DNA of 64,000 nt from Marinicauda salina. GTDB lineage: Bacteria > Pseudomonadota > Alphaproteobacteria > Caulobacterales > Maricaulaceae. Positions 1 to 64,000 of the stretch are shown in pieces. Numbering within the stretch: position 1 is the stretch's first letter; every line of letters starts with the position of its first letter. The stretch spans positions 561,001-625,000 of the forward strand of contig NZ_QEXV01000003.1 in the NCBI RefSeq assembly GCF_003122085.1. Reading direction: 5' to 3'. A program made the translations under genes and the position numbers. Below the pieces are notes generated by a model. The model saw only the letters and a program-made list of their open reading frames with translations. It was not told the DNA's origin and did not search any database.

Positions 1-1060
1 CGGCCGCCCGCGGCTTGCCGCGGACGAGAATGTCCAGCGCCTGGCCCGGCTCGGCGAGGTCGGCGCGGACATAGCCCATCGCGACCGGTCCGCCCAGCGT
101 CGGCCCGAATCCGCCCGAGGTGACGACTCCGACGGTCTCGCCCTCATGGACGATCTCCGAGCCCTCGCGCGCGGGCGCGCGATCATTGAGCGCCAGGCCG
201 ACGCGCTTGCGCTCCGGCCCGTCCGCGATCTGCTTGAGGATGCGCCGCGCGCCGGGAAAGTCGGCGCGCTCGCGGCGGGACTTCGCGATCGCCCAGGCGA
301 GCGCGGCCTCGACCGGCGTCGTGGTCTCGTCCATGTCGTGGCCGTAGAGGCAGAGCCCGGCCTCCAGGCGCAGCGTGTCGCGCGCGCCCAGGCCGATCGG
401 CGCGACCCGCTCGTCGGACAGGAGAAGACGCGCGATCTCCTCGGCCTTGTCGGCGGGCGTCGAGATCTCGAAGCCGTCCTCGCCGGTATAGCCCGAGCGC
501 GAGATCATCACGTCGGCGCCGGCGAGTTCGAACCAGCCCGCCTGCATGAACTTGAGCTCCGTCGCGCCCGCGCACAGCGGCTCGAGCGCCGCAGCGGCCT
601 CGGGGCCCTGCAGCGCCAGCAGCGCCCGGTCGGGCAACTCGACGAGTTCGGCGCGCCGGCCGAACCGGTCGCGCATGTAGGCGAAATCCGATCCCTTCAC
701 GGCGGCGTTGACGACGATGAACAGGCCCTCGTCGTCGGGACGGGAGACCATGAAGTCGTCCTTGATCCCGCCTTCCTCGTTCAGCAGCAGCGTGTATTTC
801 TGGCGGCCCGGCTGCAGCTTCTCCAGGTCGGCGGTGATCAGCGCCTCCAGGGCCCCGACATCACCGGTCACGCGCGCCTGGCCCATGTGGGAGACGTCGA
901 ACAGCCCGGCGCGTTCGCGCACCTGCTTGTGCTCGGCCAGCACGCCCTCGAACTGGACGGGCATCTCGTAACCGGCGAACGGAACCATGCGCGCGCCCAG
1001 CTCGACATGGAGCGCGTAGAGCGGCGTGCGGCTCAGCGGAGTGTCCTGGGTGTCGGCCAT
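1..1060 (-). CDS. gcvT: Aminomethyltransferase GcvT (glycine cleavage T protein), 3' end outside window
   Basis: T protein of the glycine cleavage system. It takes the methylamine-derived C1 unit from the lipoyl H protein and passes it to tetrahydrofolate in the cytoplasm. The minus strand translates without a stop from ATG at 1060 to the window edge, giving 353 residues of a family usually near 370. Recognisable segments are FDVSHMGQ near residue 50, ALLALQGPEA mid-protein, SRSGYTGEDGFEI, and GLGARDTLRLEAGLCLYG. Only the C-terminal tail is missing. The 5' region carries a tandem glycine riboswitch, which independently supports the assignment and predicts glycine control. gcvH and gcvP would be expected downstream, beyond position 1. 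Confidence 0.95.
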   Translation of the reverse strand, partial: MADTQDTPLSRTPLYALHVELGARMVPFAGYEMPVQFEGVLAEHKQVRERAGLFDVSHMGQARVTGDVGALEALITADLEKLQPGRQKYTLLLNEEGGIKDDFMVSRPDDEGLFIVVNAAVKGSDFAYMRDRFGRRAELVELPDRALLALQGPEAAAALEPLCAGATELKFMQAGWFELAGADVMISRSGYTGEDGFEISTPADKAEEIARLLLSDERVAPIGLGARDTLRLEAGLCLYGHDMDETTTPVEAALAWAIAKSRRERADFPGARRILKQIADGPERKRVGLALNDRAPAREGSEIVHEGETVGVVTSGGFGPTLGGPVAMGYVRADLAEPGQALDILVRGKPRAA

Positions 1061-1114
1061 CGATCGTCCCTGGCGAGCGCTTGTCTTCGACGGTCTCCGC
1101 CTGGAGAACCGCCA

Positions 1115-1322
1115 TCGCGCCCCCGCTGTCTCGACGACCTGAGAGATTGGGCGGCCGGGGACGTCGCCGCCCGCGCCGCTTGCTCCTTCGGTGGAATGGC
1201 GATCGAAATCGCCATCCGCTTTCCAGCGTCGGCCTGTTCCCGCGGTCCCTTAGCCTGAGCGTTTCCGGGGCGGTTGCGCCTTCGGCGCCGGCGTCTTCGG
1301 CCGGTCTCTCCCGCGGGGGCCT
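1115..1322 (-). promoter_or_regulatory. Tandem glycine riboswitch upstream of gcvT
   Basis: On the minus strand two consecutive glycine aptamers can be read. Aptamer 1 has GGGAGAGA near 1312-1305, GCCGAAGGCGCAA at 1287-1275, and CTCAGGC followed by AAGGGACCG at about 1259-1242. Aptamer 2 has CTGGAAAGCGG at 1226-1216, CACCGAAGGAGCAA at 1193-1180, AATCTCTCAGGT at 1148-1137 and GACAGCGGGGGCG at 1130-1118. These are the conserved cores of the gcvT RNA motif, joined by a short linker. The second aptamer ends about 57 bases before the gcvT ATG, which leaves room for an expression platform. In this family glycine binding usually turns on glycine cleavage genes; the direction of control here is inferred. 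Confidence 0.93.
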
Positions 1323-1422
1323 CTATGTACCGACTCGCTCGCCGCATGGCGCGCGCTTCGGTGGCGCCACACTACTTTCGAGGCGGCGTCTGTCAATCGC
1401 GCCGACGCACCGGCGCGAGGCG

Positions 1423-1992
1423 TCAGCCGCCCTGCCCGGCGTCCACGCGGAAGCGCAGACCGGAGCGGTTGAACTCCAGCTGCTCGTCGGTCAGCTCGAA
1501 ACCGACGATGATCTCGAAATTGGCGCCCGACGTGTCGGCCTCGGCCCGCGGTATCCGGATCGAGTCGAACTCCTCGGTGACCAGCACGCGATCCTCGTCG
1601 CGGTCGAAACGCACGGTGATCGGGAAGACCTGCTTGTCGATGACCGCGGTGTCGCGGCGCGTCACGGTGACGAAGTAGTTGTAGGTGTGCTCGCGGCCCT
1701 CCGCGGCGGGGCCGCGGCCGAAGGCGAAGCGGATCGCCATCGACACGTCGATCGGCGACGCCTGGCGGTCGGTGTAGCGGCAGCGGCTCGCGACATCGAG
1801 AATCTCGCCGGTGAAGCCGACATTCTCGAACACGGGGTCGTCGCCCTCGATCTCGACGAGCCTGTGGGCGTCATACAGGGACAGCGCATTCGGGCACGGG
1901 CCGGGGTTGGGCTCGGGCGAACCCAGCGTGTCCCGGACGGTCTGGCATCCGGTCAGCGCGAGCGCGGCGGCGAGACAGGCGGCGAGACGCAT
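1423..1992 (-). CDS. Predicted outer-membrane/periplasmic lipoprotein, function unknown
   Basis: A 189-residue protein opening with a lipoprotein signal (MRLAACLAAALALTGC), so the mature protein would begin at Cys16 and be lipidated. The start at 1992 is preferred over an upstream in-frame ATG because it places the signal sequence at the N-terminus and has GAGGGG just upstream. The mature part is acidic and beta-rich with no motif I can name. It is transcribed toward gcvT but separated from it by the riboswitch leader, so the two are probably not one message. It is divergent from ispH. Similar proteins in alphaproteobacteria are annotated only as hypothetical lipoproteins. Confidence 0.75.
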   Translation of the reverse strand: MRLAACLAAALALTGCQTVRDTLGSPEPNPGPCPNALSLYDAHRLVEIEGDDPVFENVGFTGEILDVASRCRYTDRQASPIDVSMAIRFAFGRGPAAEGREHTYNYFVTVTRRDTAVIDKQVFPITVRFDRDEDRVLVTEEFDSIRIPRAEADTSGANFEIIVGFELTDEQLEFNRSGLRFRVDAGQGG

Positions 1993-2127
1993 GAAGAATC
2001 CCCTCGAAGGCGCAGCTGCGAGCCGGCGGCCCCGCGCCCTTGCGGGCCGGGCCGGCTCTGTTACATCGTCTCTACGACGCGTGTAGATAAAGGGCAATGA
2101 CGCGCCGCCGGCGACGTCGAGGAATCC

Positions 2128-3072
2128 ATGACCGCCTCACCCGAGCTGACCGTGCTGCTGGCCGCCCCGCGCGGCTTCTGCGCCGGCGTGGATCGCGCCA
2201 TCCAGATCGTCGAGCGCGCGCTCGAACGCTACGGGGCGCCGGTCTATGTCCGCCACGAGATCGTCCACAACCGGCACGTCGTGAACCGCCTCGAGGCGAT
2301 GGGCGCGGTGTTCGTCAAGGAGCTCGACGAGTGCCCGCAGGACCGGCCGGTGGTGTTCTCCGCCCACGGCGTGCCCCAGCGCGTGCCCGACGAGGCCGAG
2401 CGCCGGGGCATGCTCTATGTGGATGCGACCTGTCCGCTGGTCTCGAAGGTCCATGTCGAAGCCCAGCGCCAGCACCGCGCCGGCAAGGAGATCGTGCTGA
2501 TCGGCCACGCCGGCCATCCCGAGGTGATCGGCACGATGGGCCAGTTGCCCGAAGGCGCGATCCATCTCGTCGAGACCGTCACCGACGCCGAGGCGTTCGA
2601 GCCGCGGGATCCGGAAAACATCGCCTTCGTCACGCAGACGACGCTGTCGGTCGACGACACGGCGGCCATCGTCGACGTCCTGCAGCGGCGCTTCCCCGCG
2701 ATCGCGGCGCCGCACAAGGAGGACATCTGCTACGCGACGACCAATCGCCAGGCGGCGGTGAAGGCGATGGCGCCGCGCGCCGACCTGGTGCTCGTCGTCG
2801 GGGCGAAGAACTCGTCGAACTCGGTGCGTCTCGTCGAAGTCGCGAGGCACGCCGGCGCCGGCGCGGCGCATCTCGTCGGCAAGGCCGACGACGTCGACTG
2901 GTCCTGGTTCGAGGGCGTGGAGACGATCGGCGTCACGGCGGGCGCCTCCGCGCCGGAGGAACTCGTCGAGGACCTGCTCGCCGCGATCGCGCAGCGCCGC
3001 GGCGTGCGCGTCGAAGAGGTCCGCGTCGCCGACGAGGACGTGGTGTTCAAGCTGCCGCGGGAAGTGGCGTGA
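2128..3072 (+). CDS. ispH: 4-hydroxy-3-methylbut-2-enyl diphosphate reductase IspH
   Basis: Last step of the non-mevalonate isoprenoid pathway: reduces HMBPP to IPP and DMAPP with a [4Fe-4S] cluster. The 314-residue length is typical. The three cluster cysteines are visible at C18 (GFCAG), C102 (ATCPL) and C201 ([11 protein letters not shown]). Substrate-binding histidines are also in place, for example H47 in EIVHN, H80 in FSAHGV and H130 in GHAGHPE. The start at 2128 gives the usual short N-terminus before the PRGFCAG motif. It is followed 64 bp later by rnhA on the same strand. Confidence 0.97.
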
Positions 3073-3136
3073 ACCGCGCGCCGAAAAGCGCGGCGCCGGA
3101 ACGGGTCGAGGCGTTCAACGCTCGCACTCTCGTCTC

Positions 3137-3586
3137 GTGACCGATCTCGTCACCATCCACACCGACGGGGCCTGCTCGGGCAATCCCGGCCCGGGCGGCT
3201 GGGGCGCCGTGCTCGAGTGGAAGGGCCATGAGCGCGAGATCTCCGGCGCCGAGCCGGAGACCACCAACAACCGGATGGAGCTGATGGCCGCGATCCGCGC
3301 GCTGGAGACGCTCAAGCGGCCCTCGAAGGTGCGCATCGTCACCGACAGCGTCTATGTGCGCGACGGCGTGACCCGCTGGATCCACGGCTGGAAGAAGAAT
3401 GGCTGGCGCACCAGCGCGAAGAAGCCGGTCAAGAACGAGGATCTCTGGCGCCGGCTCGACGAGGCCGCCGCGCGCCACGACGTCAGCTGGGAATGGATCA
3501 AGGGCCACGCCGGCCACCCGGAGAACGAGCGCGCCGATGCGCTGGCCCGCGAGGCGATCCGGACGCTGCGCGAGGGCGAGGCCTGA
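3137..3586 (+). CDS. rnhA: Ribonuclease HI
   Basis: Cleaves the RNA strand of RNA/DNA hybrids. The 149-residue protein has the complete RNase H fold: [10 protein letters not shown] with the first catalytic Asp at residue 10, the NNRMELMA motif with the catalytic Glu, the IVTDSVYV strand with the second Asp, and the C-terminal [12 protein letters not shown] segment with the last metal-binding Asp. It starts with GTG at 3137; no better in-frame start precedes the conserved first strand. It follows ispH closely and ends 4 bp before the convergent peroxiredoxin stop. Confidence 0.96.
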
Positions 3587-3590
3587 ACGC

Positions 3591-4073
3591 CTAGAGCTCC
3601 GCGAGCACGTGCTCGGCCGACGAGACCTGGAAGTCGCCCGGCTCCTCGACCCAGAGCTTCTCGACCTTGCCGTCCTTCACGAGCATGGCGTAGCGCTGCG
3701 AGCGAAGCCCCATGCCGAATTTCGACCCGTCCATGTCGAGACCGACCGCGCGGGCGAAATCGCCGTTGCCGTCGGCGAGCATCATCACCTGGTCGCCCGC
3801 GCCCTGGTCGCGGCCCCAGGCGTCCATGACGAAGACGTCGTTGACCGACGTGCAGGCGATGCGGTCGACGCCCTTCGCCTTCAGCTCGGCGGCCTGCTTG
3901 ACGAAGCCGGGCAGGTGCTGGGCCGAACACGTCGGGGTGAACGCGCCGGGGACGGCGAACAGCGCGACGGTGCGCCCGGCGAACACGTCGTCGGTCGACA
4001 CCGGCGACGGGCCGTCCGGCGTCATGGTCATGAAGGTCGCTTCGGGGAGCGCGTCGCCTTGCTTGATGGTCAT
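3591..4073 (-). CDS. Peroxiredoxin, Prx5 (redoxin) type
   Basis: A thiol peroxidase that reduces hydrogen peroxide or organic hydroperoxides. The 160-residue protein matches the Prx5 subfamily: PGAFTPTCS carries the peroxidatic Cys49 in the expected PxxxTxxC context, with a further Cys74 in RIACTSVND. The segment LRSQRYAMLVKDGKVEKLWVEEPG near the C-terminus is typical of glutaredoxin-dependent bacterial Prx5 proteins. The reductant is not encoded nearby. The gene is convergent with rnhA and divergent from yqgE. Confidence 0.93.
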   Translation of the reverse strand: MTIKQGDALPEATFMTMTPDGPSPVSTDDVFAGRTVALFAVPGAFTPTCSAQHLPGFVKQAAELKAKGVDRIACTSVNDVFVMDAWGRDQGAGDQVMMLADGNGDFARAVGLDMDGSKFGMGLRSQRYAMLVKDGKVEKLWVEEPGDFQVSSAEHVLAEL

Positions 4074-4204
4074 CGTCGGGGCCTCCGTATCGAGGGGCGA
4101 ATGGATGATGGACCTCAGTTAGTCCCGCGGACCGGGCGCGGCAAGCCGCCGCTCACGGCGCCGGGCGCTGGACACGGGCGCGGGTTTTCCATGAAGCTCG
4201 CGCC

Positions 4205-4789
4205 ATGACCGACGCACCCGCGGCTTCCGACGACGGTTATCTCCAGGGCCGGCTGCTGATCGCGAGCCCCGTGATCGGCGATCCGCGCTTCGACCGGAGC
4301 GTGGTCTTCATGTGCGCCCACGGCGAGGACCACGCCATGGGCATCATCGTCAACCGCCCGATGGGCCGGCTGCGCCTGCCCGAGCTGTTCGAGCAGCTCG
4401 AGGTGAAGTGCGAGATCCAGGTTCCCGATCGCGCCGTGCTCGATGGCGGCCCCGTCGACCGGGACCGGGGTTTCGTCCTGCACTCCGACGATTTCCGCAG
4501 CGACGAGGGCACCCTGCCGGTCGGCGAGGGCATCGGGCTGACCGCGACGAAGGAGATCCTCGAGGCGATGGCGTCGTCGCGGGCGCCGCAGCGCTCGACG
4601 CTGGCGCTGGGCTACGCCGGCTGGGAAGCGGGACAGCTGGAAGAAGAGATCCAGGCCAACGCCTGGCTGGTCGCCGAAGCCGACGACGAGCTCGTGTTCG
4701 GCGAGGATTACGACGCCAAGTGGACGAAGGCGCTGCGCAAGCTCGGCGTCACCCCGGAATTCCTGACCGGCGCGTCGGGACGCGCCTGA
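4205..4789 (+). CDS. YqgE/AlgH family protein (DUF179)
   Basis: A 194-residue DUF179 protein. The family signature is clear: an opening GYLQGRLLIASPVIGDPRF, then VVFMCAHGEDHAMGIIVNRP, the LDGGPVDRDRGFVLHS block and the GYAGWEAGQLEEEI block. AlgH was linked to alginate regulation in Pseudomonas, but the biochemical role of the family is unsettled, so no specific function is claimed. It is a monocistronic-looking gene, divergent from the peroxiredoxin and convergent with the EAL gene, whose stop lies 4 bp beyond its own. Confidence 0.93.
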   Translation: MTDAPAASDDGYLQGRLLIASPVIGDPRFDRSVVFMCAHGEDHAMGIIVNRPMGRLRLPELFEQLEVKCEIQVPDRAVLDGGPVDRDRGFVLHSDDFRSDEGTLPVGEGIGLTATKEILEAMASSRAPQRSTLALGYAGWEAGQLEEEIQANAWLVAEADDELVFGEDYDAKWTKALRKLGVTPEFLTGASGRA

Positions 4790-4793
4790 CCCG

Positions 4794-5942
4794 TCACGCC
4801 GGCGGACCGAAGCGCCCGGCCAGCCCGTCGCGAACTGTCTCGGCGGCCGCTTCGGGCGGCAGCGCGCCGGCGTAGTGGAAACCCTGCGCGGCGTCGCAGC
4901 CGGCCTCGGCGACCAGATCGGCCATCTCCGCGGTCTCCACGCCCTCGGCGATCGTAGCCATGCCCAGGTTGCGCGCGAGCTTCACCACCGAGGCGACGAT
5001 CTTCATCGCGGATGGATCGGCGATCATCGCGCGCACGAAATACTGGTCGACCTTCACCACGTCGAAGGGGAAGCGGTCGAGGCGGGCCAGCGAGGAATAG
5101 CCCGTGCCGAAATCGTCGAGCGCCAGCCCGACGCCGGCCGCGCGCAGGGCGTGCAGAACCTCGGCGCAGGCGTCGGGATCGCGCATGACCTCGGTCTCGT
5201 TGATCTCGAGGCGGAACGCCCCGCGCGCCAGCTCCGCACCGCGAACCGCGCCGATGAGCGCGTCGGCGAATCCGGGCGCGGTGAGTTCGCCCGCCGTGGC
5301 GTTCGCCGAGACGGTGAGCGCCCGCCCCGCTTCATACGCCGCCCGCCACGCCGAAAGGTCGTGGATCGCGGCGCGGCGCACCTGCTCGCCGATACCGCCC
5401 ACGAGGTCGAGATCGATGGCGAGGTCGAAGAAGTCGTCCGGTCCGAGCACGCCCTCGCCCGGCCGGCGCCAGCGCGCCAGCGCCTCGAAACCGATGAGGC
5501 GCTCGCTCGCCAGCGCGACGATCGGCTGATGATAGGCGAGCACATCGCCTGCATCGACGGCCGCGGCGAGCGCGGCCTCGCGCTCGAGACGGCCCCGGCC
5601 GCCATCCGGGTCGGCGCCGGCGGGCGTGACCAGGCCGCGCCAGACCGCGTCGCTCGCCCCGCCGATCAGGCGCGCATAGCGGACGCGATGGTCGTCGCCG
5701 ACGATCCGGATCCGCGCGTCGCACCGGCGTCCGTCCGCCATCGCGTCGAGCACGTCGCGATCGGCCGGGGCGACCGCCGCGCGCAGCGCCTCGAGCGACG
5801 GGCCTTGCGCGCATCGCGCCAGGCCGAGCGTTCCCGCCTCGCCACTGAGCGCGAGCCGGGCTGAGCGGAGATCCAGCGAAACGGCCACCGCGCCGGCGGC
5901 GCGGACGGCGGCGGCGAACGGCGCGTCGTCGGGATCGCTCAC
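4794..5942 (-). CDS. EAL-domain cyclic-di-GMP phosphodiesterase
   Basis: A predicted c-di-GMP-degrading enzyme. After about 130 residues with no named domain (possibly a PAS-like fold), an EAL domain fills the rest. Catalytic residues look intact: FEALARW, SANATAG (Asn), EINETEV (Glu), LDDFGTGYSSL (the DDFG metal site), VKVDQ (Lys), AEGVET (Glu) and AQGFHY (Gln). There is no GGDEF partner domain, so pure hydrolase activity is expected. I chose GTG at 5942, which overlaps the GNAT stop as GTGA. A longer start at 5990 would overlap that gene by 52 bp. No membrane segment is seen. It is the last gene of the long minus-strand run that begins at coxB. Confidence 0.9.
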   Translation of the reverse strand: MSDPDDAPFAAAVRAAGAVAVSLDLRSARLALSGEAGTLGLARCAQGPSLEALRAAVAPADRDVLDAMADGRRCDARIRIVGDDHRVRYARLIGGASDAVWRGLVTPAGADPDGGRGRLEREAALAAAVDAGDVLAYHQPIVALASERLIGFEALARWRRPGEGVLGPDDFFDLAIDLDLVGGIGEQVRRAAIHDLSAWRAAYEAGRALTVSANATAGELTAPGFADALIGAVRGAELARGAFRLEINETEVMRDPDACAEVLHALRAAGVGLALDDFGTGYSSLARLDRFPFDVVKVDQYFVRAMIADPSAMKIVASVVKLARNLGMATIAEGVETAEMADLVAEAGCDAAQGFHYAGALPPEAAAETVRDGLAGRFGPPA

Positions 5943-6526
5943 CGGATCGGGTCGTCCTTGAGAATCGCGAATTTCAGGTGATCGCGCCATTCCCCGTCGA
6001 TCTTGAGATAGCGGCGCGCGAAGCCTTCCGGCGTGAATCCGACCGACAGAAGCAGCCGGCGCGAGGGCTCGTTCTCGGGCCGGGTCGCAGCCTCGACCCG
6101 GTTCAGGTGCAGCGGGCCGAAGGCGAAGGACAGCACGCGGCGCACGGCCGCGCGCGCATGGCCGCGCCGGACATAAGGCTGGCCGATCCAGTAGCCGAGA
6201 TCAGCCGACTGCAGCACGCCGCGGCGGACATTGTTGAGATTGCACGCCCCGAGCATGACGTCGTCGGCGGCGCGGAAGACGAAGAAGGGATATCCCTGCC
6301 CGGACTCGATATCGGCGTGGTAGCGGCGCAGGCGGCGCTTGAACGCGGCGCGCGTCAGCTCGTCGTCGGCCCAGGCCGGCTCCCACTTCTCGGTATGCGC
6401 CCGGCTCGCCGAGCGCAGCTTGGCCCAGGCCTCGTAATCGTCGAGCGAAGGATGGCGCAGGCGGACGCCCTCGCCCATCAATACGGTTTCAAGCGCCTCG
6501 TCCCGCCACAGCGCCACGCCGGTCAC
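5939..6526 (-). CDS. GNAT acetyltransferase, RimJ/RimL-like
   Basis: A 195-residue GCN5-related N-acetyltransferase of the ribosomal-protein-alanine acetyltransferase type. It has an N-terminal VRLRHPSLDDYEAW strand, the acetyl-CoA pyrophosphate loop variant GQPYVRRGHARAA, and the LNRVEAATRPENEPSRRLL motif typical of RimJ-like enzymes acting on protein N-termini or small amines. It starts with GTG at 6526, with GAGGG five bases upstream. An ATG at 6478 is possible but has less support. It overlaps the EAL gene by four bases. The substrate cannot be deduced. Confidence 0.88.
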   Translation of the reverse strand: MTGVALWRDEALETVLMGEGVRLRHPSLDDYEAWAKLRSASRAHTEKWEPAWADDELTRAAFKRRLRRYHADIESGQGYPFFVFRAADDVMLGACNLNNVRRGVLQSADLGYWIGQPYVRRGHARAAVRRVLSFAFGPLHLNRVEAATRPENEPSRRLLLSVGFTPEGFARRYLKIDGEWRDHLKFAILKDDPIR

Positions 6527-6593
6527 CTTTCCCTCTTGGTGTGCGCAATACGAGTAGACGCCCGTCGACCCGTCGCATCAAGGGATAGCATGC

Positions 6594-7289
6594 TCACTCT
6601 TTCCGGCGCGTGAATACCAGCCGGCCCCGCGACATGTGCAGCGCCAAATAGACCGCGACCAGCGCACCGGCGAGGCCGAACCAGGTGATCGCGTAACCGA
6701 AATGGCGCGCCGGCGGCGTCTGCGCCAGGCGCGGGGGCAGCGCGCCGTGATCGGTCACCAACCAGCCCTCCTCCCACAGCGTCCCCGGTTCGAGCTGCAG
6801 GACCGCCTCCATGGCTGCGGCGTCGAAGCCGTAGAAGCGGAGGGTTTCGGGATCGCGCTCGGGCGTGAACGCACCCGGTTCGGTCGGGCGCTCCAGGACC
6901 ATGGGGCCCTCGTGAAACTCCGTCATGCGAGTCTCGCCGTGCGGCAGGAAGCCGGCTTCGGTCAGAACACGGAGATCGCCGGCGCAATCGCCCACGCGGG
7001 CGTTCTGGAAGACCCGCCAGCCGGGCGCGCCGTCCGGATTGCGGCCATAGACCATCACGATCGACCCCGAAGCGGGATCCGGACGTTCAACGCGGCGGCT
7101 GAATGGATCGGGGCGTCCGCAATAGGCCTGGTCCAGCGAGACGGGCGCCTCGCCCTGCCGAGCCCGCCAGCGCTCGATCTCGGCCTGCTTCCAGTCCATC
7201 CGGTCGAGCTGCCAGACGCCGAGCGCGACGAGCAGGGCCAGCGCGGGCGCCGCGAGCACCGTCAGGAGCGGGAGCGGGCGAAATCTCAT
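6594..7289 (-). CDS. SURF1 family cytochrome c oxidase assembly protein
   Basis: A 231-residue membrane protein involved in inserting heme a into subunit I of aa3 oxidases. It has the SURF1 layout: an N-terminal transmembrane helix (residues about 8-25) followed by GVWQLDRMDWKQ, a periplasmic domain, and a second helix near residues 205-222 ending in a positively charged tail. It lies at the downstream end of the cytochrome oxidase operon, where surf1 genes commonly sit. The spacing to DUF983 is 23 bp. Confidence 0.93.
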   Translation of the reverse strand: MRFRPLPLLTVLAAPALALLVALGVWQLDRMDWKQAEIERWRARQGEAPVSLDQAYCGRPDPFSRRVERPDPASGSIVMVYGRNPDGAPGWRVFQNARVGDCAGDLRVLTEAGFLPHGETRMTEFHEGPMVLERPTEPGAFTPERDPETLRFYGFDAAAMEAVLQLEPGTLWEEGWLVTDHGALPPRLAQTPPARHFGYAITWFGLAGALVAVYLALHMSRGRLVFTRRKE

Positions 7290-7312
7290 GACCGGGATTC
7301 GATCCGGACGCG

Positions 7313-7684
7313 CTAGCGGTCCGGGTCCTCGTCGAGGCGCGCCTCTTCGGCGTCATGCTTGTACTGCAGCGCGAACAGCGTCGCCTTGAACGGGCGCAGA
7401 AAGAGCAGGCACAGCGCGGTGGCCAGCGGCAGCCAGAGCAGGAGGTGAACCCAGATCGGCGGCGCGACGGCGAGCTCCAGTGCAAGCGCCAGCGGCACCA
7501 CGATGAAGCCCACCAGGAACATGATGAAGACGGCCGGACCGTCGCCGGCGTCCTCCCTGGAAAAGTCCAGCCCGCAGGCCTCGCACTCGTCGGCGATCTC
7601 CAGAAAGCCGTCGAAGAGCGGCCCTTCCCCGCAGCGCGGACAGCGTCCGCGCAAACCGGCGAAGAAGGGGTTCACATCGGTCAT
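7313..7684 (-). CDS. DUF983 zinc-ribbon membrane protein
   Basis: A 123-residue protein with two CxxC knuckles, RCPRC at Cys15/18 and ECEACG at Cys34/37, followed by two hydrophobic helices (about residues 50-70 and 77-97) and an acidic tail. This is the DUF983 family, repeatedly found in alphaproteobacterial cox operons between ctaE and surf1. A role in metal or oxidase assembly is suggested by context only. The stop of ctaE lies three bases upstream. Confidence 0.93.
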   Translation of the reverse strand: MTDVNPFFAGLRGRCPRCGEGPLFDGFLEIADECEACGLDFSREDAGDGPAVFIMFLVGFIVVPLALALELAVAPPIWVHLLLWLPLATALCLLFLRPFKATLFALQYKHDAEEARLDEDPDR

Positions 7685-7687
7685 CGG

Positions 7688-8575
7688 CTAGTGGCCGGGC
7701 CCCGCGAAAGCGACGTAGACGAAGGCGAACAGGAACAGCCACACGACGTCGACGAAGTGCCAGTACCAGGCCGCCGCCTCGAAGCCGAAATGCTTCTGCG
7801 GCGTGAATCCGCCGGCGAGCAGACGCAGCAGACATACGGTCAGGAAGATCGTCCCGATGATCACGTGCGCGCCGTGGAAGCCGGTCGCCATGAAGAAGGA
7901 CGCGCCGTAAAGATTGCCGCCGAAGCTGAAGTGGGCGTGGGCGTACTCGTAGGCCTGCACGCAGCTGAAGGTGACGCCGAGCAGGATCGTGATCAGCAGG
8001 CCCAGCTTGGCGCCCTTGCGGTCGCCGTGCTGCAGCGCGTGGTGCGCCCACGTCACCGTCGTGCCCGACAGCAGCAGGATCATCGTATTGATGAGCGGCA
8101 GGTGGAAGGGATCGAACGTCTCGATGCCCGGCGGCGGCCAGGTCTCCCAGCCGGAGAAGTCCACCCCGATCGCCTCGCCGGTCCAGCTCGCGCCGGCGCG
8201 GGCTTCGTGGAACAGCGCGGCTTCGAAGAACACCCAGAACCAGGCGACGAAGAACATCACCTCGGACAGAATGAACAGGATCATCCCGTAGCGCAGGCCG
8301 ATATCGACCACCGGGGTATGATCGCCCTGGTTGGCTTCCTTGATGACGTCGCCCCACCAGCCGATCATCGTGTAGGCGACGATCAGCCCGCCGAGGATCA
8401 GCACGTAAGGCGACCCCTGGCCGAGGATCGCGCCCAGCGCGCCGTCGCCGCCGGACAGGCCCTTCATGAAGACGACCAAGCCGAAAGCGAGAACGAACGC
8501 TCCGACCGAGCCGACGAACGGCCACGGACTCGGGTCGACGAGGTGGTAATCGTGTTTGACGGCTCCGCCAGCCAT
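7688..8575 (-). CDS. ctaE: Cytochrome c oxidase subunit III
   Basis: Core membrane subunit of the aa3 oxidase. The 295-residue protein shows the seven-helix pattern and family motifs: HDYHLVDPSPWP at the N-terminus, WWGDVIKEA, the RYGMILFILSEVMFF helix with its conserved Glu, AHHALQHGD, the FYHGAHV-type motif as TGFHGAHVIIG, and WYWHFVDVVWLFLF at the C-terminus. A 111 bp gap separates it from ctaG upstream. I see no convincing gene or hairpin in that gap, so a secondary promoter there is possible but not shown. Confidence 0.97.
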   Translation of the reverse strand: MAGGAVKHDYHLVDPSPWPFVGSVGAFVLAFGLVVFMKGLSGGDGALGAILGQGSPYVLILGGLIVAYTMIGWWGDVIKEANQGDHTPVVDIGLRYGMILFILSEVMFFVAWFWVFFEAALFHEARAGASWTGEAIGVDFSGWETWPPPGIETFDPFHLPLINTMILLLSGTTVTWAHHALQHGDRKGAKLGLLITILLGVTFSCVQAYEYAHAHFSFGGNLYGASFFMATGFHGAHVIIGTIFLTVCLLRLLAGGFTPQKHFGFEAAAWYWHFVDVVWLFLFAFVYVAFAGPGH

Positions 8576-8686
8576 GCTCTTCTCCTGAAAAGTCCCTTCC
8601 CCGGGCGGGTCAGCCTGCAGCTATAGCTCCCGCCTCACGGCGTCGCAACGGTCGACGCTGCGCCGCGAGAGCGCAGCCCGGTCCGC

Positions 8687-9271
8687 CTACGAACGATCCT
8701 CCGTCGCCTGCGCCTGCGCAGTGCGCGACGCGCCGTCCTCGGCCTCCCAGAAGGTGTAGGACAGCGTGATCGTGCGCACGTCGTCGAGCCGGTCCTCCGC
8801 ATCCATCTCGGGATCGACGAAGAACATCACCGGCATGTCCATTGATTCGCCCGGACCGAGCGTCTGGGCGGTGAAGCAGAAGCACTCGATCTTCGAGAAG
8901 TACGGCGCGGCCTTGAACGGCGACACGTTGTAGGTGGCCGTGCCAGTGATCGTGCGGTCGGTCGGGTTGGTCGCGCGGTAATAGGCCAGCCCGGTCTCGC
9001 CGACGCGAAGCTCCATCTCGCGCTGGACCGGCTCGAACTCCCACGGAAAATCGCGACTGTTCGAGGCGTCGAACCGCACGGTCACGGTGCGATCGAGCAC
9101 GTCGCGCGATTCGGCTGCGGCGACCTGGGTCGTTCCGCCATAGCCGGTGACCCGGCAGAACAGGTCGTAGAGCGGCACCGCGGCGTAGGCGGCCGCGACC
9201 ATCGATCCCACGACCGTCACGCAGATCGCGAGAATCCGGACATTGGGGTCTTTGGGAAGGAAACGCTTCAC
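8687..9271 (-). CDS. ctaG: Cytochrome c oxidase assembly protein CtaG (Cox11)
   Basis: Copper chaperone that metallates CuB in oxidase subunit I. The 194-residue protein has one N-terminal transmembrane anchor (about residues 11-32) followed by a periplasmic domain. The paired copper-binding cysteines are visible in KIECFCFTAQTLGPGE, and MPVMFFVDPE follows as in Cox11. The start is GTG at 9271, with GGAGG five bases upstream. It is separated by a single base from the stop of the small CoxF-like gene. Confidence 0.96.
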   Translation of the reverse strand: MKRFLPKDPNVRILAICVTVVGSMVAAAYAAVPLYDLFCRVTGYGGTTQVAAAESRDVLDRTVTVRFDASNSRDFPWEFEPVQREMELRVGETGLAYYRATNPTDRTITGTATYNVSPFKAAPYFSKIECFCFTAQTLGPGESMDMPVMFFVDPEMDAEDRLDDVRTITLSYTFWEAEDGASRTAQAQATEDRS

Positions 9272-9272
9272 C

Positions 9273-9452
9273 TCAGCCTCCGCTGGCGATGTTGGCGCTC
9301 AGCCGCACCACCGTGACGACAAAGACGAGCACGATGAAGCCGACGAGCGACCAGGCGATCACCTGGTTGCGCCGCCCCCGCGCGCGCTTCTCGGCCTCGG
9401 TGAGCTTGACCGTCTCGGTCTCGGCGGCGGGCTCCGGCTCGCGCTCCGTCAT
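9273..9452 (-). CDS. Small single-helix membrane protein of the cox operon (CoxF-like)
   Basis: A 59-residue protein with a charged N-terminus rich in Glu and Arg and one transmembrane helix (VIAWSLVGFIVLVFVVTVVR, residues 31-50). Its ATG at 9452 overlaps the ctaB TGA as ATGA and its stop lies one base before the ctaG GTG, so translational coupling is nearly certain. Small proteins of this shape between ctaB and ctaG in alphaproteobacteria are often annotated CoxF. The function is unproven; a role in oxidase assembly is inferred from position. Confidence 0.82.
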   Translation of the reverse strand: MTEREPEPAAETETVKLTEAEKRARGRRNQVIAWSLVGFIVLVFVVTVVRLSANIASGG

Positions 9453-10420
9453 CCGATCAGGCCTCCGCCGACGCCGGCGCCGTGCTCGACGAGCAGCGCC
9501 GCGAACAGGAGCGCGAGATGCGCGATCGAGTAGGCGAACAGGTCGCGCGCCGCCCGGTCGCCGGCGCGCACGGCGTAGAGTTCGTCCTCGGCCGCAGCCT
9601 CGTCGCCGGCGCGCGACAGGAAGACCCGCGTCGCCAGCAGCAGGAAGAGCGCGCCTCCGCCGATCGCGGCGACGGCGTAGATCGCGCCGCCGAGCCCGGT
9701 GAGGAGCGGGCCCGCCGTCGCGGCGAGATAGAGCAGCGTGTAGAGGAGGATCTGGATGCGGGTGGACTTCGCCCCCTTCGCCACGGGCATCATCGGCACG
9801 CCGGCCGCGGCGTAGTCGCCCGACTTGTAGAGCGCGAGCGCCCAGGAGTGCGGCGGCGTCCACAGGAAGATGATCGCGAACAGCAGGACGGCGTCGATCG
9901 AGATCGATCCCGTCGCCGCGGCCCAGCCGATCATCGGCGGGAAGGCGCCGGCCGCGCCGCCGATGACGATGTTCTGCGGCGTGCGGCGCTTGAGCCAGAC
10001 CGTGTAGACCACGGCGTAGAACACGATCGAGAAGGCCAGCAGCCCGGCCGCGACATAGTTGGTCGCCAGCGCCAGCAGCAGCGTCGACATCAGCGACAGC
10101 ACGACGCCCAGCGCATAAGCCTCGCTGGCGGGGACCGCCCCGCGCGGCACCGGGCGGCGCCGGGTCCGGCGCATGCGCGCGTCGATATCGGCGTCGTAGG
10201 CCATGTTGAGCGCGCCGGCCGCACCCGCGCCCGCAGCGATGCACAGCAGCGCGATCGCCGCCGAGATCGGGTGGATGGATCCCGGAGCGGCGACCAGCCC
10301 CGCCAGCGCGGTAAAGACGACGAGCGTCATCACCCGCGGCTTGAGCAGGTCGAAATAATCGCGAGGCGACGCCGCGTTCGCGGCGCCGCCCGGGGCGATA
10401 TCGATGGACGATCCGGTCAC
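9449..10420 (-). CDS. ctaB: Protoheme IX farnesyltransferase (heme o synthase)
   Basis: Transfers a farnesyl group to protoheme to make heme o, the precursor of heme a. The 323-residue polytopic UbiA-superfamily protein has LLKPRVMTLVVFTA near residue 25, the first Asp-rich motif NMAYDADIDARMRRTRRRP, and the second conserved block YKSGDYAAAGVPMMP. The start is GTG at 10420, with AGAGGA seven bases upstream; no in-frame ATG precedes the conserved region. It sits 31 bp after ctaD and overlaps the next gene by four bases. Confidence 0.96.
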   Translation of the reverse strand: MTGSSIDIAPGGAANAASPRDYFDLLKPRVMTLVVFTALAGLVAAPGSIHPISAAIALLCIAAGAGAAGALNMAYDADIDARMRRTRRRPVPRGAVPASEAYALGVVLSLMSTLLLALATNYVAAGLLAFSIVFYAVVYTVWLKRRTPQNIVIGGAAGAFPPMIGWAAATGSISIDAVLLFAIIFLWTPPHSWALALYKSGDYAAAGVPMMPVAKGAKSTRIQILLYTLLYLAATAGPLLTGLGGAIYAVAAIGGGALFLLLATRVFLSRAGDEAAAEDELYAVRAGDRAARDLFAYSIAHLALLFAALLVEHGAGVGGGLIG

Positions 10421-10451
10421 CTCGGATCCTCTGTCGCGTTCGACGACCCGC

Positions 10452-12098
<1,647 letters not shown>

Positions 12099-12965
12099 TT
12101 ACCGGGCCGACGCGAGCGCCGCGGCGCCGCGCTGTTCGTCGTAATAGGCGGCCAGCACTTGCGGCGCCTCGTACGGATCCTCGTTGGCGGCCTCGACCCA
12201 TTCGTCGAAGACCGGTTGCGGGACGACGTGAACCTCGATGGGCATGAAGGCGTGCCGCAGGCCGCACAGCTCCGAGCACTGGCCGTAATAGACGCCGACA
12301 TCCTCGTCGCCGACCTCGAACCAGGTCTCGTTCAGCCGGCCCGGGATCGCGTCCATCTTGATGCCGAAGGCCGGCATCGCCCAGTTGTGGATGACGTCCG
12401 ACGCGGTCACCTCGACGCGCACCGTCGAATCGGCGGGCACGACCACCGGCAGATCGGTCGACAGGTTGCGGAGCTGACCCTCGCCGATGTCCTCGTCGGC
12501 GACCATGTTGGCGATGTACTGGAAGCCGCCGTGGTCGGGATACTCGTAGGTCCAGTTCCACTGGTTGCCCGTGACCTTGATGGTGAAATCCGATTCGGGG
12601 ATCACGTCCTGATAGTAGAGAAGCCGGAAGGACGGCACGGCGATCACCACCAGGATCAGCACCGGAACCGCCGTCCAGACCACCTCGATCAGCGTGTTGT
12701 GGCTGAACTTCTTCGGCTCAGGATTGGCCTTCTCGTTGTAGCGGATCATCACCCACAGCAGCAGGGCGAGCACGAACAGCGAGATCGCGCCGATGATCCA
12801 CAGAAGCAGGGTGTGGAATTCGGTGATGTTCTCCATCACCGGCGTGGCGGCGTCCTGCAGGCCCATCTGGCCGTCGACCGGCGCCCCGGTCACCGATGCG
12901 GACGCGGCGCCGGCGCCGAGAAGGAATAGCGAAACGAGTGCTCCTAGAGCGGCGTGAACACGCAT
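12099..12965 (-). CDS. coxB: Cytochrome c oxidase subunit II
   Basis: Electron-entry subunit with the binuclear CuA centre. The 288-residue protein has a signal sequence (cleavage near ASAS, residues 20-24), two transmembrane helices (about residues 55-77 and 95-115) and a periplasmic cupredoxin domain. CuA ligands are present: HNWAMPAFG supplies His, and GQCSELCGLRHAFMP supplies Cys, Glu, Cys, His and Met. I chose ATG at 12965, which gives a clean signal peptide with GGGGGAG upstream. An in-frame start 120 bases further up lacks this support. First gene of the operon. Confidence 0.96.
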   Translation of the reverse strand: MRVHAALGALVSLFLLGAGAASASVTGAPVDGQMGLQDAATPVMENITEFHTLLLWIIGAISLFVLALLLWVMIRYNEKANPEPKKFSHNTLIEVVWTAVPVLILVVIAVPSFRLLYYQDVIPESDFTIKVTGNQWNWTYEYPDHGGFQYIANMVADEDIGEGQLRNLSTDLPVVVPADSTVRVEVTASDVIHNWAMPAFGIKMDAIPGRLNETWFEVGDEDVGVYYGQCSELCGLRHAFMPIEVHVVPQPVFDEWVEAANEDPYEAPQVLAAYYDEQRGAAALASAR

Positions 12966-13179
12966 GGCTCCCCCGAGAGTCTGGCTTGTACAACGCAGGG
13001 CGGACCCTGCCGAGCGCGGCGGAATATAGAACCCGGCCGACGCGGTGTCAGGGCGGTTAAAGCGCCTTTTTGTCGCAAGCGCCAAGGATTTTTCAGATAA
13101 CGCCGCGCGAGGGTTGTGGCGGCGGCGTTAGGACTTTGTTAGCGTTTTGGCTCAGGGGGAAATGGATGAGGGGGCGTCT

Positions 13180-13824
13180 ATGCAGAATGTAGAGCGCAGG
13201 AATGCGACCGTGAGCGCGATCGCGCAGGCCGCTATGGGCGGGGCGATCGGGTTGATAATGGCCACGCTGCTCGCCAGCGCTTGCGCTTTGTTTCTTTCGG
13301 GCGACGCCAACGCCCAGGCCGCAAGCGGCCCAGCCTTCAACGATGCGCTGGAGGAGTGCGAACAGGGCGCGAGCGCCGGCGCCGAAACCGGCCGCGCCCT
13401 GGGCGCCTGTGATTTTCTGCTGCGCAGCAGCGACATGGACCAGGCGATGCGCGCCCGCGTGCTCGTCGACCGCGCCGTCATCGCGCTCAACCGCGGTGAT
13501 TCGCGCAATGCGCGATTCGATCTCGAGGACGCGGTCCGCCTCGCTCCCGAACTCGGCGAGGCCCACCTCAATCTCTCCGCGGCGCTGATCGCGACGGGCA
13601 GCCGCCAGGCCGCCGTCGAGGCGGCGCGCCAGGCGCTCGCGCTCGATGTCGAGGCCGCCCACTGGGCGTGGTTCAATCTCGGCGTCGCCCACGAACATCT
13701 CGATCGCTACGACGCGGCCTACGAGGCCTATGTCCAGGCCGCCGAACTCGCGCCGGACAACGAGCTGATCCAGGCCCAGCCGGCGCGCTTCCTGAGACAT
13801 CAGCCCGACGGCGGCGCCGCGTAG
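13180..13824 (+). CDS. Exported/membrane-anchored TPR protein
   Basis: A 214-residue protein. An N-terminal hydrophobic stretch (residues about 19-43) ends in ANAQA and may be a signal peptide or anchor. It is followed by three tetratricopeptide-like repeats: VDRAVIALNRGDSRNARFDL, AHLNLSAALIATGSRQAAVE and AWFNLGVAHEHLDRYDAAYE. TPR arrays mediate protein contacts; no partner is evident. The start at 13180 has GAGGGGG five bases upstream and is preferred over in-frame ATG 13162 and TTG 13147. It is divergent from coxB across a 214 bp gap in which I see no gene and no hairpin I would call. Confidence 0.82.
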   Translation: MQNVERRNATVSAIAQAAMGGAIGLIMATLLASACALFLSGDANAQAASGPAFNDALEECEQGASAGAETGRALGACDFLLRSSDMDQAMRARVLVDRAVIALNRGDSRNARFDLEDAVRLAPELGEAHLNLSAALIATGSRQAAVEAARQALALDVEAAHWAWFNLGVAHEHLDRYDAAYEAYVQAAELAPDNELIQAQPARFLRHQPDGGAA

Positions 13825-13923
13825 CCGCGCTCCGAGCGCTGCGCCCCCTGATCGCCGGGCCTCGCATCGGCGGGGACGAGTGGCTATGTCTTGGCGGATG
13901 GACGCCGCCGACGGAGCCCCTGC

Positions 13924-15336
13924 ATGACCGCCGATCCCTTCGCCGCCTTCGAGTTCGACGCCGACGATGCTGTGCGCGTGCTCGGCGATTCGCTGCTCGG
14001 CGCCGATGACGGCGAGCTGTTCCTGGAGACGGCGACCTCGGAATCGCTGGCCTTCGACGACGGCCGGCTGAAGGTCGCCAACTTCGACTCCGAGCGCGGC
14101 TTCGGCCTGCGCGGCGTGTTCGGCGAGACGTCCGGCTTCGCCCATTCGAGCGATCCCAGCCTGGCCGCGCTCAAGCGCGCCGGCGAAACCGCCGCGGCCG
14201 CCCGCAAGGGCCGCGACGCGGTGATGGCGCCGCCCCCGGAGGGCACCAACGTCAAGCTCTATGACGACATCGAGGTGGTCGAGAGCCCCGGCTTCGAGGC
14301 CAAGGCGAAGCTGCTCGGCGAGATCGACGCCTATCTGCGGTCCAGGGACCCTGAGGTCGTCCAGGTCGGCTGCTCGATCGCGGGCTCCCGGCGGGTCATC
14401 GGCATCGTCCGGGCCGACGGCGAGATCCGCGCCGATGTGCGCCCGCTGGTCCGGCTGAACGTCTCGGTGACCTGCGAGCGCGACGGCCGCCGCGAGAGCG
14501 GCTCGGCCGGCGCGGGCGGACGCGCCGCCTTCGAGCGCTGGCTCGCCGCCGACAGCTGGAAGGACCTCGCCGACGAGGCGCTCCGGGTGGCCAAGGTCAA
14601 TCTCGAGGCCGTCGACGCGCCCGCGGGCGAATGGGAGGTCGTGCTCGGCGCCGGCTGGCCCGCCGTGTTGCTGCACGAGGCCGTCGGTCACGGGCTGGAA
14701 GGCGACTTCAACCGCAAGGGCACGAGCGCCTTCGCCGGCCGCGTCGGCGAACAGGTCGCGTCGAAGGGCGTCACCGTCGTCGACGACGGGACGATGAGCG
14801 AGCGCCGCGGCTCGCTCACCATCGACGACGAGGGCACGCCCACGCGCCGGACCACGCTGATCGAGGACGGCGTGCTCGTGGGCTACATGCAGGATCGGCA
14901 GAACGCGCGCCTGATGGGCGCCGAGCCGACCGGCAACGGTCGGCGCGAAAGCTACGCCCATCCGCCGATGCCGCGCATGACCAACACGATCATGACCGCC
15001 GGCGAGTCCGATCCCGGCGAGATCCTCGAAAGCCTGGAGGACGGGATCTACGCGAAGAATTTCGGCGGCGGCCAGGTCGACATCACCTCGGGCAAGTTCG
15101 TGTTCCGCTGCACCGAGGCCTATCGCGTGCGCGGCGGGAAGGTGCAGGAGCCGATAAAGGGCGCGACCCTGATCGGCGACGGCCCGACGGCGCTCACGAG
15201 GATCTCGATGGTCGGAAACGACTTCGCGATGGATCCCGGCGTGGGCACGTGCGGCAAGGGCGGCCAGGGCGTGCCGGTCGGCGTCGGCCAGCCGACGCTG
15301 AAGATCAACGGCCTCACCGTCGGCGGCGCGGGCTAG
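13924..15336 (+). CDS. tldD: Metalloprotease TldD
   Basis: Catalytic subunit of the TldD/TldE heterodimeric zinc protease, known in other bacteria for maturing modified peptides and degrading unfolded peptides. The 470-residue length is typical. The metal motif HEAVGH is at residues 251-256, followed by GLEGDFNRKGTSAF, and the C-terminal TCGKGGQGVPVGVGQP block is intact. The start at 13924 places FDADDAVRVLGDSLLG at the N-terminus as in homologues. Its partner tldE is at 37850-39241, so the two halves are unlinked here. Confidence 0.96.
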   Translation: MTADPFAAFEFDADDAVRVLGDSLLGADDGELFLETATSESLAFDDGRLKVANFDSERGFGLRGVFGETSGFAHSSDPSLAALKRAGETAAAARKGRDAVMAPPPEGTNVKLYDDIEVVESPGFEAKAKLLGEIDAYLRSRDPEVVQVGCSIAGSRRVIGIVRADGEIRADVRPLVRLNVSVTCERDGRRESGSAGAGGRAAFERWLAADSWKDLADEALRVAKVNLEAVDAPAGEWEVVLGAGWPAVLLHEAVGHGLEGDFNRKGTSAFAGRVGEQVASKGVTVVDDGTMSERRGSLTIDDEGTPTRRTTLIEDGVLVGYMQDRQNARLMGAEPTGNGRRESYAHPPMPRMTNTIMTAGESDPGEILESLEDGIYAKNFGGGQVDITSGKFVFRCTEAYRVRGGKVQEPIKGATLIGDGPTALTRISMVGNDFAMDPGVGTCGKGGQGVPVGVGQPTLKINGLTVGGAG

Positions 15337-15428
15337 GACCGCGCTCGCCCCGCCTCACCAAGTCGTAATGTGACGCCGCCGGCGCCGTGTGGAAAACTCT
15401 CCACGGGGACGACAGTGGAGGAGACGGG

Positions 15429-16319
15429 ATGCGCCTCGCCGGCATCGGCGCAGCAGCGATCGCCGCCGGTCTGATGACCGGAGGCGATGCTCACGCCGAC
15501 CGCCTGACCCTCGAGGAGACCGAGAGCGGCCATCTCGCCGTCGAGGCCCGGATCAACGGATCCGTGCCGCTGCGCTTCCTGCCCGACACCGCCGCCAGCC
15601 ACACCGCGATCGCCGAACCGCTCGCGATGAAGCTCGGATACGATCCCGGGCTGGAGCGGCGCGACGATGTCGACGCCCTCACCCAGCAGATCGAGGCGGA
15701 TCGCCATCCCGTCGAGATCGCCGTGGCCGACTTGACCCGCGCCGTCGACGCCGTGGTGATCGATGTGGCGCCGGACACGACGCTGAGCGCGTTCGGCCTG
15801 CTCGGCACGGATTTCTTCGACGGGCTGACGGTCGAGTACGACCTGGAGGAGCTGACGCTCGATCTCGACGCCGGCCCGCCCGAGCGCATCGACGGGCGCA
15901 TTCCGCCCGAGCGGCGGGTGCTGGTGGCCGAGACGCGGATGCCCGGCGTGCGCGACCCGGTCCAGGTGCTCATCGACACCGGCTCGCCCACCACGCTCGT
16001 CAATCCGACGCTGGCCGAGCGGGCCTACGGCGTCGACCGTCCGATCACGGTCACCATAAACGGGGTCCAGGGGCGGACGGACGATTCGCGCCGCGCCGTC
16101 CCGCTCACCGATATCGAGGTCGGCGGCTGGTGCGCCCGGCGGGCCTGGGCGCTCGAATCCGATCTCTACATCTTCAACGCCATGGGCTGGTCGGGACGGC
16201 CGGCGCTCATCCTCGGCCTCGACCAGCTCGCGGGATCGCGCATCGTCGTCGATTACGAGGAAGGCGTGTTCCAGATCGACGGGCCCGAGGACCAGTCCTG
16301 CGGACGCCGCCACGGCTGA
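15429..16319 (+). CDS. Secreted retropepsin-like aspartic protease with two Asp motifs
   Basis: A 296-residue protein with a signal peptide (about residues 1-23, ending DAHA). It has two aspartic protease-like motifs, DTAAS at residues 53-57 and DTGSPTT at 183-189. The first is followed by LLGTDFF (residues 124-130) and the second by LILGLDQL near residue 258, matching the hydrophobic-hydrophobic-Gly element of retropepsin folds. This suggests two tandem retropepsin-like domains or one pepsin-like two-lobed enzyme. The first motif has Ala where Gly is usual, so the first lobe may be weak. GGAGGAGACGGG precedes the ATG. A terminator hairpin follows. Confidence 0.82.
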   Translation: MRLAGIGAAAIAAGLMTGGDAHADRLTLEETESGHLAVEARINGSVPLRFLPDTAASHTAIAEPLAMKLGYDPGLERRDDVDALTQQIEADRHPVEIAVADLTRAVDAVVIDVAPDTTLSAFGLLGTDFFDGLTVEYDLEELTLDLDAGPPERIDGRIPPERRVLVAETRMPGVRDPVQVLIDTGSPTTLVNPTLAERAYGVDRPITVTINGVQGRTDDSRRAVPLTDIEVGGWCARRAWALESDLYIFNAMGWSGRPALILGLDQLAGSRIVVDYEEGVFQIDGPEDQSCGRRHG

Positions 16320-16337
16320 AGGCGGGCTCTGAATCAG

Positions 16338-16376
16338 AACGGCCGCGCCCGATAAGGACGCGGCCGTTTCCTTTTG
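16338..16376 (+). terminator. Intrinsic terminator after the aspartic protease gene
   Basis: A perfect stem of about ten base pairs (AACGGCCGCG paired with CGCGGCCGTT) around an 11-base loop, followed by a T-rich stretch (TTTCCTTTT). It begins 18 bp after the protease stop and lies between two convergent genes, so it may also slow transcription arriving from the POT transporter. Confidence 0.85.
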
Positions 16377-16390
16377 AGGCCAAGCGCCGC

Positions 16391-18208
16391 CTAGGGCGCG
16401 TCGGAGTCCTTGTCCATCGACGGGCCGCCGGCCTCGGTCTCGCGCGGATGCGGGACCATCTCCCTGGCCGCCGAGCCCATCATCTTCTTGATGAGCGGGG
16501 CGAGGATCAGCATGCCCAGCGCGACGCCCATCGCGACCATGCCCACGTTCGAATAGACCTCGGCGTAGGTCGCCTTGGCCGCCTCGGGGTCGGTGAGCTG
16601 GCCGCCGATCGTGTCGGCGCCCGTCGCCGCGCCGATGACGCCGGCGAGGAAGTTCGACAGGCCCGAATAGAGGAACCACGCCCCCATCGACATGCCCACC
16701 ACGCGCGCCGGGGCGAGCTTGGTCACCGCCGACAGCCCGACCGGGGAGAGCATCAGCTCGCCCAGCGTGTGGATGAGATAGATGAGGAAGATGAAGTAGA
16801 CCGGCACCAGCGCCGCGCCGGACAGCTGGATGCCGCCCACGAGCGCCCAGAAGCCCAGCCCGGCCATGAACACGCCCAGCGCGAACTTCACCGGCGTCGA
16901 CGGATTGGCCTTGCGCTTGGCCAGCGCCACCCACATCCACGCGAAGATCGGCGCCAGCGTGATGATGAAGAACGGGTTGGCCGCCTGGAACACCGGCGCG
17001 GGCACCTGCATGCCGAACACGGAGCGGTCGACCAGCCGGTCGGTGAACAGGTTGAGCGAGCCGCCGGCCTGCTCGAACAGCGCCCAGAACGGAATCTGGG
17101 CGACGATGAAATAGGTCGCCGCGACCATCTGGCCGCGCTCCTCGCCCTTGCAGAAGAACACCGCGTAGCCCAGCAGCACGATCAGCATGATCGCGCCGAG
17201 CGGGCCGAGAATGCCGCCGACATATTGCGGCAGCGCGACGGCGGTCATGGCCACGCCGATGATGACCAGACCGGCGAGATAGCAGGCGACCTCGACATTG
17301 ATCGGGCCGAACACCTTCTTCTTCAGCTTCTCCGGGTCGGGCGGATCGGCCTTGCCCTCGAGCCAGCCCTGGAAAACCCAGAAGGTGATCAGGCCGAGCA
17401 CCATGCCGATGCCCGCCAGCCCGAAGCCGTACTTCCAGCCGTAGACGATACCGATCCAGGCGATGGTGAGATAGCTCAGCAGCGAGCCCAGATTGATCCC
17501 CATGTAGAAGATCGTGAACCCGGAATCGCGTTTGGGATCCCCCAATGCGTAGAGTTCTCCGACGATGGTGGAGATATTCGCCTTGAGGAAGCCCACCCCG
17601 GCGATGATCAGCGCCAGCGCCAGGTAGAGAATGTTGACGTAGAGGTCCTGCTGCTCGATGCGCCGCTCGGTGTCGGCCAGGTTCACCTCGGCGGGCAGGC
17701 CCACCGCGGCGGGATCGGCGACGACGAGCGTCTGCCCGCCGTCGACATAGCTGATCTCGGACTGCGCCTCGCCGGCCACGATCAGGGGCTGGGCGTCGCC
17801 GCCGCGCCCGTCGCGCGTGAGTTCGTACTCGGCGCCCTCATAGGTCATGATCTCGCGGGAGCCCGCGCCCTCGAAGGCCATCATGCCGTGGCCGAGCACG
17901 AGCAATATCGCCCCGAAGGTGACCGCCTTTCTCTGGCCGAGATAGCGGTCGGCCAGCGTGCCGCCGACGATCGTCATGACGTAGACGAGCGCGATATACG
18001 CCCCGTACATCAGGTTCGAGCGCTCGTCGGAGAACAGGAAGTGCTCGGTGAGATACAGGATGAGCAGGCCGCGCATCCCGTAATAGGAAAAGCGCTCCCA
18101 CATCTCGGTCAGGAACAGGATGGCCAGCCCCTTGGGATGGCCGAAGAAACTGGTGTCCTGAAGCCCCTGCGGCCGGCCCTCGGCCGGCGTCGCCGTGGTG
18201 TCGGTCAA
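16391..18208 (-). CDS. Proton-dependent oligopeptide transporter (POT/PTR family)
   Basis: A 605-residue major-facilitator protein importing di- or tripeptides with protons. The POT signature MWERFSYYGMRGLLILYLTE is near residue 35, containing the conserved ExxERF motif, and FYMGINLGSL lies mid-protein. The length exceeds the common 500 residues because a roughly 50-residue hydrophilic insertion follows TYEGAEYEL (about residues 125-185), presumably extracytoplasmic. The start is TTG at 18208, preceded by GGGGGAGAGG; the next in-frame Met would cut into the signature. Confidence 0.93.
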   Translation of the reverse strand: MTDTTATPAEGRPQGLQDTSFFGHPKGLAILFLTEMWERFSYYGMRGLLILYLTEHFLFSDERSNLMYGAYIALVYVMTIVGGTLADRYLGQRKAVTFGAILLVLGHGMMAFEGAGSREIMTYEGAEYELTRDGRGGDAQPLIVAGEAQSEISYVDGGQTLVVADPAAVGLPAEVNLADTERRIEQQDLYVNILYLALALIIAGVGFLKANISTIVGELYALGDPKRDSGFTIFYMGINLGSLLSYLTIAWIGIVYGWKYGFGLAGIGMVLGLITFWVFQGWLEGKADPPDPEKLKKKVFGPINVEVACYLAGLVIIGVAMTAVALPQYVGGILGPLGAIMLIVLLGYAVFFCKGEERGQMVAATYFIVAQIPFWALFEQAGGSLNLFTDRLVDRSVFGMQVPAPVFQAANPFFIITLAPIFAWMWVALAKRKANPSTPVKFALGVFMAGLGFWALVGGIQLSGAALVPVYFIFLIYLIHTLGELMLSPVGLSAVTKLAPARVVGMSMGAWFLYSGLSNFLAGVIGAATGADTIGGQLTDPEAAKATYAEVYSNVGMVAMGVALGMLILAPLIKKMMGSAAREMVPHPRETEAGGPSMDKDSDAP

Positions 18209-18324
18209 GACCTCTCCCCCTCTTGATCGTCGCGGCGGCCCCGCGTGTCGTTTTCGTGTCGGCGCGCACTAGAGCATGCGGGGGGCGGCGAGCCAAGCGG
18301 GGGCGAGGTCGCGCTCTTGATCAT

Positions 18325-18432
18325 CCTTCGTCATCCCCGAGGCCGCAGGCCGTCGGGGAGCCAGAGAACGAGAGTCGCCAAGGTCGGCATCCTGTCATTT
18401 CTGGGTTCCCGCCTTCGCGGGAATGACGAGGG
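18325..18432. repeat. Palindromic repeats, family D
   Basis: Imperfect hairpins of the type GTCATCCCCGAGGCCGCAGG followed by its complement, then CTGGGTTCCCGCC with CGCGGGAATGACGAGG. They are flanked by GTCAT/ATGAC ends. A relative occurs at 34738-34818. They lie between the POT transporter and gshA, in a 446 bp gap that otherwise holds only the family A pair at 18493-18616. Confidence 0.75.
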
Positions 18433-18492
18433 GACGGCGAAATTCCAAAAGCCGATGGCGATCAGAGACGCGGACGCCGGGCGCTCCGGAAC

Positions 18493-18616
18493 ACCCCCAC
18501 CCCGACCCTCCCCCGCAGGCGGGGGAGGGAGGCGCTGCGATCAGCCAGGAAGCTCATCATGCGCCGCCGGGCGCGACCCGGCTCCCTCCCCTTGAGGGGA
18601 GGGATGGGGTGGGGTG
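18493..18616. repeat. REPIN-like inverted repeat pair, family A
   Basis: Two GC-rich modules in inverted orientation: CCCCCACCCCGACCCTCCCC with a following GGGGGAGGGAG at the left, and CTCCCTCCCC, a TTGA loop, GGGGAGGG and GGGGTGGGG at the right, with about 50 bp between them. Each module is itself a hairpin and the right module is nearly the reverse complement of the left. The same pair occurs at 52135-52261, 54078-54183 and in degenerate form near 61.6-62.0 kb. Confidence 0.85.
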
Positions 18617-18654
18617 CAGCCGCCTCGTCAGATCGAGAGGCGGACCCGTAACCC

Positions 18655-20028
18655 CTAATACGCCTCCTCCTCGAACACCGGCTCGACGCTTTCGCCCCAG
18701 ACGGTGCGATAGCGCTCGAGCAGGCGCTCGGCGGGGCTGACGCCGGAGGCGGCGATTTCGTCGAGATCGTCGAGGAAGACCGCCTCGTGCTCGCCGTGGG
18801 CGTTGAGCCGGCCGCGCGCCTTGAGCCCGTCGCGGGCGATGGCGAGGACGTCCCTGGCGACGTCCTGGACCGTGCGGCCGCGGAACCTCGTCTTCATCGC
18901 GGTGCGCGCGACGCCGCGGCGCAGCGCCTCGACTTCCTCCAGCGTCCAGTCCTTCACATACGCTTCGGCGGCGGCCAGCGCGGCGTCGTCGTACAAGAGG
19001 CCCGTCCACAGCGCGGGCAAGGCGCACAGCCGGCCCCAGGGGCCGCCGTCGGCGCCGCGCTGTTCGAGGAAGGTCTTGAGCCGCACCTCGGGGAAGAGCG
19101 TGGAGAGATGATCCTCCCAGTCCGACACCGTCGGCAACTCGCCCGGCAGCGCGGGCAGCGCGCCCTTCAGGAAATCGCGGAAGGACTGGCCGGAGGCGTC
19201 GAGGAAGCGGCCCTCGCGCTTGACGAAATACATCGGCGCGTCGAGCGCCCAGTCGACATAGCGCTCGTAGCCGAAGCCGTCGTCGAAGACGAAGCCGAGA
19301 TTGCCCGTCCGGTCGGGGTCGGTGTCGGTCCAGACATGGGCGCGGTAGGACAAAAAGCCGTTGGGCTTTCCGTCGGCGAAGGGCGAGTTGGCGAACAGCG
19401 CCGTGGCGATCGGCTGCAGCGCCTGGGAGACGCGGAATTTCCGCGCCATGTCGGCCTCGCTGGCGAAGTCGAGATTCACCTGGACCGTGCACGAGCGGAA
19501 CATCATCTGGTGGCCGAGCGCGCCCACCTTCGGCATGTAGGCGCGCATGATGTCGTAACGCGCCTTGGGCATGAGCGGGGTCTCTTCGAGCGACCATTTC
19601 GGCGAGAAGCCGAGCCCGAGAAAGCCCGCCCCGATCTCCTCGGCGACCTCGCGCACCTCGCGCAGATGGCGGTTCACCTCGTTGCAGGTCTCGTGAAGGC
19701 TTTCCAGGGGCGCGCCCGAGAGCTCGAACTGGCCGCCGGGCTCGAGCGTGATCGAGCCGCCGTCGCGTTTGAGCGCGACCGGCTTGCCGGCCTCCTCGAT
19801 CGTCGTCCAGCCGAATCGGGTGAGGCCCTCGAGCATCTTGCGCACGGACGGGCCCTCGCCCTCGTAGGGCAGCGGGCGATGACCGTCGAGCGTGAAGCCG
19901 AACTTCTCGTGCTCGGTGCCGATGCGCCAGGCCTCGCGCGGTTTCTCGCCCGAGGCGAGATGGTCGATCAGCTGGGACCGGGATTCGATGCGGGCGCCTT
20001 CGCCGCCGGCGTTGTACGTGCCGCTCAT
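18655..20028 (-). CDS. gshA: Glutamate-cysteine ligase, plant/alphaproteobacterial type
   Basis: Makes gamma-glutamylcysteine, the first step of glutathione synthesis. The 457-residue protein matches the GCS2-type family: [12 protein letters not shown] near residue 35, [44 protein letters not shown] and [18 protein letters not shown]. These are the hallmarks of the plant-like class used by alphaproteobacteria rather than the E. coli class. The start at 20028 has a GGAGG a little farther upstream than usual. It lies 102 bp downstream of rsmE on the same strand and is probably cotranscribed. Confidence 0.95.
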
Positions 20029-20129
20029 GGGATCGCGTGAGGCCTCCGCCCGCGTGCCGAGGCCGCACACTTATGAACTCGCGGCGCGAGCGGCAAGCTT
20101 GCCGATATTCCCGTCACGTCCCCGTGACG

Positions 20130-21614
20130 TCAGCTCCAGTCGCCGAGCGCGGCCTGCCACAGCGTCAATGCGGCGACCGCGGCGGTGTCGGCGCGCAGGA
20201 TGCGGGGCCCGAGCGTGACCGGGACGACGGAGCCGCATTCGCGCAACCGCGCGCGCTCTTCGGGATCGAACCCGCCCTCCGGGCCGATCAGGACGGCCCA
20301 TTTTCCGGGGTCATACCCCCCACTCGTTCGGCCGGTCGCCCGATCCCCCGGATCGGGCTTTGCGGCCTCACCCCCCGAGGGGGAGGAAGGCGCGTCTGCG
20401 CTCTGCGATTCCACGAATTCGCCCGTCATGGCCGCGCCCTGACTCCCTCCCCTTGAGGGGAGGGTCGGGGTGGGGTGGCCTTCCAGCACCCCGCGAATTG
20501 TCTCGAAGACCCCTTCCGGATTCTCCAGCACTTCATTATTCCAGATCCGCAGCACGCGATAGCCGTTCGCCTCGAACCACGCGTCGCGCTCGGCGTCCCG
20601 GGCGCCGCCGTGTCCGCCGCCGTCGGCCTCCACGATCAGCTTCTCCGAGAGGCAGGCGAAGTCCGCGACGTACGGGCCGATCGCGGCCTGCCGGCGGAAA
20701 TGTCGCCCCGGCTGCTTCAGCGATTTCAGGATCGTCCAGAGCTTCTGTTCGGCCTCGGTCGGCTCTCCGCGCATGCGGCGCGCCGCGGCAAGCGCCTTCG
20801 TCGAAGGCTCCGGCCGCCCCCCACCCCTGCCCTCCCCCAAGGGGGAGGGAGTCGGCGTATGGCGCTCCTCGATCAAACCGTCCTGCGTGACCGCGAAGCG
20901 ATCGGGATCAGATCGCGTCTCGCCGCCTGGAGCGTTTTCTCCTGCTCCCGCCGAAGCTGCAACCTGACTCCCTCCCCCCTCAGTCGGCTTCGCCGACAGC
21001 TCCCCCGCAAGCGGGGGAGCAAACCCTTCGCGGTGGTCGAGCAACGCCTCCAGCATCGGCCGGGCGCGGCCCGTCTCGCCGCCCCAGGGCGCGTCTTCGT
21101 CGTCTCCCGCCTCGTCGCAGAAGACGAGCCGCCGGTCCGCATCCCAGCCGTCGAGCAGGCGGTCGAGGCTCACCGGTTCGCGCACCTCGGGCAGGTCGAG
21201 GCGTTCGGTCTGCTCGGCGGCCTCGCGGGCGATCGCGGCCAGGCGGTCGGTGCGCACGCGCTCGGCGATCGTCCGCCTTGTCATCACCGGGGTGATCGCG
21301 CGCACGCCCAGCTCGGTGGCCTTCTCCACGATGAAATCGGTGCGCGCGCGCTTCACCGGCGCGAAGACAAGCTCGAGATCGGGCGGCGGGGCTTGTTCGC
21401 GCAGCCGCTCGCCGACCGCCAGCGTCGCGGCGCGTTTCGAGGCCTCCGCGACTTCGGCGCGCCATTCGCCGTCGCGGCCGTTGAACACGCGCACGCCGTC
21501 GCCGGGCGCGCGGCGCATGACGTTGACGAGATAGTGCGCGGCCTCGCGCGGCAGCGCGATCTCGGCGCCGGACTCGAGCGGCGCGTCGACATAGAGTCTC
21601 GGCTCGACGGTCAT
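20130..21614 (-). CDS. rsmE: 16S rRNA m3U1498 methyltransferase RsmE carrying an inserted DUF559 domain
   Basis: RsmE methylates N3 of U1498 in 16S rRNA. Here it is 494 residues, about twice the usual 240. Residues 1-194 are the normal N-terminal PUA-like domain and first half of the SPOUT domain (LYVDAPLESG, FAPVKRARTDFIVEKATELG, EAAEQTERLDLPEV). Residues 437-494 are the normal C-terminus with the SAM-binding knot (WAVLIGPEGGF, VTLGPRILRADTA). Between them lie about 240 extra residues. Residues roughly 272-378 form a DUF559 endonuclease-like domain (AEQKLW, HFRRQAAIGPYVADFAC, IVEADGGGH, YRVLRIWNNEVL), flanked by low-complexity peptides encoded by repeat DNA (SPLGEGRGGG, TPTLPSRGGS). The frame is open throughout, so a functional two-part protein is plausible. 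Start ATG at 21614. Confidence 0.9.
   Translation of the reverse strand: MTVEPRLYVDAPLESGAEIALPREAAHYLVNVMRRAPGDGVRVFNGRDGEWRAEVAEASKRAATLAVGERLREQAPPPDLELVFAPVKRARTDFIVEKATELGVRAITPVMTRRTIAERVRTDRLAAIAREAAEQTERLDLPEVREPVSLDRLLDGWDADRRLVFCDEAGDDEDAPWGGETGRARPMLEALLDHREGFAPPLAGELSAKPTEGGGSQVAASAGAGENAPGGETRSDPDRFAVTQDGLIEERHTPTPSPLGEGRGGGRPEPSTKALAAARRMRGEPTEAEQKLWTILKSLKQPGRHFRRQAAIGPYVADFACLSEKLIVEADGGGHGGARDAERDAWFEANGYRVLRIWNNEVLENPEGVFETIRGVLEGHPTPTLPSRGGSQGAAMTGEFVESQSADAPSSPSGGEAAKPDPGDRATGRTSGGYDPGKWAVLIGPEGGFDPEERARLRECGSVVPVTLGPRILRADTAAVAALTLWQAALGDWS
20321..20376 (-). repeat. Family E repeat inside the rsmE reading frame
   Basis: The plus strand reads GTTCGGCCGGTCGCCCGATC, then a hairpin CCGATC/GGATCGGG and GCGGCCTCACCCC. 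The same unit, inverted, is at 23221-23276 upstream of ubiA, differing at only a few positions. Here it encodes rsmE residues about 413-431 (SGGEAAKPDPGDRATGRTSG), just before the SAM-binding knot. Confidence 0.8.
20443..20851 (-). mobile_element. Repeat-bounded DUF559 cassette inserted in rsmE
   Basis: Two family A arms lie in inverted orientation with their GGGGTGGGG ends facing inward: plus-strand CTCCCTCCCC/TTGA/GGGGAGGG then GGGGTGGGG at 20443-20478, and CCCCACCCC then CCCTCCCCC/AA/GGGGGAGGG at 20817-20851. Between them the minus strand encodes about 107 residues of DUF559, a Vsr-related PD-(D/E)XK-like fold. Candidate active residues are Asp318 in YVADFAC and Glu329 in IVEADG (rsmE numbering). 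More repeat DNA flanks it: a family A relative at 20966-21020 and a family E copy at 20321-20376. There is no transposase gene and no intein or intron splice motif that I can recognise. Calling it mobile is inference from the inverted ends and the disrupted host gene. Confidence 0.65.
20966..21020. repeat. Family A-related repeat inside rsmE, N-terminal side of the insert
   Basis: GACTCCCTCCCCCCTCAGTC, then the small hairpin GTCGGCTTCGCCGAC, then GCTCCCCCGCAAGCGGGGGAGC. It resembles the right-hand family A module followed by a perfect hairpin. It encodes rsmE residues about 199-216 (APPLAGELSAKPTEGGGS) and marks the approximate upstream limit of the foreign segment. Confidence 0.7.
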
Positions 21615-21703
21615 CGCGCCTGCTTTAGCCGCTCGCGCGCGCCGGGGAAACAAGGCCGGGGCGGGCGCGTTACCGTCCGGCCGCCGCGCCAGGAGATCCG
21701 CCC

Positions 21704-23065
21704 ATGACGATCCGCTCGATCAATCCCGCCACCGGCGAGGAGCTCGAAACCTTCGAAGCCCACGACGAGGCCGAGATCGATTCGGCGCTCGCCCGCGCCG
21801 AACGCGCCATACGGCGGCTCGGCGAGTACGGCCTGGACGGCCGCGCCGAGCGGCTGATCAGGGCCGCCGACATCCTGGAATCCGAGGCCGAGGCCTTCGG
21901 CCGGATGATGACCGCGGAGATGGGCAAGCCGCTCGCCCAGGCGAAGGCCGAAGCCGAGAAATGCGCCTGGGCCTGCCGGCATTACGCCGAAACGGGCGCG
22001 GACATGCTCGCCGACGAGCCGATCGAGGCCGGCGACAAGGGCCGCGCCTTCGTCCGGCGCCTGCCGCTCGGGCCGATCTTCGCGATCATGCCGTGGAACT
22101 TTCCCTTCTGGCAGGTCTTCCGCTTCGCCGCGCCGAACCTGATGGCGGGCAATCCCGGCGTTCTGAAACATGCCTCCAACGTGCCGCGCTGCGCGCTCGC
22201 CATCGAGCAGGTGCTCCACCGCGCGGGCTTCGAGGCGGGCTGCTTCCAGTCGCTGCTGATCGGCTCGGACCTCGCCGGCGACGTCATCGCCGACGACCGC
22301 ATCCGCGGCGTCACGCTCACCGGCTCGGAAAAGGCCGGCGCGGCGGTGGCCCGCCAGGCCGGGGCGGCGATAAAGCCGACCGTGCTGGAGCTGGGCGGCT
22401 CGGACGCCTTCATCGTCATGCCGAGCGCCGATCTCGACGAGGCCGTCGAGACGGGCGTCGCCGCGCGCATCCAGAACAACGGCCAGTCCTGCATCGCCGC
22501 CAAGCGCTTCATCGTCCACGAGGACGTCTACACGGAGTTCCGCGACCGCTTCGTCGCCGCGCTCGAGGCGAAGATCGTCGGCGATCCCATGCACGCCGAC
22601 ACCGATATCGGTCCCCTAGTCGACGAGACCGCCGCCGAGACGCTGATGGGTCAGGTCGACGACACCGTGAAGGCCGGCGGCAAGGCCGTTCTCGCGCCCG
22701 AGAAGGGCCGCCTGAGCTTCGTCACGCCCGGCGTGCTGGAGCAGATCCCCCCGGCGAGCCCGGGCTATCGCGAGGAGCTGTTCGGCCCCGTCGCGCTGAT
22801 GTTCAAGGCGGCCGATCTCGACGCCGCGATCCGGCTCGCCAACGACCACGCCTACGGGCTGGGCTCGTCGTTATGGTCGAGCGACGAGGCCGAGATCGAA
22901 GCGGCCGCCAGCCGGCTCGAGGCCGGCTCGACCTATGTCAACCAGATGGTCGCCTCCGACCCGCGCCTGCCCTTCGGCGGGGTGAAGAAGTCCGGCTATG
23001 GCCGCGAACTCGCCCGCGAGGGCCTCTTCGCCTTCACCAACGCAAAGACGATCGCGATTCGCTGA
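21704..23065 (+). CDS. NAD(P)-dependent aldehyde dehydrogenase, succinate-semialdehyde dehydrogenase-like
   Basis: Oxidises an aldehyde to its acid with NAD(P). The 453-residue protein has the catalytic triad region: PWNFPFW with Asn132, LELGGSDAF with Glu229 as general base, and GQSCIAAKR with the nucleophile Cys263, plus the C-terminal PFGGVKKSGYGRE. The short length and SINPATGEEL start resemble the YneI/Sad group of succinate-semialdehyde dehydrogenases, but aldehyde specificity cannot be fixed from sequence. AGGAGATC precedes the ATG. It is divergent from rsmE with 89 bp between them. Confidence 0.9.
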   Translation: MTIRSINPATGEELETFEAHDEAEIDSALARAERAIRRLGEYGLDGRAERLIRAADILESEAEAFGRMMTAEMGKPLAQAKAEAEKCAWACRHYAETGADMLADEPIEAGDKGRAFVRRLPLGPIFAIMPWNFPFWQVFRFAAPNLMAGNPGVLKHASNVPRCALAIEQVLHRAGFEAGCFQSLLIGSDLAGDVIADDRIRGVTLTGSEKAGAAVARQAGAAIKPTVLELGGSDAFIVMPSADLDEAVETGVAARIQNNGQSCIAAKRFIVHEDVYTEFRDRFVAALEAKIVGDPMHADTDIGPLVDETAAETLMGQVDDTVKAGGKAVLAPEKGRLSFVTPGVLEQIPPASPGYREELFGPVALMFKAADLDAAIRLANDHAYGLGSSLWSSDEAEIEAAASRLEAGSTYVNQMVASDPRLPFGGVKKSGYGRELAREGLFAFTNAKTIAIR

Positions 23066-23103
23066 TCCGCATCGCCGGTCAGCGTTGGGCGATTGAGCTG
23101 ACA

Positions 23104-23194
23104 TGAACTCCCGGACGCGCCGAAGGCGCGATCCGGGACCGCTGTGCGAGAAATCGCCGGGAGGCCCCGGCTCGCTACGCGGCCGGGGATTCAG
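23104..23194. repeat. Family B double-hairpin repeat upstream of ubiA
   Basis: TGAA, then hairpin 1 (TCCCGGACGCGCC/GAA/GGCGCG and TCCGGGA), a roughly 25 bp spacer, then hairpin 2 (GCCCCGGC with GGCCGGGG) and TTCA. The outer TGAA and TTCA ends are inverted. Other copies are at 54184-54279 and 61749-61844, with a half copy at 61565-61610. Confidence 0.82.
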
Positions 23195-23220
23195 TAACCG
23201 GCGTCACTCCTTCCCCCGCG

Positions 23221-23276
23221 GCGGGGTGAGGCCGCGAAGCCCGATCCGGAGGATCGGGCGACCGGTCGAACGGGCG
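23221..23276. repeat. Family E repeat upstream of ubiA
   Basis: GCGGGGTGAGGCCGCGAAGC, then CCGATCC/GGA/GGATCGGG and CGACCGGTCGAACGGGCGG. It is the near-exact reverse complement of the copy inside rsmE at 20321-20376. Together with the family B copy at 23104 it fills most of the 286 bp gap before ubiA; nothing else is seen there. Confidence 0.8.
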
Positions 23277-23351
23277 GAGCCGGATGGAGTCCAACGCGAA
23301 AACCGCCGCTCGCGCTTTTCCCGCGGCGGCGCCCCCGCTATCAGTGGCCCC

Positions 23352-24281
23352 ATGAGCCGGGCCGAGGATCGCCGAGTCGCCGACTCCCTGCCGACCAGCT
23401 GGGTCGACCGGGCGCCGGCGCATATCCGGCCCTATCTGCGTCTGGCCCGCTACGACCGGCCGATCGGCTACTGGCTGCTCGGGCTGCCGGCCTGGCAGGG
23501 TCTGGCGCTGTCGCGCGTCGAGACCGGTTTCGCGCCGATCCATCTCTGGTACGCGGTGCTGTTCGCGATCGGCGCGGTCGCCATGCGCGGGGCGGGCTGC
23601 ACCTATAACGACATCGTCGACCGCGATCTCGACGCCAAGGTCGCGCGCACCGCCGACCGGCCGATCCCGGCCGGAACGGTCTCGCTGAAGGCCGCCTGGG
23701 GCTTTCTCGTCGCCCAGTGCCTCGTCGGCCTTCTCGTGCTCGTCCAGCTGCCGCCGCTGGCGATCGGCGTCGGGCTGGCCTCGCTGGGGCTCGTGGCCGC
23801 CTACCCGTTCATGAAGCGCATCACCTGGTGGCCGCAGGCCTGGCTGGGGCTCACCTTCAACTGGGGCGTGCTGGTGGCCTACGCCGCCGGCGCCGGCGAG
23901 ATCGGCCTCCCCGCGCTGCTGCTCTACGCCTCGGGCCTGTTCTGGACGCTCGGCTACGACACCATCTACGCCTGCCAGGACAAGGAGGACGACGCGCTGA
24001 TCGGCGTGAAATCCGCCGCGCTCGCCCTCGGCGACCGCCTCCGGCCGGCGCTGTGGGGCTTCTATCTCGTCGCCGCCTTCCTCGTAGCCGCCAGCGCGAT
24101 CGCGGCCGGCGCCGGGCTCGTCTTCGCAGTGGGATTCGCGGCCTATGTCGCCCACCTGTTCGGCCAGCTTCTGCGCGTCGATCTCGCCGACGGGCCGTCC
24201 TGCCTCAAGACCTTCAAGGCCAACCGAGACACCGGGCTTATTCTCGCCGCTTCGTTCGCCTCGGCGGCCCTGCTCGCGTGA
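23352..24281 (+). CDS. ubiA: 4-hydroxybenzoate polyprenyltransferase UbiA
   Basis: Prenylates 4-hydroxybenzoate in ubiquinone synthesis, in the membrane. The 309-residue protein has about eight or nine helices, RYDRPIGYWLL at the start, the first Asp motif NDIVDRDLDAKVARTADRP and the second YDTIYACQDKEDDALIGVKS. The longer open frame upstream only reads through repeat DNA, so ATG 23352 is chosen. UbiD, which decarboxylates the UbiA product, is at 33227-34729, about 9 kb away. Confidence 0.95.
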   Translation: MSRAEDRRVADSLPTSWVDRAPAHIRPYLRLARYDRPIGYWLLGLPAWQGLALSRVETGFAPIHLWYAVLFAIGAVAMRGAGCTYNDIVDRDLDAKVARTADRPIPAGTVSLKAAWGFLVAQCLVGLLVLVQLPPLAIGVGLASLGLVAAYPFMKRITWWPQAWLGLTFNWGVLVAYAAGAGEIGLPALLLYASGLFWTLGYDTIYACQDKEDDALIGVKSAALALGDRLRPALWGFYLVAAFLVAASAIAAGAGLVFAVGFAAYVAHLFGQLLRVDLADGPSCLKTFKANRDTGLILAASFASAALLA

Positions 24282-24364
24282 CTCACACGGCAAGTTGAGT
24301 GGCGCTCGCGCGGTTTGCGCTTACATCTGGGATGGTCCCGATCGCAATGTCCGGGAGGCCCCGA

Positions 24365-24895
24365 ATGATCGACCGCCGTCTCTTCACCGTCTCCGCCCTG
24401 GCCCTGTTCGCCTGCGGCCGTCCGCCCGGCGCGCAATCGCAGGAGAACGCCGCCGGCGAGGCCGACGCCCGCATCGTCGACTGGGGCGAGAGCGATACGG
24501 ACTGGACCAGCCTGACCGAGAACGACTGGCGCGCCCGGCTGACCGACGAGGAATTCCGCGTCCTGCGCCAGGAAGGCACCGAGCGGGCGGGCAGCTCGCC
24601 GCTCAATGACGAGCACCGCGCGGGAACCTATGTCTGCGCGGGCTGCGCGCTGCCGCTCTTCCGCTCGGAGACCAAGTTCGAATCCGGCACCGGCTGGCCG
24701 AGCTTCTACGAGCCCATCGAAGGCGCGCTCGATACCAAGCGCGACTACCGGCTGTGGACGCCGCGCACCGAGTATCACTGCGCCCGATGCAGCGGCCACC
24801 AGGGCCACGTCTTCGACGACGGCCCGCCCCCGACGGGTCAGCGCTGGTGCAATAACGGCGTCGCGCTCGACTTCGTCCCCGACGCGGCCGCCTGA
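24365..24895 (+). CDS. msrB: Exported peptide-methionine (R)-S-oxide reductase, predicted lipoprotein
   Basis: Reduces methionine-R-sulfoxide in proteins. The 176-residue protein has the MsrB zinc knuckles Cys91/94 (CAGC) and Cys139/142 (CARC), the SGTGWPSF motif and the catalytic Cys162 in RWCNNGVALDF. Unlike the cytosolic enzyme it opens with MIDRRLFTVSALALFACG: a twin-arginine-like segment followed by a plausible lipobox ending in Cys17. It is therefore probably exported, perhaps by Tat, and lipid-anchored. An upstream in-frame start would bury this signal and is rejected. Confidence 0.92.
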   Translation: MIDRRLFTVSALALFACGRPPGAQSQENAAGEADARIVDWGESDTDWTSLTENDWRARLTDEEFRVLRQEGTERAGSSPLNDEHRAGTYVCAGCALPLFRSETKFESGTGWPSFYEPIEGALDTKRDYRLWTPRTEYHCARCSGHQGHVFDDGPPPTGQRWCNNGVALDFVPDAAA

Positions 24896-24944
24896 GCCGC
24901 GCTTCGCGCTTGGCCCGCCGGCCGGGACGTGAGATGGCGCGCGC

Positions 24945-25592
24945 ATGGCGCTCGATCCCGCCCGCTTCATCGATGACAACACGCGCGTCCGGTCAGCGCC
25001 GCTGACGCCCGAACTGCGCTTTCATCTCGCCGACGAGGCCCTGCCGGTCTGGGAGATGACCGAGGAGGCGCTCGGCCGCATCGGCCTGCCGCCGCCCTTC
25101 TGGGCGTTCGCGTGGGCGGGCGGACAGGCGCTGGCGCGCTACCTCCTCGACAACCCGGAGGTCGTCGGAGGAAAGCGCGCGCTCGATTTCGCCTGCGGCT
25201 GCGCCATCGCCGGGATCGCCGCGGCGAGGGCCGGCGCGGCGCGCGTCGAAGCCAGCGAGATCGACCCCTTCGCCGTCGCGGCGGCCCGGGCCAACGCCGC
25301 GCTCAACAATGTGACGATCGCCGCCGAGGAGACCGACCTCGTCGGCGCGGACCGCGGCTGGGACGTCGTCCTCGCCGGCGACGTGTTCTACGAGGCGCCC
25401 GCGGGCGGACGCATCGCCGACTGGCTGGCCGGACTACACGCCCGCGGCGCGACCGTTCTGATCGGCGATCCCGGCCGCGCCTTCCTGCCGAAGGATCGCC
25501 TCGAGCCGCTGGCGCGCTACGACGCGCCGGCCGGGCGCGATCTCGAGGACCGCGACGTGCGCCTGGCGCGGGTGTGGCGGTTCAGGGGGTGA
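24945..25592 (+). CDS. Class I SAM-dependent methyltransferase (protein lysine methyltransferase-like)
   Basis: A 215-residue Rossmann methyltransferase with the SAM motif ALDFACGCAIAGIAAARAG (DxxxGxGxxG type with Cys replacing one Gly), an acidic ribose-binding position in ASEIDPFA, and DVVLAGDVFYE in the motif IV position. The N-terminal RFHLADEALPVWEMTEE and PPPFWAFAWAGGQALARYLL strongly resemble the ETFB-lysine/Nnt1 methyltransferase group. The protein target is unknown. It begins 49 bp after msrB and may be cotranscribed with it. Confidence 0.85.
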   Translation: MALDPARFIDDNTRVRSAPLTPELRFHLADEALPVWEMTEEALGRIGLPPPFWAFAWAGGQALARYLLDNPEVVGGKRALDFACGCAIAGIAAARAGAARVEASEIDPFAVAAARANAALNNVTIAAEETDLVGADRGWDVVLAGDVFYEAPAGGRIADWLAGLHARGATVLIGDPGRAFLPKDRLEPLARYDAPAGRDLEDRDVRLARVWRFRG

Positions 25593-25624
25593 GCGCCCTG
25601 TCGGCGGCCGGGCGCGCCGCTCCC

Positions 25625-25780
25625 GATCCCTTCATCCCCGGATCACGTCCGGGGCAGGCTCTGAGGAGGCCTGTTCCCTCGTGCTTCGAGACGCTCCCCC
25701 GGACCAAGTCCGGGGTCGCCCTCAGCATGAGGGAACAGGGCGTCTCGAAGGACGGGGATCGGGAGCACGACCGAAGCATC
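25625..25780. repeat. Palindromic repeats, family C
   Basis: Nested inverted repeats: GATCACGTCCGGGG with CCCCGGACCAAGTCCGGGG, and TGTTCCCTC...GCTTCGAGACGC facing CATGAGGGAACAGGGCGTCTCGAAG. Similar blocks with CTCATCCTGAGG and CTTCGAGACGC elements are at 53401-53522, 54284-54376 and 62011-62056. They occupy the gap between the methyltransferase and the MarR gene. Confidence 0.75.
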
Positions 25781-25829
25781 AAGACGCCCCTTCTTTCACA
25801 CCCGAAGGAATCGGCGCAGTCTTGCCCCC

Positions 25830-26264
25830 ATGGCACGCGTCCGCGCCGTCGACCGGCGCCTCTACCTGCTGATCGAGATCGCCGCGCGCCGGCTGCAGCG
25901 CGAGGCCGACCGGCGTCTGCGCGCCGAGGCGGGCGTCTCGGCGTCGCAGGCCGCCGTGCTGTTCCTGCTGCTGCGCCGCGGCAAGCGCCGCATGGGCGCG
26001 ATCGGCGAGACGCTCGCCCTCGGGGCCCCGGCGGTGACCGGGCTGGTCGACCGCATGGCGAAGGCCGGCCTGGTGACCAAGCGCCGCGATCCGGGCGACC
26101 GGCGCGGCGCCGTCGTCGAGCTGACCGAGGCCGGCCGCCAGGCCGGCGAACGCGCCGACGCCACGCTGCGCACGCTCAACCAGGAGCTGTCCGACGAGCT
26201 CGGCGACGAGGACGCCGACATCCTCCACGCCGCCCTGACACGCCTCGCCACGCGCGAAGACTAG
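25830..26264 (+). CDS. MarR family transcriptional regulator
   Basis: A 144-residue winged-helix repressor-type protein. It has an N-terminal dimerisation helix, GVSASQAAVLFLLL, a recognition segment GAPAVTGLVDRMAKAGLVTKRRDP and the wing GDRRGAVVELTEAGR. These match MarR proteins, which usually respond to phenolic or other small ligands. No divergent target gene is adjacent, so its regulon is unknown. The PON-like gene 66 bp downstream could be cotranscribed. Confidence 0.92.
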   Translation: MARVRAVDRRLYLLIEIAARRLQREADRRLRAEAGVSASQAAVLFLLLRRGKRRMGAIGETLALGAPAVTGLVDRMAKAGLVTKRRDPGDRRGAVVELTEAGRQAGERADATLRTLNQELSDELGDEDADILHAALTRLATRED

Positions 26265-26329
26265 AGCGAAACGCCTTTCGCGCGTATGGTTAACGCGGGG
26301 CGCGGCCGCTGGCCGCAAGGAGGCTGGAC

Positions 26330-27364
26330 ATGCGCGAATTCTTCGTCGTGCTCGTGGTGATCATCCTCATCGGACTGGGACGCATGGCCGCCGTCGTGCT
26401 GCCGGCGTCCGGCGAATTCGTCGAGCTCGAGCCCACCGGCCTCGAGGGCTGCGAACCGTTCGAGATCGCGCCGGGAACCGAGGACGTCACGATCGATCCC
26501 GAGACCGGGCTGGCCTATGTGTCCGCAGCCGAGCGCCGCGGCGGCTCGCCCGAGGCCAACGGCGTCTACGCCTTCGATCCCGACGATCCCGCCGGCACGC
26601 TGCGCCGCGTCTCGACCGACGCGCCGTCGGACTTTCAGCCCCACGGAATCAGCCTGTGGCGCGGCCCGGAAGGCGAGGCGCGCCTGTTCGTCGTCAATCA
26701 TCCCGACGCCGGCCATACCGTCGAGATCTTCGAGGTCGGGTCCGACGGCTCCCTCTCCCATCTCGAAACCATCGCCTACCCCGCGCTGGAATCGCCTAAC
26801 GACGTGCTCGCCGTCGGTCCGCGCGCCTTCTACGCCACCAATGATCGCGGCTTCACCGAGGGCGTGATGAGCATGGCCGAGGCCTATCTCGGCCTGCCGC
26901 TGGCCAGCGTGACCTATTTCAACGGCGCCCAGGGCCGCCTGCTCGCAAACGGTCTGGTCTACGCCAACGGCGTGGCGCTGGGCTCGAACGGCGAGCGCCT
27001 CTACGTGGCCGAGTTCCTCGGCCGGCGGATCACCGTCTATCAGCGCGATCCCGACAGCGGCGCGATCACGCGCATCGACCGGATCTCGGTGGAGACCGGG
27101 CCGGACAATATCGAAACCGGTCCCGAGGGCGATCTCTGGATCGGCGGCCATCCGCGCGTGTTCGACTTCCTCGATCACGCCGACGACGCCGCCTCCATCG
27201 CGCCGTCCCAGGTGATCCGGCTCAACCCCGACACCGGCGAGACCGAAACCGTGTTGGCCGCGCTCGACGGCGAGATCAACGCCTCCAGCGTCGGCGCGGT
27301 CGACGCCGATACGCTCATCGTCGGCGCCGTGTTCGACAGCCACGTGCTGGTCTGTCCGCGCTGA
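26330..27364 (+). CDS. Paraoxonase/arylesterase-like beta-propeller protein, membrane anchored
   Basis: A 344-residue protein with an N-terminal hydrophobic anchor or uncleaved signal (residues 4-25) and a six-bladed propeller of the paraoxonase/SMP-30 superfamily. Calcium- and catalysis-linked segments are recognisable: GTEDVTID near residue 50, QPHGISLW, VNHPDAGHTVEIFE (the PON-type HxxxxTVE block), ESPNDVLAVG, YANGVALGS and PDNIETGPEGDLWIGGHP. Lactonase or arylesterase activity is likely; the natural substrate is unknown. Confidence 0.85.
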   Translation: MREFFVVLVVIILIGLGRMAAVVLPASGEFVELEPTGLEGCEPFEIAPGTEDVTIDPETGLAYVSAAERRGGSPEANGVYAFDPDDPAGTLRRVSTDAPSDFQPHGISLWRGPEGEARLFVVNHPDAGHTVEIFEVGSDGSLSHLETIAYPALESPNDVLAVGPRAFYATNDRGFTEGVMSMAEAYLGLPLASVTYFNGAQGRLLANGLVYANGVALGSNGERLYVAEFLGRRITVYQRDPDSGAITRIDRISVETGPDNIETGPEGDLWIGGHPRVFDFLDHADDAASIAPSQVIRLNPDTGETETVLAALDGEINASSVGAVDADTLIVGAVFDSHVLVCPR

Positions 27365-27441
27365 TCTCGCCCGGAGCGTCTGGACAATCCGGCCGCGGTG
27401 CGCATCGTGTCGGCGGAACGCCATCTGGAGCCGCCTCGCCC

Positions 27442-28215
27442 ATGACCGAGCATGTCGCCGTCGCCGACGCCGATCGCGTCCGCACGATCCGTTTCAACCG
27501 GCCGGAAAAGAAGAACGCGCTCACCCGCGCGATGTACGACGCCGCCGCCGAAGCGCTCGAGACGGCGCGCGGCGCCGGCGTGCGCGTGTGCGTCTTCGCG
27601 GGCGGCGAGGGCGTGTTCACCGCCGGCAACGATCTCGGCGACTTCATGGAGGCGCCGCCGCATATCGGCGGCGACGAGACTCCGCCCGTCGAGCGTTTCA
27701 TGCGCGCCCTGCTCGAAACGCCGATGCCGGTGATCGCCGCCGTCGACGGGCTGGCGATCGGCATCGGCACGACGATGCTGCTGCATTGCGATCTCGCCTA
27801 CGCGTCCGACCGGGCGATCTTCCGCACGCCCTTCGTCGATCTCGGCCTCGCCCCCGAGTTCGGCGCGAGCATGGTGATGCCCTCCGTGCTCGGTCGGGTC
27901 GTGGCCGGCGATCTCCTGATCAACAGCGCGATGTGGGACGCCGAGAAGGCCCTGGCGCGCGGCCTCGTCACCGACGTCTTCCCCGCCGACTCGCTCGAAA
28001 AGGAAGTGATGGCGCGGGCGGGTTCGATCGCGGCCAAGGCGCCGTCGGCCGTCCGCGCCGCCAAGCAGCTCATGACGCGCCCCGAGGAGCCGCTGATCGA
28101 GCGCATCATCGCCGAGGGATCGGTGTTCGCGGAGCTTCTGGCCTCCGACGAGTTCAAGGAGGCCGCCGCCGCCTTCATGGAGAAGCGCAAGCCCGACTTC
28201 TCGCGGTTCGACTGA
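27442..28215 (+). CDS. Enoyl-CoA hydratase/isomerase family protein
   Basis: A 257-residue crotonase-fold enzyme. RFNRPEKKNALTRAMYD near the N-terminus, the oxyanion-hole segment AGGEGVFTAGNDLGDF and the second one VDGLAIGIGTTMLLHCD are clear. The expected catalytic Glu of a hydratase is not certain from sequence alone, and Asp in GNDLGDF could indicate a Delta3-Delta2-enoyl-CoA isomerase-like enzyme. It is followed two bases later by the aminotransferase gene, so an operon is likely. Confidence 0.9.
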   Translation: MTEHVAVADADRVRTIRFNRPEKKNALTRAMYDAAAEALETARGAGVRVCVFAGGEGVFTAGNDLGDFMEAPPHIGGDETPPVERFMRALLETPMPVIAAVDGLAIGIGTTMLLHCDLAYASDRAIFRTPFVDLGLAPEFGASMVMPSVLGRVVAGDLLINSAMWDAEKALARGLVTDVFPADSLEKEVMARAGSIAAKAPSAVRAAKQLMTRPEEPLIERIIAEGSVFAELLASDEFKEAAAAFMEKRKPDFSRFD

Positions 28216-28217
28216 GC

Positions 28218-29126
28218 ATGGCCAAGGGCAGCCACGAATATCTCGACGATCCGCGCAACGCGGACGTGAAGATCTGGATCAACGGCGAACTGTTCGCCCG
28301 CGACGAGGCGAAGGTCTCCGTCTTCGATTCCGGCTTCATCCTCGGCGACGGCGTGTGGGAGGGGCTGCGCGTCCACAAGGGCCGCATCGCCTTCCTCGAC
28401 CGTCATCTCGACCGTCTCTACGAGGGCGCCAAGGCGATCGATCTCGATATCGGCATGACGCGCGAGGCGCTGACCGACGCGCTGCACGCCACGCTCGACG
28501 CCAACGGCATGGAGGACGGCGTCCATATCCGCCTGATGGTCACCCGCGGGATCAAGGCGACGCCCTACCAGGGTCCGCGCGTGACGATCAGCCCGGCCAC
28601 GATCGTGATCACGCCCGAGTGGAAGACGCCGAAGCCGGAGACCGCGACGCGGGGGCTCAACCTGTTCACCGTCCATGTCCGGCGCGGCTATCCCGACGTC
28701 CAGGACCCGAAGCTCAACTCGCACTCCAAGCTCAATTGCATCACCGCCTGCATCCAGGCGACCAAGGCCGGCGCCGACGAGGCGCTGATGCTCGACCCGC
28801 ACGGCTTCGTGGCGACCTGCAACTCGACCCATTTCTTCATCGTCCGGAAGGGCGAGGTGTGGACCTCGACGGGCGATTACTGCCTCGGCGGAATCACGCG
28901 CGGCGCCGTGATCGAGCTGTGCCGCGAGGCGGGCATTCCCGTGTTCGAGAAGAATTTCTCGCTGACCGAAGCCTATAGCGCCGAGGAGGCCTTCGTGACG
29001 GGCACGTTCGCCGGCCTCGCCCCGGTCGCCAGCATCGACGGGCGCATGATCTCCGAGGGCCGCGGCCCGATGGTCGAGCGCCTGCAGCGGCTCTATCTCG
29101 AGCGCATCGAGCGCGAGTGCGGATGA
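28218..29126 (+). CDS. Class IV PLP aminotransferase (BCAT/D-amino acid aminotransferase-like)
   Basis: A 302-residue fold-type IV aminotransferase. Seen are KVSVFDSGFILGDGVWEGLR at the N-terminus, the PLP lysine in NSHSKLNCI near residue 172, and the phosphate-binding ATCNSTHFFIV and GGITRGAVIEL blocks. Whether it uses branched-chain or D-amino acids, or acts as an aminodeoxychorismate lyase relative, cannot be settled here. It starts two bases after the hydratase stop and its TGA overlaps the next ATG (ATGA). Confidence 0.9.
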   Translation: MAKGSHEYLDDPRNADVKIWINGELFARDEAKVSVFDSGFILGDGVWEGLRVHKGRIAFLDRHLDRLYEGAKAIDLDIGMTREALTDALHATLDANGMEDGVHIRLMVTRGIKATPYQGPRVTISPATIVITPEWKTPKPETATRGLNLFTVHVRRGYPDVQDPKLNSHSKLNCITACIQATKAGADEALMLDPHGFVATCNSTHFFIVRKGEVWTSTGDYCLGGITRGAVIELCREAGIPVFEKNFSLTEAYSAEEAFVTGTFAGLAPVASIDGRMISEGRGPMVERLQRLYLERIERECG

Positions 29127-29875
29127 TGGCCGACGCGACGGTGCGCCTCTGCCTGTGGTCCGGGCCGCGCAACATCTCGACGGCGACGATGCGGTCCTTC
29201 GAGGCGCGCGGCGGCTGCGCGGTCTGGGACGAGCCCTATTACGGCTGGTTTCTCGCGCGCACCGGCGCCGACCATCCCGGCCGCGCCGAGACGCTGGCGG
29301 CCTGGCCGACCGACGCCGATGCGATCGCCGCGGCCTGCGCCGGACCGGCGCCGGGCGGAGAGCCCGAGTTCTTCCAGAAGCATATGTGCCAGCACATGCT
29401 GCCGGAACTCGATCTGTCGTGGACGGCGGCCTGCCGGCATCTCTTCCTGATCCGCGATCCCGCCGAGGTGGCCGCGAGCTATTACGCCACCCGCGAGACC
29501 GCGAGCCCCGACGATCTCGGCGCGGAGCGCCAACTCACGCTTTATGACGAGATCGCCGCGATCACCGGGCGCGACTGGCCCGTCGTCGAGGGCCGCGACG
29601 TGCTCGCCGACCCCGCGGCCATGCTCGAACGGGTCTGCGGCGCGCTCGACATCCCGTGGCGCGAGTCGATGCTGTCCTGGCCGGCGGGCCGGCGCGCGAC
29701 CGACGGCCCCTGGGCGCCATACTGGTACAGGCGCGTGGAGGCGTCGACCGGGTTCGCCGCGCCGCAGCCGAGCCCGCACGCCCTGCCCGCCGAGCTGGAG
29801 CCGGTGGTCGCAGCTTGCCGCCCCGCCTATCTGGAGATGCGGGAACGCAAGCTGACCCCGGCGGAGGCGGACTAG
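29123..29875 (+). CDS. Sulfotransferase family protein
   Basis: A 250-residue protein with a P-loop-like PAPS-binding segment LWSGPRNISTATMRSFEAR near the N-terminus, and HLFLIRDPAEVAASYY matching the 3'-phosphate-binding motif of sulfotransferases. Acceptor unknown. The start at 29123 overlaps the aminotransferase stop by ATGA. Pairing of a class IV aminotransferase with this family appears conserved in alphaproteobacteria, which hints at a shared pathway, but none is established by the sequence. Confidence 0.82.
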   Translation: MMADATVRLCLWSGPRNISTATMRSFEARGGCAVWDEPYYGWFLARTGADHPGRAETLAAWPTDADAIAAACAGPAPGGEPEFFQKHMCQHMLPELDLSWTAACRHLFLIRDPAEVAASYYATRETASPDDLGAERQLTLYDEIAAITGRDWPVVEGRDVLADPAAMLERVCGALDIPWRESMLSWPAGRRATDGPWAPYWYRRVEASTGFAAPQPSPHALPAELEPVVAACRPAYLEMRERKLTPAEAD

Positions 29876-29877
29876 CC

Positions 29878-30276
29878 ATGCCTTTCGACCAGACCGGATC
29901 GGGCGGCGGCGGCGACCGCAACGTGCTCGACGGACCGCTCGCCGAATGCGGATCCGAGCCGAGGGCGGGTTTTTATCGCGACGGGTGCTGTCGCAGCGGG
30001 CCGGAGGATCGCGGCGTCCACACCGTCTGCGCGGTGATGACCGCCGACTTCCTCGAATTCACCGCCAGCCGCGGCAACGACCTCGCCACGCCGCAGCCGG
30101 CCTTCGGGTTTCCCGGGCTCACGCCGGGCGACGCCTGGTGCCTGTGCGCGGCGCGCTGGCTGGAAGCGTTCGAGGCGGGCGTCGCCCCGCCGGTGAAGCT
30201 GGCCGCGACACATGCGCGAACCCTCGATATCGTAAAGCTCGAGGCCCTGACCGCCCACGCCATCGACGCCAATTGA
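29878..30276 (+). CDS. DUF2237 family protein
   Basis: A 132-residue protein with the highly conserved DUF2237 cysteine-rich core: NVLDGPLAECG, GFYRDGCCRSGPEDRG, HTVCAVMTADFLEF, RGNDLATPQP, FGFPGLTPGDAWCLCAARW and the closing ATHARTLDIV. Six or more conserved Cys suggest metal binding or disulfides. The function is unknown. It starts two bases after the sulfotransferase stop in the same operon. Confidence 0.92.
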   Translation: MPFDQTGSGGGGDRNVLDGPLAECGSEPRAGFYRDGCCRSGPEDRGVHTVCAVMTADFLEFTASRGNDLATPQPAFGFPGLTPGDAWCLCAARWLEAFEAGVAPPVKLAATHARTLDIVKLEALTAHAIDAN

Positions 30277-30288
30277 AGGAGCGCCCCG

Positions 30289-30606
30289 ATGAAGCCCCTG
30301 GAACTCGAGGTGAAGGAAATCCGCGAAGACGACGGGGGCCGCTACGTGGCCGCCTATCCCGACGAGCCGGAATCCGAACTCACCTATCGGCTGAACGGCG
30401 ACCGCATGGTGATCGAGCGCACCTACACGCCCGAGGAGCTGCGCGGCCAGGGCATCGCCCGCCGCCTCGTCGAGCAGGCCGTCGAGGACGCCCGCGAGCG
30501 CGGCTGGAAGATCATCCCGGTCTGCTCCTACGCCAAGATCGCCATCGAGCGTTCGCCCGATCTGCGCGACGTGCTCGACCCGGAGGCCGCCCGGCGCATG
30601 GAGTGA
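30289..30606 (+). CDS. Small GNAT-like N-acetyltransferase (YidJ/Gtn-type)
   Basis: A 105-residue single-domain GNAT of the short class. LTYRLNGDRMVIERTYTPEE is followed by the acetyl-CoA loop LRGQGIARRLVEQAVEDA and the conserved WKIIPVCSYAK segment with Cys. Human GTN-type and bacterial YidJ proteins share this form; substrates are mostly unknown. It follows DUF2237 by 12 bp with GGAGCG upstream of the ATG, and is convergent with the hypothetical gene at 30613. Confidence 0.85.
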   Translation: MKPLELEVKEIREDDGGRYVAAYPDEPESELTYRLNGDRMVIERTYTPEELRGQGIARRLVEQAVEDARERGWKIIPVCSYAKIAIERSPDLRDVLDPEAARRME

Positions 30607-30612
30607 CGCGCC

Positions 30613-30978
30613 TCAGCGCCGCGCCCGCGGCGGATCGAGGCTCTCGATGGCGTCCCTGAGGCGGTTGATCTGCCGCATGAACTGGTCGCAGTCGAACGCG
30701 CCCCTGAGCTGGTGGGCGAAGATCGGCATGAGCTCGGCGAGCGTCCGATGAACGCCGAGCCAGTCGTCCTCCTCGATCAGGCGCCGGCGCTCCACCCGGT
30801 CGGCGAGATCCTCGAGAAACGCGGCCAGCGTGCGGCACGCCGCGGCGGTCTCCGGCGCCAGGCCGGAATTGCGGGCGGCGTCGAAACCCGCATCGGCGAC
30901 TTCCCGGACCCTCGACGCGGTCGGCGACCTGGACCAGGCCTCCGCTTCGTCGAGCGTCTCCAGGAAATCCGCGATCAT
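30613..30978 (-). CDS. Hypothetical helical protein cotranscribed with pyrE
   Basis: A 121-residue, acidic, probably all-helical soluble protein with no signal, Cys cluster or motif I recognise. Its ATG overlaps the pyrE TGA (ATGA), which indicates translational coupling to pyrE. No function is assigned. Confidence 0.65.
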   Translation of the reverse strand: MIADFLETLDEAEAWSRSPTASRVREVADAGFDAARNSGLAPETAAACRTLAAFLEDLADRVERRRLIEEDDWLGVHRTLAELMPIFAHQLRGAFDCDQFMRQINRLRDAIESLDPPRARR

Positions 30979-31577
30979 CCGTCCGTCTTGAACTCGCTGG
31001 CCCGGAACACGGCGTGCAGCGTGACGCCGGCCTTCTCAAGATTGTCCGCCGCGCCCTCCTCGCGATCAACGACGGTGACCACGTGATCGACGGTCACGCC
31101 GTTGCCGCGGGCCTCCTCGATCGCCTGCAGAACCGAGCCGCCGGTCGTGGTGACGTCCTCGACCATCACAGCGGTCTTGCCCTCGAGATCGGCGAGGTCG
31201 AGGCCCTCGAGGCGCGACTGCGAACCGTGCGCCTTGGCCTTCTTGCGGATCCAGAAGGTGGGGATGTCGCAACCGCGCCGATGGCTCTCCAGCGCGACGC
31301 CGTTGAGAATCGGGATCGCGCCCATCTCGAGCCCGCCGATATAGTCGGGCGACAGCGGCCGGATCTCGTCGAGCATCAGGTCGGCGATGAGCGCCAGCCC
31401 CTGCGGCTGCGACATGGTCCGCTTCATGTCGAAGTAGAAACTGCTCGTCTTGCCGGAGGCGAGCGTCTTGGCTTCGCCCTCGGAAAAGGACAGCCGCCGG
31501 ATCAGCGCCTTCAGCGCAGCGCGCGCCTCGGCGGGGTTCGGCGTCGAGGGCGAAGCGTCGGCGGGCTGGGCGGACAT
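30975..31577 (-). CDS. pyrE: Orotate phosphoribosyltransferase
   Basis: Joins orotate and PRPP to make OMP in pyrimidine synthesis. The 200-residue protein shows the PRPP loop TAVMVEDVTTTGGSVLQAI, FYFDMKRTMSQP and PDYIGGLEMGAIPI. This is the long bacterial form with an acidic N-terminal extension. The start at 31577 has GAGAGG six bases upstream. It is followed in frame overlap by a hypothetical gene and is divergent from the serine hydrolase. Confidence 0.96.
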   Translation of the reverse strand: MSAQPADASPSTPNPAEARAALKALIRRLSFSEGEAKTLASGKTSSFYFDMKRTMSQPQGLALIADLMLDEIRPLSPDYIGGLEMGAIPILNGVALESHRRGCDIPTFWIRKKAKAHGSQSRLEGLDLADLEGKTAVMVEDVTTTGGSVLQAIEEARGNGVTVDHVVTVVDREEGAADNLEKAGVTLHAVFRASEFKTDG

Positions 31578-31740
31578 GGGAAACCTCTCGAAGTTTCGCC
31601 GGCGAGGATCGATGACCGGCGCTCGCGGCGGAGGTGATTATCACACCGCGGCGATTCTGCGCACCCGGTCAAAGCCGCCGGCTGCGCGCTTGCCCTCTCC
31701 CCACGCGCGAGCGAAAGTCGATCCGACAGGGAGGGGCCTC

Positions 31741-33165
31741 ATGAAACGCTTCATTCTCATCGTCGTGCTCGCCGCGCTCGTGGCCGGCGCCTGGACGTTC
31801 TCCCGGACGGGTCTCCATCGCATCTACCTGCCCACGGCGACGGGGATCACCGCCAAGCAGGTCTGCTCGCTTCACTTCGTCTCCGGCCTCGCGCCGGAGC
31901 GCGCCCGCGCGCTCTACATCGATCCCCTGCTCGGCGACGCCGGCCGGTTCGTGTCGATGAGCGTCGGCGACGGCGAGGTGCGTTCGAGCATCTTCGGGCT
32001 CTACGGCCAGCGCGCCGCGTTCCGCGAGGGGCTCGGCTGCACGCTGGTCCACGACGCCGACGCCTTCGATCCCGACCTCGCCCTGCCGCGCGAAAGCGAA
32101 TTCGCCCCCATGCCGCTGGACGCGGCCCATCGCGACGCGGCGTTCGACGTCGCCGCGCTCGACGCCGCCATAGACGCGGCCTTCGCCGAGCCCGAGGGCG
32201 GCGGGCGCAACACGCTCGCCGTCGTCGTGCTGCATGACGGCCGCCTGGTCGCCGAGCGCTACGCCGACGGGATCACGTCCGCGACGCCGCTGCACGGCTG
32301 GTCGATGACCAAGTCGCTCGCCGCCACGCTCGCCGGCGCGATGGTCCAGCGCGGGGAAATCGCGCTCGACGCGCCCGCCATCACCGACGAGGCCGCCCTG
32401 GAGGAAACCCCGGAGAAGGCCGACATCACGCTCGAGCACCTGCTGCGCATGACCGCAGGCCTCGACATCACCGAGGACAATGACGGCACGGATCCCAATT
32501 CCGACATGCTGTTCACGGAAGGCGACATGGCGACGTGGGCGGCGCGGCGCGAACGCCTGTTCGCGCCCGGCGAGCACTGGGAGTACATGAGCGGCCAGAC
32601 AGTGCTCGCCACAGCGCGCATGCAGGAGGAGATCGAGGGCGGGCTCATCGACGATCTCGCCGGCGTGCGCGACCGCGTCTTCGAGCCGCTCGACATGGGC
32701 TCGGCGATCTTCGAGACCGACCAGGCCGGCAACCTCCAGGGCAGCTCCTACATGTACGCCGCCGCGCAGGACTGGGCGCGCATGGGCCAGCTCTATCTCG
32801 ACGACGGGCTCGCGCCCGACGGGACGCGCATCCTGCCGGCGGACTGGGACGAGATCGTCGCGACGCCGACGGACGGGTCGAACGCCGCCTACGGGCTGGG
32901 CTTCTGGCTCGGCCATCCGCGCGACGAGGCGCTGGACACGGGCTATTACATGAGCGGGTTCCAGGGCCAGTTCGGCTATGTCCTGCCCGAGCAGAACCTC
33001 GTCGTCGTGCGCATGGGCGCGACCAACTTCACCTCCGACGGCGGCTACGATCTCGCTTCGGCCGTCGCCGCGGCGCTGCGCCCCGCCCCGGCGCCCGAGC
33101 CCGAGACCCCGCCCGTCGAGGAAGCTCCCGGCCCGGAGGTCCCGGAGGACGGATCGCCACAGTGA
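31741..33165 (+). CDS. Exported serine hydrolase, class C beta-lactamase family
   Basis: A 474-residue penicillin-binding-protein-like hydrolase. An N-terminal signal or anchor (residues 3-20) is followed by an uncharacterised region of about 130 residues and a beta-lactamase/transpeptidase fold. The nucleophile motif SMTK is at residues 188-191. The second motif is YMSG (in WEYMSGQT), a variant of YSN. The C-terminus is a Pro/Glu-rich tail. Such proteins include esterases and D-amino peptidases; antibiotic resistance is not implied. It starts at 31741 after GGGAGGGG. Confidence 0.88.
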   Translation: MKRFILIVVLAALVAGAWTFSRTGLHRIYLPTATGITAKQVCSLHFVSGLAPERARALYIDPLLGDAGRFVSMSVGDGEVRSSIFGLYGQRAAFREGLGCTLVHDADAFDPDLALPRESEFAPMPLDAAHRDAAFDVAALDAAIDAAFAEPEGGGRNTLAVVVLHDGRLVAERYADGITSATPLHGWSMTKSLAATLAGAMVQRGEIALDAPAITDEAALEETPEKADITLEHLLRMTAGLDITEDNDGTDPNSDMLFTEGDMATWAARRERLFAPGEHWEYMSGQTVLATARMQEEIEGGLIDDLAGVRDRVFEPLDMGSAIFETDQAGNLQGSSYMYAAAQDWARMGQLYLDDGLAPDGTRILPADWDEIVATPTDGSNAAYGLGFWLGHPRDEALDTGYYMSGFQGQFGYVLPEQNLVVVRMGATNFTSDGGYDLASAVAAALRPAPAPEPETPPVEEAPGPEVPEDGSPQ

Positions 33166-33226
33166 TGGGCGGCGCGTCGCGCGCGTGCTAAGTCCCGCCC
33201 CGACCGAATGAAGCGGGATCCTCCTC

Positions 33227-34729
33227 ATGGCCTACAAATCCCTGCGCGACTTCATCGAGCGCCTCGAGGCGGAGGGCGATCTGAAACGCGTCTCGCGGCC
33301 GGTCTCGACCCATCTCGAGATGACCGAAATCCAGACCCGGCTTCTGGCGAAGAAGGGTCCGGCGGTCATCTTCGAGAATCCGGTTCACGAGGACGGCCGC
33401 GAAAGCGAGATGCCCGCGCTGGTCAATCTATTCGGCACGGTCGAACGCGTCGCCCGGGCCGTCACGCTCGGCGGCGAGCCGCGCACCGACGCCGCCCAGC
33501 TCAGGGAGGTCGGCGAGCTGCTGGCCTTCCTGCGCCAGCCCGAGCCGCCGCGCGGGGTCCGCGACGCGCTCGACATGCTGCCGCTGGCCAAGACCGTGAT
33601 GAGCATGCGTCCCTCCACCGTGCGCCGCGCGCCCTGCCAGGAGGTCGTGCTCAAGGGCGACGACATCGATCTCGACCGCCTGCCGATCCAGGGCTGCTGG
33701 CCGGGCGAGCCCGCCCCGCTCATCACCTGGCCGCTCGTGGTCACCAAGGGCCCGTCGGAGGACAAGCAGGACGACTTCAATCTCGGCATCTATCGCATGC
33801 AGAAGCTGGGCAGGGACAAGACGCTGATGCGCTGGCTCAAGCATCGCGGCGGCGCCCAGCACTACGCGCGCTGGAAGAAGGAAAAGCCCGAGCCGCTGCC
33901 CGCCGCCGCGGTCATCGGCGCCGATCCGGGCACCATCCTCGCCGCGGTGACGCCGGTGCCCGACACGCTTTCGGAATACCAGTTCGCCGGCCTGCTGCGC
34001 GGCGCCAAGGCCGAGCTCGTCGACTGCAAGACGGTGCCCTTGAAGGTCCCCGCCCAGGCCGAGATCGTCATCGAGGGCCACGTCATGCTCGACGAGGACG
34101 GCGAGGAAGGCCCCTACGGCGACCACACCGGCTACTACAATTCCGTCGAGCGCTTCCCCGTGTTCAAGGTCTCCGCGATCACCATGCGCGAGGACCCGAT
34201 CTACCTCACCACCTTCACCGGCCGGCCGCCCGACGAGCCCTCGGTGCTGGGCGAGGCCCTCAACGAGGTCTTCATCCCGCTCCTGCGCCAGCAATTCCCC
34301 GAGATCGTGGATTTCTGGCTGCCGCCGGAAGGGTGCAGCTACCGCATCGCGGTGGTGTCGATGAAGAAGGCCTACGCCGGCCACGCCAAGCGCGTGATGA
34401 TGGGCGCGTGGAGCTATCTCCGCCAGTTCATGTACACCAAATGGGTCATCGTCGTGGACGACGACATCGACGCGCGCGACTGGAAAGACGTGATGTGGGC
34501 GATCTCCACCCGCATGGATCCCGCCCGCGACTGCACCGTCATCGACAACACCCCGATCGACTATCTCGACTTCGCCTCCCCGGTCTCCGGGCTGGGCTCC
34601 AAGATCGGCCTCGACGCGACCAACAAGTGGCCCGGCGAAACCGACCGGGAATGGGGCGACAAGCTCGAGATGGACGCCGAGACGAAGGCGCGGGTGGACG
34701 CGATGTGGGGCGAGCTGGGGCTGGATTGA
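33227..34729 (+). CDS. ubiD: 3-octaprenyl-4-hydroxybenzoate carboxy-lyase UbiD
   Basis: Prenylated-FMN-dependent decarboxylase of ubiquinone synthesis. The 500-residue protein has the full UbiD sequence pattern: [62 protein letters not shown] with the acidic active-site region, and [20 protein letters not shown]. The partner flavin prenyltransferase UbiX is not in the window. UbiA, which makes its substrate, is at 23352. Confidence 0.96.
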
Positions 34730-34737
34730 GGTCCTCT

Positions 34738-34818
34738 GCCTGTCATCACCGGGCTTGTCCCGGTGATCCAGCAGCGCGGACATCATGGATCGCCGGAACA
34801 AGTCCGGCGATGACGACC
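34738..34818. repeat. Palindromic repeat pair, family D, after ubiD
   Basis: GTCATCACCGGGCTTGTCCC with GGTGATCC as one hairpin, then about 20 bp, then GGATCGCCGGAACAAGTCCG with GCGATGAC. The two hairpins are inverted relative to each other and share GTCATC/GATGAC outer ends, as in D elements near 18.4 kb. They lie nine bases beyond the ubiD stop and could act as a transcript end. Confidence 0.8.
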
Positions 34819-34929
34819 TGAGTGTGGGGCGCCTGGTTCCAGCAGAGCCAGCCCCCCTTAACCCCGCGTTCACCTCCGCGATCGGTTCCGCGTGCAATCG
34901 CGGACGCATATCCGCATTCTCAAGCTGTC

Positions 34930-35265
34930 ATGAACGCAGCCGTCGCATCCGGCCTGCAAGGCTACCAAGCCGCCGCCGCCCAGTTCGCAAAGGCGGCGGA
35001 CCGGATCGCGAATGCTCGGGCATCGACCATCCCCGACGCGTCGAAACCCGGCGCGGAAACACCTGGCGCGTCCGCCGGCGGCCCCATCGCCCCCCACCCA
35101 TCCTCCGGCGGACGCGTCTCTTCCTCCTCCCCGCGCGACGTCGCCATCGACGCCATCGAGGCGGCCGTCGTGATGATGCGCGCCAATCGCGCCGCCGCGG
35201 CCGCGGCGACCTCGATCCGCGCGGCCGACGATCTCGTCGGCCAGCTGCTGGACGCCAAGGCCTGA
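34930..35265 (+). CDS. Mini flagellar rod/hook-like protein
   Basis: A 111-residue protein. The first 29 residues (MNAAVASGLQGYQAAAAQFA, then KAADRIANA) resemble the N-terminal rod/hook helix that ends in the NNIAN motif of FlgB/FlgC/FlgG proteins. The last 38 residues (DVAIDAIEAAVVMMRANRAA, then ATSIRAADDLVGQLLDAKA) resemble their C-terminal helix. In between is only a 40-residue Pro/Ser-rich linker, so the D1/D2 domains of true rod proteins are missing. No flagellar genes are nearby. It may be a minimal axial-type protein or a relic; the assignment rests on helix similarity only. Confidence 0.62.
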   Translation: MNAAVASGLQGYQAAAAQFAKAADRIANARASTIPDASKPGAETPGASAGGPIAPHPSSGGRVSSSSPRDVAIDAIEAAVVMMRANRAAAAAATSIRAADDLVGQLLDAKA

Positions 35266-35326
35266 GGATCCACAAAGCCGCCGGTCTCGTTTAAACCCTC
35301 GCTCGACCCGCCCGAGCGAGGACCCG

Positions 35327-36703
35327 ATGGCCGAACCCACCGTCAAGCGCATCCATTACCGCTCGCTCGCCGAGCGCGCCGACGCCTGGATGCGATCGCG
35401 CCTGTGGGCGCAGGTCCTGACGGGACTTTTGCTCGGCGTCGTGATCGGCTTCCTGCTCGGCCCCGATGTCGGGCTGGTTTCGCGCAGCTTCGCGGGCACG
35501 CTGGGCGAATGGCTCGCCCTGCCCGGCCATATCTTCCTGTCGCTCATCAAGATGGTGCTGATGCCGCTGGTGGCGTCGTCGATCATCCTCGGCCTCGCCG
35601 CCGGCGCGTCCGATCCGGCCAAGCTGAGACGCCTCGGCGGCGGACTGGCGATCTTCGTCGGCGCGACGACGGTCGGCGCGGCGACGCTGGGCGCGTTTCT
35701 CGCCATGACGTTCAGGCCCGGCGCGCTGGTCCAGGCGAGCCCCGTGCCCGTGCCGCGCCTCAAGCCGCCGGTTCCCGGCGCGGCGGACGCGCCCGGCGCC
35801 GCAGAGGCCGCCGACCCGTTCGCGGAGATGGCCGCCCAGGCGCCCTCGCTCATCGTCGGGCTGGTGCCCGACAACCCGCTCGCCTCGGCGGTTCAGAACG
35901 AGATGCTGGCCGTGGTCATCTTCTCGATCTTCCTCGGCGTGGCCTATGTGGCGTCGAACAACAAGGCCAAGCTCGACCCGCTCATCAAGGTGCTCGAGGC
36001 GATGCTCGAGGTCTCGATGACGGTGGTGAAGTGGGCGATGTATCTCACCCCCTACGCGGTGTTCGGCCTGACCGCCCAGCTGATGGCGCGGCTCGGCGTC
36101 AATTCGCTGGTCGCGCTCGGCGCCTATGTCGCCACCGTGCTGGCCGGGCTCGCGGCGCTGCTCGTCGCCTATTTCGTCATCGCCGCGGTGTTCGGCCGCA
36201 TCGCGCCGGCCCGGCTGCAGCGCGCGATCGGCGACGCCCAGCTGCTGGCCTTCTCGACCTCGTCCTCGGCGGCGGTCATGCCGCTGTCGATCGAGACCGC
36301 CGTGGAGAAGCTGCGCGTGCCGTCCTCGGTGGCGAGCTTCATCATCCCGCTCGGCGCCACGGTGAACATGGCCGGCACCGCGCTCTACCAGGCCGTCGCG
36401 GTGATCTTCGTCGCCCAGGTCGCCGGCGTGACCCTCGGGCCGAGCGAGACCGCGATCATCGTCATCACGCTGGTGGCCGCCTCGATCGGCGCGCCGGGCG
36501 CGCCGGGCGTGTCGATCGCGATCATGTCCGGGCTGATCGCCAATTTCGGCATCCCCGCCTACGGACTCGTGTTCGTCCTCGGCGTCGACCGCTTCCTCGA
36601 CATGGCGCGCACGGCGGTGAACGTGACCGGCGATCTCACGGCGGCGCGCGTGCTCACCCGCGACGGGCCGGAGCTCAGCGCCGAGGAGGCGCGCCACAGC
36701 TGA
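35327..36703 (+). CDS. Dicarboxylate/amino acid:cation symporter (DAACS family)
   Basis: A 458-residue Na+/H+-coupled glutamate or C4-dicarboxylate transporter. It has FLSLIKMVLMPLVASSIILG near the N-terminus, the serine-rich reentrant loop STSSSAAVMPLSIETAVEKL, the NMAGTA transport-site motif in PLGATVNMAGTALYQ, and the closing GVDRFLDMARTAVNVTGD. The eight-helix, two-hairpin layout fits GltP/DctA relatives. A 70-residue Pro/Ala-rich insertion lies between helices 3 and 4 (near residues 135-170). The substrate is not determined. Confidence 0.93.
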   Translation: MAEPTVKRIHYRSLAERADAWMRSRLWAQVLTGLLLGVVIGFLLGPDVGLVSRSFAGTLGEWLALPGHIFLSLIKMVLMPLVASSIILGLAAGASDPAKLRRLGGGLAIFVGATTVGAATLGAFLAMTFRPGALVQASPVPVPRLKPPVPGAADAPGAAEAADPFAEMAAQAPSLIVGLVPDNPLASAVQNEMLAVVIFSIFLGVAYVASNNKAKLDPLIKVLEAMLEVSMTVVKWAMYLTPYAVFGLTAQLMARLGVNSLVALGAYVATVLAGLAALLVAYFVIAAVFGRIAPARLQRAIGDAQLLAFSTSSSAAVMPLSIETAVEKLRVPSSVASFIIPLGATVNMAGTALYQAVAVIFVAQVAGVTLGPSETAIIVITLVAASIGAPGAPGVSIAIMSGLIANFGIPAYGLVFVLGVDRFLDMARTAVNVTGDLTAARVLTRDGPELSAEEARHS

Positions 36704-36746
36704 TCGGGCCTTCCGCGAGGCGGGGCGCACGACTAGCATCCGGATC

Positions 36747-37409
36747 ATGGCGAAGGTCACCGTCGACATCGTCTCCGACGTCGTCTGCCCGTGGTGCTGG
36801 CTCGGCCATCGCTACTGGGCCGCCGCGCGCGATCTCGCCCCGGAGATCGAGACCGAAACCTTCCTCAGACCCTTCCAGCTCGACCCGACCGTGCCGCGCG
36901 AAGGCGTCGGCTATCGCGACTACATGAAAGCGAAATTCGGCGGCGGCGCGTCGGAACACTGGAAAGCGATGCGGGACCATCTCGAGGCCGCCGCGCCGGA
37001 GGCCGGCATCCGTTTCCGCTTCGACGATATCCCGGTCCGGCCGAACACGCTCGACGCCCACCGCGTCATCCGCTGGGCGCAGGGCCAGGGTCTGGGCGAG
37101 GCCGCCGCCGACCGCCTGTTCCGGGCCTTCTTCGACGAGCTTCGCGATGTCGGCGACCGCGCCGGGCTCGCCGACCTCGCCGACGAGATCGGCCTGCACC
37201 GGGACGTCGTCGCCGGCCTGCTCGCCGAGGACCGCGACCTCGAGGAGGTCCAGCGCCAGGAACAGCTCTACCGCTCGCTGGGCGTGACCGGCGTGCCCTG
37301 CTTCATCTTCAACGGCCGGTTCGCGATCGCCGGCGCCCAGGCGCCCGAAACGCTGGCCGACGCGTTGCGCAAGGCCGCCGCGGGGGCGGAAACGGAGGAC
37401 GCGCGATGA
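36747..37409 (+). CDS. DsbA family oxidoreductase, FrnE-like
   Basis: A 220-residue thioredoxin-fold protein with CPWC at residues 14-17 (SDVVCPWCWLGHRYW) and no signal peptide, so it acts in the cytoplasm. The helical insertion and the cis-Pro motif TGVPCFIFNGRFAIAGAQ place it in the FrnE/2-hydroxychromene-2-carboxylate isomerase-like group, linked to thiol redox or polyketide chemistry. Its TGA overlaps the next ATG. Confidence 0.9.
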   Translation: MAKVTVDIVSDVVCPWCWLGHRYWAAARDLAPEIETETFLRPFQLDPTVPREGVGYRDYMKAKFGGGASEHWKAMRDHLEAAAPEAGIRFRFDDIPVRPNTLDAHRVIRWAQGQGLGEAAADRLFRAFFDELRDVGDRAGLADLADEIGLHRDVVAGLLAEDRDLEEVQRQEQLYRSLGVTGVPCFIFNGRFAIAGAQAPETLADALRKAAAGAETEDAR

Positions 37410-37798
37410 GCGCTCTCGAAGCGGCGGGCTTCTACACCGCCATCAATCTGATCATCCTGATGGTGCTCGCGCTGCAGGTCTCGCTGCAGAGGCGGGAGGC
37501 GAAGGTGAGCCTCGGCGACGGCGGCGACGAGCCGCTGCGCCGGCGCATCCGCGTCCACGCCAACGCCGCCGAGTGGATGCCCGGCGCGCTCGTCGGGCTG
37601 GTGATCCTGGCCCTGCTCGACGCGCCGACCCTGCTTATCCACGGCCTCGGCGCGACGCTCGTGGTCGGCCGCGGCCTGCACGCCTACGGGCTCGGAGGTT
37701 CTTCGGAATCGAGCTTCGGGCGCTTCACCGGGACGGTGCTGACGATGCTGGTCTATCTCGGCCTGGCGCTCGCGCTGTTCTGGGAAGCGATCAGCTGA
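37406..37798 (+). CDS. MAPEG family membrane protein
   Basis: A 130-residue, four-helix membrane protein of the eicosanoid/glutathione metabolism family. The signature RRRIRVHANAAEWMPGALVG lies after helix 1, and GRGLHAYGL follows helix 3. Bacterial members often have glutathione transferase or peroxidase activity; none is shown here. It overlaps the FrnE-like gene by ATGA, which suggests a joint role in thiol or glutathione redox. Confidence 0.9.
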   Translation: MSALEAAGFYTAINLIILMVLALQVSLQRREAKVSLGDGGDEPLRRRIRVHANAAEWMPGALVGLVILALLDAPTLLIHGLGATLVVGRGLHAYGLGGSSESSFGRFTGTVLTMLVYLGLALALFWEAIS

Positions 37799-37849
37799 GC
37801 CGTCCACGCGCGTTGCGCGTCCGGCGCAAGGAGCGCTATAGCCGCGGCC

Positions 37850-39241
37850 ATGACCGATCCCGCACTCGCCAAGTCCGGCGGCGCGCCGACCGACGCGCCG
37901 CCCGACCCCGAAAGCCTCGCCGAGCTCGCCGAGGACCTCGTCGCCCGCGCGAAGCGCGCCGGCGCGGAACAGGCCGAGGCCCATGTCAGCGAATCCCGCT
38001 CGCTCGAGGTCGGCGTCCGCGAGGGCGCGCTCGAGGAGGTCGAACGCTCCGAATCGCGCGACGCCGGCGTGCGCGTGCTGATCGGCAAGCGCCAGGCGGG
38101 CGTCGCCTTCTCCGATCTCTCCGAGGCCGGCTGCGCGCTGGCCATCGAACGCGCCGTGGCGATGGCCAAGGCCGCCCCGGAGGACCCCTGGTGCGGCCTC
38201 GTCGAACCCGATCAGCTCGCCCGCGACCTGCCCGACATCCCGCTCTACGAGGCGATGGATTTCGACCCCGACGCGCTGGAGCGCGCCGCGCTGGCCATGG
38301 AGGCCGCCGCGCTGGCCGTCGAGGGCGTCGAGACGACGGCTTCCGCCGGCGCCAGCCTGGGCGTGGGCGCGTCGGCGTTGGCTGCGTCGACGGGCTTCCG
38401 GCACGCCCGCCGGTCATCGAGCTGCGCGATGGGCATCGCCCCGATCGCCAAGCGCGACGGCGTCATGGAGCGCGATTTCGAGTCGCATTCGTCGCGCCGC
38501 CGCGGCGAGTTGAAAACGCCCGAGGAGATCGGCCGCATCGCCGGCGAGCGCGCCGCCGCCCGTCTCGGCGCCGAACGCCTGCCCACCGGCAAGCAGCCCG
38601 TCGTGTTCGATCGCCGCGTCGCGACGGCCTTCATCTCCGCCCTGCTCGGCGCGATCTCCGGCCCGGCGATCGCGCGGGGCACGTCTTTCCTCAGGGACAA
38701 GATGGGCGAAGCGGTGTTCGCGCCCGGCATCGACATCCTCGAAGACCCGCTTCGCGCCTGGGGCTTCGGCTCTCGCGCCTGCGACGCCGAGGGCGTGGCG
38801 ACGAAGCCGCGCGCCCTGATCGAGGACGGGGTGCTCACGACCTGGCTGCTCAACGCGGCGTCGGCGCGCCAACTCGACCTGCCGCTCACGGGCCACGCGT
38901 CGCGCCATCTCGGCGCGCCGCCGGGCGCGGGCGTGTCCAACGTCCATCTCGCCGCCGGCGAGCTCGACCGCGACGGCCTGATCGCCGAGGCCGGCGACGG
39001 GCTGCTGGTCACCGAGATGTTCGGGCCCTCGCTCAACGCCAATACTGGCGACTGGTCGGTCGGCGTGGCGGGCTTCCGCATCGCCGGCGGACGCATCGCC
39101 GGGCCGGTGAGCGAGATCACCGTGGCGGGCAATCTCCTCGACATCTTCAAGCAGCTCGTCCCCGGCTCGGACCTCGAGTTCGATCACGCCGTGAACGCGC
39201 CGAGCGTGCTGGTCGAAGCGCTGTCCGTTGGCGGAAGCTGA
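37850..39241 (+). CDS. tldE: TldE/PmbA metalloprotease subunit
   Basis: Partner subunit of TldD that lacks the zinc motif but is needed for activity. The 463-residue protein shows the family features: AEAHVSESRSLEVGVREGAL near the N-terminus, the VVFDRRVATAFISALLGAIS region, CDAEGVATKPRALIEDGVL and the closing GDWSVGVAGFRIAGG and ITVAGNLLDIFKQL. It has no HExxxH-type motif, as expected. tldD lies 22 kb away. It overlaps the next gene by 14 bp. Confidence 0.95.
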   Translation: MTDPALAKSGGAPTDAPPDPESLAELAEDLVARAKRAGAEQAEAHVSESRSLEVGVREGALEEVERSESRDAGVRVLIGKRQAGVAFSDLSEAGCALAIERAVAMAKAAPEDPWCGLVEPDQLARDLPDIPLYEAMDFDPDALERAALAMEAAALAVEGVETTASAGASLGVGASALAASTGFRHARRSSSCAMGIAPIAKRDGVMERDFESHSSRRRGELKTPEEIGRIAGERAAARLGAERLPTGKQPVVFDRRVATAFISALLGAISGPAIARGTSFLRDKMGEAVFAPGIDILEDPLRAWGFGSRACDAEGVATKPRALIEDGVLTTWLLNAASARQLDLPLTGHASRHLGAPPGAGVSNVHLAAGELDRDGLIAEAGDGLLVTEMFGPSLNANTGDWSVGVAGFRIAGGRIAGPVSEITVAGNLLDIFKQLVPGSDLEFDHAVNAPSVLVEALSVGGS

Positions 39242-40004
39242 CGCCGATCTCGCGCTGATCGGTGACGCCGCGCGCGAGGCCGGCGAGCGGATCATGGGCT
39301 TCTACGGCCGCAAGCCGCGGATCTGGGACAAGGGCGGAAACGATCCGGTCAGCGAGGCCGATCTCGCCGCCGAGGCGCTGCTTGAGGACCGCCTGCGCAC
39401 CGCCCGGCCCGACTATGGCTGGCTGTCGGAGGAGGCCGAAGACGACGGTTCGCGGCTGACCGCCGCGCGCAGCTTCATCGTCGACCCGCTCGACGGCACG
39501 CGCGCCTTCGTCAAGCAGCGCGACGGCGAGTTCGTCGTTTCCGTCGGGCTGGTGGAGAACGGCCGGCCGATCGCCGGCGCCGTCTACGAGCCGGCCGGCG
39601 AGGTCCTGTACGCAGCCCGCCGCGGCGGGGGCGCGTTCCGCAACGGCGAGCCGATCCGGGTCTCCGACGCCGATTCGATCGCCGGGGCGCGCATCCTCGG
39701 CGATCCCGGCCGCCTCTCCGCGCTCAGGGATCTCGGCGCGAGCGCCCATACGGTCAATTCCATCGCGCTGCGCCTGGCGCTGGTCGCCGAGGGACGCTAC
39801 GACGCCGTCGTCGCCGTCCGGGGCAAATGGGACTGGGATCTCGCCGCGGGCCATGTCCTGATCGAGGAGGCCGGCGGGCTGATCACCTCCGACCGCGGCG
39901 AGCCGCTCGCCTACGACGCCGAAACGCCGCGCCGGCCGCCGCCGCTGGCGGCTGGTCGCGCCTTGCACGCGCTGTTATTACAGCGCCTTTCCAGGGAGAC
40001 ATGA
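39228..40004 (+). CDS. Inositol monophosphatase-family phosphatase, CysQ-like
   Basis: A 258-residue Mg-dependent phosphatase. It has the GGNDPVSEADLAAE and LSEE motifs, the metal-binding VDPLDGTRAFV motif, and the C-terminal WDWDLAAGHVLIEEAGG. The best match in form is 3'(2'),5'-bisphosphate nucleotidase (CysQ), though inositol monophosphatase activity is possible. The start appears to be TTG at 39228, overlapping tldE; no ATG or GTG lies in a suitable place. It heads the DUF4170/ABC run, an order common in alphaproteobacteria. Confidence 0.88.
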   Translation: MAEADADLALIGDAAREAGERIMGFYGRKPRIWDKGGNDPVSEADLAAEALLEDRLRTARPDYGWLSEEAEDDGSRLTAARSFIVDPLDGTRAFVKQRDGEFVVSVGLVENGRPIAGAVYEPAGEVLYAARRGGGAFRNGEPIRVSDADSIAGARILGDPGRLSALRDLGASAHTVNSIALRLALVAEGRYDAVVAVRGKWDWDLAAGHVLIEEAGGLITSDRGEPLAYDAETPRRPPPLAAGRALHALLLQRLSRET

Positions 40005-40008
40005 CCGC

Positions 40009-40260
40009 ATGAGCGAACAGGACGCCCCCCAGCTGCTTCATCTCGTCATCGGCGGCGAGCTGAAGGAGGTCGGCCCGCGCGCCCACGAGTTCAAGGATCT
40101 CGACAAGGTCGAGTTCGTCGGCGCGTTTCCCGACTACCAGTCGGCCAAGGAAGCGTGGAAGGCGGCCGCCCAGCGCACCGTCGACAACGCCCACATGCGC
40201 TATTTCGTCATTCACGCCCATCGGCTGCTCGACCCGGCCGAGGGCGATCCGCAGGGCTGA
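40009..40260 (+). CDS. DUF4170 family protein
   Basis: An 83-residue soluble protein with the DUF4170 pattern HLVIGGELKEVG, VEFVGAFPDYQSAKEAWKAA, and QRTVDNAHMRYFVIHAHRLL. Function unknown; it is habitually found beside CysQ-like and lipid A genes in alphaproteobacteria. AGGGAG lies upstream of the ATG. Its TGA is in the same frame as the ABC exporter gene that follows without a canonical start codon. Confidence 0.92.
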   Translation: MSEQDAPQLLHLVIGGELKEVGPRAHEFKDLDKVEFVGAFPDYQSAKEAWKAAAQRTVDNAHMRYFVIHAHRLLDPAEGDPQG

Positions 40261-40263
40261 GTC

Positions 40264-42042
40264 CTGGGGCCGCCCGCCATCCCTGACGATGCGGCGCCCG
40301 ACGCCGCGAGCTCGCGCCGCATCGCGGGGCGGCTGTGGCGGGACTGGATCGCGCCGCACTGGCGCCTGCTTCTGCTCGCGCTCGGCCTGTCGGCGCTCAC
40401 AGCCGCGGCGGCCTCGGCCTATCCCGCGCTCGTCGAGCACGTCTCCAACCTGATCGACGCGCGCGACCGCAGCGTGATCTATCTCGCCCCGGCGCTTATC
40501 CTGGCGCTGACGGGTTTCCGGGCGCTGACGCTCTACCTGCAGACGCTGACGACGAACCGGCTGGCGCTGGCGATTATGCGCGACCTGCAGATCGCGATGT
40601 ACGCCCGGCTGATCGCGGCGGATTTCGCGCGCCTGCAGGGCGAGGCCGTCGGCGCGCTCATCTCGCGCTTCACCAACGACATCACCATGCTGCGCGAGAG
40701 CCTGATCCGCTCGGCGAACAATCTGCTGCGCGACAGCCTGACCATCGTCGGCGTGCTGGGCGTGATGGTCTATCTCGACTGGGTGCTGACCCTGGTCGTC
40801 GTCGTGCTGATGCCGCTGGCGGGCCAGCCCGTCCTGCGCATCGGCAAGGCGATCCGAAAGCGCTCCACCGATGTGCAGAGCCAGATGGGCGACGTCACCA
40901 GCTTCCTCGAGGAGAGCTTCGCCGGGGCGCGCACGATCAAGAGCTTCTCGCTCGAATCCTACGCGCAGGAACGCTCCGAGACCCGCTTCCGCGAGCGTTT
41001 CCGGCTGATGCTGTCGATGGTCGCCCAGCGCGCCCGCATCGAACCCGTCATGGAAGTCGCCGGCGGGCTGGCGATCGCGGTGGTGTTCGCCGTCGCCGGC
41101 TGGCGGGCGGCCAACGGCGCGACCGATCTCGCCGACCTCGTGGCCTTCATTTTCGCCCTTCTCGTGCTCAGCCCGTCGGCCCGCGCGCTGGGCTCGCTGT
41201 TCGGCGTGATCCAGGAAGGCCTCGCCGTGCTCCAGCGCGTCTTCGCCGTGCTCGACGAGGAGCCGGCGCTGCTCGAGGCGGCCGACGCCGCACCGCTGAA
41301 AATCGACGGCGGCGCGATCGAGTTCGACGATGTCGAGTTCGGCTACGCCGGCGACCAGAGCGCGCTCGATCACGTCTCGCTCACCGTGCCCGCCGGCGAG
41401 ACCGTCGCGCTGGTCGGCCCGTCGGGATCGGGCAAGACGACGCTGCTCAACCTGATCCTCCGGCTCTACGATCCCCGCTCCGGCCGGGTGCAGATCGACG
41501 GCCAGGACATCCGCGGCGCGACCTTCGCCTCGCTCCGCGGCGCGATCTCGCTGGTGAGCCAGGAAAGCACGCTGTTCGACGACACGGTCCGGGCCAATAT
41601 CGCGCTGGGCAAGCTCGACGCGAGCGACGCCGAGATCGAGGCCGCCGCCAAGGCCGCCGACGCCGACGACTTCATCAGCCAGCTCCCGCAGGGCTACGAC
41701 ACGCCGGTGGGCCCGCGCGGCTCGAACCTGTCGGGCGGGCAGCGCCAGCGCATCGCCATCGCACGCGCCGTCCTGAAGGACGCCCCCATCCTGCTGCTCG
41801 ACGAGGCCACCTCGGCGCTCGACGCCCGGTCGGAAGCCCGCGTGCAGGACGCGCTGGATCGCCTGAGGAAGGGCCGCACGACGCTGGTCATCGCCCACCG
41901 GCTGTCGACCGTGCGCGCCGCCGACCGGATCTGCGTGCTCGAGAACGGGCGCGTCGTCGAAACGGGAAGTCACGACGCGCTCGTCGAGAAGGGTGGCCTC
42001 TACGCCGACCTCGCGAAGCTGCAGTTCCGCGACGGCGAGTGA
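40264..42042 (+). CDS. msbA: MsbA-like ABC exporter, probable lipid A flippase; apparent CTG start
   Basis: A half-size ABC exporter of about 592 residues with a six-helix membrane domain and an ATPase domain. Walker A is GPSGSGKTTL, the signature LSGGQRQRIAIARA, Walker B ILLLDEATSALD, the switch His in IAHRLSTV. Its place just before DUF374, waaA and lpxK supports a role in lipid A export. The first helix (WRLLLLALGLSALTA region) is encoded from about 40360, but the frame holds no ATG, GTG or TTG between the DUF4170 stop (40258-40260) and GTG 40474. CTG at 40264 has AGGG seven bases upstream and is my best guess for the start. GTG 40474 would delete helix 1. Confidence 0.82.
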   Translation: MGPPAIPDDAAPDAASSRRIAGRLWRDWIAPHWRLLLLALGLSALTAAAASAYPALVEHVSNLIDARDRSVIYLAPALILALTGFRALTLYLQTLTTNRLALAIMRDLQIAMYARLIAADFARLQGEAVGALISRFTNDITMLRESLIRSANNLLRDSLTIVGVLGVMVYLDWVLTLVVVVLMPLAGQPVLRIGKAIRKRSTDVQSQMGDVTSFLEESFAGARTIKSFSLESYAQERSETRFRERFRLMLSMVAQRARIEPVMEVAGGLAIAVVFAVAGWRAANGATDLADLVAFIFALLVLSPSARALGSLFGVIQEGLAVLQRVFAVLDEEPALLEAADAAPLKIDGGAIEFDDVEFGYAGDQSALDHVSLTVPAGETVALVGPSGSGKTTLLNLILRLYDPRSGRVQIDGQDIRGATFASLRGAISLVSQESTLFDDTVRANIALGKLDASDAEIEAAAKAADADDFISQLPQGYDTPVGPRGSNLSGGQRQRIAIARAVLKDAPILLLDEATSALDARSEARVQDALDRLRKGRTTLVIAHRLSTVRAADRICVLENGRVVETGSHDALVEKGGLYADLAKLQFRDGE

Positions 42043-42047
42043 GCCGG

Positions 42048-42710
42048 CTACTCCCGCCGCAAGATCTTCTCGGTGAAGAGCGAGCCCCACCAGCTCGCCA
42101 TGAAGCCCTCATGGCAGGCTTCGCGATCGTACTCGGTGCGCACCCACTCCATGAAGTCGATCGGCTCGCGCGCGTTGCGTTCCCGGTAGAGCTCGAAGAA
42201 ATGGTCGAGCATGCCGGTCTTGCCTTGCTTCATGTGGCCGTACTTGAGCGAGAGCTGGTCGAGGGCGTCCTCGAGCGGGGCCTTTTCGTAGAGCAGCTTG
42301 TAGAGCGCGGCGACGATGCCGGCGCGGTCGGCCCCCGACTTGCAGTGCATGAAGGCGGGATAGTCTATCGTGCGGAACACCTCGTCGAGCTGTTCGATGC
42401 GCTCCACATACGGCGCCTCCCGGGAGCCCCAGGGCAGGTCGACGATCGCGAGGCCGTGCTTCTTCGCCGCCCAGTGCTCGAGTTCGTAGTAATGCCGACC
42501 CGTCTGGAAGCCGCGCAGATTGAGGATCGTCCGGAAGCCGTGCCGGGCGAGTTCGCCGATGCGCGCCGGGCTCGGCTGGTTGCCGCGCCACATCTCGCCG
42601 CCGACATGGCGGAAATTCTTGAACGCCAGCCGCAGGACGCCGTGATCGCCCCACATCAGGCCGCGCATCGCGCGCCGGTAATCGACCGGATCGTCGAGAT
42701 CGTAACTCAT
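42048..42710 (-). CDS. Dual-specificity/tyrosine phosphatase-like protein
   Basis: A 220-residue cysteine-phosphatase family protein. The active-site loop HCKSGADRAG is at residues 122-131, with Cys123 and Arg129, and a candidate general-acid region precedes it in VDLPWGSREAP. FRTILNLRGFQ is the strand typical of bacterial DSP-like enzymes. It has no signal or membrane helix. It is on the opposite strand, between the ABC exporter and DUF374 genes of the lipid A run. The substrate is unknown; a link to envelope regulation is only a guess from position. Confidence 0.87.
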   Translation of the reverse strand: MSYDLDDPVDYRRAMRGLMWGDHGVLRLAFKNFRHVGGEMWRGNQPSPARIGELARHGFRTILNLRGFQTGRHYYELEHWAAKKHGLAIVDLPWGSREAPYVERIEQLDEVFRTIDYPAFMHCKSGADRAGIVAALYKLLYEKAPLEDALDQLSLKYGHMKQGKTGMLDHFFELYRERNAREPIDFMEWVRTEYDREACHEGFMASWWGSLFTEKILRRE

Positions 42711-42799
42711 GACCGAGGCCTCATAGGCGCCCGGACGGCGTCAGGCAACCGCGGCGCGCGCTTGACGCGGCGGCCGGGGGCGGCGAGCAAGTGGCCGTC

Positions 42800-43555
42800 A
42801 TGTTGAAGGCGCTGCTCAATTCCGGCCCCGTGCAGACCGCGATCGCGGCGCTGCTGGCGGGCTATATGAGCCTGGTCAAGCACACCACGCGCTGGGAGGT
42901 CCGCGGGCGGGAGAACATCGAGCCGATCTGGAGGAGCGGCGAAGGCGTCATCGGCTGCGTCTGGCACGGCCGCATCCTGATGACCATCGCCGCCTGGCCG
43001 AAGACCGTTCAGCCGCCGGCGATCCTGATCTCGCGTTCGCGCGAGGGCGACGTGGTCACCCGCGTCGCCGAGTTTCACGATATCGGCGTGGTCCGCGGCT
43101 CGTCGCGCAACCGGAAGAAGACCAAGCAGAAGGGCGGGCTGACGGCGTTCCGGGAGATGGACCGCCATGTCCGCTCGGGCGGCTGCATGGCGATGACGCC
43201 GGACGGGCCGCGCGGCCCGCGCATGCATGCGGGCATGGGCGCAGTGAAGCTCGCCCGCGCCTCCGGCGCGCCGTTGGCGCCGCTCGGATGGACGACGCGC
43301 TGGCGCATCGTCTTCAACTCCTGGGACCGTTTCGTCCTGCCCCTGCCCTTTTCCCGCGGCGTCATCGTCTGGGGCGAACCCGTCCGCGTGGCCCGCGACG
43401 CCGACGCCGCCGCCATCGAGCACGCGCGCGCCCAGCTCGAGGCGCGCCTCGTCGCCGCCAACCAGGAGGCCGAGCGCGCCTGCGGCGTCGATGTCATCGA
43501 TCCCGCGCCGATGGAGCCGAACGAGGCGAGCCCCGCCGCGGAGCCGGCCTCGTGA
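42800..43555 (+). CDS. Lysophospholipid acyltransferase family protein (DUF374)
   Basis: A 251-residue LPLAT-superfamily protein. Motifs seen are VIGCVWHGRILM (the His of the catalytic motif), SRSREGDVVTRVAEFHDIGVVRGSSRN, and the glycerophosphate-like block MAMTPDGPRGPRMHAGMGAV. DUF374 proteins sit next to waaA in many alphaproteobacteria and may acylate lipid A or attach Kdo-linked groups; the exact reaction is unproven. The start is uncertain between ATG 42800 and GTG 42791. The stop overlaps the waaA GTG. Confidence 0.88.
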   Translation: MLKALLNSGPVQTAIAALLAGYMSLVKHTTRWEVRGRENIEPIWRSGEGVIGCVWHGRILMTIAAWPKTVQPPAILISRSREGDVVTRVAEFHDIGVVRGSSRNRKKTKQKGGLTAFREMDRHVRSGGCMAMTPDGPRGPRMHAGMGAVKLARASGAPLAPLGWTTRWRIVFNSWDRFVLPLPFSRGVIVWGEPVRVARDADAAAIEHARAQLEARLVAANQEAERACGVDVIDPAPMEPNEASPAAEPAS

Positions 43556-44835
43556 GCCTGCCGTTCGGCCTGCGCCTCTACTGCGCCGGCACGGCGCTGG
43601 CCGCCCCGCTGGCCCCGCTGGCGCTGGCCCGCCGGGCCGACCGCGGCAAGGAGGACCCCGCCCGCATCGACGAACGCAAGGGGGTGGCGAGCGCGCCGCG
43701 GCCCGAGGGCCGGCTCGCCTGGATCCACGCCGCCAGCGTCGGCGAGAGCCTCGTCGGCCTCACCCTCGCCCGCGCGCTGACCGACGCCGAGCCGAACCTC
43801 GAAGTGCTGCTCACCTCGGGCACGCGGACCTCGGCCGAGCTCGTCGCCGACCGGCTGCCGGATCGCACGCGCCACCAATACGCGCCGGTCGACGCCCCGG
43901 GCGCGGCGCGGCGCTTTATCGATCATTGGCGCCCCGACCTCGCCGTGTTCGTCGAGAGCGAACTCTGGCCCAACCTGCTGATCGAAACGGCGAAGTCCGG
44001 CGCGGCGACGGCGCTGGTCAATGCGCGCATGAACGCCGCCTCGCTGAAACGCTGGGGACGCTGGGAGGCGAGCGCGCGCCGCCTGCTCGGGGCCTTCGAC
44101 TGGATCGGGGCGGCCGACCGGCGCACCGCCGAGGGGCTCTCCACGCTGGCGGGCCGCGAGGTGGGCGAGGTCGGCAATCTCAAGCTCGAGGCCGATCCGC
44201 CTCCACCCGACCCCGACGCGCTCGCCGCGGCCCGGGCGGCGATCGGCGACCGGCCGGTCTTCGTCGCCGCCAGCACGCACGAGGACGAGGAAGTCGAGCT
44301 CGCCGCCGCGCATCTGCGCCTGCGGCGCGACCATCCCGACGCGCTGATGATCCTCGCTCCGCGCCATCCCGAACGCGCCGAGGCCGTCGCCGAGATCCTC
44401 CAGCTCGCCGGACTGACCTTCGCGCGCCGCTCCGCCGGCGAGACGCCGGCGCCCGACACGGCGGTCTGGCTCGCCGACACGCTGGGCGAGATGGGGCTGT
44501 GGTTCGCGCTCACCCCGGCGGCCTTCATCGCCGGCAGTCTCGTCGAGGCCATCGGGGGCCATAATCCGGTCGAGGCCACGCGCGCCGGCGCGGCGGTGAT
44601 CACCGGCCCGCATGTCGATAGCTTCGCCGACGTCTATGCGACCTACCGCGCGACCGGCGCGGTCGCCGTCGCCTCCGACGCCGCGGCCATCGCCGCGGCG
44701 GTCGAGCAGATCTGGGCGGGCGGGGACCCGACGCCGGAAGCCGGCCTGGCCGCGTTGGAGCGCCTGTCCGGCGACGCGCTCGAGACCACCGTGGAAGCGC
44801 TGCGCGGCCTGCTGAACCGGGAGCGCGAATCATGA
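43552..44835 (+). CDS. waaA: 3-deoxy-D-manno-octulosonic acid transferase WaaA (KdtA)
   Basis: Adds Kdo to lipid IVA at the inner membrane. The 427-residue GT-B enzyme has an N-terminal hydrophobic segment, WIHAASVGESLVGLTLARAL with the catalytic Glu, VFVESELWPNLL, NARMNAASLKRW, and the C-terminal donor-binding GGHNPVEATRAGAAVITGPH. The start is GTG at 43552, overlapping the DUF374 stop as GTGA, and its stop overlaps lpxK as ATGA, so DUF374, waaA and lpxK are tightly coupled. Confidence 0.95.
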   Translation: MSLPFGLRLYCAGTALAAPLAPLALARRADRGKEDPARIDERKGVASAPRPEGRLAWIHAASVGESLVGLTLARALTDAEPNLEVLLTSGTRTSAELVADRLPDRTRHQYAPVDAPGAARRFIDHWRPDLAVFVESELWPNLLIETAKSGAATALVNARMNAASLKRWGRWEASARRLLGAFDWIGAADRRTAEGLSTLAGREVGEVGNLKLEADPPPPDPDALAAARAAIGDRPVFVAASTHEDEEVELAAAHLRLRRDHPDALMILAPRHPERAEAVAEILQLAGLTFARRSAGETPAPDTAVWLADTLGEMGLWFALTPAAFIAGSLVEAIGGHNPVEATRAGAAVITGPHVDSFADVYATYRATGAVAVASDAAAIAAAVEQIWAGGDPTPEAGLAALERLSGDALETTVEALRGLLNRERES

Positions 44836-45851
44836 GGCCGCCGGCCTTCTGGGACGCCGACGCGCCGCGCGGCTCGGCGCGCCTGACCCGCGCCCTGCTG
44901 GCGCCGGCCTCGGCGGTCTACGCCTGGGCGACGGCGCGCCGCATCGCGCGCACGAGGCCGGCGCGCGCGCCGGTTCCGGTAATCTGCGTCGGCAATCTCA
45001 CGCTCGGCGGGACGGGCAAGACACCCGTGGCGCGGGCGCTCCTGGAGATCGCCCGCGATCAGGGCCGGTCGCCGGCCGCGCTCAGCCGCGGCTGGCGGGG
45101 GCGATTGAAGGGCCCGGTCATGGTCGATCCGGCGCTCCACACGGCCGCCGATGTCGGCGACGAGCCGCTGCTGCTCGCCGCGACCGCGCCGACCGTGGTC
45201 TCGCGCGACCGGCCCGCGGGCGCGCGCTTGGCGGCGGAACATGGCGCCGACCTGGTCGTGATGGACGACGGCCACCAGAACCCGACGCTCGCCAAGGATC
45301 TCTCGATCGTCGTCGTCGACGGCGAGACGGGATGGGGCGCGGGCCGGGTCTTCCCCGCCGGCCCGCTGCGCGAGCCGGTCGCGGCGGGCCTCGCCCGCGC
45401 CGACGCCGTCGTCGTCATGGTCAGGAACAAGGACGACAGGCCCGACTATGCCGGCCTCGGGCTCGCCGAGCTCGACATCCCCGTCCTGACCGCCTGGCTC
45501 GAACCGGCCGCGCCGCCTCCGGACGGCCCGCTCGTCGCCTTCGCCGGCATCGGCCGGCCGCAGAAATTCTACGACGCGCTCGCCGCGCAAGGCGGCGAGC
45601 TGGCCGAGGTGGCGAGCTTTCCCGACCATCACGCCTTCACGCGACGCGAGATCGATGCGCTGACCGATCTCGCCGAGGCTCATGACGCCCGCCTGATCAC
45701 CACGGAGAAGGACTGGGTCCGCCTCCCCGCCGACGCGCGCGAACGGGTCGCCGCCTGGCCGGTGCGCGCCGTTTTCGCCGAGCCGGCGCGGATCGCCGAT
45801 CTCGTCGCCGACGCCCGCCCCCGCGTGGACGCGGCGCGCGAGCAAGGCTAG
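44832..45851 (+). CDS. lpxK: Tetraacyldisaccharide 4'-kinase LpxK
   Basis: Phosphorylates the 4' position of the lipid A disaccharide to give lipid IVA. The 339-residue protein has an N-terminal membrane-associated helix, the Walker A region VICVGNLTLGGTGKTPVARA, and the catalytic MDDGHQNPTLAKDLSIVVVD followed by GAGRVFPAGPLREP. This is the normal layout and length. ATG at 44832 overlaps the waaA stop. Confidence 0.96.
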   Translation: MRPPAFWDADAPRGSARLTRALLAPASAVYAWATARRIARTRPARAPVPVICVGNLTLGGTGKTPVARALLEIARDQGRSPAALSRGWRGRLKGPVMVDPALHTAADVGDEPLLLAATAPTVVSRDRPAGARLAAEHGADLVVMDDGHQNPTLAKDLSIVVVDGETGWGAGRVFPAGPLREPVAAGLARADAVVVMVRNKDDRPDYAGLGLAELDIPVLTAWLEPAAPPPDGPLVAFAGIGRPQKFYDALAAQGGELAEVASFPDHHAFTRREIDALTDLAEAHDARLITTEKDWVRLPADARERVAAWPVRAVFAEPARIADLVADARPRVDAAREQG

Positions 45852-45861
45852 ACCGAGGCTC

Positions 45862-46770
45862 ATGACGTCGTTGCTGCAGAATCTGGGCTGGCGCGCCGAG
45901 GCGCTGGGCTGGGACGCCTACCAGGGGCTGTTCCGCTCGATGGGGCTCGAACGCGCCAGCGACGCCGGCGCGCGCCTGCTCAGAATGCTGGGGCCGAGAA
46001 CGAAGCCCCACCACATCGCGCGCGTGAACATGCAGATCGCGTTTCCCGACGCGCATCCGCGCGAGCTCGACCAGCTGCTCGACCGGATGTGGGACAATTT
46101 CGGCCGGCTCGCCGGCGAATTTCCCAACCTGCATCGCTTCGACCTCTCGCCCGACAGCGAGCATGTCGAGTTCCACGGCCGCGAGGTGCTCGAGGAGATG
46201 CAGCGCACCGGCCAGCCGGCGGTGCTGATCTCGGGGCATCTGGCGAACTGGGAGCTGATGCCGGCCATGATCATGCGGCATCTGCCGACCTGCCGGATCA
46301 CCTATCGCCACGCCAACAACCCGTTCATCGACCGGCGCATCGTCGACCAGCGCGAGGCCTACGGCGTGAAGATATTCGCGCCCAAGGGCGGGCTCGGCGC
46401 CAAGGAGATCATGAAGGCGCTGGGCGAGGGCCACTCGGTGGCGCTGCTCAACGATCAGAAGATGAATGACGGGATCGCCGCGCCCTTCTTCGGCCGCGAG
46501 GCGATGACCGCCTCGGGCCCGGCGCGCATGGCGCTGCGCTTCCGCGTGCCCCTGCTGCCGATGTCGGTTCGCCGCATCGAGGGCGTGCGCTTCCGCATGC
46601 AGGTCCACGAGCCGATCGAGCTGCCGGAAGGGCAGGGCCCCGAGGCCGTCCGCGAGACCGTGACGCGGATCAACCGCTTCATGGAGGATCGCATCAACGA
46701 GGCGCCGGCGCAGTGGTTCTGGGTCCACCGCCGCTTCGACAAGGCGATCTATCGCGGCGCTGAGAGCTGA
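45862..46770 (+). CDS. Lipid A lauroyl/myristoyl acyltransferase, LpxL/HtrB family
   Basis: A 302-residue membrane-bound acyltransferase that adds a secondary acyl chain to Kdo-lipid A. GHLANWELMP supplies the catalytic HxxxxE-type motif, followed by TYRHANNPFIDRRI, LLNDQKMNDGIAAPFFGR and QWFWVHRRF, all typical of the LpxL family. It follows lpxK by 10 bp, closing the lipid A run. It overlaps the convergent M23 peptidase stop by 22 bp. Chain-length specificity is not predictable. Confidence 0.93.
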   Translation: MTSLLQNLGWRAEALGWDAYQGLFRSMGLERASDAGARLLRMLGPRTKPHHIARVNMQIAFPDAHPRELDQLLDRMWDNFGRLAGEFPNLHRFDLSPDSEHVEFHGREVLEEMQRTGQPAVLISGHLANWELMPAMIMRHLPTCRITYRHANNPFIDRRIVDQREAYGVKIFAPKGGLGAKEIMKALGEGHSVALLNDQKMNDGIAAPFFGREAMTASGPARMALRFRVPLLPMSVRRIEGVRFRMQVHEPIELPEGQGPEAVRETVTRINRFMEDRINEAPAQWFWVHRRFDKAIYRGAES

Positions 46771-47585
46771 AGGTCCAGCGTCGTCGCCGGGTCGATATAG
46801 CGGCCGCGCCACTTGATCCGCCAGTCGACATGAGCCCCGGTCGAGCGCCCGCCCGAACCGATCTCGCCGATCTTCTGACCCTGCTCGACGACGTCGCCGA
46901 CCGCGACGTCGACCGCGCCGAGATGCAGGAAGGCGCTGGTGAAGCCTTGGCCGTGGTCGATGAAGATGAGCCCGCCCTCGAAATACATGTCGTCGTCGGC
47001 GAGCGTGACGATCCCGCTCGCAGGCGCATGGACCGGCGTCCCGTCGGCGGCGGCGACGTCGAGGCCGTAATGGGGCCGGCGCGGCTCGCCGTTATAGACG
47101 CGCTGCGAGCCGTAGACGCCGGTGATCGGACCGTCGGCGGGCATGGCGAAACCGTCGAGAAAACCGCGGCCGGACCATTGCGAGGTATAGGCCTCCGACT
47201 TCACCGCGCCCTCGCGGCGGATGCGCTCGAGCGTCTCCGGCGGCGGGGTGACGTATTCCGGCGGCACGCCGTCGATGCGCTGGATGTCGTACTCGCGCTG
47301 GGCGACGGAGACTGTCTCCTCGTAGACAACCTCGTCCCCGCTCGCCACGCGCAAAGTCGTCTCGGCTTCGGCGTCGCGGTCATGGCCGAGGACCACCCAG
47401 CCGTTCTCGTCTGCGGTCACGGCGACGTCGCCCAGGCTCACCTCGGCGCCCGGCGCCGTCCGGCAGATCAGCGCCGCGCCCTGCCTGTGTTCGCCCGCGC
47501 ACGCGATCGGCGCTTCGGGCGCGGCCGGCGCTTCGGCGGCGACCGCCGCGCCCTGGAGCAGAAGTCCCGCGAGAATCTCGATCAT
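46749..47585 (-). CDS. Periplasmic M23 (LytM) family metallopeptidase
   Basis: A 278-residue protein with a signal peptide (about residues 1-17), an Ig-like stretch in the middle and a C-terminal LytM domain acting on peptidoglycan cross-links. The zinc motif RRPHYGLDVAA (HxxxD) is present. The second site reads GAHVDWRIKW, with Asp where classical enzymes have the second His of HxH. This H-x-D variant is common in related alphaproteobacterial proteins, so activity is possible but unproven. The ATG at 47585 overlaps the DUF2093 stop (ATGA). Confidence 0.9.
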   Translation of the reverse strand: MIEILAGLLLQGAAVAAEAPAAPEAPIACAGEHRQGAALICRTAPGAEVSLGDVAVTADENGWVVLGHDRDAEAETTLRVASGDEVVYEETVSVAQREYDIQRIDGVPPEYVTPPPETLERIRREGAVKSEAYTSQWSGRGFLDGFAMPADGPITGVYGSQRVYNGEPRRPHYGLDVAAADGTPVHAPASGIVTLADDDMYFEGGLIFIDHGQGFTSAFLHLGAVDVAVGDVVEQGQKIGEIGSGGRSTGAHVDWRIKWRGRYIDPATTLDLQLSAPR

Positions 47586-47818
47586 GACGCCCTTTTCGAT
47601 CCCGGTCCGCCGTGAACCTCCAGCCAGCGCTTCGTCGCCGCGTCGGCGTCGCGATAGGCTTCCTGGAGCTCCGCGCTCCAATAGCGCAGCGCGTTTAAGG
47701 GAATCCTTTCGCCAGTGACCGCGCACGTGACGTACGCGCCGGGCTTGAGGATGAGATAGTCCGCGTCACCGTATTCGAGGTGCGCCTCGCCGGTGAACTC
47801 GCGATCGAATTCGTTCAT
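47582..47818 (-). CDS. DUF2093 family protein
   Basis: A 78-residue protein with the DUF2093 core AHLEYGDADYLILKPGAYVTCAVTGERIPLNALRYWSAE, here given only in part. The single Cys pair of some homologues is not complete. Function unknown; it is usually near xseA, purD and lpxK in alphaproteobacteria, as here. ATG 47818 is chosen because it has AGGGACGAG upstream; a start 21 bases earlier lacks one. The stop overlaps the M23 start. Confidence 0.88.
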   Translation of the reverse strand: MNEFDREFTGEAHLEYGDADYLILKPGAYVTCAVTGERIPLNALRYWSAELQEAYRDADAATKRWLEVHGGPGSKRAS

Positions 47819-47869
47819 GGAATGGCTCGTCCCTGACATGAGCGGAAAGCTAGCACGGGCCGGCCGCGC

Positions 47870-49306
47870 CTAGAACAGGTCGCCCTGCTCCGGCGGCGGC
47901 GTTTTCGCGCGTCGCGCCGGCGTTCGCGGCGCCGGCCGGGCGGGTCCGCCGCCCTCGCCGATCACCGCGGGCCGCTCGCCGTCGGCGAATTGCAGCGACA
48001 CCGCCTGGCCGTCGTTGAGCGCCTTCGCCTCGCGCACCAGCCGGCCGTCGGCGTCCTTGACCATTGCGAAGCCGCGCTTGAGCACGTTCCTGTGCGACAG
48101 CGACTCCAGCCGGGCGCCCAGCGCGGCGAGATCGCGGCGGCGCGCGTCGAGCCGGCGTTCGAAGGCCGGCCGGGCGCGTGCGGCGGCCTGCTCGAGACGC
48201 CGGGCCTGCTGGTCGAGATCGCGCCTGAGCGCGGCGGGGCGCAGACCGGCGGAGGCGCGGTCGAGCCGACCCTGCTGACGCTCCAGCCGCGCCCGGACGG
48301 CGAGACCCAGCCGCTCGCCGGCGTAATCGAGCCGCTGGCTCTTTTCGGCGATCATCTGGTCGGGGCGCGGCAGGGCGCGGGCCGCCGATTTCAGCTCGGA
48401 GGCCTTGCGCTCGATCCCGCGCATGAGCGCGGCGGCGAGCCGGCCGCCCACCCCCTCGACGCGCTCGACGAGCTCGCGCCGGACCGGCACGGCGATCTCG
48501 GCCGCGCCGGTGGGCGTGGGCGCGCGACGATCGCTGGCGTAGTCGATCAGCGTGGTGTCGGTCTCGTGGCCGACCGCGGAGATGAGCGGGATGTCGGACG
48601 CCGCCGCGGCGCGCACGACGATCTCCTCGTTGAACGCCCAGAGATCCTCGATCGAGCCGCCGCCTCGGGCGACGATCAGCGTGTCGGGGCGCGGAACCGG
48701 CCCGCCCTCCGGCAGCGCGTTGAAGCCTTCGATCGCCGCGGCGATCTGCTCGGCGGCCTTCTCGCCCTGGACCAGCACGGGCCAGAGCAGGACGTGGACG
48801 CCGAAGCGGTCCTCGAGCCGGTGGAGGATGTCGCGGATGACCGCGCCGGTCGGCGAGGTCACCACCCCGATCACCTCCGGCAGGAAGGGGATCGGGCGCT
48901 TGCGCGCCTCGGCGAACAGCCCCTCGGCGGCGAGCGCCTTCTTGCGCGCCTCCAGCAGCGCCATCAGCGCGCCCTCGCCGGCGGGCTCGAGGCGCTCGAT
49001 GATGATCTGGTATTTCGACCGGCCCGGGAAGGTCGACAGCCGGCCCTCGGCGATCACCTCGAGGCCTTCCTCGGGGCGGAAGCCCAGCCCCGCCGCGACG
49101 CCCTTCCACACCACGCCGTCGATCACCGCGCGCTCGTCCTTGAGATCGAGATAGACATGGCCGGACTTGGCGACCGTCACGCGGCCGAGCTCGCCGCGCA
49201 CGCGGACATGGCCGTAGGCGTCCTCGACCGTCCGCTTGAGCGCGCGGGACAGCTCGGAGACGGAGTATTCGGGAACGTTGGTCGCGGCGGCGTCTGACGG
49301 CGTCAT
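47870..49306 (-). CDS. xseA: Exodeoxyribonuclease VII large subunit
   Basis: Large subunit of the single-strand exonuclease XseAB. The 478-residue protein has an N-terminal OB fold ([20 protein letters not shown]), the catalytic core ([53 protein letters not shown]) and a long coiled coil (about residues 290-400). It ends in QGDLF, which resembles the pentapeptide used to bind the DNA polymerase sliding clamp. It heads a three-gene minus-strand run with DUF2093 and the M23 peptidase and is divergent from purD. Confidence 0.96.
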
Positions 49307-49419
49307 GGCGCGGATGCTAAACCGGATTCGCCGCGAGGCCAGCCGCCGGGAACCGCCGCGGCTTGACGCCCGGCGCCCGCGCGGCGATCACGGCGTTTCG
49401 AAATCGACGGAGACCCCTC

Positions 49420-50706
49420 TTGAACATCCTCGTCATCGGATCCGGCGGGCGAGAGCACGCCCTGGCCTGGAAGATCGCGCAAAGCCCGCTCGCGGACACG
49501 GTCTGGTCGGCGCCCGGCAGCGCGGCGATGGACCGGATCGGGCCGTGCTTCGACGTCAAGGCCGACGATGTCGACGGGCTGGAGAAGCTGTGCCTGCAGA
49601 TCGAGCCCGACCTGGTCGTCGTCGGTCCCGAGGCGCCGCTGGTCGCCGGGCTGGCCGACCGGCTGCGCGCGCGCGGCTTCGACGTGTTCGGCTGCTCGGG
49701 CGCGGCCGCGCAGCTCGAGGCCTCGAAGTCCTTCGCCAAGGAGATGATGGCGAAGTTCGACGTCCCCACCGCGCGTTACGGCCGCTTCACCGACGCGGCC
49801 GAGGCGAAGGCCTTCCTCGACGAGTTCGACGCGCCCTGGGTCCTCAAGGCCGACGGGCTGGCGGCGGGCAAGGGCGTCGTCATCGCCGAGGATCGCGCCG
49901 AGGCCGAGCGCGAGATCGACGCCATGCTCTCGGGCAAGTTCGGCGAGGCCTCGGCCTCGCTCGTCATCGAGGAATTCATGGAGGGCGAGGAGGCCAGCGT
50001 GTTCGTCCTCACCGACGGAAAGAACATGATCACGCTGCCGCCCGCCCAGGATCACAAGCGCGTCGGCGAGGGCGACACCGGGCCCAACACCGGCGGCATG
50101 GGCGCCTACGCCCCGGCGCCGGTGATGACCGACGCGCTGATGCGCCGGGTCGAGACCGAGATCGCCCGGCCGATGATCGACGGCATGGCCGACGAGGACT
50201 CGCCCTATCGCGGCGTCCTCTATATCGGCCTGATGATCACCGCCGAGGGGCCGAAGGTGGTCGAATTCAACTGCCGCTTCGGCGATCCCGAATGCCAGGT
50301 CCTGATGGCCCAGATGGAAGCCGACATCGTCCCGGCCCTGCTGGCGAGCGCGACCGGCGGCATGACGGAGCGCGAATACGCCAGCCTGCTGCCCGCCGAG
50401 GCCGATCCGGCGCCGACGGTCACCGTCGTGATGGCCGCCGAGGGCTATCCCGACGCCTATGCGAAGGGCTCGGTGATCCGCGGGCTGGAGGCCGCCGAGG
50501 CCTATGAAGGCGTGACCATCTTCCACGCCGGCACCGACCTGAACGACGCCGGCGAGACCATCGCCGCCGGCGGCCGGGTGCTCAACGTCACCGCTACCGG
50601 CGCGAGCCTGCGCGAGGCCGTTGACCGCGCCTACGCCGCCATCGATCTGATCAACTGGCCGGAAGGCTACTGCCGCCGCGACATCGCCTGGCGCGCGCTC
50701 GACTGA
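49420..50706 (+). CDS. purD: Phosphoribosylamine-glycine ligase PurD
   Basis: Makes glycinamide ribonucleotide in purine synthesis. The 428-residue ATP-grasp enzyme shows NILVIGSGGREHALAWKIAQ, the PEAPLVAGLADRLR block, KADGLAAGKGVVIAED, QDHKRVGEGDTGPNTGGMGA and EFNCRFGDPECQV. The start is TTG at 49420, directly before the conserved first strand, with GGAG seven bases upstream. An in-frame start at 49363 would add a non-homologous tail. Confidence 0.95.
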   Translation: MNILVIGSGGREHALAWKIAQSPLADTVWSAPGSAAMDRIGPCFDVKADDVDGLEKLCLQIEPDLVVVGPEAPLVAGLADRLRARGFDVFGCSGAAAQLEASKSFAKEMMAKFDVPTARYGRFTDAAEAKAFLDEFDAPWVLKADGLAAGKGVVIAEDRAEAEREIDAMLSGKFGEASASLVIEEFMEGEEASVFVLTDGKNMITLPPAQDHKRVGEGDTGPNTGGMGAYAPAPVMTDALMRRVETEIARPMIDGMADEDSPYRGVLYIGLMITAEGPKVVEFNCRFGDPECQVLMAQMEADIVPALLASATGGMTEREYASLLPAEADPAPTVTVVMAAEGYPDAYAKGSVIRGLEAAEAYEGVTIFHAGTDLNDAGETIAAGGRVLNVTATGASLREAVDRAYAAIDLINWPEGYCRRDIAWRALD

Positions 50707-50785
50707 CGGCGCCGGGGGTTTGACACCGCGCCGCCGAGCGGCCGAGATAGCGGTGAACAACGATCACTTTTCGGGGAGACCGGAC

Positions 50786-52078
50786 ATGAAACGCGTTCTG
50801 ACCGCCTGCGCGGCCGCCATCGGGCTTTGCGCCGCCGCCTACGCCCAGGACGAGGCGCCGCTGCGCGTCATCCACGCCGGTCATCTCATCGCCGTGCCCG
50901 GCGAGGAGGCGCGCGAGGACGTCTCGATCCTCGTCCGCGGCGAGCGCATCGAGGCGATCGAGGACGGCTTCGTCACGCCCGAAGGCGCGGAGATCGTCGA
51001 TCTGTCCGACGACTGGGTGATGCCCGGCTTCATCGACAGCCACGTCCACATCCTCTCCGAACTCGGCCCGGGTCGGCGCTTCCAGGCCTTCACCGACGAC
51101 TCAGCCGATCTCGCGCTCGACGGCGCGCGCAACGCGCGCACGACGCTGATGGCAGGCTTCACGACGGTCCAGGACGTCGGCGGCGACTTCTCCGCCGTCA
51201 CCGGCCTGCGCGACGCCATCGCGGCGGGCGACGTGATCGGCCCGCGCATGCGCGTCTCCGGCCCGGCGGTGACGCCCACCGGCGGCCATGCCGACATCAA
51301 CGGGTTCAATCTCGAGGTGCTGCACTACTTCTCCAGCACCAGCGCCTGCGACGGCGCGGACGACTGCCGGCGCGCGGTGCGCGAGCTGGTGCGCGGCGGC
51401 GCGGACGTCATCAAGATCACGGCGACCGGCGGCGTGCTCTCCGACACGGCGGCCGGCGTCGAGCGGCAATTCTTCGACGACGAGCTCGAATCCATCGTCC
51501 AGGCCGCGCACATGATGGGCCGGCGGGTGACCGCCCACGCCCACGGCGAGACCGGCATCGACGCCTTCCTGCGCGCCGGCGGCGATTCGATCGAGCACGG
51601 CACCTATCTCGACGACGAGTCGATCCGTCTGTTCCGGCGCAACGACGCCTATCTCGTGCCCACCGCCATGGCCGGCGAGTACGTCTCGCAGATGGCCGAG
51701 ACCGCCGAGTGGATGACCGACAACCAGCGCGCCAAGTCGCGCCAGGTCGGCCCGCAGATGCTCGACATGGTCCGCCAGGCCCACGAGGGCGGCGTGATGA
51801 TCGCCTTCGGCACCGACTCCGGCGTCTCGCCGCACGGCGACAACGCCCGCGAGTTCGAGCTCTATGTCGAGGCGGGCATGACGCCCGCCGAGGCGATCCG
51901 GACCGCGACGGTGAACGCCTCGCGCCACGTCCAGATGGCCGACGCGATCGGGACGATCGAGACGGGCAAGTACGCCGACATCGTCGCCGTCGACGGCGAT
52001 CCGCTCGCCGACATCTCGGAGCTGCGCGACGTCGACTTCGTGATGATCGGGGGAACGGTGGCGAAGAACGAGGAGTAG
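50786..52078 (+). CDS. Exported metal-dependent amidohydrolase (imidazolonepropionase/prolidase-like)
   Basis: A 430-residue amidohydrolase-superfamily enzyme with a signal peptide (residues 1-21, ending AAAYAQ). Metal ligands are visible as DSHVH near residue 86, the likely carboxylated Lys in VIKITATGG, HAHGE, SIEHGTYLDD and FGTDSGVSPHG. This set is shared with the imidazolonepropionase-like group that includes periplasmic Xaa-Pro and Xaa-Arg dipeptidases, so a peptidase role is likely, but the substrate is not proven. CGGGGAGA lies upstream of the ATG. Confidence 0.9.
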   Translation: MKRVLTACAAAIGLCAAAYAQDEAPLRVIHAGHLIAVPGEEAREDVSILVRGERIEAIEDGFVTPEGAEIVDLSDDWVMPGFIDSHVHILSELGPGRRFQAFTDDSADLALDGARNARTTLMAGFTTVQDVGGDFSAVTGLRDAIAAGDVIGPRMRVSGPAVTPTGGHADINGFNLEVLHYFSSTSACDGADDCRRAVRELVRGGADVIKITATGGVLSDTAAGVERQFFDDELESIVQAAHMMGRRVTAHAHGETGIDAFLRAGGDSIEHGTYLDDESIRLFRRNDAYLVPTAMAGEYVSQMAETAEWMTDNQRAKSRQVGPQMLDMVRQAHEGGVMIAFGTDSGVSPHGDNAREFELYVEAGMTPAEAIRTATVNASRHVQMADAIGTIETGKYADIVAVDGDPLADISELRDVDFVMIGGTVAKNEE

Positions 52079-52134
52079 GTCGTTCTTCGAATCCCCGACC
52101 GACTCCGACCCTGATCGGCGCGGCCGGAACGTCG

Positions 52135-52261
52135 TCCCCCCACCCCGGCCCTCCCCCGAGGGGGAGGGAGAACAGGTGTTCGCGGGCCAATGCATCGCGG
52201 GGACGGGTGCGAGGGCCGCAACCCGACTCCCTCCCCTTGAGGGGAGGGTCGGGGTGGGGTG
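52135..52261. repeat. REPIN-like inverted repeat pair, family A
   Basis: Left module CCCCCCACCCCGGCCCTCCC with GAGGGGGAGGGAG, right module CTCCCTCCCC/TTGA/GGGGAGGG then GGGGTGGGG, separated by about 55 bp of unrelated sequence. It is the cleanest copy of the pair and fills the gap between the amidohydrolase and the APH-like gene. Confidence 0.87.
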
Positions 52262-52331
52262 ATATGACCGACCACGCACCAGCCTCCCGGCGAGTCAGAG
52301 ACGCCGCCTGCAGCCCGCAAAGTAGACGATC

Positions 52332-53387
52332 ATGTCCGAACTCGACGCCCAGTTCTCCGGCACCAAGGACGTCGCCGACGCCCTGAAATTCGATCAGGCC
52401 GGCCTCGAGCGCTGGATGGCGGCGAACGTCGACGGCTATGAGGGACCCCTCACCGTCTCCCAGTTCCGCGGCGGCCAGTCGAACCCGACCTACAAGCTCA
52501 CCACGCCGGGCCGCGAATACGTGCTCAGGCGCAAGCCGCCGGGCAAGCTGCTGCCGTCGGCCCACGCCGTCGACCGTGAGTTCAAGGTGATGGACGCGCT
52601 GGGAGGGGTCGATTTCCCGGTCCCGACCATGCACGGGCTGTGCGAGGACGAGAGCGTCGTCGGCACGGCCTTCTACGTCATGGACTTCGTCGAGGGCCGG
52701 ATCTTCTGGGATCCCTACCTGCCCGATCTCGACAAGGCCGAGCGCCGGGCGATCTACGACGCCTCCAACAAGACGCTCGCGGATCTCCACTCGGTCGACT
52801 ACGAGGCCATCGGGCTCGGCGATTACGGCAAGCCGGGCAACTATTTCCAGCGCCAGATCGGCCGCTGGACGAAGCAGTACAAGGCCGCCGAGACCGAGAC
52901 CATCGAGGCCATGGACCGGCTCATCGAGTGGCTGCCCGAGAACGCCCCGGAGCAGGACCGCACGTCGATCGTCCACGGCGACTATCGCCTCGACAACCTG
53001 ATCTTCCACCCGACCGAGCCCCGGGTCGTCGCGGTGCTCGACTGGGAGCTGTCCACGCTGGGCGATCCGCTGGCCGACTTCACCTACCAGCTGATGCAGT
53101 GGCGCACGCCCAAGGACATCCGCTCGGGCTTCCTCGGCGTCGATCTCGAGGCGCTGGGCATCCCGACCGAAGACGAGTACGTCGCCGCCTATTGCGAGCG
53201 CACCGGCCGCGACGGCCTCGACCAGCTCGATTTCTATTTCGCCTACAACATCTTCCGGCTCGCCGGCATCGCCCAGGGCGTCTATGCCCGCGCCATGCAG
53301 GGCAACGCCTCGAACGAGCGCGCGAAGGAGCTCGGCGCGCTGGTCCGGCCGATGGCGGACTATGCGTGGGGAATGGTGAAGGCGTAG
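52332..53387 (+). CDS. APH-family phosphotransferase (ACAD10/11 kinase-domain-like)
   Basis: A 351-residue protein with the aminoglycoside phosphotransferase/choline kinase fold. It has SQFRGGQSNPTYKLTT, YVLRRKPPGKLLPSAHAVDR with the ATP-binding Lys, the catalytic loop IVHGDYRLDNLIF and VLDWELSTLGDPLADF. This form matches the kinase domain fused to acyl-CoA dehydrogenase in eukaryotic ACAD10/ACAD11, and an acyl-CoA dehydrogenase gene lies 1 kb away at 54401. A role in hydroxy-fatty-acid breakdown by O-phosphorylation of hydroxyacyl-CoA is inferred. Confidence 0.9.
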   Translation: MSELDAQFSGTKDVADALKFDQAGLERWMAANVDGYEGPLTVSQFRGGQSNPTYKLTTPGREYVLRRKPPGKLLPSAHAVDREFKVMDALGGVDFPVPTMHGLCEDESVVGTAFYVMDFVEGRIFWDPYLPDLDKAERRAIYDASNKTLADLHSVDYEAIGLGDYGKPGNYFQRQIGRWTKQYKAAETETIEAMDRLIEWLPENAPEQDRTSIVHGDYRLDNLIFHPTEPRVVAVLDWELSTLGDPLADFTYQLMQWRTPKDIRSGFLGVDLEALGIPTEDEYVAAYCERTGRDGLDQLDFYFAYNIFRLAGIAQGVYARAMQGNASNERAKELGALVRPMADYAWGMVKA

Positions 53388-53400
53388 GCGCGCGGCCTCC

Positions 53401-53522
53401 CATCCTTCGAGGCCCGGCTGATGCCAGGCGCCTCAGGATGAGGGTGAGTCTTGTACAACAGTTCGGCCGGACGATTCCCTCATCCTGAGGTGCGAGCCGC
53501 AGGCGAGCCTCGAAGGATGCGA
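53401..53522. repeat. Family C palindromic repeat
   Basis: CATCCTTCGAGGC at the left and GCCTCGAAGGATG at the right enclose CTCAGGATGAGGG and CCCTCATCCTGAGG, giving a nested inverted repeat about 120 bp long. Just after the APH-like gene. Confidence 0.8.
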
Positions 53523-53534
53523 CGCGAGACGCCC

Positions 53535-53957
53535 CTACCCGCCCAGATGGCCGAGGAAGGGCGCGAGCAGCGCCAACCCCATCGCCGCCTCGAAGCCGAC
53601 GCTGAAGACGTTGTAGCCGGTGCGTGTGTCCCGGCCGGCGTCCAGCGCGAGCGAAACGATGCGCCCGACCGCCATGCCGAACCAGTAGAGCGACGCGGCG
53701 AAGCTCGCCCCGATCACCGAACCGGCGCCGGCCTGGAAGCTCATCGCCAGCGTGAGCAGAACGGCGGCGTGGACGAAAAGGAACCCGCCGCCATAGGAGG
53801 CGCGGAACTCCGCCCAGCCGCCCTTCCAGCGCGGATCGGGCGCGAGTCGGACGACTCCCTGGCCCCAGCGCGGCACGGCGAGGCTTGCCGCGCCCATGAC
53901 GGCGCCGATGAGCGCCGCGCCGGCGGCGATGTACCAGCTTGTCGGCCAATCCAGCAT
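53535..53957 (-). CDS. Small polytopic membrane protein, DUF4345-like
   Basis: A 140-residue membrane protein with four predicted helices (about residues 8-28, 60-77, 80-98 and 118-135). GGGFLFVHAAVLLTL and SLYWFGMAVGRIVSLALD, followed by a short polar loop and a last helix, resemble DUF4345-type proteins. I am not certain of the family. Function unknown. It stands alone between repeat-filled gaps. Confidence 0.72.
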   Translation of the reverse strand: MLDWPTSWYIAAGAALIGAVMGAASLAVPRWGQGVVRLAPDPRWKGGWAEFRASYGGGFLFVHAAVLLTLAMSFQAGAGSVIGASFAASLYWFGMAVGRIVSLALDAGRDTRTGYNVFSVGFEAAMGLALLAPFLGHLGG

Positions 53958-54077
53958 GACGGCGACTCCCGCGTTGGATTCTGAATCATCTTACGCGGGC
54001 GGCGACGGCGCGGATCAGGGGGACGGCCGTCGGTGCGTTCGAGAGGCCTGCGGCGAACTGATGACCGCCGCCTTCCT

Positions 54078-54183
54078 CCCCCACCCCGTCCCTCCCCCGC
54101 AAGCGGGGGAGGGAGATCAGGCCGAGCCCGTCATGGGCCGCAGAAGACTCCCTCCCCTTGAGGGGAGGGTCGGGGTGGGGTGA
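54078..54183. repeat. REPIN-like inverted repeat pair, family A
   Basis: Left module CCCACCCCGTCCCTCCCCC with GCGGGGGAGGGAG, right module CTCCCTCCCC/TTGA/GGGGAGGG then GGGGTGGGG, with about 33 bp between. It is followed immediately by a family B element, so the two families abut. Confidence 0.87.
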
Positions 54184-54279
54184 GTGAAATCCCGGACGCG
54201 CCGAAGGCGCGATCCGGGACCTCTCGGAGATAGCCCTCTCGAAGGCCCCGGCTCTCCCTCCGGTCGGCCGGGGTTTCAC
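54184..54279. repeat. Family B double-hairpin repeat
   Basis: GTGAAAT, hairpin CCCGGACGCGCC/GAA/GGCGCGATCCGGG, a roughly 30 bp spacer, then GGCCCCGGC... CGGCCGGGG and TTTCAC. The outer GTGAAA and TTTCAC ends are perfect inverted repeats. Best-preserved copy of the family. Confidence 0.85.
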
Positions 54280-54283
54280 GAGG

Positions 54284-54376
54284 CCCTCATCCTGAGGGCC
54301 CCGATCCCCGTCCTTCGAGACGCTCGCTTTGCTCGCTCCTCAGGATGAGGGGATCGGGGCGTCTCGAAGGACGAGG
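54284..54376. repeat. Family C palindromic repeat
   Basis: CCCTCATCCTGAGGGCCCCGA, then TCCTTCGAGACGC and GCTCCTCAGGATGAGGGGAT, then CGTCTCGAAGGAC. It completes the 443 bp gap between the membrane protein and the acyl-CoA dehydrogenase, which holds only repeats (families A, B and C in a row). Confidence 0.82.
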
Positions 54377-54400
54377 GCCGTGCGGGCAGAATATCGCCGC

Positions 54401-55618
54401 CTAACCCTCGTTCAGCCAGCGCTTGGCCTCGAGGCGGGCGATGGTGCGCTCGTGGACCTCGTCGGGCCCGTCGGCGAGCCTGAGCGTGCGGATGCCGGCA
54501 TAGGACGAAGCCAGCGGGAAGTCGTCGGAGACCCCGCCGCCGCCATGGGCCTGGATGGCGTCGTCGATGACCTGGAGCGCCATGCGCGGGGCGGCGACCT
54601 TGATCATGGCGATCTCGCCGCGCGCGGCCTTGTTGCCGACCGTGTCCATCATCCAGGCGGCCTTCAGCGTCAAAAGCCGGCTCTGCTCGATCTCGATGCG
54701 CGCCTTCGCGATGCGGTGCTCCCAGATCGAGTGCTTGATGATCGGCTTGCCGAAGGCCTCGCGGCTCATCGCCCGCTTGACCAGGAGCTCGAGCGCGCGC
54801 TCGGCTGCGCCGATGGTGCGCATGCAGTGATGAATCCGGCCCGGGCCGAGCCGGCCCTGGGCGATCTCGAAGCCGCGCCCCTCGCCGAGGATCATGTTCG
54901 CCGCCGGCACGCGGACATTATCGAGCAAGACCTCCATGTGGCCGTGGGGCGCGTCGTCATAGCCGAAGACCGGCAGGTGGCGCTCGATCTTCACGCCCTT
55001 CGCATCCGCCGGCACCAGGATCATCGACTGCTGGCGATAGGTCTCCGCGTCCGGGTCGGTCTTGCCCATCAGGATATAGACCTTGCAGCGGGGGTCGCCC
55101 GCGCCGGAGCTCCACCACTTGCGCCCGTTGATGACGTACTCGTCGCCGTCGCGGGTGATCGAGCACTCGATATTCGTCGCGTCCGACGAGGCCACGGCCG
55201 GCTCGGTCATCAGGAAGGCCGAGCGGATCTCGCCGGCGAGGAGAGGTTCGAGCCACTGCGCCTGCTGCTCGGGCGAGCCGTAGCGGGCGATCACCTCCAT
55301 GTTGCCGGTGTCGGGCGCGGCGCAGTTGAACACCTCCGAGGCCCAGGGCACGCGGCCCATCTCCTCGGCGAGCGGGGCGTAGTCGGCGTTGGACAGCCCG
55401 GCGCCGCGGTCGTCGTCGGGCAGGAAGAGGTTCCACAGCCCCTCGGCTTTCGCCTTGGCCTTGAGGTCCTCGATGATCTGCGGGACCCGCCAGCGATCCG
55501 CGCCGAAGGCGCGCATCTGCTCGTGATAGGTCTTCTCGTTGGGATAGACGTGCGCGTCCATGAAGGCGCGCACGCGCCTGAGATAGTCCTTGCACACGTC
55601 GGAATATTCGAAGTTCAC
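54401..55618 (-). CDS. Acyl-CoA dehydrogenase (ACAD10/11-like)
   Basis: FAD-dependent acyl-CoA dehydrogenase of 405 residues. [19 protein letters not shown] is the flavin-contact motif, [20 protein letters not shown] follows, and [15 protein letters not shown] near the C-terminus is typical of the ACAD10/11-like branch, in which the catalytic base is Asp rather than Glu. The start is GTG at 55618 with GGGGAGG eight bases upstream. With the APH-like gene at 52332 it forms the two halves of the eukaryotic ACAD10/11 fusion. Confidence 0.93.
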
Positions 55619-55695
55619 GGAAGAGCCTCCCCGGCCGAACGCGGTTCGTCGTTTCGGTTATCTTGGACGATCCCGCCGCTGATTCCACCCGCGAC

Positions 55696-56430
55696 ATGAC
55701 GTCATTTCTCATTCTGCTGAGCGTGCTCGGCACCGCGTTCCTCTCGGCCGTGTTCGGCATGGCCGGCGGGCTCATTCTCATGGGCGTGCTCGCCGCCCTG
55801 CTGCCGGTCTCCACGGCGATGGTCACGCACGGCGCGGTGCAGAGCGTGTCCAACGGCTGGCGCGCCATCCTGCTCAGGCGCTTCATCCTGTGGCGCGCGC
55901 TGGGGATCTACGCGATCGGCGCGGCGATCGCGGCGGCGGGGCTGGCGAGCGTGTCGGTCATCCTGCCGCGCGCCTGGCTGTTCATCGTGCTGGGGCTGGT
56001 TCCCGCCCTCGTCTGGCTGCCAAAGGAGCGGCTGCATCTCGACGCCCGACGGCCCGCGCATGCGGTCGCCTGCGGCTTCCTCGTGACCGGGCTCAACGTC
56101 GTCGCCGGCGTGTCGGGGCCGTTGCTCGACGTCTTCTTCCAGAACGCCGAGGCCGACCGGCGCGCGATCGTGGCGACCAAGGCGGCCACCCAGGTCGCCG
56201 CTCACGGCGTGAAGATCGCCTACTATGTCGGCCCGGCGCTGGCCGCCGGCGTCGGTCCGCCGGTGTGGTTGCTCGCGGCCGCCGCGCCGCTGGCGATCCT
56301 CGGCACGACGCTCGGATCGCGCGTCCTGCACCGGCTGAGCGACGCGGATTTCCGGAACTGGACGAAACGCATCGTGACGGCGATCGGCGCGATCTACATC
56401 ATGCGGGGCCTGATCCTGCTCGCCGGCTAG
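55696..56430 (+). CDS. TSUP family transporter (TauE/SafE-like)
   Basis: A 244-residue polytopic protein with the two-fold repeated TSUP pattern. LSAVFGMAGGLILMGVLAAL is the first glycine-rich helix and VTGLNVVAGVSGPLLDVFFQ its counterpart in the second half. Members export sulfite or sulfoacetate or move other anions; the substrate is unknown. ATG 55696 is chosen, as an upstream GTG-type start would add a hydrophilic tail overlapping the divergent promoter region. Confidence 0.87.
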   Translation: MTSFLILLSVLGTAFLSAVFGMAGGLILMGVLAALLPVSTAMVTHGAVQSVSNGWRAILLRRFILWRALGIYAIGAAIAAAGLASVSVILPRAWLFIVLGLVPALVWLPKERLHLDARRPAHAVACGFLVTGLNVVAGVSGPLLDVFFQNAEADRRAIVATKAATQVAAHGVKIAYYVGPALAAGVGPPVWLLAAAAPLAILGTTLGSRVLHRLSDADFRNWTKRIVTAIGAIYIMRGLILLAG

Positions 56431-56439
56431 GAGTTCGAC

Positions 56440-56637
56440 GTGCCCATGTACATCATCGAGTCCAGGCGTCAGGGCGGCTGCTTCGAGGGCTGCGCGGGCG
56501 TGTTCGCCTTCGCCGGCTGGCTCACCGCCGTCATCCGCGACGTCATGGCCGCGAAATGGCTGTGGCTGATCTTCGACGTGGCGCTGGCGCCGCTGGGCGC
56601 GATCCGGGGCTGGCTGATGTGGTTCGGGCTGGCCTGA
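56440..56637 (+). CDS. Small membrane-associated hypothetical protein
   Basis: A 65-residue protein with two hydrophobic stretches (about residues 18-33 and 39-62) and Cys at 14 and 18 (GGCFEGCAG). GTG at 56440 is preceded by AGGAG with six-base spacing, better than for the ATG six bases later. It follows the TSUP gene by 10 bp and may be translated with it. No family is recognised. Confidence 0.55.
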   Translation: MPMYIIESRRQGGCFEGCAGVFAFAGWLTAVIRDVMAAKWLWLIFDVALAPLGAIRGWLMWFGLA

Positions 56638-56685
56638 GCAACGTCCCGGCTTGACCGACTCGGGCCCGCCCGCGACGCTTCGGCC

Positions 56686-58521
56686 ATGAGCGCCATCCGT
56701 CGCCTGTCGCCCGAAACCGTCAACCGCATCGCCGCCGGCGAGGTCGTCGAACGCCCCGCCTCGGCGGTGAAGGAGCTCGTCGAGAACGCGCTCGACGCCG
56801 GCGCCAGCCGGCTCGACATCCGCGCCGAGGGCGGCGGGCTCGCCCGGCTCGTCGTCGAGGACGACGGCCGCGGCATGAACCGAAATGAGCTCGGCCTCGC
56901 CGTCGAGCGCCACGCCACGTCGAAACTGGCCACCGACGAGACCGGCGCAGACGATCTGCTCAACATCGCGACGATGGGCTTTCGCGGCGAGGCGCTGCCC
57001 TCGATCGGCTCGGTCGCGCGGCTGGCGATCACCACCCAGGGCGAAGAGCTGGGCGATTGCTGGTCGATCGAGGTCGAAGGCGGCGAGACCTCCGAGGTCC
57101 GGCCCGCGCCCGCGCTCGGCCGGCGGGGGACGCGCGTCGAGGTGCGCGACCTGTTCTACGCCACGCCGGCGCGGCTGAAATTCCTCAAATCCGAGCGCGC
57201 CGAGGCGACCGCGCTCGCCGACGTGGTCAAGCGCCTCGCGCTGTCGCGGCCCGATGTCGGCTTCTTCCTGACCGTCGACGGCCGGGCGCGGTTGTCGCTC
57301 GCCGCCGAGACGGCGCCGGACGAGGCCGAGGCGCGGCGGGCGCGGCTGTCGGCCCTGCTCGGCCGCGAGTTCGGCGAGAACGCGCTCGCCATCGAGACCG
57401 AGCGCGAAGGCGTGCGCGTGACCGGCTGGGCGAGCCTGCCGACATACAATCGCGGCTCGAACCAGCACCAGTTCCTGTTCGTCAACGGCCGGCCGGTGAA
57501 GGACAGGCTGCTGGTCGGCGCGGTGCGCGGCGCCTACCAGGATTTCCTCGCCCGCGACCGGCACCCTGTCGTCGCGCTCTATGTCGACCTCCCCGGCGGG
57601 CTGGTCGACGTCAACGTCCATCCGGCCAAGGCCGAGGTGCGCTTCCGCGATTCCGGGCTGGTGCGCGGGCTGATCGTCGGCGCGCTGCGTCATGCGCTGG
57701 CCGGCGCCGGCCACCGCGCCTCGACGACGGTCGCCGGCTTCGCGCTCGGCCGGGCCCGCGCCGAGGGCGCGCCGTCCGCGCCCTGGCGCGGCGGATCGGC
57801 CCCCTCGCCCGTCTACGAGCAGAGCCTGCGCCCGGAGCCGGGCGAACTGGCGCTCGCCGAGACCGCCTCGGCGCGCTACGAGGCCGGTCCGGCGCCGGCC
57901 ATGGAGAGCGCGGCCGAGACGGAGGCCGCGCCCGCGCCGGACCTGCCGCTCGGCGTGGCGCGCGCCCAGCTTCACGAGACCTATATCGTCGCCCAGACCG
58001 GAGACGGCGTGGTCATCGTCGACCAGCACGCCGCCCACGAGCGCCTCGTCTACGAGCGCATGAAGGCCCAGCTCGCCGAGGCCGGCGTCGGCCGCCAGGC
58101 CCTGCTCGTGCCCGAGATCATCGAACTCGACGAGGCCGAGGCGCGCCGGGTGCTCGACCGGGCCGCCGAGTTCGCCGAGCTCGGCCTCGTCATCGAGGCC
58201 TTCGGCCCCGGCGCGGTGGCGGTGCGCGAGACGCCGGCGCTGCTGAAGCGCCTCGACGTGCAGGGGCTGATCCGCGACCTCGCCGATGAGCTCGCCGAGT
58301 TCGACGAGGCGCTGTCGCTGAAGGAAAAGCTCGAGGAAGTCGTCTCCACCATGGCCTGCCACGGCTCGGTGCGCTCGGGCCGGCGCATGAACGCCGACGA
58401 GATGAACGCGCTCCTGCGCGAGATGGAGGCGACGCCCCATTCCGGCCAGTGCAATCACGGCCGGCCCACCTACGTCGAACTCAAGCTCGCCGATATCGAG
58501 CGCCTGTTCGGACGGCGGTGA
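56686..58521 (+). CDS. mutL: DNA mismatch repair protein MutL, endonuclease-motif type
   Basis: Coordinates mismatch repair. The 611-residue protein has the N-terminal GHKL ATPase ([45 protein letters not shown]), a Pro/Ala-rich linker (about residues 345-420) and a C-terminal dimerisation domain. This domain carries the [12 protein letters not shown] nuclease motif together with ACHGSVRSG and CNHGRPT. E. coli MutL lacks these, so this MutL probably nicks DNA itself, in keeping with alphaproteobacteria having no MutH. Confidence 0.96.
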
Positions 58522-58619
58522 ACGCCCAGCTGTCATTCGGTTGAACGGGTTCACCTGCTCTTAAGCATGCGCCCCTTCTTGTCAGCTCTCGGACACGGAG
58601 CCAGGAGCGCGGCCACGCA

Positions 58620-59678
58620 ATGGAATCGACGAGCAACCCAAACGCCCGGGCGCGGCTGCGCAACGGCGTGATCGCGGCCGCGGCGATCCTCGCGGTGAGC
58701 CTCGCCGTGTGGACGTTCGGCGCGGTGAACGCCGAGCGCGATCGGGCGCGCCGGCTTGAAGAGGCGATCGAGCTGTCGGCGGTCGCCAGCGTCCTGCTGC
58801 ACGATCTCGATCGCGAGCGCAGCGAGGCGGTCTATGTCACGGCCGATCCGGCGGCCGCGAAGGCCGATTTCAACGCCCGCGCCCGAAATACGGACGACGC
58901 CATCGCGACCGTCGTCGACGGGCTCGCGCCCGCCGGCGGCGCGAAGCGCCTGCTCGGGCCGCAGGATCCCGTCGCCGAGCACGCCCTGTCCGCGCTGGAG
59001 CGGCTCGACGGCCTGCGGGCGGCGGTCAACGCCCGGTCGCTGGCGCCCGACGAAACCGCGGCGCGCTACACCCGCGTCATCGACGCGCTCATCGCCGACC
59101 AGGGCGCGATGCTCGCCCGGCTCTCGCCGGAGCGCCCCGACATCGCCCACGCGCTCATCGCGCTCGCCAGGCTCGCCGACCGGGTCGGCCTGGAGCGCGG
59201 CCTTGGCTGTCTCGGATTCGCCGTCCACGGCATGCCGCCCATGCTGGAGACGCTGCTGACCTCGGCGCACGCCGAGCAGGCGCTCAACCGCTCCCGGTTC
59301 GTCGAGCATGCGCCGCCCGAGCGCGCCGCAATGCTGCGCGCCACGATCGCCCGGACCGAAACCCCCGAGCAGGCGCGCGCCCGCACGCTGCTCGCGGCCT
59401 CGGCGCGCGGCGCCGAGCTCGACGCAAGCCTGCACGGCGCCTGGTCGGGATCGATGCGCGAGCTGAGCGCGGATCTCTCCGTGCTCAAGAACGTCTATCT
59501 GCGCGAGTCGCTCGAAGGGCTCGTCATCCGCCATCGCGCCCGCGCCCGGGCGCGGCTCATTCTCGGCGGCGGCGCGACCGGCGGCGCCGTCCTTCTGCTT
59601 CTGGTGGCGATGGCCGTGTTCAGGAAGCCGAAGCCGGGCGCTGGCGGCGCATCCGCCGCATCGGAAGGCGCAGCCTAG
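58620..59678 (+). CDS. Orphan NIT-domain (nitrate/nitrite-sensor-like) membrane protein
   Basis: A 352-residue protein with a transmembrane helix at about residues 18-36, a periplasmic helical region of about 280 residues and a second helix near residues 313-333. It ends in a short basic and Ala/Gly-rich tail. AIELSAVASVLLHDLDRERS followed by FNARARNTDDAIATV looks like the start of a NIT sensor domain, usually fused to kinases or cyclases. No output domain follows. The family match is by pattern only. It overlaps the convergent rsmD stop by 4 bp. Confidence 0.68.
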   Translation: MESTSNPNARARLRNGVIAAAAILAVSLAVWTFGAVNAERDRARRLEEAIELSAVASVLLHDLDRERSEAVYVTADPAAAKADFNARARNTDDAIATVVDGLAPAGGAKRLLGPQDPVAEHALSALERLDGLRAAVNARSLAPDETAARYTRVIDALIADQGAMLARLSPERPDIAHALIALARLADRVGLERGLGCLGFAVHGMPPMLETLLTSAHAEQALNRSRFVEHAPPERAAMLRATIARTETPEQARARTLLAASARGAELDASLHGAWSGSMRELSADLSVLKNVYLRESLEGLVIRHRARARARLILGGGATGGAVLLLLVAMAVFRKPKPGAGGASAASEGAA

Positions 59679-60235
59679 CCCCGCTTCAGATAGACCACCC
59701 GCGCCGCGCCGTGGACGGCGTCGTCGAGGCGGTCCCAGCCGGGCGTCTCCGGCGCCTCGTCGGCGCCGACCTCGAACACGGCGACCGCGTCTTCGGCGAC
59801 CCAGCCGCCCTCGATCAGGCGGGCGAGCGCCTTTTCCCCCAGGCCCTTGCCGTAGGGCGGATCGAGGAAGACGAGATCGAAGGCCGGGCCGACATTGGCC
59901 GGCTTGTCGCCGAGCTGCGTCGCGTCCCGGCGATGGATGCGCGTATTCCCCCAGAGCCCGAGCGTCTCGACATTGGCGCGGATGGCGCCGCGCGCGGCCG
60001 CGTCGGTCTCGACGAACAGGCAGAATTCCGCCGCCCGGCTCATCGCCTCGAAGCCGAGCGCGCCGGAGCCGGCGAACAGGTCGATCACGCGGCGGCCCGC
60101 GACGCCCGCGCTCCAGGGCGCGTGGGCGAGCTTGTTGAAAACCGCCTCGCGCGTGCGGTCGGCCGTCGGGCGCGTCGCCCGGCCCTTCGGCGCGGCGAGC
60201 GGCCGACCCTTGAACTCACCGCCGACGATTCGCAC
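59675..60235 (-). CDS. rsmD: 16S rRNA m2G966 methyltransferase RsmD
   Basis: Methylates guanine 966 of 16S rRNA. The 186-residue protein begins MRIVGGEFKGRPL, typical of RsmD, with ATRPTADRTREAVFN, the SAM motif VIDLFAGSGALGFEAMSRAA and the catalytic LDPPYGKG. It starts with GTG at 60235, overlapping the rluB C-terminus by 20 bp in another frame, so the two are cotranscribed. Confidence 0.95.
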   Translation of the reverse strand: MRIVGGEFKGRPLAAPKGRATRPTADRTREAVFNKLAHAPWSAGVAGRRVIDLFAGSGALGFEAMSRAAEFCLFVETDAAARGAIRANVETLGLWGNTRIHRRDATQLGDKPANVGPAFDLVFLDPPYGKGLGEKALARLIEGGWVAEDAVAVFEVGADEAPETPGWDRLDDAVHGAARVVYLKRG

Positions 60236-61037
60236 CGCCCCGTCCCTTCCTACCGTCCGCCGGCGCGGCGCCGGCGGGATAGCCCTCGGCGTCGAGCCGA
60301 TAGAGCTTGCCGAGCTGGTCGCGCAGGACGGCGGTCTTGACCTCCTCGACCGCGCCGGGCTTGAGCGAGCCGAGCTGGAACGGGCCGTAGGCGGTGCGCA
60401 GGAGCCGGTTCACCGCGAGCCCGATGTGGGAGAGCACCTTGCGCACCTCGCGGTTCTTGCCTTCCTTGAGCCGCACGGTGAGCCAGACATTGGAGCCCGT
60501 CCGGCGGTCGACCTCCGCCTCGATCGGCCCGTACTTCACGCCCTCGACCGTGACGCCGTCCTTCAGCGACTCGAGCTGCTTGTCGGTGACCTCGCCCCAG
60601 GCGCGCACGCGATAGCGCCGCGTCCAGCCGGTGGCGGGCAGCTCGAGCACGCGGGCGAGCTCGCCGTCATTGGTGAGCAGCAGAAGCCCTTCCGAGTTGA
60701 GATCGAGCCGGCCCACCGAGATCACCCGGCCCATGTCGTCGGGCAGGCGATCGAACACCGTCTCGCGGCCTTGCGGGTCGGCGTGCGTCGTCACCAGCCC
60801 GGCGGGCTTGTGAAAACGCCAGACCCGCGTCGGCGGCCGCGCCCCGACCGGTTCGCCGTCGAAGCGGATATCGTCGCCGGGCCTCACCTTGAACGCCGGC
60901 GTCGTCAGCGTCTCGCCGTTCACCGAGATCCGGCCCGCCTCGATCAGGCGCTCGGCCTCGCGGCGCGAGGCGACGCCGGCGTGGGCGAGCACCTTGGCGA
61001 TGCGCTCGCCCCCGGGCTTCTCGTTCGACTCGCTCAC
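60216..61037 (-). CDS. rluB: Pseudouridine synthase, RsuA/RluB family
   Basis: Isomerises uridine in rRNA. The 273-residue protein has an N-terminal S4 RNA-binding domain (ERIAKVLAHAGVASRREAERL) and the catalytic core with VGRLDLNSEGLLLLTNDG, which carries the catalytic Asp, and LKEGKNREVRKVLSHIGLAV. The basic Gly/Arg tail is usual in alphaproteobacteria. RluB is preferred over RsuA or RluE by overall form, but the exact target is not certain. GTG start at 61037. Confidence 0.9.
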   Translation of the reverse strand: MSESNEKPGGERIAKVLAHAGVASRREAERLIEAGRISVNGETLTTPAFKVRPGDDIRFDGEPVGARPPTRVWRFHKPAGLVTTHADPQGRETVFDRLPDDMGRVISVGRLDLNSEGLLLLTNDGELARVLELPATGWTRRYRVRAWGEVTDKQLESLKDGVTVEGVKYGPIEAEVDRRTGSNVWLTVRLKEGKNREVRKVLSHIGLAVNRLLRTAYGPFQLGSLKPGAVEEVKTAVLRDQLGKLYRLDAEGYPAGAAPADGRKGRGGANRRR

Positions 61038-61076
61038 GCTTGCAGGCTCCCCGGATGCGGGCTAGGCGAAGCCGTC

Positions 61077-61544
61077 ATGACCTCGCGCGACGAAGCCCTT
61101 ATGAAGCGCGCGCTCGCCGAAGCGCAAGCCGCCGCGGCCGCCGGCGAGGCGCCGATCGGCGCGCTCGTCGTCGATCCGCAGACCGACGCGGTCGTCGCCG
61201 CCGCTCGCAACGCCCCCATCGCGGAGCACGATCCCACCGCCCACGCCGAGATCCTGGCCCTGCGCGAAGCGGCGCGGAAGCGCGGCAATTACCGGCTCAC
61301 GGGCCTCGAACTCTTCGTCACGCTCGAGCCCTGCGCGATGTGCGCCGGCGCGATCAGCCACGCCCGCATCTCCCGGCTGGTCTACGGCGCAAGCGACGAG
61401 AAGGGCGGCGCGGTCGAACACGGCCCGCGCTTCTTCGAACAGCCCACCTGCCACTGGCGCCCCGACGTGGTCTCCGGGGTGATGGCCGAAGAAAGCGCGG
61501 ATCTCCTGCGGGGCTTCTTCCGGGAACGGCGGGGGAAAGGGTGA
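61077..61544 (+). CDS. tadA: tRNA-specific adenosine deaminase TadA
   Basis: Converts the wobble adenosine 34 of tRNA-Arg(ACG) to inosine. The 155-residue deaminase has the zinc motif TAHAEILAL (His56, catalytic Glu58) and PCAMCAGAI (Cys86, Cys89), plus DEKGGAVEHGPRFFEQPTCHWRP typical of TadA. It is divergent from rluB across 39 bp; ATG 61077 is the start that gives the family-length N-terminus. Confidence 0.95.
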   Translation: MTSRDEALMKRALAEAQAAAAAGEAPIGALVVDPQTDAVVAAARNAPIAEHDPTAHAEILALREAARKRGNYRLTGLELFVTLEPCAMCAGAISHARISRLVYGASDEKGGAVEHGPRFFEQPTCHWRPDVVSGVMAEESADLLRGFFRERRGKG

Positions 61545-61564
61545 AGCGCCGCGGGGCGCCGGGT

Positions 61565-61610
61565 AATTCCCGGACGCGCCGCAGGCGCGATCCGGGACCG
61601 CCCGGCGACA
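61565..61610. repeat. Family B half element
   Basis: Only the first hairpin (TTCCCGGACGCGCCGCAGGC and GCGATCCGGGA) is present. A family A-like pair follows at 61617, suggesting disruption or nesting. Confidence 0.72.
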
Positions 61611-61616
61611 GCCCTC

Positions 61617-61748
61617 CCCTCATCTCACTTCTCCCCTCCATGAGGGGAGAAGGGACGTCAGCGTCGGCGCGCTGTCTCGAAACGTCGCGCCAGGCTCCGA
61701 TTCCTCTCCCCCTGACAGGGGGAAAGGTCAGGTGAGGGGGCGGGGTGA
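61617..61748. repeat. Degenerate family A-like inverted pair
   Basis: CCTCATCTCACTTCTCCCCTCC with ATGAGGGGAGAAG at the left, and CCTCTCCCCCTGACAGGGGG with GGTCAGGTGAGGGGGCGGGG at the right. Same architecture as family A but a distinct sequence subtype. Confidence 0.68.
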
Positions 61749-61844
61749 TTGAATTCCCGGGCGCGCCGCAGGCGCGATCCGGGATCTCTCTGCGAATAGT
61801 CACCCGGAGGCCCCGGCTCTCCCTCCGGTCGGCCGGTGTTTCAA
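61749..61844. repeat. Family B double-hairpin repeat
   Basis: TTGAATTCCCGGGCGCGCC/GCA/GGCGCGATCCGGGA, spacer, then GGCCCCGGC... CGGCCGG and GTTTCAA. Outer TTGAA and TTCAA ends are inverted. It abuts the preceding family A-like pair. Confidence 0.82.
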
Positions 61845-61860
61845 GTTTCAGCCGCATACA

Positions 61861-62001
61861 CCCTCCCTCCCCTTGATGGGGAGGGTCGCGAGCGCAGCGA
61901 GCGGGGTGGGGTGACGGCCGAAGGGCGCTCTATGCTCGCCCCCCCACCCGGCCGGACCTGCGGTCCGTCCACCCTCCCCACGAGGGGGAGGGAGGGAGGG
62001 T
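61861..62001. repeat. Family A arms in outward-swapped order
   Basis: CCCTCCCTCCCC/TTGAT/GGGGAGGG then GGGGTGGGGTG comes first (61861-61912), and CCCCCCCACCC with CCCTCCCCACGAGGGGGAGGG second (61939-62001). The right-type arm thus precedes the left-type arm, the same order that flanks the DUF559 cassette in rsmE but here with only about 26 bp between. Confidence 0.75.
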
Positions 62002-62010
62002 CACTTCGCG

Positions 62011-62056
62011 GCCTCCTCAGGATGAGGGGATCGGGGCGTCTCGAAGGATGAGGGCC
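62011..62056. repeat. Family C partial repeat
   Basis: CCTCCTCAGGATGAGGGGAT then CGTCTCGAAGGATGAGGGCC. It is the right half of the 54284-54376 element and ends just before the ligA stop. The whole 520 bp gap 61545-62064 is a mosaic of families A, B and C with no gene seen. Confidence 0.75.
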
Positions 62057-62064
62057 ATCCTTCC

Positions 62065-64000
<1,936 letters not shown>

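Follow-up and report, generated by a model that had tools for sequence, protein, structure and literature searches.

Inverted pairs of hairpin modules separated by variable centres occur in the intergenic DNA of Marinicauda salina, and the copy at position 52135 raises the question of what these pairs are and which enzyme could have spread them. The original prediction regarded them as a population of REPINs. We analyzed the 64-kb stretch of DNA containing this copy (hereafter the window, whose features are listed in Table 1), together with the rest of the genome and with related genomes, designated below by our own numbers (G000 being Marinicauda salina itself, with C for contigs and L for loci).

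Table 1. Hairpin units and associated coding features of the window
Feature	Position	Strand	Description
Family-A '-+' unit	52135..52261	.	G-type arm 52138-52170 and T-type arm 52227-52259, inverted; 56-bp centre
Family-A '-+' unit	18493..18616	.	Left arm G-type, right arm T-type
Family-A '-+' unit	54078..54183	.	Left arm G-type, right arm T-type
Type B hairpin pair, gene-less	61617..61748	.	Subfamily differs from family A
A' variant	61861..62001	.	Additional hairpin between stem and tail
rsmE-like gene (PUA_4 + Methyltrans_RNA)	20130..21614	minus	Split in frame by the arm-DUF559-arm insert
DUF559 (PF04480), Vsr-like PD-(D/E)XK nuclease domain	20484..20795	minus	114 bits
T-type family-A arm	20445..20477	+	C-terminal side of DUF559; in-frame translation HPTPTLPSRGG
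G-type family-A arm	20817..20861	-	N-terminal side of DUF559; in-frame translation HTPTPSPLGEGRGGG

In the family to which the 52135 unit belongs (family A), the left arm reads CCCCACCCC-NN-CCCTCCCC-loop-GGGGAGGG and the right arm is its inverse. A strict scan for this module, with each palindrome counted once, returned 10 modules in the window, two of them belonging to the variant at 61861, and none in 100 first-order Markov shuffles of the window; the inverted pairs predicted at 18493, 52135, and 54078 all proved complete. Folded as DNA, the 52135 unit formed a single long hairpin (-53.1 kcal/mol, z = -7.2) and none of 200 shuffles folded equally well. The scan and the fold agree with the REPIN architecture, i.e., an inverted doublet of hairpin modules forming one long hairpin. 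The variants predicted at 61617 and 61861 were also recovered as pairs, but they represent different hairpin subfamilies. In theory, GGGGAGGGNNGGGGTGGGG has the potential to form a G-quadruplex.

Other repeats lie close to these units. A second hairpin repeat, TCCCGGACGCGCCGNAGGCGCGATCCGGGA and its variants, is present at 54190-54219, 61567-61597, and about 61755-61785, often followed by GGCCCCGGCTCTCCCTCCGGTCGGCCGGGGTTTCA; repeats of both kinds are also found between the family-A arms of some '+-' clusters. The segment 18392-18430, adjoining a family-A unit, resembles by eye the CGTC/TGTC-tagged REPs (TTCCCGCCTTCGCGGGAATGACGA). An Rfam search of the window at gathering scores retrieved two adjacent glycine riboswitch aptamers (1124-1323, minus strand) and no other match.

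Throughout the Marinicauda salina genome (2.89 Mb, 7 contigs), we detected 88 family-A arms with at most two mismatches, 53 of them exact, compared to two for the reversed-pattern control. Four of the 88 arms resemble a related subfamily (GGAGAGGG..GGTGAGG). The arms form 57 clusters, four of which are located in the window; the latter is denser than the genome as a whole, and the hundreds of copies extrapolated from it were an overestimate. Arms separated by at most 260 bp form 19 '-+' and 8 '+-' pairs, so that both arrangements are present and, as in REPIN populations, copies are many and dispersed with doublets common. In a set of 200 genomes of the order, 18 contain an exact family-A arm, as do 9 of 15 genomes of one genus. 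Arms were also detected in the first 70 bases of several contigs (G000:C1:24 and C7:45; contigs C5 and C42 of G133), suggesting that assemblies may break at these repeats and that copies may be missed.

Two types of arms were distinguished: the T-type has the outer end GGGGTGGGGTG and usually a TTGA or TCGA loop, and the G-type has the outer end GGGGTGGGGG and usually a CGCTTGCG or CTCG loop. The 86 non-overlapping arms of Marinicauda salina comprise 42 T, 42 G, and two untyped ones. Its 19 '-+' pairs are nine GT, nine TG, and one with an untyped arm, i.e., all 18 typed pairs are heterodimeric (T + G; sign test 8e-6), and seven of the eight '+-' pairs are mixed, the last one being GG. Similarly, 17 of the 18 fully typed '-+' pairs of G205 are mixed and one is TT (sign test 1.4e-4; five others have an untyped arm). 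G133 has nine mixed pairs out of nine in the '+-' arrangement and two '-+' pairs, both non-mixed, and four of the five '-+' pairs of G034 are TT. The heterodimer rule holds in Marinicauda salina and fails in G034 and in the '-+' pairs of G133. Stem covariation amounted to four both-side changes in 672 cells in Marinicauda salina and none in six other sets, the variation being too small. Collapsed units made of a left tail, a single hairpin, and a right tail were observed at G000:C1:631696-631741 and at two loci of G080 (L162 and L163), as expected from a deletion between two palindromes.

The prediction that conserved arms enclose variable centres was borne out, the arms being far more conserved than the centres, which are mostly unrelated to one another within the Marinicauda salina genome. 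Only 10 of 153 pairs of '-+' spacers scored above the 99th percentile of the null and recent copying is evident for a single pair only (C3:69818 and C3:223317). To judge from their sequences, the units of this genome look old. In the relatives, whose centres were sampled only from the stretches fetched and compared with the same null percentile, related centres were found in 34 of 36 pairs of '+-' centres in G133, in 14 of 21 pairs in G046, 4 of 6 in G080, 3 of 3 in G175, 3 of 10 in G016, and 2 of 10 in G034, and in G205 in 15 of 253 '-+' and 4 of 15 '+-' pairs. Copying together with the centre is therefore real in some relatives. The proposal that the pairs spread as units applies to G133, G046, G080, and G175, with their homologous centres, but finds one recent pair in the genome for which it was made.

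A candidate for the enzyme involved is encoded in the window itself, where two more family-A arms lie within a coding gene on either side of a DUF559 domain. The minus-strand frame 21653-20130, open over 507 codons (494 from the ATG at 21614), encodes an RsmE-type 16S rRNA methyltransferase (PF20260, PF04452) interrupted by a translated insert consisting of both arms and DUF559. This insert is located between ARPMLEALL and KWAVLIGPEGGF (20268-20303), where the methyltransferase resumes, and the insertion point is identical, and in frame, in G205 and G203. Among 59 genomes of the family, the methyltransferase domain was recovered in 57, as one piece in 53 and as two pieces in four (Marinicauda salina, G205, G342, and G347, in the latter on two contigs). 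The gene is uninterrupted in G133 and G168, which belong to the genus of G203, with 123 and 108 bases at this spot versus 762 in G203. In G342, only a short in-frame insert is present there, which looks like what is left of a hairpin, and a similar remnant (APPLAGELS) accompanies the DUF559 insert in the window gene; judging from these reading frames, hairpins seem to have entered rsmE at this spot more than once.

The window DUF559 matches PF04480 with 113.9 bits, the curated cut-off being 20.6. This predicted nuclease domain of about 104 residues is usually encoded by a separate small gene; D45, E56, D58, and H62 are invariant in 24 aligned DUF559 sequences, and the first three are of catalytic type. 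The DUF559 profile matched 3hrl, an endonuclease-like protein, with 1.4e-33; the mobile intron protein 3r3p (0.0026) and Vsr 1cw0 (0.68) were weak matches, and further matches to repeat proteins and a toxin subunit were disregarded as chance. We take 3r3p to be a Vsr-like (EDxHD) homing endonuclease and Escherichia coli YcjD to be a member of DUF559. A link between YcjD and Vsr was made earlier, according to the portion of PMC1189080 consulted. In Caulobacter, the DUF559 protein VsrA, the one family member for which we came across a functional study, causes a DNA-damage response when the solitary cytosine methylase is missing and, in the excerpt used here, is proposed to be a mismatch-repair nuclease (PMC12907096); the main text of that paper mentions neither palindromes, inverted repeats, and hairpins nor transposition.

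We propose the window DUF559 as the candidate cognate enzyme of family A. A profile search retrieved DUF559 in 24 of 27 genomes of the order (50 matches) and in 37 of 120 genomes drawn from the phylum, some of the latter being weak matches to large proteins. By eye, GC-rich hairpins are visible on both sides of nearly every gene in 30 DUF559 loci. The reverse-complement match between the two 200-bp flanks was scored for 45 genes covering 46 of the 50 matches (four weak ones, 21-27 bits, were left out); it reached 14, a cut-off picked from five, for 32 of the 45 DUF559 genes versus 1 of 89 other ORFs from the same loci. Phylum-wide, with one locus per genome drawn from the 120 genomes, the corresponding figures were 13 of 24 for DUF559 genes of at least 60 bits, 1 of 64 for ORFs, and 0 of 5 for weak hits.

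Typing expressions (A, A', B, and C) written after inspection of the loci tested recognized a hairpin type on both sides of 37 of 69 DUF559 genes. No such case occurred in the three control sets, namely 129 ORFs from search-derived loci, 1239 window slots, and 63 called genes of the window. For at least one side, the counts were 59 of 69 versus 28 of 129, 60 of 1239, and 4 of 63, respectively, and 10 of the 69 genes had no recognized hairpin. The types on the two sides agree in every unambiguous case, five loci being ambiguous between the A and B expressions. Family-A DUF559 genes have family-A arms on both sides in Marinicauda salina, G205, G011, G026, G046, and G080, and on one side in G203 and G207. 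DUF559 genes are thus associated with two-sided hairpins, on which their products may act catalytically. No link between DUF559 and palindromic repeats was found in the open-licence literature, a term search of PMC12306157 being likewise negative. In G203 and G204 (L204 and L189), DUF559 is flanked by A' hairpins with an extra tail hairpin, related to the window variant at 61861; a related gene of G133 (L205) has no recognized hairpin type. A type-A DUF559 gene is present in 8 of the 16 carriers of exact arms versus one (G009) of 11 genomes without them (p = 0.04), a comparison that we dropped as support because it is partly circular, the gene being typed A by the arms beside it.

The hairpin type tracks the lineage of the gene. 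We built a tree of 66 DUF559 proteins (108 columns; three with internal stops were dropped), of which 56 were typed, with four A/B-ambiguous rows assigned to B by eye. The distribution of types required 8 changes versus a shuffled mean of 24.4, and none of 200 shuffles was equally low, in a tree with 23 of its 63 inner branches open. Type C formed one clade (support 95) spanning two host families, and a group with support 99 united the window DUF559 and three further family-A genes from Maricaulaceae. Types A and B required five changes each, and type A' was no more clustered than expected by chance (equally few changes in 26 of 500 shuffles). Host phylogeny by itself does not account for this pattern because the three DUF559 genes of Marinicauda salina carry three different hairpin types. 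The 61617 arms match both flanks of the second of these genes (G000:C4:160187-160495), with 40 of 42 bases for one arm, and the left half of the 61861 variant aligns with DUF559 flanks in G210 and G009; the window contains gene-less repeats for two of the three lineages. As in MITEs, terminal inverted repeats are common to gene-less units and a gene-bearing relative, family-A arms bracketing DUF559 and the 61617 arms corresponding to DUF559 flanks.

Sites fully conserved across distant relatives would, according to the original prediction, have pointed to terminators instead of mobile units. Records of Oceanicaulis, Alkalicaulis, Glycocaulis, and other Maricaulaceae type contain the closest named relatives of the gene at 52332 (best protein identity 84%). 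In G205 (L053), the 52135 site is occupied by a full pair with an unrelated centre; EIL42A08 has one arm and PL25a_bin.92 possible remnants, and the other 14 of the 17 listed relatives have no family-A arm at up to three mismatches, the neighbouring gene differing in some of them. Occupancy of this site is thus shared with one relative, halved in another, and missing from others at this threshold, a mixed outcome for the criterion above. A family-A unit of G133 (L142) could be traced into six relatives with flanks 80-95% identical: about 34 bases separate the flanks in G206, where the site is empty, G203, G204, G207, and G168 have a type-C-like pair, and G210 has unrelated sequence, the family-A unit of G133 itself lying between apparent decayed type-C arms. 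No target-site duplication was seen by eye at the L142 site, whose boundary is blurred by older repeats. At a second site (flanks 75-77% identical), a family-A pair in G205 faces a type-C DUF559 element in G123, and at two shared intergenic sites the arrangement of the pair differs between genomes, '-+' in one and '+-' in the other. Presence/absence and replacement of one subfamily by another thus occur at an orthologous site. Sites that are shared while their content changes would be better explained by conversion into existing hairpins than by random insertion. When the available loci were screened for clean insertions, 10 cases were returned, all of them other repeats or longer segments, with no family-A insertion. 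Separately, two Oceanicaulis genomes with flanks about 90% identical differ by 157 bp of paired hairpin repeats (ATGTCATT..., ...GATCGTCATCCCGGCGAACGCCGGGA), inserted in L070 (3388-3544) relative to L058. We had also read the B-type DUF559 genes of G200, G201, and G209 as sharing a site with their family-A counterparts in G203, G207, and G205, and dropped this reading because the shared flank reads as a neighbouring GCS2-like gene.

With a confidence barely above even, we consider a RAYT-free REPIN-like system with DUF559 as its putative enzyme to be the best explanation. Family-A pairs would be the gene-less members of a small hairpin-ended repeat family whose gene-bearing member encodes DUF559, each DUF559 lineage keeping its own hairpin type and several lineages being able to coexist in a genome. 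A nuclease gene located between its own repeats and weakly similar to a mobile intron protein suggests spread by cutting and repair. DUF559 would recognize and nick or cut its cognate hairpin, either extruded or single-stranded at the replication fork, and the break would be repaired by copying in a unit located elsewhere, with the G/C-rich arms common to both as a guide; this homing-like conversion could carry either the gene or a short centre only. We infer that DUF559 may cut the arms, that cutting would drive copying, and that repair would be homology-based.

Could the units nevertheless be true REPINs, their RAYT having been lost or overlooked? Their inverted doublets, heterodimers, singlets, and collapsed palindromes match the descriptions of REPs in the parts of PMC3116915 and PMC3733652 used here. 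A search with PF01797, however, detected no RAYT/Y1 transposase in Marinicauda salina, with 5 of 14 control genomes positive, and none in 26 relatives, of which 15 are carriers and 11 are not, apart from a marginal match (23.3 bits) in the carrier G175; 14 of the 15 carrier relatives are without it, including G133, G046, and G080, which harbor recent-looking copies. Read directly, the 52135 unit has no GTAG/CTAC tag. RAYT is ruled out as the cognate enzyme by its absence from Marinicauda salina and 25 of the 26 relatives, and descent from true REPINs, already largely refuted, is improbable. The REPIN reading is correct in form, the inverted-doublet architecture being present, and wrong in family: these units are not REPINs by descent. 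A similarly low probability is given to functional sites under selection (terminators, mRNA ends, gyrase or nucleoid-protein sites) that would not be mobile. The conservation of arms far above that of centres would be expected from such sites, as would the sharing of the 52135 site with G205 and the distribution of clusters relative to genes called by our home-made codon-usage caller. Of 56 family-A clusters, 50 are intergenic, five within called genes, and one at an edge; the intergenic ones comprise 29 tandem, 19 convergent, and 2 divergent, and unoccupied gaps of at least 100 bp, obtained by subtraction, about 54, 8, and 29, so that divergent gaps are avoided (2 of 50 clusters versus about 29 of 91 unoccupied gaps, p = 8e-5), as expected if units harm promoters. 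The 28 clusters of G205 are distributed as 22 tandem, 1 convergent, 1 divergent, and 4 within genes. Against functional sites, no T-tract intrinsic terminator was found in 51900-54400, which contains two of the three units, and the identification as intrinsic terminators (a GC stem followed by a T-tract) was rejected for this region; moreover, the exact arm has a patchy distribution in the order, and relatives show one orthologous site either empty or occupied by another subfamily.

It is also conceivable, if rather unlikely, that DUF559 genes are passengers of hairpins spread by a lost transposase, replication slippage, or host recombination, without help from DUF559. This would account for the eight of 16 carriers without a family-A DUF559 gene, and REPs are known as targets of insertion sequences (excerpt of PMC1525189). 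However, passengers would not be expected to have a hairpin type following DUF559's own tree, nor to show one and the same type on either flank in a genome with three types. Still less probable, and in our view very much so, is a role of DUF559 in policing the repeats, by which it would remove or repair hairpins or guard the host from instability without spreading them. Vsr-like repair enzymes act on mispaired DNA, according to the part of PMC12907096 consulted, and collapsed single palindromes do exist; policing nevertheless leaves unexplained why the gene is frequently located between repeats and why their type follows the gene lineage.

The RAYT-free system with DUF559 as its enzyme could be extended beyond this family of genomes. 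DUF559 might be the mobilizing enzyme of a large RAYT-free REP/REPIN-like class across Pseudomonadota, acting as a free-standing Vsr-fold 'homing' nuclease; we put the chances of this wider reading somewhat below even. DUF559 would cut its own hairpin, the gene and gene-less pairs would be copied into related hairpins elsewhere, and copies would sometimes land in frame inside host genes such as rsmE. If true, REPs would have two partner enzymes, the second having evolved independently. For some bacterial REP families, no mobilizing enzyme is known, a question on which the DUF559 link bears; DUF559 itself is common, its relative 3hrl has been solved, and its biological role is not settled. Given a repeatable link between lineage and hairpin, both questions become testable using a single enzyme and a single oligonucleotide. 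The same link offers an explanation for the conservation of arms at a site where centres, and even subfamilies, are exchanged.

Several known systems resemble this one in part. The Caulobacter intergenic inverted repeats (CIR), reportedly described by Chen and Shapiro in 2003, are said to contain GANTC, the CcrM site, within one repeat. They share with family A their intergenic position and, by that description, an inverted-repeat organization. In Marinicauda salina, the foot of the hairpin contains GANTC in 22 of 86 arms, versus 1.1% of background 10-mers; the counts are 2 of 21 in G133 and 0 of 58 in G205, and the CcrM/CIR link was not adopted despite the enrichment in the first genome. CcrM-associated intergenic repeats of Caulobacter are mentioned in the portion of PMC10969869 consulted. 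In the excerpt of PMC3733652, the CGTC-tagged REPs are mostly alphaproteobacterial, no dedicated transposase is reported, their mobilizing enzyme is left as an open question, and a preference for heterodimers, seen in most REP families, is left unexplained. Family A shares the main host group, the lack of a transposase gene, and the heterodimer preference, but differs in sequence and tag: the CGTC/TGTC tag and the 8-9 bp stem beginning with AT pairs were not found, the CCCTCCCC/GGGGAGGG stem having no AT pairs, and a candidate gene is found here.

The REPIN/RAYT system, as described by Bertels and Rainey in the part of PMC3116915 used here, consists of inverted hairpin pairs with conserved ends, singlets being remnants, and of several repeat groups each adjoining its own gene. 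All these features are found here, but the gene is DUF559, unrelated to HUH/Y1 transposases, the 52135 unit has no GTAG, and copies are counted in tens and not hundreds. Fusions between SPOUT methyltransferases and DUF559 are on record in the excerpt of PMC1829167, which describes a C-terminal fusion to COG0565; as here, DUF559 is joined to an RNA methyltransferase in Alphaproteobacteria, whereas the present case is an internal in-frame insert into an RsmE-type enzyme (COG1385) with translated hairpins. Caulobacter VsrA belongs to the same protein family as the window DUF559 but is described as putative mismatch repair, with no repeat link in the portion of PMC12907096 consulted. Vsr-like homing endonucleases, finally, are related by the weak profile similarity (E 0.0026) and by genes that spread by cutting and copying; their genes reside in introns, whereas the DUF559 gene resides between hairpin repeats.
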